64,000 nucleotides of DNA, taken from Punctularia strigosozonata HHB-11173 SS5 (Eukaryota > Basidiomycota > Agaricomycetes > Corticiales > Punctulariaceae). Of the stretch, positions 1 through 64,000 are shown one piece after another. How positions within the stretch are numbered: the first letter of the stretch is position 1; each line of letters begins with the position of its first letter. The DNA is taken from the NCBI RefSeq assembly GCF_000264995.1, contig NW_006767447.1, positions 436,268 through 500,267 on the forward strand, read 5' to 3'. The notes below the pieces were generated by a model, which ran no database searches, was not told where the DNA came from, and saw only the letters and a list, made by a program, of their open reading frames with translations. The translations under genes and the position numbers were made by a program.

Positions 1-947
1 GCGTGATTCCTGACGTTCCTCTCCTAGGGCCGGTATCAACGATGAGACGTTTCGATGGTACTGGAGGCGGGGGATACCGCTCAAATGTGAGGGCAACCGA
101 GCAAAGAGGGTAATACGGCGGAGGCCAGGTAGGGCGCCTGGGGCCGCAACTAACGACGGGACCGCTGCCGGTGCATCCCAGAATCCGTATGTAGGCTCTG
201 CATCATGGGTACTGCATACATGAGGGTGGGCGGCCACTTTACGAGGACGAAGTAGCACAAAACGCCAATCCAGCCGTATTTTATTGCGATGGGAGGTGCA
301 ATATGGTAGCACCGGCCTCTCACATGCTGCTGGGATTGCGGTGCTCCCAAGTGCGCAGCGACATATTGGCTCGACCAAGCACAACAGGCTATATAATGTC
401 AAACACGTTGCTGATAGAGTTACACATAATATACCCATGTCTAGGGGGTGACCAAGGTGTCCATGGAGGGCGCGCGTGCACACACTGTCTGCATCTGTGT
501 GGGGGCCTGTCCCTGAGCAGCAGGGAGGGTGTTGGCAGGTGTGGCCATGGGTTGGGCAGGTTGGGTCTGCCCGTGTTGCCTGTTGTCTGCTTTGTACATG
601 TCCTCATTGTCGCCGCTGTCATAGGGGGTGGGGTTTTGCTCCTGTCTCAATGTGCCCTTGGTGGGTAGCGCGTCGTGGGCCGGGTCTCCAAGGTTTTTGG
701 TGGTTTGTCCCTGTTGCATCCTTAGATGGTATGGAGTGATGGACTGGGGTGTGTGCTGTGCTCTGGGTGGTGTAGGGCTTGGGGTGTCAGGGCACGGCTC
801 CCACACTCGCCTCATGTCCCATTGTTCCCCATTCTGCTTCTGCTTCTATCCCATTTTGTTCATTTCCCCTAATACTTCCGTCTCCCTATCCGGTCACGCT
901 CTCCCGCGCCCTCCTTTTGGCATCTCCCCTATTTCGTTCTGTCGCTC
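1..947. other. stretch without a supported gene
   Basis: No convincing gene. A minus-strand open frame of 124 codons at 441-815 is rich in Gln, Pro and Thr, but has no motif I recognise and no splice context. The stretch 820-950 is pyrimidine-rich on the + strand. A CCTAGG motif, the first of eight in the next 1.85 kb, lies near position 25. The DNA looks like intergenic or decayed accessory sequence leading into the inverted repeat. Confidence 0.5.
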
Positions 948-972
948 GGCGCTCCTAAAGCCTCCGCACCCC

Positions 973-1726
973 GCGCGGCCTTCCTAGGCCGTTCCACTGG
1001 TCACGTGCTGGGCACCCGAGGACCCTCCCCTTCTCTCATTGGACCATCCCTCATGTTGCTGATGGATTACTCAGCTACTATATAGTCGCCTGTCGCACCA
1101 GGGAGCAACTCAGACTTGTTCTCTCAGTTGCCTCCCTGCCTTGTGCGACAGGTATGTGTATTCTCCCTCGTATCTTCGTGTATATACTCAGTTGCCTCCC
1201 TGCCTTGTGCGACAGTGTCTCCGCCGCCGTCCCGGGGGATCCGCGCCGCTCCTAGGAGCTCCAGCGCGTACTCTGACATGGGGAGTCTCTTCTGGGCCAC
1301 GTGCGTGACCGTCCAGTGGTCGATGGGGTACCTGGGTGCTTGGCGCCTGCAATCGCAGCTTTGGGTGTCGCAGGGCAAAGGTGAGGGGGGTGGTTGCGCC
1401 GAACAGCTTGGCTACTGGGGCTGTCAGAGTACGTGCTGGAGCTCCTAGGAGCGGCGTGGATCCCCCGGGATGGCGGTGGAGACGCTGTCGCACAAGGCAG
1501 GGAAGCAACTGAGAATATATACAAAGATACGAGACAAATACACATACCTGTCGCACAAGGCAGGGAAGCAACTGAGAGAACAAGTCTGAGTTGCTCCCTG
1601 GTGCGACAGGCGACTATATAGTAGCTGAGTAATCCATCAGCAACATGAGGGATGGTCCAATGAGAGAGAGAGAGGCTCCTCGGGTGCCCAGCACGTGACC
1701 AGTGGAACGGCCTAGGAAGGCCGCGC
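973..1726. repeat. large inverted repeat (foldback-like element)
   Basis: Two arms of about 305 bp, 973-1279 and 1423-1726, are reverse complements at roughly 94% identity by eye, around a 143-bp unique centre. The outermost bases are GCGCGGCCTTCC on the left and its complement on the right. Weaker matching extends outward to about 948 and 1752 (CTCCTA and GCCTCC blocks). The arms carry CTATATAG, CACGTG, TCCCGGGGGATC and CTCCTAGGAG. I see no transposase frame and no clean target-site duplication. It could be a non-autonomous foldback element or a locus for double-stranded RNA. The family is unknown to me. Confidence 0.85.
1123..1576. repeat. 29-bp repeat in four copies within the arms
   Basis: Each arm holds two direct copies of a 29-bp unit that starts CTCAGTTGC and ends TTGTGCGACAG. 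On the left they lie at 1123-1151 and 1187-1215. On the right they are inverted, at 1485-1513 and 1548-1576. A shortened inverted copy (CTGTCGCACCAGGGAGCAACT, near 1090 and again near 1590-1610) lies outside them, so each arm can also fold on itself. The first left copy is followed directly by GTATGT, and the second ends in CAG 64 nt later, which resembles an intron with duplicated borders. Confidence 0.75.
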
Positions 1727-1738
1727 AATGTGTGGAGG

Positions 1739-1852
1739 CCCTAGGAGACCCGAAAGGATAGAAGAATGTATGGAGTTCCTAGGAGGCCCAAAAGAATAGA
1801 AGGAGCGTCTGGGAGCTCCTAGGAAACCTGAAAGGGTACTCTGTGTGGGGAA
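1739..1852 (+). repeat. ~39-bp imperfect tandem repeat, about 2.7 units
   Basis: Units begin with CCTAGGA followed by a CCnnAAAG-like block, then a GATAGAAG or GAATAGAAGGAG block, and end in GGAG. They start near 1740, 1777 and 1817. The array begins within the outer weak extension of the inverted repeat and shares its CCTAGG motif, so it is probably part of the same element or of an older host site. Unit divergence is about 25% by eye. Confidence 0.6.
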
Positions 1853-2548
1853 TGCGGGGAAACAGGGAAAGACGAGTACTGGAGGCGTGCCATGACAGGG
1901 GCGGGGGCTCAAAGGTAGCATGTAGTGGCCACGTGTTGCTCAGGTGGTTTGTTGTGTTATCTCTTTTTTCTTTCTTTCTGATTAGTAACTGGCTGCATTG
2001 CTTAGCGTTGTGGGTACGTGTCGCTCAGGCCTGGGTTGGGCTTTGGGTGTTCGCTGGCGCGCTCGCTCCAGCATGTGTGCGAGGCGTACGACGTGGTTCT
2101 CTTGTGGCTACTGGCGTGGGTGGTGTGTATCTACATAGAGAGTTATGCGTAGCCGGGTTCTATGTAGGTTTTGTCAGCCCTCGGGGGGCGACGGGGATGG
2201 TAGGTCCCCTGCGCGTGGTGCGCGAGGGGGCAGTTTTTGGTTGGGGGGGGGGGCTCCGGTCATTATTTCTCTATGGAAACAACCTCCTCGGGGAGAGAGG
2301 AGTTAACCCCTTCGACTGCCGTGGCGTTGTCGAAGGGTTAGCGCGGGGAAGATACCGCGCCTAACTTTTGACGGTAGAGTCAATAGCCAAGAGCCCCACG
2401 AGCCAAACCTTACACCTGGCTTAACTAAGCTTATTCGTAGTCACGCAGAACCTTCAGGGTGCGTGACGAAGTGACAACTTTTGCACTCCCTTTCACTCTC
2501 AACAACGTCCAATCCCTCGCCTTCTAAGCTACTACTTCTGTAACGAAA
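1853..2548. other. intergenic, DBP2 upstream region
   Basis: No supported gene. It contains a run of 11 G at 2243-2253, the hairpin at 2304-2340 and the 5' flank of the DBP2-like helicase. Open frames here are short or lack sense. Confidence 0.45.
2304..2340 (+). repeat. hairpin upstream of DBP2
   Basis: TAACCCCTTCGAC at 2304-2316 pairs with GTCGAAGGGTTA at 2329-2340 over a 12-nt loop, giving about 12 pairs with one bulged C. It sits about 210 bp upstream of the helicase start codon, so it could lie in the promoter or in the 5' leader. There is no T-run and no known element name; its role is unknown. Confidence 0.55.
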
Positions 2549-5144
<2,596 letters not shown>

Positions 5145-6257
5145 ATCATGGGTGGTAGATCTTGAGCGTTTTCTAGACCTACGTTATTTGCTCCCTAGTA
5201 TCAACGCAGCATGCATCGCAGTCGGATGACCTATACCTATAAAACGTCGTACATGACACACGTTTAGTGCGCACATTCAACACATGATTGCAGTATCCGA
5301 AGTGCAGGAACGTCAGTCATTACCGTGCCTAGTGGGCTTTATGCCTCCCCTTATGCGGAGATCGTGGCCTTCCGAATACGACGCTTCAGTCTCGATTTCG
5401 CCGACTTCGTTAGACGTTTAACGGGAGGTCGTTGGTATCTTGGGGAACGTATGGATGGATGACAGCACGCGGGCATTTGTTAGGACTCACGTCATTCCGG
5501 AGCTTGAACCGTCAGGGAGGGCCTTGCGAGAGAGGATTACACGCATATACGGCACTTTGTGGATGCGAGGACTGTTCGGTAGTAAGCGTCAGTTTTGAAG
5601 ACCCATGACATGGAGCCCACTAATTTTTGCCGTCCAGTGCGAGAACAAGTTCTGTCTGCCTGCCATCGCTCGCCTGCCCGACTTCTTCCGAACATCCAAC
5701 GAAATTGTACTGGTGGAGACCCAACGCATCTTCCCCGAGCGTGGGTTTCAAGGAAGAGATATAGAACCGTTTGACAACTTCCACAACAGAGATCAATTTC
5801 GGGATTGTCTCGCAAGATCTATCTTTCGCCGGCTGTGGCGTGGTGCCGTCTGAGGTTGGGACTGCAGGAAGAGTGTGAAAGGCTATTGCGCCATCCTCCG
5901 TTTTCTGCGAAAGAAATAACTCAAGTGGAAGCAGAGTGATCGCAGAGCGCTGACCTTGAGGTGCTCAAGGGCAAAATCAACCCAGGCGCTGATCCTTCCG
6001 CCAGTGGTAATGCGTACTTCGTGCAGTGTCCGCTGCTCCATCGGTCAAGGGCGGTGGCCGTGGGAGACTTGGCTTGTTGGTCTCTCTCCCCACTGTCTGC
6101 CGCGACGAAGACGATATTACCAGCCAACACGCTGATCAGTGGTCACGACGAACTGTCTGCGCTGGGTCGTGTGTCCACAAGGGTCCGAGCAAGCTACGCA
6201 AGCCACCGCGCCAGGCCCGAATTGCCAGGCTCGCAACTTCGCCACCCGCATCCGGCA
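5145..6257. other. intergenic, with a doubtful small gene
   Basis: Downstream flank of DBP2 and upstream flank of the DDT/PHD gene. A possible small + strand gene starts at ATG 5455. It opens with 43 codons (MDDSTRAFVRTHVIPELEPS and onward) ending near a GTAGTAAG donor at 5580, followed by an acceptor at 5632 (GTCCAG). The spliced reading then ends within about 45 codons. I do not recognise it and give it little weight. The frame that opens at 5961 runs in phase into the DDT/PHD start, but looks like a leader. Confidence 0.3.
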
Positions 6258-9200
6258 ATGCCTCGCCGCACCTCAGCCCGCAACGCTACCGCGAACTCCG
6301 TCGCGTCTGCCCCTGGACCGCTGTCGTCTGCACTCGAAGACCAGTCTTTGGATCCCATCCAAGCCAACCTGAAACTTCTGAGACGGCAGTGGAAATGGGC
6401 TGCGTTTCACCAGTTTTTCTACACCTTTGAGACGCTCGTGGCACTACCCGATATCTCCATCGCCGTACGTGCGCATATTTCGCGTTATTTGCGGGCTCAG
6501 CTCAATGCGCTTGCTCCCTAGGATATCGAGGACGACTTGACGCGTTCCACGGCTCTCGTGCTTCCTCGGATCATCATCAGGCTCATTCATACTATCAGCC
6601 ACGACAAGAAGACTAAGTGAGCCTTGACTGTAATAGCAATACACTGACAACAACTTGTCTTTCAGTATAGACAACTGGCAAACAAGCCTACGCAGGCAAT
6701 ATGCACGGCGCAACCCCGAATTGAATCCGCTCGCTCCCGAACCCGAGTCCGTACCACTGTCATCATCACCTAGAGAAGAACAAGACGATCCAGACGGCGA
6801 ACTGGAAGAGCCGCCTTCTCAGCAGGATTCCATAGCCACCGGAGTTGTCGAACGCCTTTCGTCTGCCCCCGTGTCCACTGAGCCGTCGACCCCCAAGCCC
6901 GAGGCTCAACCTTCGTCAGCTGAACAAGCGCAAAAGGATCCGCGCCCTACGGACTGGCTTCAACTCCCCATGCTACAGAAACTTGACAGCCTCCACCTCC
7001 TCACTGAATGGCAATTTCACAATGAGAAACGACTGAAACAGATCATGAAAGATGACGGGGACGATGCTTCTTGGGTATGTGATGGCCATGTACTCAGTGC
7101 CACGGTCTGCTCATGGTTCCTGTCCAATGTTAGCGTATTGAACCTATAGGTTACGATGCGAAGAGCAATGCATATTGGTTGATTGGCGGTGAGTCTTGCG
7201 GTTGTCAAACTCCACGCTTATACCGATGCAAGCGCTCGTGGCAGCCGATCGTCTCTGGATACAACGGTCCCCTCCTCGTCCAACAAACTTGAAACGCAAA
7301 CGCGCCGCAGCGAGACAGCCCAGTCGCAAAGCGGCTCGTACTGATTCTACCGTTGCACGTTCTTCACCCGCTATGAACGAAAGGCGCAAGGTTGTTAGCC
7401 TCAAGGCTGCTAGTCCCGCACCAGCTAAGAATACCCGTCGTGACGCTGGCGTTTCACCGGCCACTGCGAACACGGGGCGTGGGGCACGCGCGGCAAAGCT
7501 CCAGGCTAACATCAAGCTTGATGAACAAGCGAAGGCTCTAGAAGCCTTTAGACGAGAAGCAGAGAACGGCCTCCCCGGGCGAGCGCGTGCTACGCGACAG
7601 CCAACCGTGCTGCAGACTCCCTCCAAGCCGCCACTCTCTGGAACACCCCGAGGAACTCGCGCTAGCGCACGGCTGCGTGGCACTGTGGTCAGCGACGAAG
7701 ATGAATGGCAACCGATCCCTCAGGAGTGGCTGAAGGATGGTAACACAGATGAAGTGGAGGGTGGGATGTCGGAGATGGAAGGGGGTACAAGGGCTGGGAG
7801 TGGCGACGAGGACATTCTTAGTGAACTCAGTGACCTGACGGAACTTACGGAAGAAAAGGAGGAATTAGAAGGAGAGAAGACCTTGTCAAAAAATTCGCGA
7901 CCTCAGACAGGAAAGCCGCCTCGCTCGAAGACTATAGGCGAGGATGTAGTCATCGCGCATCAGGAGAATGAGCTCGCTACATCCCGCGAAACCGACGATC
8001 CGAGTTACGTTGAAAATGATCCAATGCCACCATCCTTGCCTGCTGATTTTGTTGAATGGGAAATGGTGAGGCTTTGCGGGAATAGCCTTATATGTTTCTG
8101 ACGAACCTGACCTAGATATGCGGAACACTAGAGGAATGGGAGCACATCGCCGATCGATTTGCGAATGCTACCCATTATCTCGAGAAGGCTCTTTATAAGA
8201 CGCTCAGTCAGCAGGTTGTCCCTATCATCGTTGAAGAGCTGAGGGTGAGCAAGTTTTATGAATCCCCCTTTCCTGAATCGAACCCGATCTATCCCAGGAA
8301 ATCGAGCGAAAGCGCCGTCTGGAAGAGGCCGTCGTGCATAGGAAACGATCATCCCGTATAGCTGAAAAGGAAAGTGTAAGAGAAGCCGAGGCTTTGGCGG
8401 CCAAACAAAAGGCAGAAGAAGAAGCTGCGCTCACCCGTGCTCAGCGTTTGGAGGCTCGACGCAAGAAAGAGGAGGAAGATAGAGAAAGGAGGGAGAAAAC
8501 CAGAGAGCAAAGGAGATTGGAACGGGAACTCCGAGAAAACGGCCAGAATAAGCAATCTGAGTGAGTTGCGTGATCATAACAATAACATTGCTTGACCGTG
8601 CTACAGTGCGGGCGCGATCATCGACGTGGATACCATGGATAGCGACCTCAAGGGAAAGCCGAGGCATAAGTCCGCAGCATCGACACCGGCAAGTGGCACT
8701 CAGACACCACGCGGAGAATGGGAGCTGTACTGCGAGATTTGCTACAGGCAGGGGCGCAATGTGGTATGCCCGGTTTCATGCTCGTTGTAAAGCATACGCT
8801 CAACAAGGCTGCGAGAAGGATGACGGAGTGCCTGTTGTGGCTTGTTCTTCATGCTCGCGGTGGCAACACATTCCGTGCCATGACAGGGCCGACCGCATTG
8901 CTGGCAAGCAGAAGCGCAATTGGGAAAAGGACACCTTCATTTGCCAGCGCTGCAGCTTCGATGTAGCCAATACACATCGGCCCAAGGCTCCCATATCAAC
9001 CAGTCATATCACTCGTCCGGGTACCAACCTACCACGCTCAGCGAGCTCCAATGGAGTGTACTTGCACCATAATCCCGTCATGCAAGGGTCGACCGCACCA
9101 AGATCGTCATCTGCGCAAGCCGCTCTCGTTCCCCCTCTTCCGTCAGCATCCATGCAAATGATGACGGGCTATATGCACCCGCCGGTGCCGGCAGGATCGT

Positions 9201-9853
9201 CTATGCCACAGCCCCCGCTGTCGTTCGCCCATTATCAACCGCCTCAAAAGGACTTCGTCACTGGTACGCAACCATACCCACAACCGCAGATACACAGACC
9301 AGCTTGGACCCCGGGGAATGGACAATATGCTGTATATCACAATGGTGCGGGTCATCCAAGCCAAAATCATAGCCAGCCTATTCCCGGACCGAGCAACCGT
9401 CCGCAACAACTGCCATACCATACACCAGGCTTGTCACACACTACACCCTCCGTTCTTCCGCACCGCGGTCCAAGTGGGGTGCCGTGGGCCGCTCACTCGG
9501 TCCAAAACGGTGCCTCCGCGTGGGGCGCGACCTCTGGTATGGCACTCGCCGTGAATGATGGCACTTTCCATAATGGAGGTCATCCATCGCGTAACGGTTC
9601 TGCCACTCAATACAACCACTTATCGGCAAGCAGCGTAGGCGCTGCCACTGGTCAATACGGCGGACCAGGCCATGGCGTCGTAACCCCTACCCCTACCAAA
9701 GGGCTCAGCACCAATCCTCAACCTAATGGCCTCGCGCAAGTTGGTGCGACCAAGCTTCCGCCCCCGACAACATCGCAAATCGATTCCGTGCAGTCCGAGC
9801 GATACTTCGGACCAATACCGTACCAACACCATGGGAACTCCGCAAGATCCTGA
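6258..9853 (+). CDS. DDT/WHIM and PHD-finger chromatin protein (RSF1/CECR2-like)
   Basis: Probable ISWI-type remodelling subunit or chromatin reader, nuclear. The 1056-aa model has a DDT-like helical region at about residues 35-115 and a WHIM motif at about 210-262 (IGYDAKSNAYWLIGADRLW). A long basic Ser/Pro-rich stretch and an acidic patch follow. A charged coiled coil lies at about 560-660. A PHD finger lies at about 697-755, with CEIC, CSSC, WQHIPC and CQRC supplying the C4HC3 ligands. The tail of about 300 residues is rich in Pro, Gln and His. Introns: 6465-6521, 6617-6665, 7075-7133, 7189-7244, 8066-8115, 8245-8297, 8561-8606 and 8764-8818. The last intron has an unusual AAG acceptor and lies inside the PHD finger. 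The start at 6258 is the first ATG that leads into the DDT region. The exact family name is an inference. Confidence 0.8.
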
Positions 9854-10120
9854 GGTATACTTCGTATTTACTGGACGAGTCAGATGGTGCTTTGCATAGC
9901 TATCCACAAATAAAGTTGACATATGTATCCTACCAGTATTAGAGCTGTACGTCGTAATGGGAAGGAGGATTGCTGTATTTGTACAATGCAGCCGATGCGG
10001 ATAATCAACGGATAGTTTGATACATCTTGAACTTCGCAGAAGACCATGGAAAAGGGTCCTGATCGAGAGGTAGATTCTGCGGCTGTCGTATCATTTCTCT
10101 GATAGAAACAGGTCCACTTA

Positions 10121-10888
10121 TTAGAAGGCCCTCGCCACTGCAACGCCACGAACGTACTCAAGAGGGCCTAAAACCCGCAACCCCCGGACATGGGTGTCTT
10201 TGCCATTCATGTGGTTCGTCACTATGATAATCTGCAGAACGTATGCGTGCACGGGCTTGCTGAGTAAAATGTGAGGATGACATTCACTTGAGCACAATGG
10301 TGTACAAGGAAAGTTACATACAAGCCTTCACCTTCTTCACTTGCCTCGGAAGATATATCGAACGTGATCCATCCGTCCGGTTTGTCGAGCGTGAGTACAC
10401 GGACGTCTTGCAAGTCGCTCGGCCCTGTCCCTGCGCGAATCGCCAGGGTTGACGGAGTATATGAATCATCCAGTGGAAAGCTCAGATAAATGCTCAGTTT
10501 CTGCGAAGGAGTCAACGAATGCGTACGTAGCGCAGTTTGAGCTTACTTGGATGGCCATCTTCCTCGGAAACTCGACTGTTATGAAGTGCGGTTGAGGTCC
10601 ATCCGAGCTGCACTCGTGTTATCCACCAGTTTCAATATATAGAAGCTATCTAGCTCACTGCCAGAATGTGTCGGGATCATTGTCTATCAAACACTCCGCG
10701 CCGAAGCCATACTTGAAGGAGGAAACGGACCATTTGGCGTACCTGCCGATGTCAGGCCAAGGTAGGCGCGGTGCATATCGAACAGCATGAAGGAGTGTGG
10801 TTCCGTCACTCGGCGTGGCTACATGAACTGATTGTGTATTCGCGCCTGCGGTGGGCGATCTTGTGAACGCGATGGATGGAGTGGTCAT
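10121..10888 (-). CDS. DOC1: anaphase-promoting complex subunit 10 (Doc domain)
   Basis: Substrate-receptor subunit of the APC/C ubiquitin ligase, which helps destruction-box recognition. The 202-aa model matches the family size. The Doc domain fills about residues 50-195, with AKWSVSSFKYGFG, the FW-SDGPQPHF block, SYTPSTLAIRAG, and the closing NHMNGKDTHVRG loop that binds the core complex. Introns: 10260-10321, 10501-10546 and 10608-10658. The third junction codon gives His (CA+C) where relatives have Gln before SDG. The gene is head to head with UBA4, 91 bp between start codons. No C-terminal Ile-Arg tail is visible; the protein ends RAF. Confidence 0.92.
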
Positions 10889-10979
10889 CGTCGACGTGAA
10901 CGCGCGCGTCGTTCACGTGCCTGTAGGAGATGCGCGCCTCGGTCATCTCGGAACTCACTCGCAGACTTGTTGGGCCACT
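10889..10979. promoter_or_regulatory. 91-bp divergent promoter, DOC1/UBA4
   Basis: The whole space between two divergent start codons is 91 bp. It holds a perfect inverted repeat, ACGTGAACG at 10894-10902 and CGTTCACGT at 10910-10918 with a 7-bp GC spacer, and an overlapping CACGTG box at 10914-10919. The repeat lies only 5 nt upstream of the DOC1 ATG, so it could be a protein-binding site, or a hairpin in the DOC1 leader. Confidence 0.6.
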
Positions 10980-12551
10980 ATGGCTGCCAGTCAGTGTCTT
11001 TGTGATTGCGCGTTATTATACTTACTCGAATAAAAATAAGATACATCTCGCGCCCTGGACCAAAACGATGATTACATGCGATATGGTCGGCAGATGATCA
11101 TCCCAGAGTTTGGCCTGCCAGGTACATTCGAAGGAGCTGCAAGCAGTTGCCCGATGTGACGACCAAATCCAGGTCAAGTGACACTACAACGATCATCGGT
11201 TGCAGTGGTTGGTGCTGGCGGTTTGGGCTGTCCTGCCCTGCAGTACCTAGCCTGTGCAGGAGTAGGTGAGATCGTGCCCTCGTCCTTGCGTCCGATGTTT
11301 CACAGCCCCGTAGGGACTCTCGGCGTTTTCGACGGCGACATTGTAGAGCTGTCGAACCTTCAAAGACAAGTTTTGCATACCGAGGCTCGTCTCGGCATGA
11401 ATAAGGCTGAGTCCGCCGCTAAAGCCATTCAACAGTTCGTGCTCTCCCCTTGATCTCCGCACCTTGCACGGCTCAGAGACGCCTCAGGATTAACTCCAGG
11501 ATTAAAGTCAATGTTTATCCGCATCACCTTATATCCAGCGATGCAGCGTCACTACTGGCCGCGTACGATGCAATCTTGGACTGCACCGACAACGCACCTA
11601 CGCGTTACCTATTGTCTGACACCGCCGTTCGCCTGAGGAAACCGCTCGTAAGTGGTGCTGCTCAGATGCTAGAAGGCCAGCTATGCGTCTACAACTTAGA
11701 CAATACTGGACCCTGCTATCGTTGCCTCTTCCCTAAACCTCCTCCTGCTCAAGCAATGGGATCATGCGAGGAGACAGGTATACTCGGTGTCGTCACTGGT
11801 ATCATTGGCAGCATGCAAGCTCTGGAAACGATCAAAATCCTTACTGGACGCCATGGTCGGTAATTAACGAACTCGGAAGCTTCGCGATTGTGGTACTGTC
11901 AATCAGGACTCAAGGATCTCCCTTAGACGGCAAACCGGTCCTTCTAATATATTCGGCCCTCGGGAGCCCTCCTTTGCGCCCCATCAAACTCCGATCGCGC
12001 TCTCCAAGCTGCATCGCATGCGGCTCGTTCCCATCTGCAACACCGGAAAGTGATTATGTCGCGTTTTGCGGTGGTCCGACTCCAAATTGGGTTTCGGAAG
12101 GGTTGAATCCAGGCGATGCAGGGTCGAGGATCACAGCATCAGTACGGTGGCCCTTCCTCATGAAAGTACTGATCCTCACCCCGCGTAGGAGTTGGGTGAG
12201 GCACTTCGCGTGAAACCCGACAGCACCGTGATCGACGTACGCCCTCCCACGGAATTCGGCATATGCCACTTACCAGGCTCTACGAGTACGTCCGTGCACT
12301 TGGCTTGTGCGATTGGCATTACCAATTGTGATTCAATAGATATACCCCTGAAAGACATCGCAAGAATAGGGGAAGCCGTCGAGAATCGCTCGCCCAAGTC
12401 CCCGATATTTGTGGTCTGCAGGCTGGGAAACGATTCACAGGTGGCAGCCTCGAAGATTAAGGAATTGTGTCCAGATGCCGTCGTCAAGGATGTTATCGGG
12501 GGTCTAAGGAGCTGGTCCAAAGAGGTCGATCAAACCTTTCCTATATACTAG
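10980..12551 (+). CDS. UBA4: URM1-activating adenylyltransferase and sulfurtransferase
   Basis: MOCS3/UBA4-type protein that adenylates and thiolates URM1 for tRNA wobble thiolation; it may also serve molybdopterin synthase. The 401-aa model has an E1-like ThiF domain ([11 protein letters not shown], the GAGGLG nucleotide loop, the DCTDN motif, catalytic Cys in GSCEETG). The zinc pairs are CYRC and CIAC. A C-terminal rhodanese domain follows, with the active Cys in [11 protein letters not shown] and a closing GGLRSW. Introns: 10990-11040, 11122-11172, 11266-11313, 11435-11478, 11856-11926, 12142-12188 and 12286-12339. The first exon is only 10 nt (ATGGCTGCCA). It was chosen because a stop precedes the YGRQM exon in frame and a good branch site (CTTAC) lies upstream of 11041. 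All catalytic residues are present. Confidence 0.92.
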
Positions 12552-12693
12552 TAATATAACATGCAATGTCGATAAGGACCTATGGTACACTGAGTTCATC
12601 GGTCATAGTGCGCAAGACCGTCAAGCCCATCAGTTGTTCACTTCTCTATAACGAGATCACCATGCTAAGAAGACAATACGGTGCGAAGGGGCT

Positions 12694-13694
12694 TTACTCA
12701 CTGCTAAGCTTGAGCCACTTGGGTATTTTCTTCTCCCCTGAGTTTGAACTGGACCCCTGGCCCGATTGCGCTGCAGGCAGCGGTCGTGTTGTCTGTCTAG
12801 ACGTGGAATCATTGTTTTCCCTGTCGAAGTCAGGCGGAGAGGGAAGATCGATGGCCTGCGCTAGCACTTCGTCTGCTAGTGGCGCAGGTACGTTGACATC
12901 TGAAGATGACATGTTCAGCCAGGATAGGTCTGTATGTAGAATCATCAACCTACGATTCAACGCGTCATCGAAGAACTTGATATAGAGAACGGACGAGGGC
13001 GACAAATGTAGGTCGTAAAGAGACAAATCGCGCACTGCCGGATCGGACACCTTGAGTTCACGCTTGGGCGGGGTTTGATCTGCGGTATGGATGGTGAGCA
13101 CCAGAAGGATCGGCCCAGCACCGACTGAGCTCTTACAAAGGACGAACTTGATAGGTTTGACGTCCTCCCTCAGGCAGCTCCGAACGAAAGCATAAACAGG
13201 CTTGATTTTGAAGGACGATGGAAATGTTTTCTCGAGCTGCGTCCTGTCCATGAACCTGATTCTAATCGTTGTCTGCGAGTCCAGAAAATGAGCGGAATTC
13301 AGAGAGATGGCCATTGATCGTCGACTGACGTTCGGCCACCGTTCCTTCTTCGGTTTTTCCTTCTCGTCTCGGAGAGCTTTTGTCAGAAGCGGAGCATTGT
13401 TCAGGGCTTGAGAGCGAGCGGCCAGCGATGATTGCGCAGCTTTCAGATCCGCCGCGGTAGGGGTAAAGTATGACTCAGGAAGATTCTCTACTGATCCCAG
13501 GTATGTTATCGCGCGAACCGACGGTAGGAGATACTGGCCTGCTTACAGGGTAAGGTGGCAGCATCACGAGGCGGCCGGTAAAGCTTGAAATCCGTGGGCG
13601 TATCCGAGGAGCTCGACATGGCTGAGACAGATGAGGGTCCCGGAGAGTCTAAAGAGTGCTCTTGAGGGAGTGCAGAATTAGGTGGTACCGACAT
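12694..13694 (-). CDS. UBX-domain protein, TUG/ASPSCR1/Ubx4 type
   Basis: Cofactor of the Cdc48/p97 ATPase. The 277-aa model ends in a UBX-like domain at about residues 100-190 (RIRFMDRTQLEKTF, SVYAF-type helix, VLYQTPPKRELKVSD) with the TUG-specific phrase YQTPPKREL. A Ser/Pro-rich tail ends KKIPKWLKL. Introns: 12900-12953, 13080-13136 and 13491-13546. The start MSVPPNS is the only ATG that splices into the rest; the ATG at 13811 in the same frame is possible but leads through unlikely sequence. Longer relatives carry an N-terminal ubiquitin-like domain. There is no room for one here, since the aminopeptidase gene ends 183 bp upstream on the same strand. Confidence 0.82.
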
Positions 13695-13877
13695 CGTCGA
13701 AGTGTTCTTATGGTAGGGGTATAGCCGGCCACTGAAATGCCAATAGATGCTGCGCGATGCTGAGCGGTACTGAGCAAGTGCGACTCGCGACTCCGCGTAC
13801 CAGCACAGCATCTATTCATGTTGCAGAATCTACCAGAATGACCTGCTCTACTTGACTAAACCACCCTGCCATCCAGT

Positions 13878-15544
13878 TTACATTGCTAATTTACTGCCAT
13901 GATATCTTGGTTCATAGGGCGACGCTGAAGCCAACGCTTGCCGATTCACCTTAGGGAAACCATTCAACGAGCGTGCGTAAGTCGCCACGGAGTGAGCCAC
14001 CAACTAAGCATCGGCGTCAATCAGCTACCTCTCACATTCACGACGAGCTTTGCCTTACCTTGGCGTTGACCACCCATGCATCGAGGTTGAGGTTGCTGAC
14101 ATCGTCGCACAGCTCGTGATAACACGGATCAAACGCGATGCCTGCCTGTCCTCCGAACATCTCTTCCTCCTCCTCCGTCTTAATCACCTCCGCACCGGTC
14201 GCGATGCCACCACCCGGGATGCCGTTCTTGATGAACGCATCATAGTCGCTCCGCCCGTCAAAGGGGATGAAGGTGAAATTGTGACCGTTGGCCGTATACC
14301 AATCAACGTAGAGATCGCGTAACTCTTCGGATCCTAGGGGGTTGACGTCGTTGGTCGCATTGTAGACCTGATACGCGTGGTTCGGAGAGGCCAACATGTC
14401 ATAGTCCATGAACAACCTGATCTTCGCCTTTTCCTCTTCTTCGAGCACCGAGACATAGTAGTCCGAGCCAAGGAGGCCCTCTTCTTCGGCAGACCACCAT
14501 GCGAAGCGCACGCAATTGTTGACGGTATAGTTGGTAAGCTGAGTGGCCACCTCCAGCAGAGTTAGGGATCCGGACCCATCATCGTTGATGCCCGGACCCG
14601 CGCCGACAGAGTCGCTGTGTCCGCCGAGCATGACACAATTGTCGGGATCTCCGGCCGTGGTTTGCGCGAGGACGTTCTGCGTCTTGATCTCACTCACGTA
14701 GGAGTCGATGTACGCTGACGCGTCGATCTTCTCTCCGCGTGCAAGCTGTTCGATAAAACTCGCTGCGTCCTCCGCGGAAATGCCGAAAGTCGGAACATGG
14801 TTAGGGGAGGGTCGACCCAGCGTTCCCGCGATATTTCCTGGCTCGGTGTTGTAGACGACAGCGGCCTTCGCTCCCGCAAGCCCCGCAAGGGCGGATTTGT
14901 CCCCGAATGAGCAAGTCCCTCTAGGAATGAAAGCGATTGCACCCGCAACGTCTGAAGGATAATCGTGCGGGGCACATCCGGTGTCATGGACAAGTGCAAG
15001 CTTCCCGAGTACAGGCTCCTTCTTGGGCGTCGGCGGGGTGTTGGACATGGCTCGTGCAGAATCGGGCACACCATTCGCAAGGACGAGGCGTGACTCGAAG
15101 ACCTGGCCGACCACGGCAGGGAAGGACTGGGTGGAAATGTTGTAGTAGTCTCCGAGGCTCTCCAGGCTCTGGGCGATGTACTCCAAGGTGTGAGCATGAC
15201 CTAGGAGGTGAGCATGAGCATATTGACGCGGGTGGTTCCGGTTATTCGGAAGGGAACGTACCTTCGCTGCCGATGACGCGAGTGGGATGCTGCCATTCGT
15301 CAACGGAGACCTTCGCGATCTCGTAGAGATCCTGAGCGCGTTTCAAGAGGTTGTCCTTGGTGATGGTGGACTGCAAAACGGTGGAGTCAACGAGCTCCTT
15401 GGATGCCAGCGTGTCTGCGCCACGCGACGCGTCCTCAAGCAAGATAGGGGCCTGTTGCTGCAGGACCACGAACGCGTGTGCAAACGCGGCCGAAGCAAGG
15501 CAGAATGCCAAAAGCCTTGTGAAGGAGCGTCGTTGCGCCGGCAT
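13878..15544 (-). CDS. secreted M28-family aminopeptidase
   Basis: Extracellular or vacuolar zinc aminopeptidase, like leucine aminopeptidase Y. The 516-aa model has a signal peptide (LLAFCLASAAFAHA), then a protease-associated domain (GAIAFIPRGTCSFGDK), then the M28 core. The zinc ligands are visible in order: HSDS, INDDGSG, AEEEGLLG, MDYDM and CYHELCDD. Several N-glycosylation sites occur (NYT, NAT, NFT). Introns: 14004-14058 and 15201-15261. The last intron restores the typical LVAHSVATYA ending, which a reading without it would miss. The protein then runs 24 residues further than usual. It is head to head with the PITH gene. Confidence 0.9.
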
Positions 15545-15688
15545 CGAGACGTTCAGAGAGTCGAGGTCGAGGGGGATATGCCGTTCGTTACCTGCGCCGG
15601 GAACCGGCTAAGCGCCTGCGCCATATGGCAGGACATGTGCACAGCCTTGGGAGATAGTGTACCACTCCTACCAGCACATAATCGCACC
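15545..15688. promoter_or_regulatory. 144-bp divergent promoter, M28 peptidase/PITH
   Basis: The 144 bp between divergent start codons must hold both promoters. I see no TATA box and no clear operator. Confidence 0.45.
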
Positions 15689-16571
15689 ATGGCTCACGAC
15701 CACTCTCATTGCGGCGACGAATGCAATGATCACGACCATGATCACGGTCAAGAAAGTCTGGGTGCTCAGGACAATCTTTATTCCCGGGTCGACCACCAGA
15801 ATGTCGTTGCGCTAAACGCGACGAACGACGTCGAGGCCCGGCAAATCGTCAAACCTTGGCACGAGCGCTTAGATGAAGGCGTGGTGAGTGTGGTCGTATC
15901 GAGTACGTCCCCATCGTCCTCACGTACATGTCCCCAGTTTTTGAAATCCGATGCGGATGACCAAATGTCCGGCACAGTTTCAATTCCATCGCGCTAATGC
16001 TCGTTCTGACGTCAACAAAAAAGGATCATCCGCATTCCTTTCACTGGTTCCGTCAAGCTTCGCGCGGTGCTCATCAAGGCGGGTCCTGGAGACCAGACAC
16101 CGTCGAAAGTACTGCTCGTCAGTCTTCGGTTGTTTGTTGCGTGGGCTCCCCCGTTAACGCAGTCCGCACGCCGCATGACGTCCATTCGCCGCGGTCCCGC
16201 ACTGTAGTATCCAAACCGGGATAACCTCGATTTCTCTGACGTGAACGACACGAAGCCGGTCCAGGAGTTCCGTGTTGCTCAAGGTCGCGACGTCGGCGAA
16301 TACGCTGTCATGTGCGTATGCCCGTTGGTTTGTGCACTATGATGATCCTGAACCGCGTTTGCTGGCAGGCCTGCAAAGTTTTCGGCCATATCCTCTTTGA
16401 CCCTTTTCTTCCCTGGATCCCAAGGCGCCGATAACATCCGGGTGAGTTCGCGCCTGTGCCCTGAACCATCATCCGTGCGCATGACCTTTTTAGATTTACT
16501 ACATCGGCCTTCTTGGCCAATGGACTGAGGCGCGTCTCCAACATATATGCTTCCACACGACGTCAGTGTAA
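15689..16571 (+). CDS. PITH-domain protein (PITHD1/TXNL1 C-terminal type)
   Basis: PITH domains bind the proteasome in thioredoxin-like proteins. The stand-alone PITHD1 form seen here has no thioredoxin part. The 190-aa model opens with a His/Asp-rich metal-binding-like stretch (DHSH...NDHDHDH), then DHQNVVALNA, KPWHERLDE, SDADDQMIIRIPF, SVKLRAVLIK, DQTPSKVLL, LDFSDV, VAQGRDVGEYAV, SSLTLFFPGSQG and YYIGLLGQW, filling the whole domain. Introns: 15884-15937, 15967-16023, 16118-16207, 16312-16368 and 16442-16493. Exon 2 is only 29 nt. Domain identity is very clear; cellular role in fungi is inferred. Confidence 0.92.
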
Positions 16572-16850
16572 CTAAGATGTTACTATGCAGCGAAAGCGCG
16601 ATCCGGTGATCACCGTTTACGAGACTCAAGCCAACCTTGCGGATCATGAGAAGATACAAGGCACCGATGGAGCCTTCAGCTCTCCTCAAATGTGATAAAC
16701 AAGCAAAACATCGAACGATGATGTACAATAAGTAAACATCGGAGAGAACTCCACGTGTATAATACGCAATGGCAAATGAGAAATCGCTTCACTTCCGTTA
16801 CTTGTCCCAAGATGAATAACCAGTGCGCCTATCGATCCAAATATACGGCA

Positions 16851-19674
16851 TCAAGGAAGACCGGTACCGCCACGCTGCATGAAGGCCTGCATAATATCGT
16901 GATTCAACATGGCTGGATTACCAACCCCACCGTTAGGTCGCATCTGAGGCATGGCTCCGGTGCTAGGGCCAGCGACGGCGTTCTGCTGCATGGTGAAATT
17001 GCTCGTTGCGGCGGCTGCGGCCGCCGCCGCTTGTTGTTGTTGTTGTTGCTGCTGCTGCTGATGTTGCATTTGAAGCTGGTTCATCATGGCGGCAGCCCTC
17101 GCTGCCGGGTCTTGAGAGACGGGCTGCTGCAGCGTCCGGTTTTGCGCGGTGAGGTACTGTCGCTGCTTATCGAAGTTCATCAAAAGTTCTCGACGTTGTT
17201 GCTCCGACATTTGCGACAAGCGCTTCAACATCTCCGGCGGCAGCTTGCTGAGATCGTTGAAGAGTTCCGGGTTCTTCGGCGGAGCCGGTAAGCCCGTCTC
17301 GGGGAACGCGGCACCCAATAGGTTGGGTCCCGTGTCCTTAGTGGTGAAAGGGAATATGAGGATGTTGTTCGACACCATGCCATTCGGGAGCTGCCATGCG
17401 GCCTGGGCATACTGATGCAAGATGAGCTACGTGGGACGGCCGTTTGCGCCAGTACGCGACGCACCAGATTCTTTTCCATCAACATTTGTATCAGAGATCT
17501 GAAGCTAACGTCGTTGACGTTACGATCCGTCGTCCGTGCACTCGGCCTTAGGTTCACAATAACGGCCCCCGTGTTCTTGATCCAGCTCTGTAGCACTTGG
17601 GGAATGACAGGTTTAAACGGCGCGGGAGTGAGGGCCATTCGCTGAGGCCATATATCCGGACGCCTAGTTGGGTACGTTCAGCAGGAGAATCGCACACGCC
17701 AGCAGAGAAATACCGCCACTCACATGTTGGAACTAGTGGTTACAGCAAGAACCTCAGCCTGAACCTCCTTCTTAGTCTGGCCATCCATACCGGTCCAAGC
17801 CAATACGCCCTGCCACGATTTGCTAGCGTCAAGCTGTGCGGGCCCCGCCGCGGGAGCCATGTTGTTTGCAGTAGAAACATTTTGCGAGGCAGCGGCTTGT
17901 CTGTACTCGAGCATCTTCTGCATTTGTGCGGCCATCATCTGCGAGTTGACTGTGGGTACCGGGGAGCCGCCAGGGACGCTGCTTGCCGGAGCGTGAAGTT
18001 GACTATTGCTAGGAGTTCGGCGATGGAGGGAATGTGGGCCTGATCCTGCATGAGGCTCTAACGAAGGGGCGGAGGCGGGAACGGGAACGGGAGCAGGGGC
18101 GGGACCGGGAGCGAGAGCAGGGGCAGGAATGGAGGCGGGGACGGGGACGGAACCCGTCGTTGAGATGGGCGCAGCAGGAGCTGTCGCTGGACTCTGTTGG
18201 ACGATCGACTGCTGGTTGCCGCTCGGGTTCGAATCGGCGGAGGTTTGGCCCTGCGCTTGACCCTGATTTTGCAACGACTGCATCTGTGCCGCTTTGAGGT
18301 GTTGCACCATTCCCGCCCGGATCGTGTAATACTGCGCGATCATCGCTTTCGAGTCTTCATGCAGGGCCTGGGCTTCTTGCGTCCTGCCTTCGGATTGTAG
18401 CTGTTTTCCTCGAGCCAAGCGCGTCTTCACCTCGGCTTCCATGGCCTTGAAACGTGCGATAATCTGGGGCGTAAGAGCCACGGGTAGCTTGAGAGGCTGG
18501 CCTTGGGCCACTAGCCGAGGTGGAGGTAGGGGCTGAGCAGGCTGATCGCTTGCAACATTCGGATTCGAATTTGTGATCGCAGCGACATCGGTGCCAGATG
18601 CGAGCGTAGCAGCCGGGACGGGGTTGAGGTTTGGCGCAGGCGCGGTCTGCCCCACCGCTTTCGTGGGCTCCGTTTCTGCGCGCTTTGCGGGAGCTAATAT
18701 GCATGAGCACCAATACCTTGTACTGGACATGTGTATTTACCTTCGGGAAATCCGGATAGTAGGATGTTGTGCTGTGGATGGGAAGCAAACCAGGGCTTGC
18801 ACTGCGGCCCATTTGATGCCTGTCCCCTCCATCAGGATGGCGTTTTAGATCACAGAAGAGTGGGACGAACCGCTGCATGAAACTCGACAAGTTGCGGGGC
18901 TTCCCTTAGCAGTATCGCACTGTAATGAATGTTCCTCTATCATACAATACTCAGAGTGAAGTAGCATGGGGAATGTATGCAACTAACCTTGCGCAGCTCA
19001 GCTGGTAATGACGCTAGCGTAGCGGCATCGTACGCGGGGGACGTATTGAACATAGGGTTCTCGCTTGTGTCCGGTGGGCCTCCCGCGATGTGAATAATGT
19101 GGCAGGCGGGCGGACGCGTTCCTGGGGCCGTATACGGGGTATTCAGAGACCGAGAGTGTAATGGGACTGCGTGCAGCGTTTCCAGAAACACATCACACAT
19201 CTGAAGAGCCATGGGTCAGCACGAAGGTATGCCGAGCACAAAGGTATGTGCATACCTCAAGGGCAGCGACCAGGCCCTCCAAGACTGCCATCCCTCCTGA
19301 CGCCTTGACCGTTTCCCCGAGAAACAATTCTTGAGACAGGTTATGAAACTCGCTCAACAGAAGAGCAGGAGGCCCGAAGAACCGCCTCGCTAGGATGGGT
19401 TCCGGTATGGTGTTTGCGGTCGCATACGACACGAACGCTACTCGGAACTGGACTCGGTGAGCATTCCCTGGGTTCGGGCGGGCGCGAAACGTACTTGGTT
19501 TGTTTGTTGCGAATGCACTTCGCTGAGTCGAGTAAGGATTGGGCTGACATATCGCTGGAGAACGTATTGCCACTCGTCTTTGACGGTGAACGACGTGTCC
19601 ACCACGAGAACGACGCCGATTAGATCTATCGCTGGAACGGCAGGCAACCCAGGGGCAGGCTGGTCTGTGGCCAT
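16851..19674 (-). CDS. MED25: Mediator subunit 25 (VWA domain)
   Basis: Activator-binding Mediator subunit, a family missing from budding yeast. The model of about 824 aa begins with a VWA domain at about residues 10-225 (DLIGVVLVVDTSFTVKDEW, VRVAFVSYATA-type strand, ASGGMAVLEGLVAALE, LRKRNIHYSAILL, PWF...ILLSGFP). A Pro/Ala/Gln-rich linker follows, then a second folded region (WQGVLAWTGMD, PVIPQVLQSW), and a tail with ten Gln and eight Ala in a row. Introns: 17664-17723, 18694-18740, 18820-18870, 18937-18987, 19201-19255 and 19448-19494. One more intron must lie between 17395 and 17470, because the frame changes there; 17427-17464 (38 nt, GTGCGT donor) or a 35-nt alternative restore the same frame. 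That junction is the weak point. Confidence 0.82.
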
Positions 19675-19999
19675 TGTTTTCCGAGCCTCGAGACACGACG
19701 TCCAGAGACAAGATCAGACCCTGATAACGCTAATGCGTTCGAATACGACCAGGGTGTTGTACAAAGACAGCGGGGTAGCGGGTAAGCAGCGTTCAAGCCT
19801 TAGGCCACCTGGAACTCTATATACTTCAGGGGCGGGGCCGTGGAATACATATTTACGCATGTCCGTGCACAGCGTTGACAATAACACTACAGACACGTCG
19901 CACTAATATGTTATACGTATGCAAGCAACAAAGCAAAATGTTCTATAAAGTCCGTCCGATTCGGGCACGATCGTCAAGCAAGGTGTATGCGGGATGAAC
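19675..19999. other. MED25 promoter and end of the GPI-protein gene
   Basis: 325 bp between the MED25 start and the stop of the minus-strand GPI-protein gene. No gene, no TATA box and no repeat that I can see. Confidence 0.4.
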
Positions 20000-20962
20000 T
20001 CAGGCCAGAACCGTCCAAGCGCCCCCGAGAAGCGATAAGGCCACCGTGAGCGTGACGACAGCCCACTTGCGCACCACATCCGCCGACGGAAGACCTGAGG
20101 CGCTGCTGGATTTGATAGCTGGAACGGTGTTAGTGCCCACCATGGACGTCCAGTCCGAATAGCCTAGGACGGTGCCGGTGAAGCTGCTGACGGTCGTCGG
20201 GAAGGACGAGAACGTGGCGGTGAAAGTATCCGAAGAGACGACAGTGTCGCCGTTCGCATCCGTCGTGCTGGTAGGTGAAGAGCACAGATGTCAGCTTGGT
20301 CGATCCGCGCTGCATTCGAGCGACGCACGTGTAAATATAAACTGTCACGCCTGCTTGAGTGGGCGTTGGCTCGCCCACCGGACCTTGCGGCGGTGTGGTG
20401 GTAGTGGTTGGTGTAGTCGTGGTAAGGGCGGTAGTCGTGGTGGTGGTCAGAGTCGTCCTGGCAAACGGGCGTGAAGCAGTTGCAGAGGATGAAAAGAAAA
20501 ATGCAAAACATACAGGATCTGTTCGGTGACAGTGTCGCCTGCGGCATCAGTGGAGATCACGGCAATCACACTTTCCCCAAGGCTAGGGACAATGGTCCAT
20601 TGTTATTCTTGACCACATACGAAGAGAGCGGGCCTTACTCGTCCGTTGTGGTAACGGTCGTGAGCGCACCTGCGCCTGCAACGCCTCCTACCAGCGTCTG
20701 TCTAGAGCAAGGGCGTTCAAGATCGCGTCAAATATTGTGTTTTCCGCAGCGCATGAGACTCACAAGGTCTGGGTTGTGATGTCCCCCAAGGCGTCCGTGG
20801 TGATAGCCTCCACGACCGTCTGTCCCAAGCTAGTGCATGACTGATTTAGTCCAGGCTCGCGTGACCGGCGCGTCGTATCACGTACGCATCAGTGACAGTA
20901 ACCTCCTGTCCGCGGACGAGGACTGCGAGAGCGGAGAACAGAGCCAGGGGAGCAAAGCGCAT
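20000..20962 (-). CDS. GPI-anchored Ser/Thr-rich surface protein
   Basis: The 223-aa model starts with a signal peptide (FAPLALFSALAVLVRGQ). It ends in a typical GPI-addition signal: small residues (SSSASGL), a polar spacer, then a hydrophobic end (VVTLTVALSLLGGAWTVLA). The middle is rich in Thr, with a long Thr run near residue 100 expected to carry O-mannose. Exon 2 (LGQTVVEAITTDALGD) and exon 4 (LGESVIAVISTDAAGD) encode the same ~22-residue module, and exon 6 begins with a third, weaker copy (TTDANGDTVV). Introns: 20268-20328, 20458-20513, 20583-20638, 20702-20763 and 20830-20885. Function unknown; cell-wall or surface location is inferred. Confidence 0.75.
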
Positions 20963-21176
20963 GGTGGTCGATGTGGTAGACAACACGACTCTCTCGGTGC
21001 AGTGTCCACGCCTCGGCCGGCGTTTCTCAGTGACGCAACGGACAGCCCAATATCCCACGCTCAGTCGCTATTCTTCGACATACGTTATGCCTCGCTAACC
21101 AAGCATCACCGCAACGTACATTCCACGTTGATATTCCATCGAAGCGCATACAAGTCCGCTAGCAACGTTGGATCCG

Positions 21177-22831
21177 TCATGCGAAAAAAGCCGATAGAAC
21201 GTCTGGCTCCCTTGCTACCCACACATCCTGCTCATCGGCCCTTCTCCAAACACGGCTGTGATGCAGCTGCACGCAGCGTAGATTCGGACAGTGCTTTGTC
21301 CAGGAGAGCAGTACGCTGTGATGGAGCGCTTCAAGACTCGGATCGGCATTCAAATCGTCGTCGGCGTGGACGTGCGATGTGCTTGCTTCCTCTCCAGGCA
21401 GGTGGCTTTGGGTATGTTTCAGGCGAAATACACTCGTCGCCTCGAGAAAAGGCATGCGAGCGAGGAACCGATGGCCCATGCTCACAAGCGTATCCTCAGA
21501 TGGATGGCCTCGAAGGTACACCATATCCAGGCGACGCAGCCCCGGGAATAGGACGGTGACGGCATGGATCAACTCGTCCTCCCAACCTTGCAGGTTGAGA
21601 GTCAGGCTCTGCAGCGGTAGCTGCAAACCCTGGACGTGCTCGAGAACTTTCGATATAGCCCCAATCTTCGCTTGGTCGTCGCAGTCTACCCATAAAGCCT
21701 GCACGCTCGGTGCTGTTAGGACAGACTTTAGATCCTGCGCCCGTACGCGAAGCTCGCGCAAGCACGGTAAAGCGTCCGGGAGGATTCGTTCGCCGAAATA
21801 GCCGCCCACGATCGACAACTTGGCCAAGTTGGGGGAATGCGTCAAGAGCAAGTGGAGCACGACCGACGGCCGCGTGGTACCTCGCACTCTGGCAGGAAAC
21901 CGAACCTCGTACTCGAGTTCGACGAGCCCGGTGGGCACGGCTGTCCGGCGGTGAGCCTCATTCGACGCAGCTGTGGTCTCCTCACCGGGAGGGGTGAAGA
22001 AGTTGCGTAGGACGCCGTCTTGTTCGAGCTGCAGGCGCAGGCGTCGCAGCCCTCTGGCGGACATGAGCGAGTAGAACTGCTGGGGCGTGCGTGGGTGATA
22101 CCACTGGTTCTTGTAACGAAGGTCGCGCAGGACCAAGTCGGTGATTCCCAGCGTCGAATGGTCGAACTGGGTCGCGGTGGCACTGATCTCGGGGATGATG
22201 CATCTTTCGAGGGCCAGTTCGCGCAGTTGAGGGAGTCCGTGGATGATGTCGAGCATGGCCGGTGGCAACGACGTATGGGAGAGGCATAGGCTCCGCAAGC
22301 CGACGAAGGTCCTCAACTTATCCAAGGTGGCGAGGTAAAGCTCGTGGTCGGCGCGGACGACGTGCGTCCTACGGACTTCGGGGGAGAGGCGCGGCAGGGC
22401 GAGGCCGCGTTCCCGGAATGGGACCCCATCGTCTTCGGGAAGTCGCAGCGACACCGGACCGCCGGTCAAGGAGCCCACGGTGCGCACCGACCCGTCCAGG
22501 TTGACGACCTGGACGAGGGTACGCGTAGGGTCGGGAGTGAGATGGTCGAAGTCCCATATGCTTAGCTGCTTCCGTCAGGGCACCGAAGACTCGCAAGCAT
22601 TCTCAACCATCTTACCTTGACGCGGCGTACGGTCAGCGCGAAGTGAGGATTGGCGTCCCAGAATGGTAAGCTGCGCGCGACCGACAGGGGTTTCACCCAG
22701 GCAACTTGAGAACAGAGCTCGCGGATGCCGATGGCGTAGAAGGCTCGGCAGGACTGCACAACGCTGAATAGGCTCGCGCCATCCACATAGGAGAGTATGC
22801 GGGTCCAGATCTCGGGGGGGAACAGAGGCAT
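21177..22831 (-). CDS. F-box protein with leucine-rich C-terminus
   Basis: Probable SCF ubiquitin-ligase substrate receptor. The 534-aa model opens with an F-box-like helix set (PPEIWTRILSYVDGASLFSV, then VVQSCRAFYA) and continues with repeated Leu-rich segments (LRSLCLSHTSLP, LRELALERCIIP, LTLNLQGWEDE, LRRLDMVYLRGH). The single intron, 22566-22615, uses a CAG acceptor that keeps the frame into LSIWDFDHL. This is a large, fast-evolving family in Agaricomycetes, so the substrate cannot be guessed. Confidence 0.75.
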
Positions 22832-24300
22832 CGCATGGGGGGGGACCAGGAGACTGGCGATGACGACGATGCGGAATCAGAATGGGGCGGCGACGGTCAT
22901 ATACTAACATTCGCGACAGCCTCGCGGCTTGATGGCCCGGGCTATCTTGACCCCGATTGTGAAACCCTAATCACTTCCGGAGGGTACGACGGGCTCATCT
23001 GTGGCCCGTGGTTGTATTGGGCGTGGTGATAAGCAAACTTCTGTCCAGGTTCGTCCAAATACCGTTTTGAATACCGCTCGGTGACTGCTCGTGTAATGGA
23101 GTACGCATGCGTGGAGCTCCGGCTGGAAGTTGGAACGGAAAAGCGTTGGTTAGACCGACATGTCCTATGTACTCCGCTCTATCGGGTTTGGGCAGTACAT
23201 TCAACCCGGCCGCAAGCACGGAGTACGTAAATGTCCGTGAAGTACCACTGAGCACCACACCTTGGATCTTCACAGATACTGGTTCACGAGCGCAGGCAAA
23301 GGAAGCAGCAGGACTCAGAACATCCAGGATCGGTCAGGGATCGGGGCTTCATTCCTGATCGAATGCAACACAATAGTACGCCTTCGACTTCCATAACGTG
23401 CAGGTCGTTGAACTGGTTTGCAACCGCCTTAGACTTCGTACAAATCTAGGAGACGACAAGCTTACCAAGCGGTCGCCTAAAGGCTCGTGCTACATGATAT
23501 GGGATGAATGGATCCATGAAGCATGAATATGATCTTCTGGGGATAAGTCTATTGTGTCAGAAGTTTGCCCATTGATCACCTGCAGGCTCCGCCCCGTACG
23601 CTGACGATCGCCTCTTTGCAGGTACCAGTTGATTGGAACTCGCAGTCTCCAGGGTAAAGCGGGAAGCATCCGGATGAAACAGAAGTCGCTGACGTCTTAG
23701 CCATTTGTCGATCTCGCCCACTTTTCCATCTCATGGACAGGGTAAGACTGTCGAAACTGGTTGTGTCGCCTGGACCAATGCAAAAGGAGCCTCCTCGGAG
23801 GCCGATGTTGTCTCATTTAGGCAGATGCCGGCATCAGTAGCGCGAGAAGAGTGATCAGCAGGATCCGCGATTGTTCTCCATCTTGACGATGTCGGTCGAG
23901 TACCATGCGCGCCATATGCGGACGGCGTTGGAGGAGATGGTCGAACACCTTAATCCTGCCACGCGATCGGCGCGTGACGTCGCTGGGCAATGGCGGACTC
24001 CCACGCCGTCTGGACCACCCCGGTTGCCGCTTCCGGACACCCGCCGCAAACGCATTCTTACGCCCGGCGCGCAGCATGGTTCCCCAACACCTCCGCACAA
24101 ACCAGGCGTCGTCTTTGTCTTCAAGGGACATAACAAGCTCTCGCCAACGGGCCGGGATGACGATCCATCAAGAGAGAACGCGCAACATGCCCGCATGACC
24201 AGCGCAGGAAGGCGCACATCGTTGTCGACAGCGATACGCCATGACCCGCATCTGGTCCGGTTTTCCAGAACGCATTCTCAGCCGACGCGTTGTCTCTGCG
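22832..24300. other. intergenic stretch of 1.5 kb
   Basis: No supported gene. A minus-strand frame of about 112 codons runs from 23330 to 22995 (contains VVLSGTSRTFTYSVLAAG), but lacks a start and clean splice partners; it may be a gene relic. The frame 23871-24371 on the + strand runs in phase into the GH79 start, but crosses its TATA box, so it is more likely upstream sequence. Confidence 0.35.
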
Positions 24301-24308
24301 TATATAAA
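24301..24308 (+). promoter_or_regulatory. TATA box of the GH79 gene
   Basis: TATATAAA lies 64 bp upstream of the GH79 start codon, a spacing typical of highly expressed secreted-enzyme genes in Agaricomycetes. It is one of only two well-placed TATA boxes in the window. Confidence 0.6.
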
Positions 24309-24371
24309 AGCATCTGTGCCCGCAGAGGTCTGCCAACCAGAATGCCCCATCCAAGATCCCTTTGCCCCATC

Positions 24372-26373
24372 ATGCGCGCCGTGACATTCACAGCTCTTAT
24401 ATCTGGTGCCGCTGCTGCAACAACGACCGTCAGCGTCGTCGTGCCCACTTATGCACCCGCGGGTGCACCTACCGTTTCGCCTGGCTTGATCTCGTATTCC
24501 ATCGAGCAGGACCGCTGGACGGACTGGGTGGGCACTACCTCGCCTAACCAGTTCTTTTTCAACGTGCTCGACAACGTGAAACAAATCACGGGGCACGCGC
24601 CTTGGCTCCGCGTGGGTGCGGACAGCGAGGACCACACCGTATTCGACCCGAGTGTCCCAGTATGTCTGTGAGATTCTTGGAGCGCCGAGCGAGTCTCACA
24701 CGCTGCATATTCACAGTTCGAGGAGGCCGTGTTCCCCGCGATCTCCACGACCGTTCCGTACCCGGAAGGTGACGTCCACCCTGGATTTGACAAGTCACGA
24801 GGGCCTGACTGTATGCCATGCAGCAACGAATATTACTGTCGGAAATGGATTTTATCAAGCTATCGCCCATGTTCCTTCAGGTATGATCCGTGGACTCGGT
24901 CATTGTCTGACGCTAAGAGGGTTACCACAGGCACCCAAGTGATATTCGGTCTAAACCTAGGACTCGTAAGTTTTGTCATGTTACACAAGCCGCTCGATCT
25001 CATTCATTTACGCAGAACAACGTCACGAACGCGATCGATGAAGCCAATTCCATTCGAGCCGTGTTCAACTCGCCGCCCGTGAAAGCTGCCGGCATTACGC
25101 TTGACTTTCTGGAAATCGGCAACGAAGCTGACCTCTACAAGAACAATGGCTTGAGGAACTCGTCTTACAGCCCCGCCAACTACGTTGCCGAGTGAGCATG
25201 GACGTTTCGCGCAACTGAAGGGAAGGCTGATTCAGCTCCAGTTGGACCGCGATCGCAACCAACGTTACGAACGACCTCCACCTAACACCCAGCGGCCCCG
25301 GCCCCAAGTTCGTCGGTGCCGCATTCGCCGGCTCTTCGCACACGACAGGCAGCTTCTCCCCCCAGGCGATATTCGCAGATGGCATCCTGAATACCGCCCC
25401 CGGAAAGGTCATCAAGACGATATCTCAGCATGTACGTGCTCTTCATGCAACCCCGGCTACCGTCGTAGCACGTGCTGACGACGTATACATACAGCACTAT
25501 AGCGGCTCTTTCTGCAGCGGTAACGGAGGGTTGCTGCAGGATCTCATGACCAAAGCCACGATTCGTTCCAACCTGACCGAGTACAACGCCGATATTGCTG
25601 CTGTGCATGCCCAAGGTCTCAGCTACATTCTTGGTACGCATCCATTCCCCCAAGCTTTGAATCCGTCTAAGTTGTTCCGGTAGGTGAAACAAACTCGTAC
25701 GCGTGCCATGGCGCCCCCAACGTATCCAACACGGCCGGCGCCGCGCTTTGGTTGCTTGACTACTCCCTCTACGCGAGCCAGATCGGCATCGAGCGCCTGC
25801 ACATCCACAACGGGATCGGCTACAAGTACAACCTCGTCCAGCCCGTGGCCCTGAACCGTTCTATCCTCGACGGCTCGCCTCTCCTCGAGCCGCTGTTGCC
25901 GCACGTACAGCCAGCATACTACGCGCAGATCATCGCGGCTGAGGCGCTCGGGCGCTCGGGAAGGACTCGAGTTGCAGAGCTGAACGTCAGCAGTCCGACG
26001 CTAGCTGGTTACGCCTTTTACGAAGGGGCGGTGATCAAGAGGGCCGTGTTCATCAACTCGAAGGCGTTCTTCGCGACCAGCACGACGAGGAATGTCGCCC
26101 ACGTGGATCTGACCGGTCTTAGTGCGAGCAAGACCGCGATAGTGAAGCGATTGACGATCCAGTGAGTATCCCCCCCCCTTCGGAATTTGTGCTGTGGATC
26201 GACCAGCACCATTTTCTAGACACGCTGACGATGCCGGTGGCCTAACTTGGGGCGGTCAGACGTATGAAACGCGTGATGGACGCGTGGGCGGAACCTTGTC
26301 CCTGCAGACTGTGAAGGTCGGCGAGGGGGTGGATATTCAAGACACGGAAGTGGTGTTACTCAGTTTCGCCTGA
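24372..26373 (+). CDS. secreted glycoside hydrolase family 79 (beta-glucuronidase/heparanase-like)
   Basis: Extracellular retaining glycosidase, likely acting on glucuronic-acid side groups of cell-wall or plant polysaccharides. The 522-aa model has a signal peptide (MRAVTFTALISGAAAA), a TIM-barrel domain and a C-terminal beta domain. EIGNEADLY holds the expected acid/base Glu and ILGETNSYA the expected nucleophile Glu. Many NxT/NxS sites fit secretion. Introns: 24660-24716, 24769-24823, 24881-24930, 24966-25015, 25192-25241, 25432-25494, 25634-25683 and 26162-26219. An ATG 30 nt upstream in frame (MPHPRSLCPI) would spoil the signal peptide, so 24372 is preferred. Substrate is inferred from the family. 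Confidence 0.88.
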
Positions 26374-27262
26374 TAAGGCACATCCGTATATGTACCAGTA
26401 TCCTTGTCTCTCTTCCCTTATACCATCTGGAATATACCATAGATTTGTCGAAAACTATGATTTTGGAGCGCCGCCGCAGGGATCGGCTTGGCGGATACTG
26501 TCTAAGTCCTCACTATTGCCGCGGGCAGAACCTCTCGCTGACACCATTGAGGCTTGTCCTGCCTTCAAAAACGTCAGCCAGAACCTGGCCTCCCTGAGTC
26601 GACCTATGAACGTAATCTGATCAGCACGGCGTGAGTCCGGGAAGAGCACAGCGAAGTAATCGGCATACCCCGCGCTCCTTGAAGCCGGCGCAATCGGGGA
26701 TGCTTCACCTATTCATTCACGGTGATAAGCTGTACACTCCTGACTTTACTAGCAACAGTATATCGTCGCCTTTATAATAGATCGCACCCGAGGCAGCGCC
26801 GAACTGCTCGCGCCCGCAGCAGCTGCGCGCTGGCGGGAGATGAGGCGCTCATGTGGACGTAGGAAGTCTGTGCATCAAGGCCTCCGGACACAAAAGGGCG
26901 TGAGGTCGCCGTAAAATGGGCATCAAGACTTGAGTTGGTCTCCGGAGTTCGGGCCAATATCCTCTGTGTGGAATGGACCCCCCACGCATCCCACTGGCCG
27001 CGGACGGGTACCCTGAGCCCTGCTATGTGGGCTTCGCTCTGTTGACCTCAGGCGGAGACTTCGAAAGATCTTGGATAGGGAGGTAGACAATACAATAATC
27101 GGCATGTCGGGCTGAGACCGGATGAGACTCAGAAAATACATGAGCGGCCAGGAAGCCGGGTAGCAGCACGTGCACCTGATCTGTGTCAAGCGGCAGCGCG
27201 CCACAAGACAGACCGTTCCTTGTCCTCGTCGCCGTCGTCGCCTCCGTCGTCCAAGGCTCCGC
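26374..27262. other. intergenic, GH79 to MED19
   Basis: About 890 bp with no supported gene. Short open frames on both strands show no motif and no splice logic. It holds the GH79 3' flank and the MED19 promoter. Confidence 0.4.
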
Positions 27263-28622
27263 ATGGACGTCGATCAACCCAGCGCGCTCGCCGCTCCGGA
27301 TACCTACCGAAATCACCCCCGAATAAACGCTGTCGCCGGACCATCCAGGATATCCCCGCTACCGAACCTCTTCCTACCCCCACCGAGTCCGTCCTCCCTG
27401 TCTTCGCCTTTGCCCGTACTAACCAGCGCGTTCTTGACCGCGTATCGGACTACGCAGATCCCTTGCAGCCTCAGACGCACTTGAGGAGCACAGAGGATCT
27501 CGTCACTCGGTTCAATCTTCTCTCCGCATACGATAAATACGTCCGGCCGTTCGCAGTCCCAGCTCGAGCGCAAGACGAAACCAAAGGGCCGGAACCTACG
27601 ACGCCGATAGGCACAGACAGATGGAAAGGGAAACAGAGGGAGTCGTCTGTTCCTTGTGCCGCACCAACTCCGGCGGGCTTAAACGACGGCGATGGCGACG
27701 ACGACGAAGGGGGCAAAGGGGACAAGAAAAGGAAGAACAACTACAGGCATCTCATTAGGGGCATACCTGGTACGTTCACCGAACGCTCTCCGATGCGATA
27801 TGTCTCTGACCAACGGCTGTAGGCAAGCACTCGATGAAGAAGGACGATTATCTCACGACTATGATGCAAGTGCCACCAAAACAACGAAACAACATTCAGC
27901 CCTTCGACCTTAGAACGCAACGAGAAGCGTTTTCAGTTAGTTTGACAGGGTTACAGAGCGTGCGTATTATCGTTCAGTACCCCTTACGCGACTTGTCTCA
28001 CGATCATATGCAGTGGAACCCCACTGCGCTCGTCGGCGAGTCGCAGCAGGCACGAGAGGACAGGAAGAGGCGCAAGGAGCTCAAAAAGCTTGCGAGGCAA
28101 ACAGCTGCTGGAAACGTTGCCGGCGTGCCAACGCCCACCTCTGCTACCTTCCCTCCGTCCACGCCGGCAATTGCAATGCCCCCAGCACCAGGGTTCAGAC
28201 CCCCCATTTCCCGCTCAGGCAGCAGACCGCCCCCTGTGCAGACAGGGACTCCTGGTCCAGGTACTCCTCGCCACGCCCATCCTCTGCCTGCGCGGCCGGC
28301 GTCGACCCAACCAGGGACACCTAGACTGGGTGCGGCGATGGCCGTCGATTCCGCTACGCTGAAAAGGGGCACGAAGCGTGAGCTCGATGACGGCGCCAAC
28401 GGCCATGTCCCGGGCACTCCGCATAACGGGGCAGTCACTGTCATGCCCATATTGGGCGCGAAAGCCGGCGTCCCCGGAGCTCGACCACGACCTATCAAGA
28501 AACAACGCATGGTGAGGTTCATGGCCGTTCGTCGCCGGCCTCTGCTAAGCCCTTCGCTGTAGGACATGCAGGGCCAGGCTCGTGAGATGCCTATCCAACA
28601 ACCGACGCCTCAAGGTGTATGA
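27263..28622 (+). CDS. MED19: Mediator subunit 19 (Rox3 family)
   Basis: Mediator head-module subunit. The 382-aa model has a Pro-rich N-terminus (MDVDQPSAL, LPNLFLPPPSPSS), then the Rox3/MED19 core: LRSTEDLVTRFNLLSAYDKY, NNYRHLIRGIPGKHSMKKDD, MMQVPPKQR, FDLRTQREAF and WNPTALVGESQQAREDRKRR. A Pro/Gly-rich tail ends in PQGV. Introns: 27416-27468, 27770-27822, 27960-28013 and 28512-28562. The first intron was placed to join the two frames and gives LPPQTHLRSTED. It is tail to tail with the I-BAR gene. Confidence 0.87.
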
Positions 28623-28928
28623 TAAGAATCTTTCTAATCGTTTAGATATCGCGATTTCTCCGCAACGGCACGATGCCCGCCTGTCCTTCACACCCATTGG
28701 GCAATCTGGCAGGACGGTGCCACCATTTTTACCTTAACAGTCCAGCATGCATTACATTGTAACTCGCGTAGCACAAAGCAAATTAGCACAATATCGGCGG
28801 AACAGGTTATACACGGGTATCTGGTGGCATAAGTCGAAGCTCGTACACAGCGTAAAAAATAGCGCACTCCATCGTCCCGTAGTCATTGAGATATGAGATA
28901 AGTCATTAGATAAGGCCTCCTGCGCAAA
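28623..28928. other. convergent 3' flanks of MED19 and I-BAR gene
   Basis: 306 bp between two stop codons on opposite strands; nothing else seen. Confidence 0.5.
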
Positions 28929-31773
28929 TCACCTGCGTCCCACAAGATTGACAGCGCTGCGGTTCTTCTGCTCCCATGCGGCGTTGGTCAATCGCCCGTC
29001 CTCTTCCACGATGGCAAGGCTGGTCCGCGAGCCGCCGACGGTGAGATTCGAGATGCCATTTGACATGCTCGAGTTCGATAATTTGCGCGTCCTGTTATCC
29101 GAAGACGATGCTCCAAATGTGACGACTGGCATGCTCAACCTCCGTATCCAGCCCTTCGGCTTCTCTGGCCGGAGTTGGATGGGCGGCTCTGGAGGGCGGA
29201 GATCTCGAGGTGATGGACTCGGGTCGCGTTGCCTGTATTTCTCAACAGAGCAGGCGTTGCATCCGCAATATGGCGCATGGTCCGCCGGCCGAGCTTGCCC
29301 GGACGGCTGAGGAGTGTGCTGGGAGGAAGTCGAGGACGACAGCTGACCTCGCGGAGGTGAACGCGAGTCATTTGGAGGTACGAGACGTGTTGCCTCTGGA
29401 GGGGTTCGCGGGGGAGGAAGGGCTGGAGGGAGGTGCTGCAACGACATCGTCCTGCTCGACGAGTCTGTGTAATAAACGCTCTGCGTGCGCATCGTGTCCA
29501 ACCGAACCCGATCGCGCTCTAGCTCCCTCGCCTTGGACTCGATCTCGCGTTCTCGCTCGCGGAGCTCCAGCTCTCGTTCCCGAAGCTGCAGTTCTTCGAG
29601 TTCTTCCAAACGGCGGTGTCGCCGCGTTATGTCCTCGCTGGTCATGGATGCTCGGTTGCCGGAAGGTCCACTTCGAGTAACGGAGGTAGGCTCCGTCCCG
29701 AGGGGCCGCGCTCGTGGAGACCCAGCACGAGGGGATGTAGTACGTTGTATTGGAGATGGAGGATCGTCATTACGCGGCGCGTAACGGGTAGCGAGACTTG
29801 AGACGCTTTGATTTAATTTGGGGACATCTCTGGGTGGCGGCGACGCAGGCGTCGTCTACCGAAACGCAGAGTTAGCAAGACAAGTGGATATACTGGCGAT
29901 GAAGTATACCGTATAGCTGTAGCGGTTCCGCAAGGCTGCGACGCTTCCTGCGCTGACGACAGATTCGCTTCGTTCCAATGCCTTTCCTTGAGCCCCTGCA
30001 TCCCTTCGTTCAACAGGAGATCCTGCATCGCGTCGCACTCCAAATTCCCTATCGTCGGTGTAATCGCCTTTAGGGTAGCTAACACTATCCCGCATGCGAT
30101 TTGCAGCGGAACCCGTGCCCATGTCGTTCTGGTCGGAGGGTATCGGCTGCGAGATCTGATTGTCTTTCCGGGCCGCCTCTACACTTCTCCCCGATTGCTC
30201 TAGAGGTCGTGCTCCGGAAGCACTTGGTCGCGTATCAATGACCGGCAATTGCCCCGCTGAAGAGGAACGAAGAACATTGCCGTCTTCTTGGGACTGATAT
30301 TGCGCGGTTGGCGGGGACTGAGTATTAGATGCATCCGTATCCGCATCCTGCAATGTTTCTCCGGATTTCTTGGGTTTGGGTTCTTGTGGCTCGGATTCAG
30401 GGGAAGCCATGTTTCTGACCGACGATGGGAAGGACACTGCCTTCTGGGACGAATCAGCGCTGTCCCCAGCTTCGAGAGAAACGGTACGGGATGCTAAGGG
30501 AGAGGCGACGAGCGGAGGAGGGACATGGGTTGGTGGAGATGGGAATGATGCAAGAGATGCGAGAGAGGTGGCCGAGTTGTACCGATCTTGCGACAGCTGT
30601 GCCCGAGGCATCCTCGCGTTGGAATTGTGATTTGAGAGATCGGATGATGACGTCGCTGATGGCATATTCCGCGCATGCAGGTCGTTTCCGCGCTCTGGAT
30701 CATTAGGCACATATTGTGGTGGTTCGCGTTCGTTACCATTGGCACCAGCGTCTCGCCCTTGAGGCGCCAGTTTGACCTGCAACTCGCGCGCTTGGTCTTC
30801 ATTGATCGGGGCCATCCCTGGTTGTGGTGTTGTTGTTGGACCGTCGTCCTCAGGAAGCGCCTGTGGAATAGGTCCCGTCCACCCGCCTTCGCACAACGCG
30901 CGCCATTCACCCAATACGCCAACGGTCGGAGCGCAACGTCGGACACTCTCACAGGCGCGAACCCATTCTGCATCCGCAACTTTGGCGAGGCAGGCTGCCA
31001 CGCTGAATGTAGTCATTGTATGGCGTTGAGTCACGAAAGCGGCATGGTTGCTGTTGGTAATCATGCAATCAGACGTGTATAAGAGCGTGATGGAAGAAAA
31101 CGGACTAACTATTTCTCCTGCGTCATCTCCGGGCCCAAGGTCGATAACAAACTCAGGTACTTGGTATGCTCCTCCGCAACATCTCTGGCGTTCTTCTTAG
31201 CTTTCCGCTCGTATGCTTGCCCTTAGACATGAGCTTATTAGCCAGAGGTTCGAACGCGCACTGGAACCGAACTAACCTGCAGACTTGATCTTGTTATTTG
31301 CATTACTTATGCGGTCGTCATGCAACTTCTCCTCCTTCTGAGCTCACGACCATGTCAGGCTATGGTTTTATGAGGGTTTAGTGGTTGCATACGGCAAGTT
31401 TCTTGAACCATTTCTTGACTTCCGTGCTGATCCAGTCGCACTCCTTGTCGGCCAATTTGGCGAACTTGCCGTCGACATCGGACACCACGTCGAATATGAC
31501 AGCACTAGCACTGAATGCGTTCACTTTTTTCGCGTTAAAGAAGCTGCAATAGTGGTGATATACTTGGAGATATTCACCTGCGGTCTGATTCACGCACTTG
31601 GCAGAAGCGGCTTCCTTGATCGCCTTCGCCAATCTCTTCTGGAGCTGGACAATGGCGCTAGCAGCCTCGCAGTAGTCGTTCAGGAGATTGACGACGTTCT
31701 CGAGGGTCTTGCAGGACTTGTGTATATCTACACGCTCGGCCAGCGCGGCGGGAGCAGCGGTGGCCGCAGCCAT
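28929..31773 (-). CDS. I-BAR-like (Ivy1-type) membrane-binding protein
   Basis: The 855-aa model has a helical N-terminal domain of about 230 residues resembling inverse-BAR folds (VDIHKSCKTLENVVNLLNDY, then AIVQLQKRLAKAIKEA, then NKIKSAGQAYERKAKKNA, then WVRACESVRRCAPTVG). A long disordered Ser/Pro-rich region follows. A strongly charged coiled coil (RRHRRLEELEELQLRERELE and onward) lies about 240 residues before the end, and the tail holds a KGWIRRLSMP motif. Yeast Ivy1 binds phospholipids and vacuolar Rab Ypt7. Assignment rests on fold-like pattern and neighbour residues, not a diagnostic motif. Introns: 29856-29909, 31051-31109, 31222-31276, 31338-31392 and 31524-31577. Confidence 0.6.
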
Positions 31774-31903
31774 AGTGATAGTCCAAGCAAGTCGCGCCCG
31801 ATTGTCTCAGAACAGATGCAGCACAGCCACATAGAGCGTAAATGGTCGTCGTATATGACGCGATGATACGGAGATACTACAGTAAGTGAGATGACTAACT
31901 ATC

Positions 31904-33576
31904 TTATGCACCCGCTTTCCAGTAAGCGATATCGCCATCTTGCACTGTGAAGGGAGATTAGCGAATAGCAATACCAGGCGGGCGGCACTCACTCTCGTAC
32001 GGTTTGCCTTGCTGTCGTAGCTTGCCGGCTGCTTTGACGGCTGCTTCGCTCCCGTGCTCGTGCAAATCTTCGTACGCCATGATTTCACCACACACAAACT
32101 TCTTCTCGAAGTCAGAGCTGAAACGATAGTCAGTCGGCTGAGGGAAGGCGAAGGTGGATGACACGCACTGGATGACGCCGGCCGCCTGCGGAGCTTTGGT
32201 GCCCTTCCGTATGGTCCACGCACGCACTTCATCCGGCCCACAGGTGAAATACCGGATAAGCTGCAAGGTCGGTTGAGTAACAAACTGCACAAAAGAGTTT
32301 GCATACTAACGTCTAAGCTAGCATAGCCGGCTGTGGTAATTTTCGGCAGCGCGCTGGTCACGCCGAGCTTCTTCTGTTCTTCCTCCTTCTCTTCAGGAGA
32401 CATGCGCGACAAACGCTCCTCAAAGGCGACAGAAAATGGGATAAGGTTATCTCCAGGGTTGTGCTCGTCTATCCAAGCCTTGATCTTCGGAAGCCTGTGT
32501 ACATCAGACATGCATACGTGAACGGCAGGCAGTATGCGACCTACCACTTGTTCTTCTTGCGGATGAAATCTTTCTCGCTCAAATTGACAAGATATGTGAC
32601 GGGCTTTGCAGTGAGAAGTTGTAGGCCGTTGATAACTTCAATCTGGCAGACAACGCGTCAGCATTCAGTAAGCCATACAGTAGGAGTCGTCAAAAAGAGA
32701 AACAAGCACCTCTTTGCCATTCCAATCTCCCTTGCGAACATCCTTGTTGTCTTCAGAAATGCATTTGAGCACCTTCTCCACCGTTGCGATCTCCTCCTTT
32801 TTCGCCTTGTCGGCTAAACTCGTGTTTCCCAGAGAACGAGAAGTTTTCTTAAGGTTTTCGAGGGCTTTCTGCACCCACTCGATATCCTTCAACCGAAGCT
32901 CGGTCTGAATGATCTCCATATCCCGGATGGGGTTGACGTCTCCTTCAACGTGGGTGACCTCTGCATCATCAAAGGCACGGGTCACCTGGAATATACCGTC
33001 TACCGCTCGTACGTGCGAGAGGAAAGCGTTGCCCAGACCGGCGCCGGTGGAGGCACCTGCGGTGAGACCGGCGATGTCGATGCAAGTGAGGAAGGCGGGA
33101 ACGCGAGAGGCCGGCTTGTACGTTTCGCATAGCCAGTCGAAGCGAGAATCAGGTACCGGCACGCGTGCCTCCTCTGAAAGAGAAATGCGAGGTGAGTACG
33201 TCAATGGTATGGGTATCTTCAGGCGGCGAGAACAATGTACCTGGGTCTGTGAAAATGTTAGATCGTTGGAGTGGCCTTATGTGATTCAATTACCGATCGT
33301 TGCGTAGGGGTAGTTTGCTATTATTCCGTTATCTGCGGGCACACATGAGCGCCGCGCAGGAAGTTGTAGTCCTCACATGTGCCTTACCGGTGTTGGAGAG
33401 GAGGTTAAAGAACGACGATTTTCCCACATTGGGAACGCCTGCGCGTCATGATACTTTTAACTCTTGTCGTTCGCGATACTTGTAGACCTGAACATACCGA
33501 CGATGCCTATTTTCAGGTTATTGCCAGGTCGGCCAAGCAGAGGTTTCTTCTCCTGAACAGCCTTCTTCGGGGGCAT
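31904..33576 (-). CDS. OLA1: Obg-like ATPase 1 (YchF family)
   Basis: Ribosome-associated P-loop ATPase involved in translation and stress responses. The 392-aa model matches the usual ~394. It has the P-loop [24 protein letters not shown] switch [11 protein letters not shown] (DxxG), NLSEKD (the NxxE variant that gives ATP preference), and the C-terminal TGS domain ending [13 protein letters not shown]. Introns: 31945-31992, 32118-32168, 32261-32310, 32495-32544, 32643-32709, 33174-33240, 33247-33293, 33333-33387 and 33439-33497. The exon at 33241-33246 is only 6 nt (ACCCAG in sense) and supplies the Asp-Pro-Glu of switch I. Confidence 0.95.
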
Positions 33577-33872
33577 CTTCGAGCGCTTTTTGACGAATGC
33601 GAAGAGACAACTAGTGGTGGTGAACGCCCTGGAGCTGCACCGGAACGCGACAGAGTCGAATGAGAGAAGGAATCGATGCGATAGCATCTGATCCTTGCAG
33701 CGCAATAATCGGTGAGCCAGCGGGAATAACTGTCACGTGCAAAGCAATCTTTGAAGGCGTCACCGCCTCTATCAGTGCTTACCACTGTATTTATCAAGGT
33801 CAGCGTCATGCTGTGCTCGTCAGCCGCGCGGTAGCAAGGCGGTAGCTGGCTCGCTGGTCGACGTCGTCCGCC
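33577..33872. promoter_or_regulatory. divergent promoter, OLA1/RBR ligase
   Basis: 296 bp between divergent start codons. No TATA box; no clear repeated motif seen. Confidence 0.45.
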
Positions 33873-35976
33873 ATGGCAAGGACTACAGCTTTGGGCCCCA
33901 AGACCACAAGGACAAGAAAGAAGCTCAATGCGACGGCGTCATCATCATCAACTGGCTTTGTCACGACCGCCATCATAGTTGACCGGGTCCGCGAGCTGTT
34001 CCCGGACATCGACCCAGGATTTCTCGCGGAGATAATTCCTCAATACGGAGGCACCCCGACTGAGATCGTCTCGCGGATCGCGCACAAACTGCTTCATATA
34101 CCGTATCCGACTGTTCTATGCCTTCCCTCGGGGGCGGTGGACACTCGACGCTCGATGAATCGCGACCTCATTATACTCCACGAGGTGTTTCCCCGGGTCG
34201 AGGTGTCCCTGCTGCGGCAAACACTACATCGCTTCTCGTTTGCATGGGCGCTCTTGACTGCTGAAGCTATACTTGAGCGACCCCCTGCGCGAGTCGTGGA
34301 CGGCCCGCCGCCGGTATTGGATAAAGCCGATCTCGTTCGGCCCTTCTCGTATCTCAACCGTCTTTCACAGCATTTGTCTGATACATACCCGTCCCTCCCA
34401 GCGTCCACGCTGAAGACGTTTGCTGTGGAAAACAGGTACGAACTAGCGCCCACTCTTTCTGCCTGTGATGCAGAGATGCAAAGAAGGAAGTGGTTCGGGA
34501 AGTTTTGGGGATCTGTTCGAAGAGTGTTCAGCCCAGATTTGCAACTCGCAGATGCAAGTTCCTACCCGGTATCCGAAGACGATGCACACGCGGGGGACGA
34601 TGAATGGAGAAGAGAGTGGCGTATTTTCAAGCTAGAGGAAGTCACACGTGCAGAGACCGAGCATTTACGACTCGCCAAGGTTCGTAGTCGTCGGCATATA
34701 GACACCTAACATTAACCATCCATCTTCTACCCAGATACTCAACGAGGATCAATATACCGCCGAGGGCCAGCTCATAGAATGTGGTTGTTGTTTCGGGGAC
34801 TTCACGTTCGAAGAGATCGACAGCTGCACCGCTGGCCACGTGTTCTGCAAGAGCTGCATCTCCAACCACGTCACCACTTTCTTGTTCGGTCAAGGTACAA
34901 GCCCGAAAGCCTTCCCCTGCATGTCGATTTCTGACGCTTGTGGTGGTCACTTCTCCGAGACGATCCTCCGGAGGGTTCTGCCGCCCAAGGTCTTCTCCAA
35001 CTACGAGCGCACCCTGAACGAGCGTGTCGCTGCTTCATTCGAGGGCGACCCTATCTTTTCTCCTCTCAAATGTCCCTTCTGCCCGTACACCGAGTTCGTG
35101 GAGGCCCCGCACTTGGACACATGGTGGTCACCTTCACCCAGAAGCATGCACAGGACACATCCGCTCCATCCCGTGAGGAGGGCGGCAAACTCGATGTTCC
35201 TAGTCCTGTTCCACGCCACATACTTCATTTTGTTAACCATACATCCTCACTTCATCCCGGAAGCGTCGGTAGGGCCTACCGCCGGATTTTTGTTCCCTCT
35301 TGTTGACCCTCCAGGAGCTATTCGAGTTATCTCCAAGCACATCTATTCCCTATTCACAGGTGCCAAGCGAGACCGCAACGTTCTTTACTGTCGCAATTAC
35401 CCAGAGCCTTCCCCCGATCCATCCCTTCCACCGTCAGGCGACCCTTCCAAATGCGGACGTCGATCTTGTCTTGCTTGCTCGAAGGAATGGGAAGGCCCCG
35501 ATCACCAGTGCCACACCGACGCCGACGACCTCCGCCTCTACGTCGAGCGCGCGATGGCGGAGGCGGTCAAGCGCACCTGCCCGAACTGTCGCACCAGCTT
35601 CGTCAAGTCGGACGGCTGCAACAAGATGCGGTGCGCGTGCGGCTACCAGATGTGCTACGTCTGCCGCGAAGACGTCTCGAAGACGGGTTACTCGCACTTC
35701 TGTCAACATTTCAGGGTCCTTCCCGGTACGACATGCCGCGAATGCAACAAATGCGACCTGTGGAAGGTTGAAAACGAGGAGGCGGCTGTCAGGGCCGCGG
35801 CGCAAAGAGCCCGGGAGACGTGGGTGCGCGGTCGCTCCTCTGCAGAGGAACCAAGTGTTAGCGTCCCGGTCAAAGACGCCCTCGTCCAGGTTGTTGGGCC
35901 CTCTTCTTCCTTCCAACTGTTGACTAACGACGTCAGGAAGCTGATGGATGCACTTGTTGTATTGCTTCTAGGTTAG
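33873..35976 (+). CDS. RBR E3 ubiquitin ligase, RNF216/TRIAD3-like
   Basis: RING-between-RING ligase that passes ubiquitin through a catalytic Cys. The 666-aa model has a helical N-terminal half, then RING1 (CGCCFGDF, CTAGHVFCKSC, KCPFC), a hydrophobic segment, the IBR (YCDPSKCGRRSC), and RING2 (CPNC, catalytic Cys in DGCNKMRC, CACGYQMCYVC). The RNF216-type zinc tail SHFCQHFRVLPGTTC follows. The hydrophobic stretch at about residues 415-455 (FLVLFHATYFILLTIHPHF) may anchor it in a membrane. Introns: 34680-34734 and 35390-35437; the second is 48 nt with no stop, so it could pass as coding, but removing it rebuilds the IBR. Confidence 0.87.
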
Positions 35977-36112
35977 TGACAGTTCGGCATGATTGTCCCG
36001 TCAGGCCCTTTGACACGACGCTTCCCCGGCAACAAATAAGTAACTTCTTTTGGTCTGTATTATGGCCAAGTATGTGTAGTGTACATTAGCCTGCATCTAT
36101 GCGTACGCTTTC

Positions 36113-37839
36113 TCAGTTAGTCGCGATCCCGAACACCTGCTTGACGTATTTCACAGTTTCGGGGTCCCCAGTGTTCTGAATCACGCCTCAACTTAGCACA
36201 GCCAGGTTGTAACGATGACCTTACCTTGTCAATGTCATCGGATATCTTAACGGTAGGTTTGCCATTGATGGAATTGAGCTTTATAACCATGTTGAGCGCC
36301 TTGCTCTCCTCCTTGCCTCCGCTGGATGCCGACCGGTAATCGTTCGTGAAAAACGTTCCGATGCCGAATGCACCTGATGTCTCTGTATTCACGTCATCGT
36401 TCACGTTCCCAACGGGTGAAGTCTCACATGGGAAACCCAGTTCATCGCATTGGGCCTTGAGTTTCAGAACCTTGTCTGTCTTGAGTGCATCTGAGAATAT
36501 GATCGTCTTCTCCTTGTAGTCGATGCCCAAGGACTCGTATATGGCTTTCGCTCTGGGAGCATAGACGAAAGGGTCACCGGAGTCCTGACGCAGTCCCTTC
36601 CAACGCTTTGCCCTTTCGACGTCTTTGACGAAATCCTGAGTCAATGCCGAGATGAGCACACCGAAGGTAACCTTTGAAGTAGGCTGACCTTGAAGAAAGC
36701 CTCGGTAGAGAAGGTGTCCGTGAGGGCTATCAGTAAGGCATTCGGATATACTTGCTCCCAGAGATCCAGAGCCATCCCGTTGCAATTCGGGTATCCATTC
36801 AAAGCTGCCACCTGCACATGATCAACGTTCGACCATGCGAGGTGACAGAAATCGACTGACCCCCATGACCCACTCGCTGACACAACGTCAACGCCACGCT
36901 ACGTCTTGGGAACATGAATAGCTTACTGAGCGATAGTACCACTAGGGGTAAGGTCATATTTGTACGCCAGATACACCTGGCGCGCACCGTCAATAACTTT
37001 TCAGGGCGTATGACGATGGACAACATACATTGCTGGTTCCAAGCAGTTTCCCGATCCCTTGCCCCGAGTTCGATACTTTGGCCATCTCACGCACGACGAT
37101 TTCATGCGTCTTGAACGAGCGTCGACGCCGCGTGCCAAACTCGCTGAACAAGCAACCAGCTTTGAGTAGTTCTACCGCCTTATCGCGAGCTAGCTCTGTA
37201 GGGGCTCATTAGTCATTGCTTCTGGAGATTCAACTGTAAGTCGTCACCCTCTTGGCCATCATAGCTCCAATCCGTGTCGGCGACGGTGAAGTAGGTCTCA
37301 CTGAGGCAGGCCATGAGAGGGACCTCCCACATGATTGTTTCTGCCCACGGGCCGGTTGCAAGGACGTCCAGGTGGCCCTTTTCAGGATCATCTCCTTCCG
37401 GAATGAAGTCAATTTTGAGCTGCTCAGGCTTGAATCGGTAGCTGTACAGGTAGTCCAGGTAAGCAGACTTGAAGTAAGGGCATTTTTTCGCGAGCCAAGT
37501 TCGCTCTTCGTCGGATAAGTGCAGTTCCGTGAAGTCTAATACAAGGTTGTGTCAACCATCCTGAGATCGAGTCAAGCATATCTTGCGTACGCTGAACGTT
37601 CTTCTTGAATTGCTCGAACGTTTCTCGGTCAAACAGGCGCGTCTTATCTCGGTGAGTGAACCGGTACGTTGCCTGTACGTCCGGAAAATGATGAAGTACG
37701 GCTTGTTGCATGGTAAGCTGTATGGCGAAGGTGATGCTGTTAAGTGCACGTCCAACAAGCATAGACCGGAACAAACCTTGTATAGATCGGTATCCAGCAC
37801 GGACACAGGTACGACCGGTTCATAGTTCTTTACCACCAT
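36113..37839 (-). CDS. NPT1: nicotinate phosphoribosyltransferase
   Basis: First enzyme of the Preiss-Handler NAD salvage pathway: nicotinate plus PRPP to nicotinate mononucleotide. The 417-aa model matches the fungal length. Recognisable blocks are VLDTDLYKLTMQQAVL, FSEFGTRRRRS, GTSNVYLAYKYDL, GTIAHEWVMGVAALNG, TDTFSTEAFF, GLRQDSGDPF, IIFSDALK and FGIGTFFTND. Introns: 36176-36224, 36374-36427, 36636-36688, 36812-36860, 36877-36926, 36977-37028, 37196-37247, 37536-37590 and 37718-37776. The exon at 36861-36876 is 16 nt and carries HEWVMG. It is head to head with RRP41. Confidence 0.93.
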
Positions 37840-38131
37840 GACAGGATAGATGTCCTGGGTCTCTATAGGTCAAATACGCTGGCGTTGGACCCCGCTATTC
37901 TGGGGGCAGTCTGTTCAGGGGGTGAAGTAAAGAGGCAAGCTTGCTGATCATAGATTACTCGAGCTCTGCAAGTCATGCATCCGCGCTGTTGCTGATAACG
38001 CGGTTTATCTGCGGTCGTGGAGCAGATAGGCGCTCTGTCCCACGCCACGCGTCCATTGTAAACTTCTGCTTCCGTACCCAGATACATCGAAGGCCCGGAA
38101 AGCAGACGGAAGTCCACCGGCCAACACAACC
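37840..38131. promoter_or_regulatory. divergent promoter, NPT1/RRP41
   Basis: 292 bp between divergent start codons; no TATA box or repeat that I can see. Confidence 0.4.
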
Positions 38132-39080
38132 ATGGTCAATACTTTCAGGCACAAGCATCTTCTGTTCGCGTCACCGACTGCTGCTTTTCTATAGGGCTCT
38201 CGTGTTGAGATACTGAACGATGGCGGGTACCGCTCGGACGGGCGACGGCAGTATGAACTTCGTGACATCAACATCGGTGGGTCAAGGACGTTCTAGTCTT
38301 GATTGGCATGTCACCTTGGTCCACTAGATATGACGCACCAAGGCCCTGCGGATGGGTTTGCGACAGTTAGCCATGGACTCACGGAAGTGTCCGTCTCCGT
38401 CTTTGGTCCTCGCGAGGCGAGGTTGAGGAGCCAAACCATCCACGATCGAGCGAACATAAACGTGGAAGTGAATATCGCGCCTTTCAGCACAGGCGACCGG
38501 AGAAGACGGAATCGAGGAGACAAGTGCGACCTGTATCGTCACCTTTCAATGGGCGTGCGCTGACAGCGATGGTAGACGCATCCTCGAGTTCGGCGCTACT
38601 ATCAAATCCACCTTTGAACCCGTCATTCAAACCTCATTATACCCCCGCTCACAAATAGACATACACGTGCTAGTCCTCCAACAAGATGGGGGTGTCCTGC
38701 AAGCTTGCATAAACGCGACCACCCTAGCGCTGATAGATGCCGGCATACCACTTCTAGATATTCTCTGTGCTGTCACTGGCGGCGTGCACTCCACCTCCCC
38801 CCTACTGGACCTCACGAACCTAGAAGAGAACGACGTCCCGCACATCACGGTCGCGATCATGCCCAGGACAGGAAAGGCAACGCTGGCGACCATGGAGACC
38901 AGGCTACATGTGGATCGTTTCGAGGAGGTGTTCAAAATCGCATGCGAAGCAGCGCACGTGCTGCACACGGAGATGAAGGCCGCGGTGAAAAACAGGACGG
39001 CAGCTCTGGCGTCTGCCATGGGTGCAGGTCCCAAACCGCCGTTACGGACGGACGACGACGATATGATGCAGGAATACTAG
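38132..39080 (+). CDS. SKI6: exosome core subunit RRP41 (RNase PH fold)
   Basis: Ring subunit of the RNA exosome for 3'-5' RNA decay and rRNA maturation. The 261-aa model starts with the diagnostic RVEILNDGGYRSDGRRQYEL and continues GPADGFATVSHGLTEVSVSV, ERANINVEV-type strand, PFSTGDRRRRN, QTSLYPRSQIDIHVLVLQQD, LALIDAGIPL and the C-terminal helix ending DDDDMMQEY. Introns: 38135-38194, 38277-38327 and 38524-38575. The start codon stands alone as exon 1, because reading on from ATG 38132 meets a stop before the conserved exon and the family begins just before RVE. It is tail to tail with TRM8 (44 bp between stops). Confidence 0.92.
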
Positions 39081-39124
39081 CGCTGTCTGCCAGTTCATAC
39101 GTTCTCAGGTTGTGAACAAGGGGG

Positions 39125-40053
<929 letters not shown>

Positions 40054-40339
40054 AACAGACGAATCCAGTTATCAGCCTACGCGCGCGAGTAAATTTCAGT
40101 CAGCTAAGGCGCGACCAGAGTCAGGGCGGCAAGCGATGCCGAATAACACGATTGTAAACTGGACACTGGACGATCCGGGTCTGCTCTGTGTCTGTGCTTG
40201 AGCAAATCTGAGATGTTTCCGGTCACCTGGAATGGGACCTCCGCTCGCGCCGGGTTGTCGGCGTCGCGTCTACCGCCACTGGCCGCACAGTACTACTGTT
40301 ACGTTCATCCTCGACGGCTTATGGGATCGCACTTGTGCC
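40054..40339. promoter_or_regulatory. divergent promoter, TRM8/CWH43
   Basis: 286 bp between divergent starts. An upstream in-frame ATG at 40232 could extend CWH43 by 36 residues, but the extension does not resemble the family start. Confidence 0.4.
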
Positions 40340-43300
40340 ATGGCTTCAGCAAAGACGGTGCCTAAGCCGTTCTCTGTGAAGGCGACAACTGTAGCAACTG
40401 TCCATACGTACCTGGCCAATACCGCGTTCTTGACTGCGCTCGCCCTCGGCTGTCTGTTACACTACAAGCGAATCGTGAAGAATGAGGTTCTCTCCGTGTT
40501 CTGGTTCTGGATGTTGTTGTTGTAACTAAACATATATGAAGGTAGCGGGATATCCTGACGAATGGTTCCCATCTGTATCTGCGACGTGGGTGCATCAAGA
40601 TTCGCGCTCGGCCGTACGGAGGCTCACGCGCTCCTGTGCATAGAATCGGGGATTGGTATCCTGAGCGCAATATATTTCAAATCCTGATAGCATTGACTGC
40701 TGGTAAGCCAGATCCTGTAGGATTGTACCCTGTTCTAACGCCGACCTCAGGCCCCCGGTTCGCCGTTGTTTTCTTGCAATATTACCTTGCTCGCACGAAG
40801 AACTCCAAGCTTGCGGTGGTTGTGCTGATTTCGGGACTTGTGCGCACTGTATCATGCGGAGGATGGGTGAGAGTCGGACGATCTCCACAAACTATCAGAT
40901 ATGGTAACACCTCTCCTGCTAGGTTTATATCACATCCTCAGATGATCATGACGTCCACGACTTCTTCATGGTCACATACATAGTCTGTAATATTCCATGG
41001 ATGTTCGGCGGTTTGGCGTGTACCCCCTCCGATAACCATACCGCTAGACGAAGACGGTCGGTGCTACTTATCATGTTCGGGATATATGCATCTGACATCA
41101 CGGATCTTGCAGTCAACTGGTTTCTGGGGCGTGAGTCGTCACGATCCTGCTTGGTGCCCTCGTTCAGACTTTTCACAGGTTCTTCGGCTCCCTTGTACCT
41201 CTGGTGTACTTTTTCATCCAGCACAAGGTGCACCGCATACCGGGAGGTACGAGGAGTCACTCTCGCGTTCATACTAGGTCTGTTTGGTTCATGATCGCAC
41301 AGCGTATACCCGTTATGCGTTCTGCGAGTGGTCACTCATCTTCTGCGACATTGCCTACGACTCCATCGCCGAGATCGACTTTCGCCGCGCGGAGTTGGAG
41401 GTGAGTCATCTGGGCTGGTTGAAAACGCGTTGACCGAGGTCGGGTTAAACAATGCCGATTTACCAGGTCGCGCTAGGCGTCTCCTTGAGGAGTACGGCAA
41501 CTGACGAAATGTATCGACAATTACATCGGTTGGCGTAATACAACGGTTCTTACCTTCTATGCCAGATTAGCGCAAGCACCTGCCATGCCTGAAACTCCCA
41601 CAGAAGCGCAAGCGATAGTAGAAGACAATGCTGAAGCTGACAATCAGCCTGCGCGTCAGGACGTGTCACACTCATGGGCGTCGACCCTTGCCATCATCGT
41701 GCCAAGGCCATTAGTTGCATTCCTCTCCGACGCATACCTCGGTACGCCTCCCTCCCGCTCATATATCATGCCAGGGCTCACTGATCGTACGTCTTCAGCC
41801 TACGTCTTCTGGTCAATCTACACCTCCCTCGTGCCAACCCTGTTCTACTTCTCCATCTGGGAACTAGCCATCGCCGGTTCCGAAATTGCGCTCCTCTCCT
41901 GCCTATCACCTGTCATTCTCGGCATTCCAGGTGCGCTTCCCTGGGCCGCATCTCGTGACGGCCAGACAACGCTTCGCGCGCTGTCGCTCGTCGGGCTTGC
42001 AGTATACGTGGTGAACAGTCCACTCGGGAGGCTGTTCGGTGTCGCATTCGCGAATATATGCCTGTTCGTAGGGCAAGCGGCGGAGTGGACCGGAACGGGA
42101 GAAAAGAGTGTGGAGTATTCCGCTATATGTACGCTTATCTCTACACCAGAGCTTGGAGATAGACGATTGATGCACTATCTTTCTTGCAGTGACCGGCCTC
42201 GGTTTGATCATTTCCAGCGTAACGAAGCTCGCGAACCATACGAATAACCCGATATGGCCTTTTGTGAACGAGAATTCGGGAGGATATAACAAGACCGGCA
42301 TCGTCCTAGCCTGCTTGGCCTTGTACGAAGCGCACACCCGGCCCCGCCTTCAAGAGGAACCGACATCTTCCAACGCAAAACAGGCCAAGCGCACCCGCCT
42401 TCCGGCATCACGCGAGTTTGGGCCATCCGGGACCTGGCTAACCGCCGCCGTAGCAGGAGGCAGCCTCGTCTACAGCCTCCACACGTTCCTGTCGGAGTCA
42501 AGTACCCTCATCGCATGGTTGTGGACCGGCTATCCGATCACAGGGCCTGTGCCGCACCTCCATGGAGCGATGACGATCATCGCCCAGTGCTTCGGCCTCC
42601 TCATTCCCCTGGCGCTGAAAGGATCGGGGATCGGAGTGGACGTGCTCTTGCACCCGGTCTGGTTTGCGTATGGAACGGCGAGCGCATACACCCTGTACAG
42701 CTACAAGAATTGGGTTGGATATTTCGGCGGCCTCAACCTGGCGATTTACCTTATGTCGGTTATTCCTCCGGTTCTACTCGAGCTCGCCAGGGCCTCTCGA
42801 GGCCGGGAAGGAAAGACCTTTTTCTCGGCGTTCGTCGTCGTTTGTATGCTGGATCTTGCCAGTGTCTGGAGTGAGTCTCGCATACAGCCCATGGTTCGTC
42901 TCGTTTTGACGTACACCGATTAGCGGTTGCCTATGCGTTTGTGCCCGGCGGTGCCTATCTTCGTGAGGTATGCACAACTTTCCAACTTCTCACATGCACT
43001 GGCATGACAAGCTTGTCTGCATAGAGGACGGATCTTGTTTTGATAGCACAGATGAGTGGCCTGGCGCTCATCGCTCGTTGGCCGAACGGACAAGGAGCGT
43101 CGAGCTTGTTGAACACCCCGCTGCACGCCAAACGCTACGCTTCCGCCGTACTCGCAATCTGCTCCGTACTGTCGGTCATTGCTACGCTATATCGACTGCC
43201 GACGGAACCGCCTCGGCCGTACCGGCCAGCGTCGAGAATCATTCGAGCGGGCATATGGACGGTGCATTTCGGAATCGATAATGCTGGACGTGACAGCCAG

Positions 43301-44784
43301 CGAGGAATGAGACACCTCATTCACGACATGGAGCTCGATATCGTTGGGCTCCTCGAGACTGATCTACATGTGAGTAGCAACGGATTTCTTACTAGTTGGC
43401 AGCTGAGAATAAATACACGTACTAGCGCATCGTCTACGGCAACCGAGATTTGTCAGTTCCATGGTCCGAATCTGTCCTCTTACTTACCTCACCGATACAG
43501 AACGCGGGTCATCGCGGAGCAGGAAGGCTACGTGCGTACCCTTGAATCATCTACGGTGTCTTCGCTCACCCATGGTTTCCAGTACGTTGACATCGGCCCG
43601 GGCCCGAATCAACATACTTGGGGCTGTGTACTGTTATCCAAGGTAAGGGGACGCTTGGACGAGTGCGAAGCGATTCTCACCTCTTTTCCAGTTCCCAATC
43701 GTCAACAGTACCCATCATCTCCTGCCAAGCCCTGAAGGAGAGCTGGCCCCTGCAATCGAGGCTATCATTGATGTGTGGGGTACGCTGGTCACGGCTGTGG
43801 TAGCTCACAACGGACAAGGTGCGGTGCACACCGTTGGCCGTAGTAGCAGGTCCATTCATATAGCAATACAGAGGAGACTCCATTGGATCGGGAGCTTCAA
43901 GCGACGGAATTAGCTCGCATTATGTCTGCAAGCTACCCTCGCCCTGTGATTTTCCTGGGTAAGTCATACATCTACGTCATATATTCTAACTTCCTCACAA
44001 GCATATAGGCTATGTTGTTACGAAGCCTCACGCAGCACGGCGTGAGTCGGCATGCCTTCGGTTGAGTGCTCGTACTGAACCTGCATGCTAGCATCGCCCT
44101 ACGAGATCATGGTACAGGATGGTCAAGTACATGATATTGATCAAGAAGACGAAGACCGTTGGTAAGAGATATGTGCCCGTGGTAACACTGACATATAACG
44201 AGATATGTGCTAGGTGTGAATATATCTTCTACCGTGGCCTGTACCGAACCTCCTACTCCCGACTGTGGGTTTCTACCGGTGCCCGGAGATTACCGTGTGC
44301 TTACGCAGATATTAGGTCGCGAGGATCTATAACAGACACCGAGTTGCAAGTTGGGCAGTTCGTAGTGCCTCGAATCGGCTCCGGGCCGATAAATGATACC
44401 GTGGAAGCGCGTTATCTCCGGTCCTTCAAGGAAGGTAAGTCACAGAAGGCTCGTTTCAATGGCCTGAAACTCAGATATCCACATAGACCTCCCTACCGAC
44501 CATGTAAGTAATACATGCCTCGTCGTTCGTGGTATTTACAATCTTTATCCGTCTGCTTTGGCAGTGGTTCCCCATGGTGCGTCATTCATTGACAATAAAT
44601 AGGCAGTGTGCTGATTTACACAAAGGAATACTATGGCGATGAGGCCGGCGGCGGCGTCAATGGCCACTTTTATCATGTATTCTATACCGTCAGTTCAGCT
44701 CACGCTCCCCGAGTATGGTTTGACTGATGCGTCTTCTTCCCCCAGCCGCTATATTACAAAATTCCGGAAGGGTCCGAAGTCTGA
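40340..44784 (+). CDS. CWH43: GPI-lipid remodelling protein CWH43 (fused PGAP2/PGAP2IP/phosphodiesterase)
   Basis: Multi-pass ER protein that puts ceramide onto GPI anchors in yeast. The 1003-aa model fuses a Frag1/PGAP2-like N-terminal part ([12 protein letters not shown], ending [17 protein letters not shown]), a PGAP2IP-like middle with many membrane segments ([33 protein letters not shown]) and a C-terminal exo/endonuclease/phosphatase domain ([37 protein letters not shown]). It has 27 exons. Exon 6 is 18 nt (41113-41130), exon 24 is 17 nt (44487-44503) and exon 25 is 12 nt (44565-44576, encoding WFPM). The introns at 41742-41798 and 41511-41565 were placed by family alignment from memory. 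The fusion is supported because phase is kept through the linker. All 27 exons sum to 3012 nt. Confidence 0.9.
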
Positions 44785-44855
44785 AAATCTCCGTGGAACG
44801 GACTTTATATACAAAAATGTGCATTGCTATGTTGCTGCAATCATACACACCCTCA

Positions 44856-47705
44856 TCACCGCTTCTCATCCGTGCTACTGGCGTCGTCGCTGTCCTCTTC
44901 TGTGTCCTCTTCTGAGTCTCCTTCACTTGCGTGTCCCTCTTCATCCTGTCCACCCTCACCATCTTCGTCTTCACTCTCGCTCTCGCTCTCCTCGCTTTCC
45001 TCATCTGCATCCGCATAGAACTTGTCCAAGTCTGTGAATGCCCCTTTCGACGAGGTGACCGGCGTTCCTGAAGCTGTTGGGGTGAGTACGATAGGTGTAG
45101 GGAGGTTTGACGCGGCAATCGATCGCGGGCCGGAGCCTAGCGCCGTTGGCACGAATGCAGCGGCGGGCGGTCTGTCGTCTTCCGTATCCCTAAGTGATGG
45201 TTCGGCGCCTTCTTCGAGCCAGTCGGGCAAGACGCGATCGCCGTGACCCTTTCCAGTGATCGCTTCCAATGATCCCAGCATAGCATTAGATTCTTCTGGG
45301 AGAGAATCAAACGATGGAAAGCCATCTGACTGCATATATGCGCACCTTTCCAGGACTCTTGCTCGACGACCTTCCTTTTGCCCTCGAACAGCACTAATCG
45401 CACTTGCTCTCTCCGCAGAATGACCGCCGCCCGGTCCTCCTTCTCATCGTCCCATTCTTCACCCTGACCGTTGAGCGATGGCGAGACTCCGGTCAGAAGG
45501 GCAGAAAGCATCCGAGCGCGATCGCGCACGTCGTAGTTGGCGTCGTAGCGAGCCAAGGAGAACACGTAGCGCGCGAGGAGAACCAATCGTGGGTTGCTGG
45601 GGCAGAGGCAAAGCAGCTTCGCCGCAAGGGCGACGATAGCTAGCTTTACCGCAGATTGCTGGAGAACTCTTGTCAGCGACGCGGAGGGTGGAAAACCGCG
45701 ACGAGGCTTACTTCATCGCCAAACGTCTTTGCGGTCCTGCGGAGCACATCCGGAGCCCATGGCGCCGCTCCGCTCAACGATTCGTCATGTATCCCGACCC
45801 CGTTCTGCTGCCCAGTGGGCACCGCGGGTGCGTACTCGCCGACGAGCCACACAACACAGGCCCGCGCCTGCGGATGACGTATCTCGTCTATCCTATACGC
45901 CAATTTTGATACGATTGACACAGGAGTGTCTAGCGGAGTAGATGCGGTGCCTGTCGGGTCGGTCTGTGATTGTACAAGGGACTTCAGGACAACGACGGCG
46001 TTGGAAACCACGACATCTGCGCTTGGTCGCCGAAATGTCAGCCGTGCGGGCCAGATGATCAAGTACCAACGCACCATGCTTGCTCCTGATGAGCCCCATG
46101 AGGATGTTTAGACATTGCTGCGTGCACGAGAGCACGATTCGAGCGCAAGATCCAACGGCATGTATGGAATCGCGGACGAGCTGATCGTCGGTGTCTTCCG
46201 CGTAGTCCTATTACGATCGGCCGGTGGTCATGACATGGATCAACGAACAAGAACGAACATGACGCAAGGTGACCTACGATGAATTCGCGCAGCAACGCTT
46301 GATGGTTTTCCGGTGTAACCAAATTTAGCAGCAATCGGACCTTGAGAGACTTCACAACGCTGAAATCATCTGATAGCACGAAGAAGCGGTTATAGTGTGG
46401 TCGGAACAGGTCCTAGGTAACCAGTAGTCGGCATGGTGATCGACCTCAAGCGCCATGTGAAGGAGAAAAGGGAACATACCTGGTGTTGACAGGCTATCAT
46501 AGTTATATACGCCAAAATCACCCGTTCTATTTCTTTGGAAGAAACGAGAAGACGTAATAGAGGTGAGACGATCTTTGGCAGCGATGACGGGGGTCCGAGG
46601 TAGTAGAAAGCCTTGATGACAGCTAACACCACCTGATCCGACAAGGGTCCAGTCAGTGGTTCACGACACGATAGATCAGCCCACTTACAGCCGGGTTTTG
46701 GGATTGAAGAAGAGGCTCGGAACAAGTCAGCAACAAATGCAGATCCTTGTCCACCTCCTCTTCCGAGTCTCCATTCGGTTTTTGCGTCACAGAGGGTTTT
46801 GGAAGCATAACGCGAACGTATCTTGTCAGCAAGTCGATCAGGGCAACCTGACCCCACTCGTCGACGTCAATCAGCGTTCGGCATAGTCTGCGGTAGTGTG
46901 GATGAAGCAAGTCCAGCCGGGTTGGACATGTCGACTCGAAAGCGACAGCGACGCTGCCAATCGAGAGCGGTGACCGGTCCCGCAAAAGTGACGAGAGTAT
47001 GCCGATAAGATCCGGAAGGTGGTTTTGATCTAAGCTGCGCTGGCGATCTCTCGTGAGACGCGTAGATGAGTAACATGCTGGTGCGTACCTATAGCATCTG
47101 GGTATTGCTAATGCTGCAGCCTTACGCACGTACGGGCTCGTGTCTGCCGCACACTTCTTGATAGCAAGGACCACAATGCTTCCAATCATGGGGACCCCAA
47201 TACCGCTAAGAACTCTAAGCGCCATTGCCCTGATCAGAGGGTTGCTGTCTGTGAGGTCCTTCTGGAAAGTGTTGATGGAGAGCAAGGCCAGATCCGGCTC
47301 TTGCTCGGCGTATCGAAGGAGGTAGATGTAAACCAGCTTGCGGATCTCGAGGTTGTGAGACGCGACATTTTTAACGACTTGGGCGAAGAACTCGGAGACG
47401 TTGCGGCCTTTGGATATGAGCTGCACGGACATCACGAATGAGCAACGCGGCATGCTGCGATATCGTACGAACCGACGCACCGCGATGAGGCGTTTCATGG
47501 CCTCGAGCTTTTCGCGATCGCTGCTCGAATCCAGCTGTTGGCGGATGTTCTTGAGCTTGTCGTCCGTGGTGTCCAGATAGGACGAGCCCGATGCACCCAG
47601 CGAGAGATCCCGAGTCCGTTCGGACAGCGTCTCCTGCAGCCGCTGACCCAGCCTGGATGCATTTTCGGTGATAGCGCCCAGATTCAGGCCATTTAACGCA
47701 GCCAT
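44856..47705 (-). CDS. APL6: AP-3 adaptor complex beta subunit
   Basis: Large subunit of the AP-3 coat for Golgi-to-vacuole sorting. The 793-aa model is an adaptin-N alpha-solenoid (KLEAMKRLIALISKGRNVSE, FFAQVVKNVASHNLEIRKLV, YIYLLRYAEQEPDLALLS, NPLIRAMALRVLSGI, YVRKAAALAIPRCY). The AP-3-specific hinge follows (NAMLGSLEAITG, VLPDWLEEG) and a very acidic Ser/Glu/Asp tail. Introns: 45296-45345, 45659-45711, 46017-46074, 46208-46277, 46413-46479, 46633-46688, 47035-47088 and 47421-47480. The C-terminal ear seen in animal AP-3 is absent, as in other fungi. It is tail to tail with CWH43. Confidence 0.92.
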
Positions 47706-50130
47706 ATCGACGGTCCTCCGAAGTTAACAGGAGTTTCTGCAGCTGCGCAGGCTCACTGGGCTTCATGAGTAACGGCATTTAATTACGTCTTCACCATCCG
47801 TTTTCACACGATCACTTCATCTGAACTCATCCGACGGCACGTATCGTCCAGTTGTCCGGCAAACGAATTCGTCAGATTGGATACAGATGCGAGTCTTTAG
47901 CTTATGCCCGTGCATTCGAATTGATGGGCAAGCAATACCTAGATATGATTTCGCGACACGATGGACGGGCGAATGTCAAAATTCGCGCCTTCCCCAATAT
48001 ATGCCTGCATTAATGCGACTGAATTTTCAATCTCCTGCTGCAGCTACCGAGGATATCAATCGGCGCTTAGATATGAACCCGAATTTACGCGAGTCTGGAA
48101 CGGCGGGGGTTCGCAAGGTTCGCTGCTGACGGGGCCACCGACCCGACCACCGATTTGGGTGCCCATCGGACCGAGACGAGAGGGGATAAGTAAGTCACTA
48201 AACTCTATCTGTATCTATAGCTTCCGTGCCACGCTGCGTCTATGGCAGATTCGCCAATTTTTGTTTCGGATTCGACAGCGGAAGCCGAGTATCATCCGCG
48301 CGGACCATTCCGAGGCATATAATACGCGAACATGGGGTCACGCAAGGCTTTATCGAGGTTATTCGTGGTTATTAGCCTCGCGATACCGTTTGTTCGGCCG
48401 CGGGATCAAGCGGCGTTAAAGATACGGATGGAGAGAGCGAGGGAGGGAGGCATGCATCGTGCTGCAGGAAGACGCCAGGCTAGTCAGCAGGGACGGTACA
48501 CGCGGTTTCCAGCCGGCCATACGAGGAAGGGATATATGCATCGAGAGCTTGAGTTGCCGGTGATACACGAATGCGTATGCTCACGTTGTGCACACGGCAA
48601 CAGATTGCAATTCCCAGCTATGGTCAGTGCTAGATGAAAAGTAATATATAATGGTGACGACGCCGTGAATGCGGACCAGGATTACAAGAATCGCGAGCTG
48701 ACAACACAAAGTCGACTGTCTGACTGAGTGCTTGTGACGGGGGGAAATATAGGTTGACCACCTTATGGCAACGAGGATTCGCATTCGGCGCAAGTATTCA
48801 TCAACGAGGGGTACGTGGACCCAACACTAAGAATTATCGGGGAAACGGTCAAAATGGTAAAGGACCTTCCGGGTAATACTTGATACCTCTGTTGTCGTCT
48901 CATCATGTCGGAGACATAACGGCGGTGCATACTACAATGGCTCGGACACCGGCTCTCTGGCCGAGCTCGAACCCGACATTCCCGGTGCACGGCGGGCTCT
49001 TACCAATGAGCTGCATATCAGGAGATGGCGGTACGAACTGAGTGGCTGATGTGGCAAGCCAACGCCCACAAGCGTCGTCTTGCGACCAGATGGGGGGACC
49101 GATGCTGCGACGATGTACGTGCTCAAGGCCCCTCCTGGGCGTCCCGCGCTGCAACCGCGGGTGTCGGGATACCCTTCCCGACTCGCGCACGCGCCGGTGC
49201 AGTCGACTCAGGCAGCGAGCCGGACGTGCGGAACGCTGGAAAATAGACAGAGTTCGCCGCGGAACGTGACCGGGGCTGGGCTCTGCTGCACCGGCGGCGA
49301 CCCTGAGAGCTGGTGCTGAACCGCCTCTTGCGTCGCCGTCCGTCCGTCCGTTCGCGGCGAGGTGGTCCCATATCGTCTCATGACGTCGCTCCGAGGGAAA
49401 GCAAGTATGACGAGAGTAATGTGCGGCCGAAGGGGAGAGATGTAAATGGTACCAGTCGACGGATGCCGTTGCTGGCTTGGGCGGAGTGACATCACGTTTC
49501 TCTCGTGCGCGCGCTGAGCGCCTCAGACGAGGCAGGTCGGTGGCTGCACGACAAGCTCGTCGGGCGACAGAGGCGCAGCGTAGGGCGCTCCGGGCGGGGC
49601 GCTGGTGACCTGATGGGGAGCCGTAGCTGACAGTACAGCCATTTATCAGCCAGGAAGAGCTAATCCCTGTTAAGCGTAGTAAGCAGGACGAGCTCGCGCG
49701 CGTTCGCCCGTGGCTCTCAGCTAGAGGCACAGATGGGAAGGGGCTGCTCGTAGGAAACACAACGAAACTGGGCATTGTCCGGAGCACGAGGCGGGAAATT
49801 TGAGGCGACAAACAAAGCCGGGGTTTTATTTGGCAAGGGGGGGGGACGTGAATCAACGGGCAAGGCGGAGGATTGGTCGCCAGCCACCGAGCGTCGCACG
49901 GCACCTTCCGCTTTCGGACCCAGACACCTGGGAGACGCTCTGCCCCCTCTCACACCGACCACGACCAGTCCCCTCCTCGCCGTCCTCCTCGTCCCCGACG
50001 GTCCCTCCCCGCCCCCTCCCCGCCCGGATTTCTGTCCGCGGCAAGCTCGCATCCAACTCGCGCGGTCACCAGCGCGCCCGTCCGGCCCAGCCACCCGCCC
50101 TCCGCGCACCCCAGCGGGCTGCACCGAGCC
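47706..50130. other. 2.4-kb intergenic region upstream of SWI1-like gene
   Basis: The longest gene-poor gap in the right half. A 333-codon minus-strand frame (48903-49904) is Arg/Ser/Pro-rich, begins with GTG and has no motif, so it is rejected as a gene. 49900-50130 is strongly pyrimidine-rich on the + strand, as expected for the promoter and 5' leader of a highly regulated gene. A long leader for the SWI1-like gene is possible. No tRNA or repeat seen. Confidence 0.4.
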
Positions 50131-53109
50131 ATGGCCGATCGACACCCCCAGTACTCTATGCTCGGTCCCAACTTCAACCCCGGCCTCGGCTCGCCGCATA
50201 TGCCGCAGCAGCCCCGCCAGCAGGCCCCGATCGACCCGTCGCAGGTCCCGGGCATGAACACCAACGACCGTCTCTGGCAGATGCAGCAGCTCCAGCAGCA
50301 GCACCCGCCGTTTCGCAACCCAGTAGGCGGAGATATCATGGGCGTGCAGGGCCAATCTCAGGTGAGCGTCTTGGTCCGCGTCCCACTGTCTCTCCCGACG
50401 TTCCGCCCTGCCTTGGCGCGCCGACGCCCCGACCCTGCTTATTACGTAAACTGACACGAGCCTCTTCCCGCGCACCGTCGTTTCAGGTCGCAGAGCTCAT
50501 GCGCAGCCAAGGCGTCGCGCGAATGCCCGGACAACCCCAGTTCGGTGCCCAGCAGCAGCCGTTCGTCATGAACGCCGCCGCAGGACAGCCCGGCGGCCTT
50601 CACGAGCTGCAAGCCAACCCTCACATGCAACAGCAGATGCAAAACAACTTCGGTCTCGGCGGCGGCGGCGGCAATGCCGCCCAGCTTCAGGCCGCCTTCC
50701 AAGCCAACCAGGGGATGCTACCTGCGCCGAACGACCGCGTGGCCCGTCAACTCAACCTCCTCACGATGGCGAGCCAACAGCAGCATCAGCCGCCGCAAGG
50801 CGGACCCCTCAACCCTGGAAACGGCATGGTCCAGCCCCCCATGGGCGCTCATCACCCCCAGAACGCGTTCAATCCCGCTGCCCCCATGCATGGTGGCATG
50901 GACGGTCAGCAGCAGGCTGGCAACCACCTCGCCATGCCGCAGGGTAATCAGCTCCCTCAGCCTGGCATGCTCAACCCAGGCGCTCCGGTCAATATGCAGA
51001 CCCTCATCGAACAGGCCCAGCGGCTCCGGGCGCACATACAGGAATTGGAGAGCCAACTCAATCAGCTGCATGATGCTCGCGCGGGCATGTCCGATAATCT
51101 GTACCTCAGCCGATCGTCCCAGCTTCAGGGTGCCATACAGCGGCAGAGGGCGATGATGCAAAAACTTGCAGCGCATATCAACAGAATCCGTTCGCAGCAT
51201 ACGCAACAGACGCCGAGCACGCTGGCCAACGCGATGAACCCGACAATGGGTCAACCGATACCGTGAGTCTTCAATCATGCTTTCTACGAAGACTTGAGTC
51301 TGACCATCGCGAGCCAGTCCTCATTCATCTTCGCCACCGCTTCACCCACAGTCGGCGAACGTGGGTCAACCCGCATGGTCTCCGCCTGGCTCCCAGCAGC
51401 CCTTTCCCGGTCAGCCGACGCAGCGTCAGCCTACTCCGCACTTTCAGGGAATGGGCCAGCCGCACCTGCCTAACATGCAACCCAGCCCGGGGCAGATTCC
51501 TCCCCACCCTCAGCTGCAGTCGCCGCCGCAAATATCCGCTCGAACGACCCCGCGCCCGAACCTCATCCCCTCCCAACCCCCCGCTGGTGCCCCCAATACG
51601 CCGCATAGGTACGTGAAGGTACTCTTGCGCGAATATATCACCTCACGATATCTATCCTTAGTGTCGGGCCCGTCATGATCGATACTCTGGAGTCTCGAAT
51701 GCGGGGCCAGCCGATGGTGGGCGCGACCCATATGGATCAGATGCAGTGGATCATGCCTCCGCCGGTGGACCAGATCAAGTTCTCGACTGCGTATCGCACG
51801 TTCTGCAACCAGAAGGCCATTCAGCATGACAAGCGGTTGATGGAGATTGACCATCGACCGGTCGACCTCTATCGTCTGCATTATGAGGTTATGCGAGAAG
51901 GTGGTCGGGAACAGGTATAGTCGACCCTCCGACCCTTCACCCGCATTTTCTGACCCATAGTTGTAGGTGACGCAGAAAGAGTTGTGGCCCGTCATCGGTG
52001 GACGCCTGGGCTTTGTCGCGTTCCCCGGAAATGGGCATGAGCCCGCGAAATGTGCACCAGGAGCAGCTCAAGGCCTGCAGGCCTGCTATGACACGTACCT
52101 GCTCGAGTTCGAGCGAGCGTACTTCCGCACGTGGAACCAGAACAGGTTACGTAACGGCGCGCAAGGTCTACAACAGCGTCCGGGCATGGCCGCGAACGGT
52201 CAACCGGTGAGGCCGGCTCAGCGGCCCGCAGATGCAGCGACGATGCAGCTCATGCTGCAGCACGCGCACTCAACCGTGCAGCAGATGCGCGCTGCCGGCT
52301 TGCAGGAGGAGCTCATCGCGCTCATCGAACGGCACCGTACCCAGCTGCAGCAGAGCGAGCAGCAGCGGGCGCAATTCCGGAAGGGACTCAGTGGCCAAGG
52401 CATGCCCCAACAGCCTAACCCCCCTATCCTCGTTGGGTCTCAGCAGCCACCGTTTGGGCAGCCGTCGCGCGAGAACGGTCCGGCGGGGATACCCCAACAG
52501 CAGCAGCAAGCATTCGGGATGTCTCGGCAGATGAACGAGCAGCAAGGGCAACAACCGTTTGTTCATCCCGGACAGCATGGCCATCAGCAGCAACAGCAGC
52601 AGCAACAGCAGCCTCCGCAGATGCCGCAGCGCCAAGCGATCATGCCGCCGACGCAGGTTCAAGTGCAGAACGCGGTCAAGATCGTGCAGAAGTTCAAGCA
52701 GGATTTCATCGCTAATCGGGATCCGGCTAGGGTCCAGACGCTGATGCTACCGGACGAGCAGAGACTGGAGTATAATCAAGCGTTTGAGCAGCTCCTCCGC
52801 ATTGCTAGCGACCTGGACCCCAAACTGCCGTGGATCGCTGTCATTCTAAAGGACGAGAGCACTCTCCGCAAGCTGGTTGTTATTGTGAGTATTTTCCGAC
52901 GTTCTAGTTTTGCCCGCGACGACTGACTCGTGCTTGCGTAGACTCTCCTTGCCCAACAACAGAAGGTCTTGATGTCCTCTGCGACGCCGAAGTACATCAT
53001 CGACCTCAACACCGTGAAGTCGATGATATCACAGGCTCAGACTGCTAAAGAGGTCTTTAACAACCTCTTGGCTTTGACTCAAGCAGGTCAACACGCGCAG
53101 CAGCAACAG

Positions 53110-53171
<62 letters not shown>

Positions 53172-54357
53172 GCAGCACGCCATGCAACCACCAGTTCTCC
53201 ACGGGATGATCCCGCCCCAAGGACGACCGATGATACCTAGTCCGCAAAGGCCGGCATCAGCTCAGCAAGGCATTCAGCAGCAGCAGCCTCCGCAGATCCA
53301 GCCACAACCACCGCAGGCTGTGCTTCAACGGTCATCACAGGCGCCGATGAACCCACCGGCCCCCGCGCAAAAGAAAACGGCGACGCCCCTCCCGCCGAAT
53401 CTCACCGTCGCCTCCGTGCGCACGCCACCCTCCACCGCTGCATCTACTTCGACTCCCGGCCCCAGCGTATCGACGCCGACGCCCGCTCCGCCGGCTACCC
53501 CGAAGTCACCAGCTAACAAGGCCAAGGCCACTCCCAAGCCGAAAGCTGCGTCTGTTCCCAAGCGCAAGCCGTCCGTCGCTAGCAAGAATGAGAAGCCCGT
53601 CGCGGTGCAGCCCGCCGAACCCGCTCCGAAGGTCATGCCCTCCCCCGAGCCGTCGACGTCGCTCAAGCGGCAGCGCGAGGACGATAGTCTCGCGGTACCA
53701 GCGGGAGCACCCGATGTGCCCTCGCCGAAGCGACCCAAGACTGAGTCGGAGTGGGATGGCCAGCCTCATCCGACGGTCGTGGAGAGGCAGAGGCAGGTTG
53801 ATGCCGTCGAGACCCCCGAAGATGCGGTAGCGTTCTTCGAGCAGTTCTCGAAGATGGTTGGCGATGGGCAGGACACGGCTATAGCCGAAACGCTGGAGCA
53901 GATCTTGAAGGCGTGCGATCCATCGGGACTGGCAGACGGTCTGCCCTCAACGTCGGCATCCCTTTTAGATGATGGGCCCCGTGTTGGAGACGCCGCCGGT
54001 TCCAACAGCAACCCGGAAGAGTTCCTGCAGTTCATCGACTTCTCCTCCTTTCCCGGACGCGGCATGGACGACGACGTAGCTCCCACTCCGGAGCTGGTTC
54101 CTTCATCCTCCACCAACCCCAGTCCCGCGTCTGATACCGATCACGCATCTGGGTCGCGCTCGACAGGGACGACACCCGTCTTCAAGCCGGCTGTCGTCGA
54201 GAACCCGAAGCCTGCCCTCGACGAGACATCGGATCCGCTACGGCTAGGAGCCTGGGCCGAGATTGACGGCGGCGAATCGGCTTACTACTCCGCATTCGAC
54301 GGTTGGAAATGGGATGGTCCGATGGCTTCAGCGGATCAGCCCTGGGGTTTCTCATAG
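50131..54357 (+). CDS. SWI1: ARID-domain, Gln-rich SWI/SNF subunit (SWI1-like)
   Basis: Probable DNA-binding subunit of the SWI/SNF remodeller. The 1294-aa model is Pro/Gln-rich with one ARID fold at about residues 445-550 (FCNQKAIQHDKRLMEIDHRP, DLYRLHYEVMREGG, LWPVIGGRLGFV, LQACYDTYLLEFERAYF). A coiled segment (IEQAQRLRAHIQELESQL) precedes it. A poly-Gln tract of about 27 residues lies near residue 880 (DNA 53098-53175, mixed CAG/CAA). The C-terminus is acidic and ends WDGPMASADQPWGFS. Introns: 50362-50486, 51263-51317, 51609-51661, 51915-51966 and 52885-52941. The ARID call is firm; the SWI1 name is inferred from domain plus composition. Confidence 0.78.
53098..53175 (+). repeat. CAG/CAA repeat encoding poly-Gln
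   Basis: About 26-27 glutamine codons in mixed blocks of CAG and CAA inside the SWI1-like gene, flanked by AQ and HAMQ. The mixture of codons should make slippage slower than in a pure CAG run. Reduced numbers of Gln runs occur earlier in the same protein (near 52500 and 52590). Confidence 0.85.
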
Positions 54358-54787
54358 CATCTCTTAGAGGTTCGGTCCGTCTTTCGTGTCTCGTTCCCTG
54401 TTCCTCCTTTGCTTGTGTACTCTACATCTGGGATCCCACACATATTATATTTGTTTATCGACAGACCCTCTTGTCGTTGATTCATCTTGGTTTTTCTGTT
54501 CCTGCTGTGCTCTCTCTGTACTATTCCTGTTGTTGTCGCGCTATCGGTATTCATATGCGTACCCTACGTGGCCGCACGTCTTCATCGTCAGCGCGCAAAG
54601 ACAAAACATTCAATAGGATCAAGGACATTGTAAAATCAACAACCACCGCTATACAGTGTAACTACTTTGCCGAGTGCTGCTAGAACAACGTATTGGTCGA
54701 ACGAGTGCGATAAATATGAATATATTCTGTTTCAAGATAGCAAGATAGCGAGTGTTCACATTGGTTCTCAGCCAAAATACCGATTAT
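54358..54787. other. convergent 3' flanks
   Basis: 430 bp between the stops of the SWI1-like and the proline-rich gene. It is T-rich on the + strand after 54380, as in 3' untranslated regions; nothing else seen. Confidence 0.45.
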
Positions 54788-57700
54788 TCACTCCGAGGTC
54801 ACGTCAGATTCTTGAGCTCCGTCGACGTAGCCAACACCCATGAAGACCGAGGGCCCGCCGGCGCCTCCATGCGCAAGAAACCCGCGCTTCTTGCTTCGCG
54901 AGCCGACGGCGACGAGCACGCCACTGTCCACGTCAAGATCCTCTTCTCCCTCGTCCCGCAGGGGCACCTCCATCTCCTCGGCCTCCAGTACGCCCCAGAA
55001 GCTGTCCTCCTCCGCGTCGCGTTGCCGCTGCAGATGCGCGAGCGAGGAGCGACGCACGGACCGACTTAGGTCGGGGGTCTGCTCCGGGAGCTTGTCCGCA
55101 TTCTTGTCCCGGGCAGCTTTCGCGAACCGCCGGCGCTCGACGTCCATGTCGTCCACGGCCGGGACGGGCGCAGACTGCCGACGCGAAGGTGGGGGCGGCG
55201 ATGGTGAGCCGCGCGAGCGCCGCTTCGGTCGGAATGGCTGCGCGTGGCGCTGCGGAATTCGGGAAGCAGCCGGGCGAGCGGGAGGAGGCATGGTGGCTGG
55301 CAGCGCGAGGGGATCATCGCTCTCCGTCCTGGCGATGGACGTTGGCTGCGAGAGCGAACGGCTTTTGCGCACGCTGCCCGGAGGTCGGGGCCTGCTCGGC
55401 GTGTCGCGCGGGATGGGCGACGTCGGCGGCCTCTTGGCGAACACGTCCTCACGGACGGCGGAGATCGTCCTATTGCGTGGGTTGACATGCGGTGCAGACC
55501 GGGTATCATCGAGCGCAACGGGCGAGGGGTTCTCGGCGGCGTGGCGGGTGGGGCCCCCGGGCGGGGTGGCTGGCATCTTGTCCGAGCTCGTCTCGCCGTC
55601 CTGCTCCGCCTCGTTGTCGGAGCACAAGGACGGCGTCGCCTGCTGATCCTTCTCGGAAGACGACGCAAGTCGCGGGATGCGTGACGGCTTGAACGACGGG
55701 TTTGACGCCGACTTGCGAAGCCAGGCCGTGTGATGCCGCGGCTGGTTCGTGGAAGGCTCCGTAAACGTCGTCGACGTGGAGAGCTCGGCAGAGGCCTCTG
55801 CCATCCGCTTCTTGGGCACACTCCGCGTGTCTCGCTCGTGGACGGCACCGGCGTCGGATTCCTGCCTCTTCCGCTTCTCGCTCGTCCTAGAACCAGCCCC
55901 GTGACCCTCCGTGCCAGTGTCCACCCTGTCTTGACGCACAACCGTTCCGGTATTGACGTTAGCGTCCTGCTTCGGCGGCTGCGCGGTCGTCTGCGTTGTT
56001 CCTCCAGCCCTCCTGGCGATAATCGCACCCTCTTTACGCATGTGACTCGTCGCCGTATTACCCTTCGCGGTGGTCTCCGGGCTCGGTGCCGTCCCGCCAA
56101 TCGTCGCCCGCCTCCTCAACGGCCGCGATGCCTCCGCTCTCTTGCCTTCCGCTTCGGTTTCCTTCCCGGCCTCTTTCCAGCTTGCGCCCCAGTCCGCCGG
56201 TGCCGCAAACGTGACATTCGCGCCCGCGAACGACGCATCCGGGTCGTACTCCCTCGCGCGCCCGCCATCGACGTCGTGGTACACCTTCCGGAGGCGCACG
56301 CTCTTCATCTCCTGCAGGAACGCGGCCATCTTGTCGTGGCTGAGCGCGACAGTCGGCCGCCCGGTCCGCTTGGCGCGCGAGGCCGGCACGGGGATGAGCG
56401 GGTTTATGGGAGCCTCGACCGGCGGCTCGGTGTGTTTGAGTGAGGCGCGTGCAGCTGCGAGGAGTGGATCCGTCGAGGAATGCGTAGGGTGGGTCTGAGA
56501 GCGCGAGAGGATGATTGTGCGGGGGGTCATGGTTGCTGTGGAGATTGAAGGCAGGGGCGGTGGTGGCGGCGGAGGCGGTATGTAGGTTTCCTGGCTGGAT
56601 GCAATCGTAGATTGCGAGGAGCTTGATTCGACTGGTCGTTTTGCAAGCTGGTCTGGTAGTGAGCAATGTGTCCGTATGGGTTTGCCTGAGATATTCACCT
56701 CTGCCCTTAACCGTTGAATCTCCTCCTCGAGCAGGCGGATACGCTGCTTATCTCGGCGACGCTCGTCGTCGTCATGGTCAGCGTCCGAGCCAGCTTCGTC
56801 TCTTTGTCTTTCGCGCTCACGAGCCTTGTCGAGTTCGAGCTCCTTGCCTCGAACCTTGGTGCGCATCGTGCCTAAGGAGATATCTCCGTAGTGCTCGCGT
56901 GAGTGTTCCTCTTCGTCCTCATCTTGAGACGGAAGCTCTGAGGTGAAATCCTGAACCTCGTGACGAGATAGATCGCCTTCGCGTGCCTTGCCCTTGCCCT
57001 TGTCTTTACGGGGTGATCCGGGCGAGAACGCGGGCGAGCCCCGCTCGTCGCTGCGCACGCTTCCGTGCCTCCGCGACGGGCTGCGGATCTTACTGATCGG
57101 CGACGTGGTCTCCTTCGGGAGTAGCAGTTCAGGGTTTGCTTCGTCTGGATCATCGCGGAACATCCGCACGGCCTCCTTGACAGAGCCGACAAGTGGCGGC
57201 CGGAAGGGCGAACTAGGCGTACGAGGTGGCTCTGCATGCTCAGATGGAAGGTCGGGGTAGAGCCTGTGCTGAGAATGCGAGGGCCCCGCGTCTGAAGAGG
57301 CGGGAGCGTAGAGTGAGCGATGTTTCGGGCTGGGTACGCCCGGTGGGAAATGAACGCGGCGCGCGTCCTGCTTTTCGCGATGCAGGTCGGGTTCGAGAGA
57401 GGGCGAGCGCGGGAACAGCGAGCCTGGCATGGTGATAGATGGACGACGGCGTAAGAGACGGGCAGCCGGCGGTGGCGCAGGGGAAGGTGAGCGGTCGGAC
57501 GCCGACAGTTCTGGAGGAGGCGGAGTCATGTTAGGGCACTTCGTGAATAGGAGGATAGAAGCCCCGTACCTGCGTTTTCTTCAGTTGCATACTGCTGTGG
57601 GGTGCGATATCGCCGCTTAGGTTGTTTACGGCGCGTTGGGGACGTGAAGGAAGCCTCTGCCATCGATAGCTCGTCGTGGAGCGTCCGCTGGCGTGGTTTG

Positions 57701-57996
57701 CGCGCATCGCGCGCCTCGTCCGCCGACGTCGCGCTCTCCTCATCCAATTCGCGATCTATTCTCCGCTTTTTTGTGGTTCTTCGTGAGGAATGACGCGAAC
57801 ATTCAGCGTCCTCGCGCGTTTTCACCTAGGACAAAGGTGAGCCCCTGTCGTCCAAAAGTGTGCGCATCCGACGAACCTCATTATGGGGGGCCACACCGCC
57901 CGTCGCGGTGGCCACGAATGACTCGATTTCGCGGGAAACATAGCCGAAGACGGTGGAGAGGAGGCCGGGGGTGGAGGGGTGTCGCTCGGGAGCCAT
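54788..57996 (-). CDS. proline-rich protein with WH2-like motif, function unknown
   Basis: The 1032-aa model is mostly disordered, with many Ser-Pro sites and basic patches. It begins MAPERHPSTPGLLSTVFGYV followed by SREIESFVATATGG, a short segment that looks folded. A coiled-coil stretch lies near residue 395 (RDKQRIRLLEEEIQRLRAEV). A run of eight Pro follows (IPPPPPPPPLP), then a WH2-like block (HDKMAAFLQEMKSVRLRKV). Poly-Pro plus a WH2-like block hints at an actin or profilin partner, but this is only inference. Introns: 57511-57569 and 57826-57876; both were placed to connect frames and keep phase. The large exon 3 (2723 nt) is fully open. I do not recognise a named family. Confidence 0.65.
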
Positions 57997-58865
57997 GTGC
58001 ACAAGGCAAGGCTGGGTTGAAGTAACCGTGGGAAATTCAACTGACGCGAAATTCGGAACTTGGCCGCCGCTCGTTCGTCCACGCGCCGTCGCCGCGCGAG
58101 CTCGATTTCCTTGACCTTGCCCTCGACCTTGGAATGATCGACAAGCGCCCTTAGACCATTGAACCAATAATTTATTCACTACTGGTTGATCTCATCTCCT
58201 TCCTGTTCAGTCACTCAGTGAAACTGCGCGAGACTCTTAGGTTGTGTCGGTCTGCCTGTGTGTTTCTGGCGCATAACCTACTACACTGTGCCGAAGCCTC
58301 AAAGTCCGCAAGTTGCACGCGTACACTCTTAGACTGGTCCTCATGATGATGAAACTTCTCGTTATCTAGATTCACGTAAGCGCGAGGTGTGCCGTGTACT
58401 TATCTGGTCTTGAATTCAATGCAGCACGAATCTGGCAGTGCTGCTGCTACGGTGCAATCCGCACGGTATCAGAACCGTCTGAACAATGATCGATGGCGAG
58501 ACATACACTAGGATCATCAGAGCAGGAGACGCACTGGCCAGAGGCGTAAGCACTTAGCGCCAACCGTACATGGCACCACCCGGTACGAATTGGGTGGATC
58601 CGGAGCCTGCTGTGCAGTCGAATCTGCCCGGCTGCTATTGCGCATTGGCCGGCTATTGAATGCTTGATCGTACCTGTTGTAGCGTTATAGCAGTGGAGCT
58701 TGGACCTATCAGATTCGGAGTGAAACGCAAGGTAAGTACTAAAAGCGAATTACTATAATTCTCATGAAGAACTAGTCTACACAGGATTAATGGGGCTACT
58801 TGGTGGTGCTGGGAAGATCTGTTCATTTGGTGGCCAACATTCTTGACCTGGATATCCAGGAAAGG
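57997..58865. other. intergenic, divergent to DUF6534 gene
   Basis: About 870 bp without a supported gene between two divergent genes. The AT content is higher than around it; no repeats seen. Confidence 0.4.
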
Positions 58866-58873
58866 TATATAAG
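58866..58873 (+). promoter_or_regulatory. TATA box of the DUF6534-type gene
   Basis: TATATAAG lies 35 bp upstream of the start codon used in the model, a good TATA position for a short leader. Confidence 0.5.
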
Positions 58874-58907
58874 TTCGACCCTGCACCGTTCGCTACCTCG
58901 GCGTGTG

Positions 58908-60656
58908 ATGGGGTTCACCTCAAGTCTCGCGGACACCTTTGGCATGTTGTTTCTGGGTGTCTCAATTTCGGGCGTGCTCCTTGGGATTACATGTCTTCAG
59001 ATGTGAGTTGAAGATGAGCTCATGGTGTTTGTGACATGTACTAACTTGCTCGTAGATACCTATTCTATCACAGGTTCCCTCAAGAATCTGCGACCATAAA
59101 GCTAATCGTATGTGCTTGCGTGATCCCGTCGATTGACTGTTCACTTTGTGAAACCTACATTTCATCCAGGTCGCTTTCATGGGAGCACTCGATATCATGG
59201 CGTATGCGTTCAACATCCATGCTATTTATCACTACATGTTTTCGATCAACTACTTCGATCTTGAGGCGTATTTGATACCAGTTTGGTGAGTTATATCGAC
59301 TTTACCATTCCATACTTAACGATACACTCTAGGAGCTTGATGGCGAGTCATGATGATAGGAGTAACGTATCTACTGATCGAACTACATGGACGCATAGGC
59401 TTCCGTTTTGTTGGGTGATATACTAGTAGCGACGGTACAGACGGTAAGAACTCCAATACCCGCACATCGTGGTCGAGATCTAATCAATGCCCTTGTCCAG
59501 ATGTATTGTATCAGAATATACAAGCGTGAGTATCACCGACCACAACACAGCACACAGTAACTCACCATGTGCTGATTTTCTGCAGTATCTCGAGGAAGCA
59601 TATTCATCAGGCTGGTAATGGTGGGTTCCCTACCCCTGATCTCGACCATACTTTGAGGATATGTGTATCACGCAGCCGATCACGATTGTATTGACTTGGG
59701 GTAAGTACATGCTCTTCACATCAGCATTTTGCCGGATCTGACTTCGATCTTCAGCGAGCGCTTTGGGTATGTCATCCTTAGCTCTTCACCATTCATTGTT
59801 AATGATCTGGGTGGCAGTGAATGGTATCACAGTGTACGTACTCCAAAAATCGACGCGGAGCACATGCTCAAGTGTTTCAATCGACCCCACCACACTGCAG
59901 GTCAAAGTTGAAGTCCTTTGAGCACGTGAATCAAGAGAATGTATGCTTCCGAGTCCCCTACAATGCACGCTTATATCGATTCGTTCCAGGCAATCATGAT
60001 CTACATTCCGTTTTCTGTGGCTATCTTTGACAACGCAGTGATAGCTATCACGACAACTTACTACCTCCGCCGTCAGAAAGCCCATTTCCTACCGTCAGCC
60101 TGCCTCTTTTTCCTCTGTATATATGGCTCACTGTATCGTACATTGGACAGGTTGCGCTCGGTGATAGAAACTTTGTCAGTCTGGGTACTCGGCACTGGGG
60201 TTTTGACATGGTATGGTGACAGGTTTTGCGGATTGCTCACTCACAGTACTGAGAGCGTCCCTCGTAGCGCGGGTGCAGTACTCACAGTCGTTCTGGTCAG
60301 TTTTATTCCTCAATTTGACGAAACACCCGAGCAGAATTGAACCTTTCATGGTGCTCAGTATCTCGGCCTGCCACATAGTTTCGCCTACTTGGCGCTCGAT
60401 ACGTGCTTCGGCAAGGTATACCTCAACAGCTATATGACAATGTGCGTTGCTTTCATGTGGCCAGAGATTCAGCTCACAATACGTCGCATTTAGAATGAAT
60501 GCGAGAAAGAGCTTGCGTCAAAACAGTGGGCATGATGTCCAGCTGAATCCTGTTATTCCCTCCGTTGTCTCTACGTTCGAAGGCAGCGCTGCAGTGAGTT
60601 CGCACCCACTTTTCGTCGGTGCGGGCGATGTAAAGGAGGGACTCCCGATGTTGTAG
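58908..60656 (+). CDS. DUF6534-type multi-pass membrane protein
   Basis: Member of a large Agaricomycete family of seven-helix membrane proteins of unknown function. The 319-aa model opens MGFTSSLADTFGMLFLGVSI and shows the family order: LQIYLFYHRFPQESATIKLI, FMGALDIMAYAFNIHAIYHY, SVLLGDILVATVQTMYCIRI YKLSRG, VNGITVSKLKSFEH, NAVIAITTTYYLRRQK, RSVIETLSVWVLGTGVLT and the closing CFGKVYLNSYMTIMNARKSL. Fifteen exons keep phase throughout. Exon 4 is 10 nt (59333-59342) and is followed by an intron with a GC donor (GCGAGT, 59343-59398). The 39-nt intron at 60211-60246 is the shortest and least secure. No break is needed to read it, so it looks functional. Confidence 0.8.
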
Positions 60657-61220
60657 GAATGACAGTAATGAATATATACGGCAGAGCGCAATGTATTCGC
60701 GCACATCATCTGCAACGTCGCCGAGAGAAGAGAGCTAGTAAACACTAAGGGCCAGATTTCTTGCAACGTAAACCGCGTCGAAGTGCTCGCTGGCGTCGGT
60801 GTTTCCAGATCCGGTTGCTGGGAAACCCACTTCGATTGAATATAACGCCTTTGTTGAAACGTTGATTGTCTAACACATAGCAAGACACGGGCTGTACGTA
60901 CATCATAATGATGAAATATGTATCCACTGTAGAAAAGGCATTTGCCTCAACAGTTTCGGTCTGATCTCCAGTCAAACGAGTCATATACGGACAAGATAGC
61001 AGTTCTGATCAGGAAATTGTCGAGCTCGTGAACCCGACCTTCCCAGCACCGCCAGCAGCCCGCGCGCTTGCCTTCCCGATCCGGCTCGCGGGCGCGATCC
61101 CTAGCGCACGGAGTCGAATGAGACAAATCAGGAGCTATTACTGACTTAATCGGGAGTCAACAGCCCCTGCATTGTTCGGCCCCAGTCCGTGTGTTCCTGT
61201 TTCAACGTCGGCACTCATTT
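60657..61220. other. convergent 3' flanks
   Basis: 564 bp between the DUF6534 and acyltransferase stops. No supported gene. Confidence 0.4.
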
Positions 61221-62709
61221 TTACCGCCAATATTGCCCAAAGCCGTTCTGGTCTTTCCACAGCGCGTTCGACAAGCTTCCGAGCGCCCACAGCCCGCCGG
61301 AGGGGTCATCGGGCCCGATCACGAACGCGTTCCGAAGGTTCAGCGGCGCGTACCCGAACGAGTGCAGGTAGAGGCACGTCGCTTTTTTCGTCGCGCCCGC
61401 GTCGAGCGCGGCCGGGGTCCAGTCGATCGACATGAAGCCCATCTCGCGCCAGTTGGTGAACGCGGCCCAGAGTCCGCCGGGCTGCATGAACATCGGCATC
61501 TGCTTCGGGTTAGCGATGCGCCACTGGACGTAGTGGTCCAGAGCCGCGGGCTGCGTCTGTGCCAGGAGCGATCGCCGGACGATGAGCGCCAGCGAGCCGA
61601 GCGATGTGGTCGCCACCGCGGACGCGTCCGGGATGGCGATCGAGATGCCGACGTTCGCGTTGCGTAGGTAAGTCGGCGGGATGATAGACGCGAAGTGCTT
61701 GCGGACGTTGGCCAGATACGCGACGCCGAGCGGTTTATGCCTCTTCTCGGAAGCATACATACACTGCGAAAAACTCGAGGTTAGCGCGGTACTCTGCTCT
61801 TCGACGACGAAGGTGCAGATAGATGCGGACCTTGAGCAAAAAAGCCACTATAGCGTCGCTAGTGCTTATCCACTCCCCGTTCTCCAGGCCCTCTTTCGCG
61901 GAGATGTCGGCCATCGCCTGCAACTTGATACGCTCGACTTCCTTGGCTGGGAAATACAACACACGAAACCCGCCCCTCGGCGACCGTATCCAGTCACTCA
62001 GCGTAGCCAATACAAGAAGGATAAGCTGCCAGAGGCTGAAAATCCTGAAACCGTCTGGAGGAGAAACATTTTTGGCGGTTTGGTAGGTCTCGAATGCGTC
62101 GTGCGTGGATAGCGGTTCGACTTCTTCGCCCTTGATGAGGCTGAGAAGGGCCAATATAATCGCCTGCGTCCCCGAGCCGTCCACGAGCGCGTGTGAGACG
62201 GAGAGCCCGACGATCGTCGCGTCATCGAAGCAGGTTACATGAAGGGCCGCGACGGGCGCATCCTTGTTCAGTAGCGCGTCGGCGGAACAGCGAGAGGGAT
62301 GAGAGTAGAAGTGATGCGGAATATCGAGAGATACGCATGAGATTGTTTCCGTGGGCTTCGGGTATTGGAAATGGGTCGACACCGGTCCGAGCACGGTACA
62401 TGTCGTGAAGCCACTCCCTGCGACGATCGCGGACTGCTCGGGCACATGAAACTCCAGGTCGCCAGTCTGCACCAAACTTCAGCGCACCGCCGTCGATAAG
62501 AGAGCTGCAAAGGGGCTTACGCGAGCGTTCTTCTTGAGCCTGGACGATAAAATGGGCCAAACATGATTCAATCGACACCACGCTTTTTCCAAGTTGGCGA
62601 CGTTTAAAGGAGTGTCCACAAGCCAGCCGTTGTTCGAGATGATATTGTTCGTGGGGTTGGCCGCATCGAGACGTCCGATGGGAATTACGTGGACAGTAGT
62701 GGTCGGCAT
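61221..62709 (-). CDS. BAHD-like acyltransferase
   Basis: Acyl-CoA-dependent transferase of the plant-BAHD/trichothecene-acetyltransferase superfamily. The 455-aa model has MPTTTVHVIPIGRLD at the start, NGWLVDTPLNVANLEKAWCR, the catalytic HxxxD block SHALVDGSG at about residue 165, and a C-terminal SIDWTPA where the family's DFGWG structural motif would be, so that motif is degenerate. Introns: 61764-61830 and 62467-62520. Substrate unknown; secondary metabolism is likely, but no other biosynthetic gene is visible nearby. Confidence 0.8.
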
Positions 62710-63656
62710 TGCTAGGGAAAGGGTTAATAGAGCGACTTCAGGTACAACTGGGACGACAACGTCCACAGATGAAAGGTGAGCGCGTCTCAAGCCCCCCACC
62801 TCCCTTCACAGTGATACATACGCATAGCTTTGCCATGCACACGCGACCTCTTCGAGCAGGACGATTACTCCCCGACTCGAAATTGCGGAAAGACGTGGAC
62901 CGCGTGCCCTGCGCGGCGCTGCGGCACCAGACGTAGAGGTTGGGCAACGAAGCTGCCTTTGTTGATTTCAATGCGCGCACGTTGAACATAGCCCTTTAAT
63001 ATCTTGAGATAGCCCACCGGGTGAGGATAGCGTCGCACCAATATCTCAGGATTGGGAATACCCGACCCATACGCCAGCGGAGACCGGTCAGTGATCCGTT
63101 TCGAACGTTTCGATAGGTCGCTTCCAGAGCTATTGCCACAACAAACAATGATTGATGAGCATTCATATCCATCATTGCAGATCCGCGCGTTCACAAGAAC
63201 TGGACGAAAGCGGAGAGCGCTGCTCTGTTCCGGAGGCGTTGTCGAGGCGCGCGGCAGATTCACAGCAGAATCTTCCAAAGTTCGATATATCTGCGGTATC
63301 CTCGTGGAGTCTACTAGAAGATAGCAATCGTCGTGCAACATTCAGCGACATTCAGCCTCCAAAGCAAGACATGAAGTTTCGACAACGAGACGTTCGCGCG
63401 TGGTCCGGAGGTCGCACCATTGCCCAGTGATTGCACTGAAACTGCCCCTATCAATGCATCACGAAGGTGAGAACATACAGTAATCTCACGCCGCCGTGGC
63501 CGTACTCTAGTAAGTATATAAAAACCTCGCGCTCAACCGTTTTCCTGCTAAATCATGTGTCCGTCCAACATCTGAACCGCCAATTTCGGTGCAGCTTTGT
63601 CCTGATGGCGTTTTTCGAGTGGGCGGAGGCAGGCGCGTCTCTCGGGGCTGCGCTCA
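62710..63656. other. intergenic stretch
   Basis: About 950 bp. A 158-codon minus-strand frame (62865-63341) includes ITDRSPLAYGSGIPNPEILV, but has no recognised motif; it may be a gene relic or chance. A TATATAAAAA on the + strand near 63515 has no confident gene behind it. Confidence 0.3.
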
Positions 63657-64000
63657 CTAGAGCGAGTCTTTCCCCCCCGTGAGCTGAGTCCGCCCTTCCC
63701 GGGCGTCGATTCGCTTGCGGATGGACAGGACACGTATCCTCGCGGCGTCATATTCCTCGACCTGCCGTACCCGCTCATCCTCTCGGGGATGGGTTGTTTC
63801 TATGTAACTCTGACGGTGTGGTTAGGCAACAATAACCATGGCGCATACATCTTTGCTTTACTTTACATGTTTCCTTTCGTAATAAATCAATGGCGTATGC
63901 TCGTGTTTACATCGTCCGAATACATTTCCGTTCCCTGGGTTGCACAATGTTGCGCGGTGTCGAGCGTGGACAGGATAGCTACGGTCCGTGGGCGATTGGT
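63657..64000 (-). CDS. 3' part of an unidentified gene cut by the window edge
   Basis: The last exon, 63657-63809, reads SYIETTHPREDERVRQVEEY, then DAARIRVLSIRKR, and ends GGKDSL. It is a charged, helix-like tail preceded by a good acceptor (CCTAACC branch, CACACCGTCAG). A candidate intron 63810-63866 (GTAAAG donor) joins it in frame to HEHTPLIYYERKH upstream. Further exons lie beyond 64000 or are not resolved. Family unknown. The opposite strand is also open from 63730 to the edge, so strand assignment rests on the splice signals and codon character. Confidence 0.35.

Follow-up and report, generated by a model that had tools for sequence, protein, structure and literature searches.

Near one end of the 64,000-nt stretch of Punctularia strigosozonata HHB-11173 SS5 DNA analyzed here (hereafter the window) lies an inverted repeat of about 750 bp, and the question it raises is whether such a structure moves as a unit, serves as a source of double-stranded RNA, or was left behind by other elements. 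We compared its two arms, located the true ends of the sequences that contain them, and searched the genome for further copies of each part.

The palindrome and the LTRs that contain its arms

The arms, at 973-1278 (+ strand) and 1422-1726 (- strand), are identical at 289 of 306 alignment columns (94%), with 16 substitutions and one gap, and flank a centre of 143 bp (1279-1421). This confirms the near-perfect palindrome with arms of about 305 bp reported in the preliminary description. When the whole window was scanned for inverted repeats (at least 40 nt, seed 14), four pairs were obtained; the palindrome accounts for two of them, and the remaining two consist of simple repeats of the CAG/CAA type, 36 kb from each other. 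The absence of coding capacity, also reported earlier, is a fair statement as far as mechanically listed open reading frames go: 12 of at least 50 aa overlap 785-1897, and the longest one lying mostly inside the palindrome has 158 aa and begins at TTG. Of the 16 substitutions that separate the arms, 13 are transitions, and 6 of these transitions affect a CpG present in one arm; this pattern, seen in a comparison made without a control, may reflect decay of methylated CpG.

Both arms are parts of longer sequences. Comparison of ends with other copies places the left arm in a solo LTR of 494 bp on the + strand (LTR1, 785-1278), which begins TGTCAGGGCACGG and terminates CTCTGACA, and the right arm in a solo LTR of 476 bp on the - strand (LTR2, 1422-1897), which begins TGTCATGGCACGCC at 1897 and terminates CTCTGACA at 1422. 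Both have TGTCA...TGACA ends, as do the two-LTR copies described below. LTR1 is abutted by a 5-bp target-site duplication, TGGGG (780-784 and 1279-1283), and LTR2 by another, GGGGC (inner copy 1417-1421, outer copy 1898-1902), and the interior of the element is absent from each. It had been stated that there was no obvious target-site duplication, which is wrong; the duplications were missed because the palindrome fades near 973 and 1726, inside the LTRs, where the U3 regions of two LTR subfamilies differ.

These subfamilies, A (LTR1) and B (LTR2), have their last ~305 bp in common (94% identity between LTR1 and LTR2), the part that forms the palindrome arms and probably comprises proximal U3, R and U5, while their distal U3 is unlike: the first 188 bp of LTR1 aligned to LTR2 are identical at 114 of 215 columns. 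The palindrome thus stops at 973 and 1726 because the A and B U3 regions diverge there, and its featureless-looking ends are explained; other copies stay similar outward past both positions. Genome searches with the distal U3 gave 40 matches for A and 26 for B, and the two sets coincide at one place in the merged list, a nested pair on contig C21. There (locus L012, C21:123193-123862, locus positions 713-1305 and on), a solo LTR of subfamily B (826-1305) with the duplication GTCAC lies within an A LTR whose start is at 713 and whose remainder follows the insert; that B copy is therefore younger than that A copy and, judging from this arrangement, the family also inserts into itself. The unlike distal U3 on a common 3′ part could perhaps be due to a promoter swap or to recombination between elements.

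Duplications were also surveyed at 37 loci (L010-L046), where 43 LTR 3′ ends fit the pattern. The inner end reads ...CYCTGACA in most other copies, the exceptions being a diverged copy, a masked copy, and two that are truncated or interrupted. Both ends were found for 37 LTRs, and the start was not found for the remaining 6 3′ ends. The 5-bp flanks match exactly in 20 of the 37, with one mismatch in 3 and with two or more mismatches in 14. When ends were paired across different copies as a control, exact matches occurred in 3 of 1332 comparisons, a set containing one copy with a masked flank that is unable to match. Among the 14 LTRs lacking a matching duplication, 5 border a primer site or purine tract and thus belong to longer copies (L011, L028, L029, L030, and one in L032), the flank of L025 is masked, and 8 are not explained by a single clean solo event (one each in L012, L016, L018, L019, L021, L033, L036, and L039).

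Parent retrotransposon family

The genome searched was the window's own (33.6 Mb, 32 contigs), in which the 754-bp palindrome gave 89 matches. With each place counted once, these matches put the arm at no fewer than 45 places (of 67 candidates, 40 were scored), the two in the window and a fragment of 43 bp among them, and a search with the centre found only its own place. A merged list of LTR searches holds 71 LTR places or fragments among the matches listed (for pattern matches, 100 of 117). The preliminary description had proposed that dispersed copies with the same ends would support a mobile element; such copies exist for the single arm, which supports a mobile-element origin.

Longer copies indicate what the LTRs belong to. 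At C5:1707070-1715419, a direct LTR pair has GTCCA on both outer sides, the primer site GAAGAACAAGTCT follows the 5′ LTR, and GGGGGTGA precedes the 3′ LTR. In a degenerate B copy at C17:214478-220596, a profile search identified a zinc knuckle, RVT_1, RNase H, Integrase_H2C2, rve, SH3_Tf2-1, and Chromo, scanned in separate frames that are not all connected; a gag-domain match reached 23.5 bits, slightly below the 24.1 cut-off. Four of the five letters of the outer duplication of this copy were seen, the fifth being outside the stretch read. The order reverse transcriptase-RNase H-integrase with a C-terminal chromodomain, which defines chromoviruses, was found in this one degenerate copy only. 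Judged by these domains, the family is a Ty3/gypsy chromovirus.

The primer site, whose first letters are not TGG, holds, from 2 nt past the LTR on, the exact complement of an 11-nt stretch of the LTR itself. When the 20 nt of this site were shuffled 5000 times, 4 shuffles gave as good a match. The first 28 letters after the 5′ LTR are identical in the three copies examined (L028, L053, and one in L032). The complemented stretch, AGACTTGTTCT, is located at 1112-1122 (+ strand) in LTR1 and at 1577-1587 (- strand) in LTR2, and in both it sits 34 nt past what we take to be a TATA-like box, in LTR1 the motif CTATATA at a computed position of 1078-1084 (+ strand). This stretch is a candidate self-primer and a putative transcript 5′ end, and the family is probably of the self-primed Tf1/sushi type.

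Several fungal elements are comparable. Tf1, Tf2, and Tj1 of Schizosaccharomyces and Tcn1 of Cryptococcus resemble the present family in domains and arrangement, having Ty3/gypsy domains that include a Tf2-1-like SH3 domain and a chromodomain. Tf1 makes 5-bp target duplications. A primer site complementary to the LTR at the likely transcript start, as seen here, is described for Tj1 and Tf1 (PMC4600332) and proposed for Tcn1 (PMC7175516). Solo LTRs like those in the window occur as well (PMC7175516), and fungal solo LTRs likewise consist of a lone LTR between copies of a target duplication. Compared with Tf1, Tf2, Tj1, and Tcn1, the present family is divided into two LTR subfamilies that differ in their distal U3, and its two-LTR copies measure 6.1 and 8.35 kb; compared with fungal solo LTRs generally, the two in the window stand face to face and so form a palindrome.

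Origin of the palindrome

We consider it very nearly certain that the palindrome represents two independent Ty3/gypsy insertions in opposite orientation, 143 bp apart, each now reduced to a solo LTR. Two copies of one chromovirus family, putatively self-primed, would have inserted at this place, each creating its own 5-bp duplication, and LTR-LTR recombination would then have removed the interior and one LTR from each copy. Recombination between LTRs to yield a solo LTR is a general process (PMC7175516). The centre, which holds the inner copy of each duplication, is single-copy and is thus probably plain host DNA between the two insertions. The arrangement probably has no selected function.

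Alternatively, the pair may persist because read-through transcripts of one LTR fold into a hairpin from which the family is silenced. The whole palindrome is predicted to fold stably as RNA (-690 kcal/mol, against a shuffle mean of -298, with none of 20 shuffles equal), so that, on this model, the sequence could physically form a cruciform or double-stranded RNA. The TATA-like and self-primer sites face each other, with putative starts at 1112 (+ strand) and 1587 (- strand), and an RNA running from one start through the other could have a stem of ~166 bp and a loop of 143 nt. The genome also encodes domains of both types that such a pathway would use, with 14 Piwi stretches of Argonaute type, 13 of them above the cut-off, and 2 Dicer-dimer stretches in a profile search. 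However, transcripts may be terminated by the LTR itself, the arms differ at 17 columns, and further close opposed pairs exist, so that the pair in the window is not singled out. We regard this explanation for the retention of the pair as very unlikely, and hold the broader proposal, that face-to-face solo LTR pairs are sources of hairpin RNA silencing the whole family, to be equally unlikely.

The arms are long and inverted and a gene is not evident, as would suit a foldback or MITE-like DNA transposon with the arms as terminal inverted repeats, a possibility raised in the preliminary description. Against this, according to the merged list 35 of the 45 arm places (a lower-bound set) lack an opposed LTR at a gap below 1 kb, the centre occurs once, and the arms run outward into different U3 regions, each with a 5-bp duplication of its own, whereas movement as a unit would give one outer duplication. 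We therefore rejected this explanation as having almost no chance of being correct. Inverted repeats can arise as misassemblies, but a mirror-image misjoin, too, is rejected as exceedingly unlikely, given the 17 differing columns between the arms, the distal U3s from different subfamilies, and the unlike duplications.

Close LTR pairs and their setting

The pair in the window is one of several close LTR pairs in the genome. Among the matches listed, fragments included, 13 pairs of adjacent LTR places have a gap below 2 kb (6 tail-to-tail, 4 head-to-head, and 3 direct). When both members were required to have at least 300 bp, 6 pairs remained in our own reading of the merged list, and all are opposed: C1:507663/508363, C2:721387/722588, C11:753460/753965, the window's own, C17:401478/403807, and C18:319991/322031. 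At L021 (821-1837; C11:753460-754476), two LTRs stand face to face 24 bp apart, the A LTR with the duplication GTGCG and the B LTR without a matching one. Close pairs are commoner than a uniform spread would give, the expectation of 0.22 referring to starts within 1.5 kb and the count to a 2-kb gap, and the placement of LTRs is suggestive of something other than randomness. Recombination may have removed direct close pairs and so left an excess of opposed ones, or insertions may have clustered. Targeting of tRNA genes is weakly disfavoured, as ARAGORN (bacterial code; intron-bearing tRNAs may be missed; no positive control) found no tRNA gene in the 37 LTR loci or in the window.

The LTR pair lies upstream of a DEAD-box helicase gene that starts ~650 bp to the right of LTR2, with the start codon placed by eye. 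This gene, at 2549-5000 of the window, is DBP2-like by eye and has a glycine-rich N terminus. In a profile search, one of its exon pieces matches DEAD above the cut-off and another matches Helicase_C slightly below it, and the first exon piece has no family match. Short introns noticed by eye, together with the RNAi-type domains and the Tf1-like elements, suit a fungal genome.

A striking palindrome is in this way resolved as ordinary retrotransposon debris, and no new mechanism is demanded. Opposed LTR pairs nevertheless merit attention in small-RNA work: if the silencing proposal were true, the element's own debris would make a self-built trap against the retrotransposon family.
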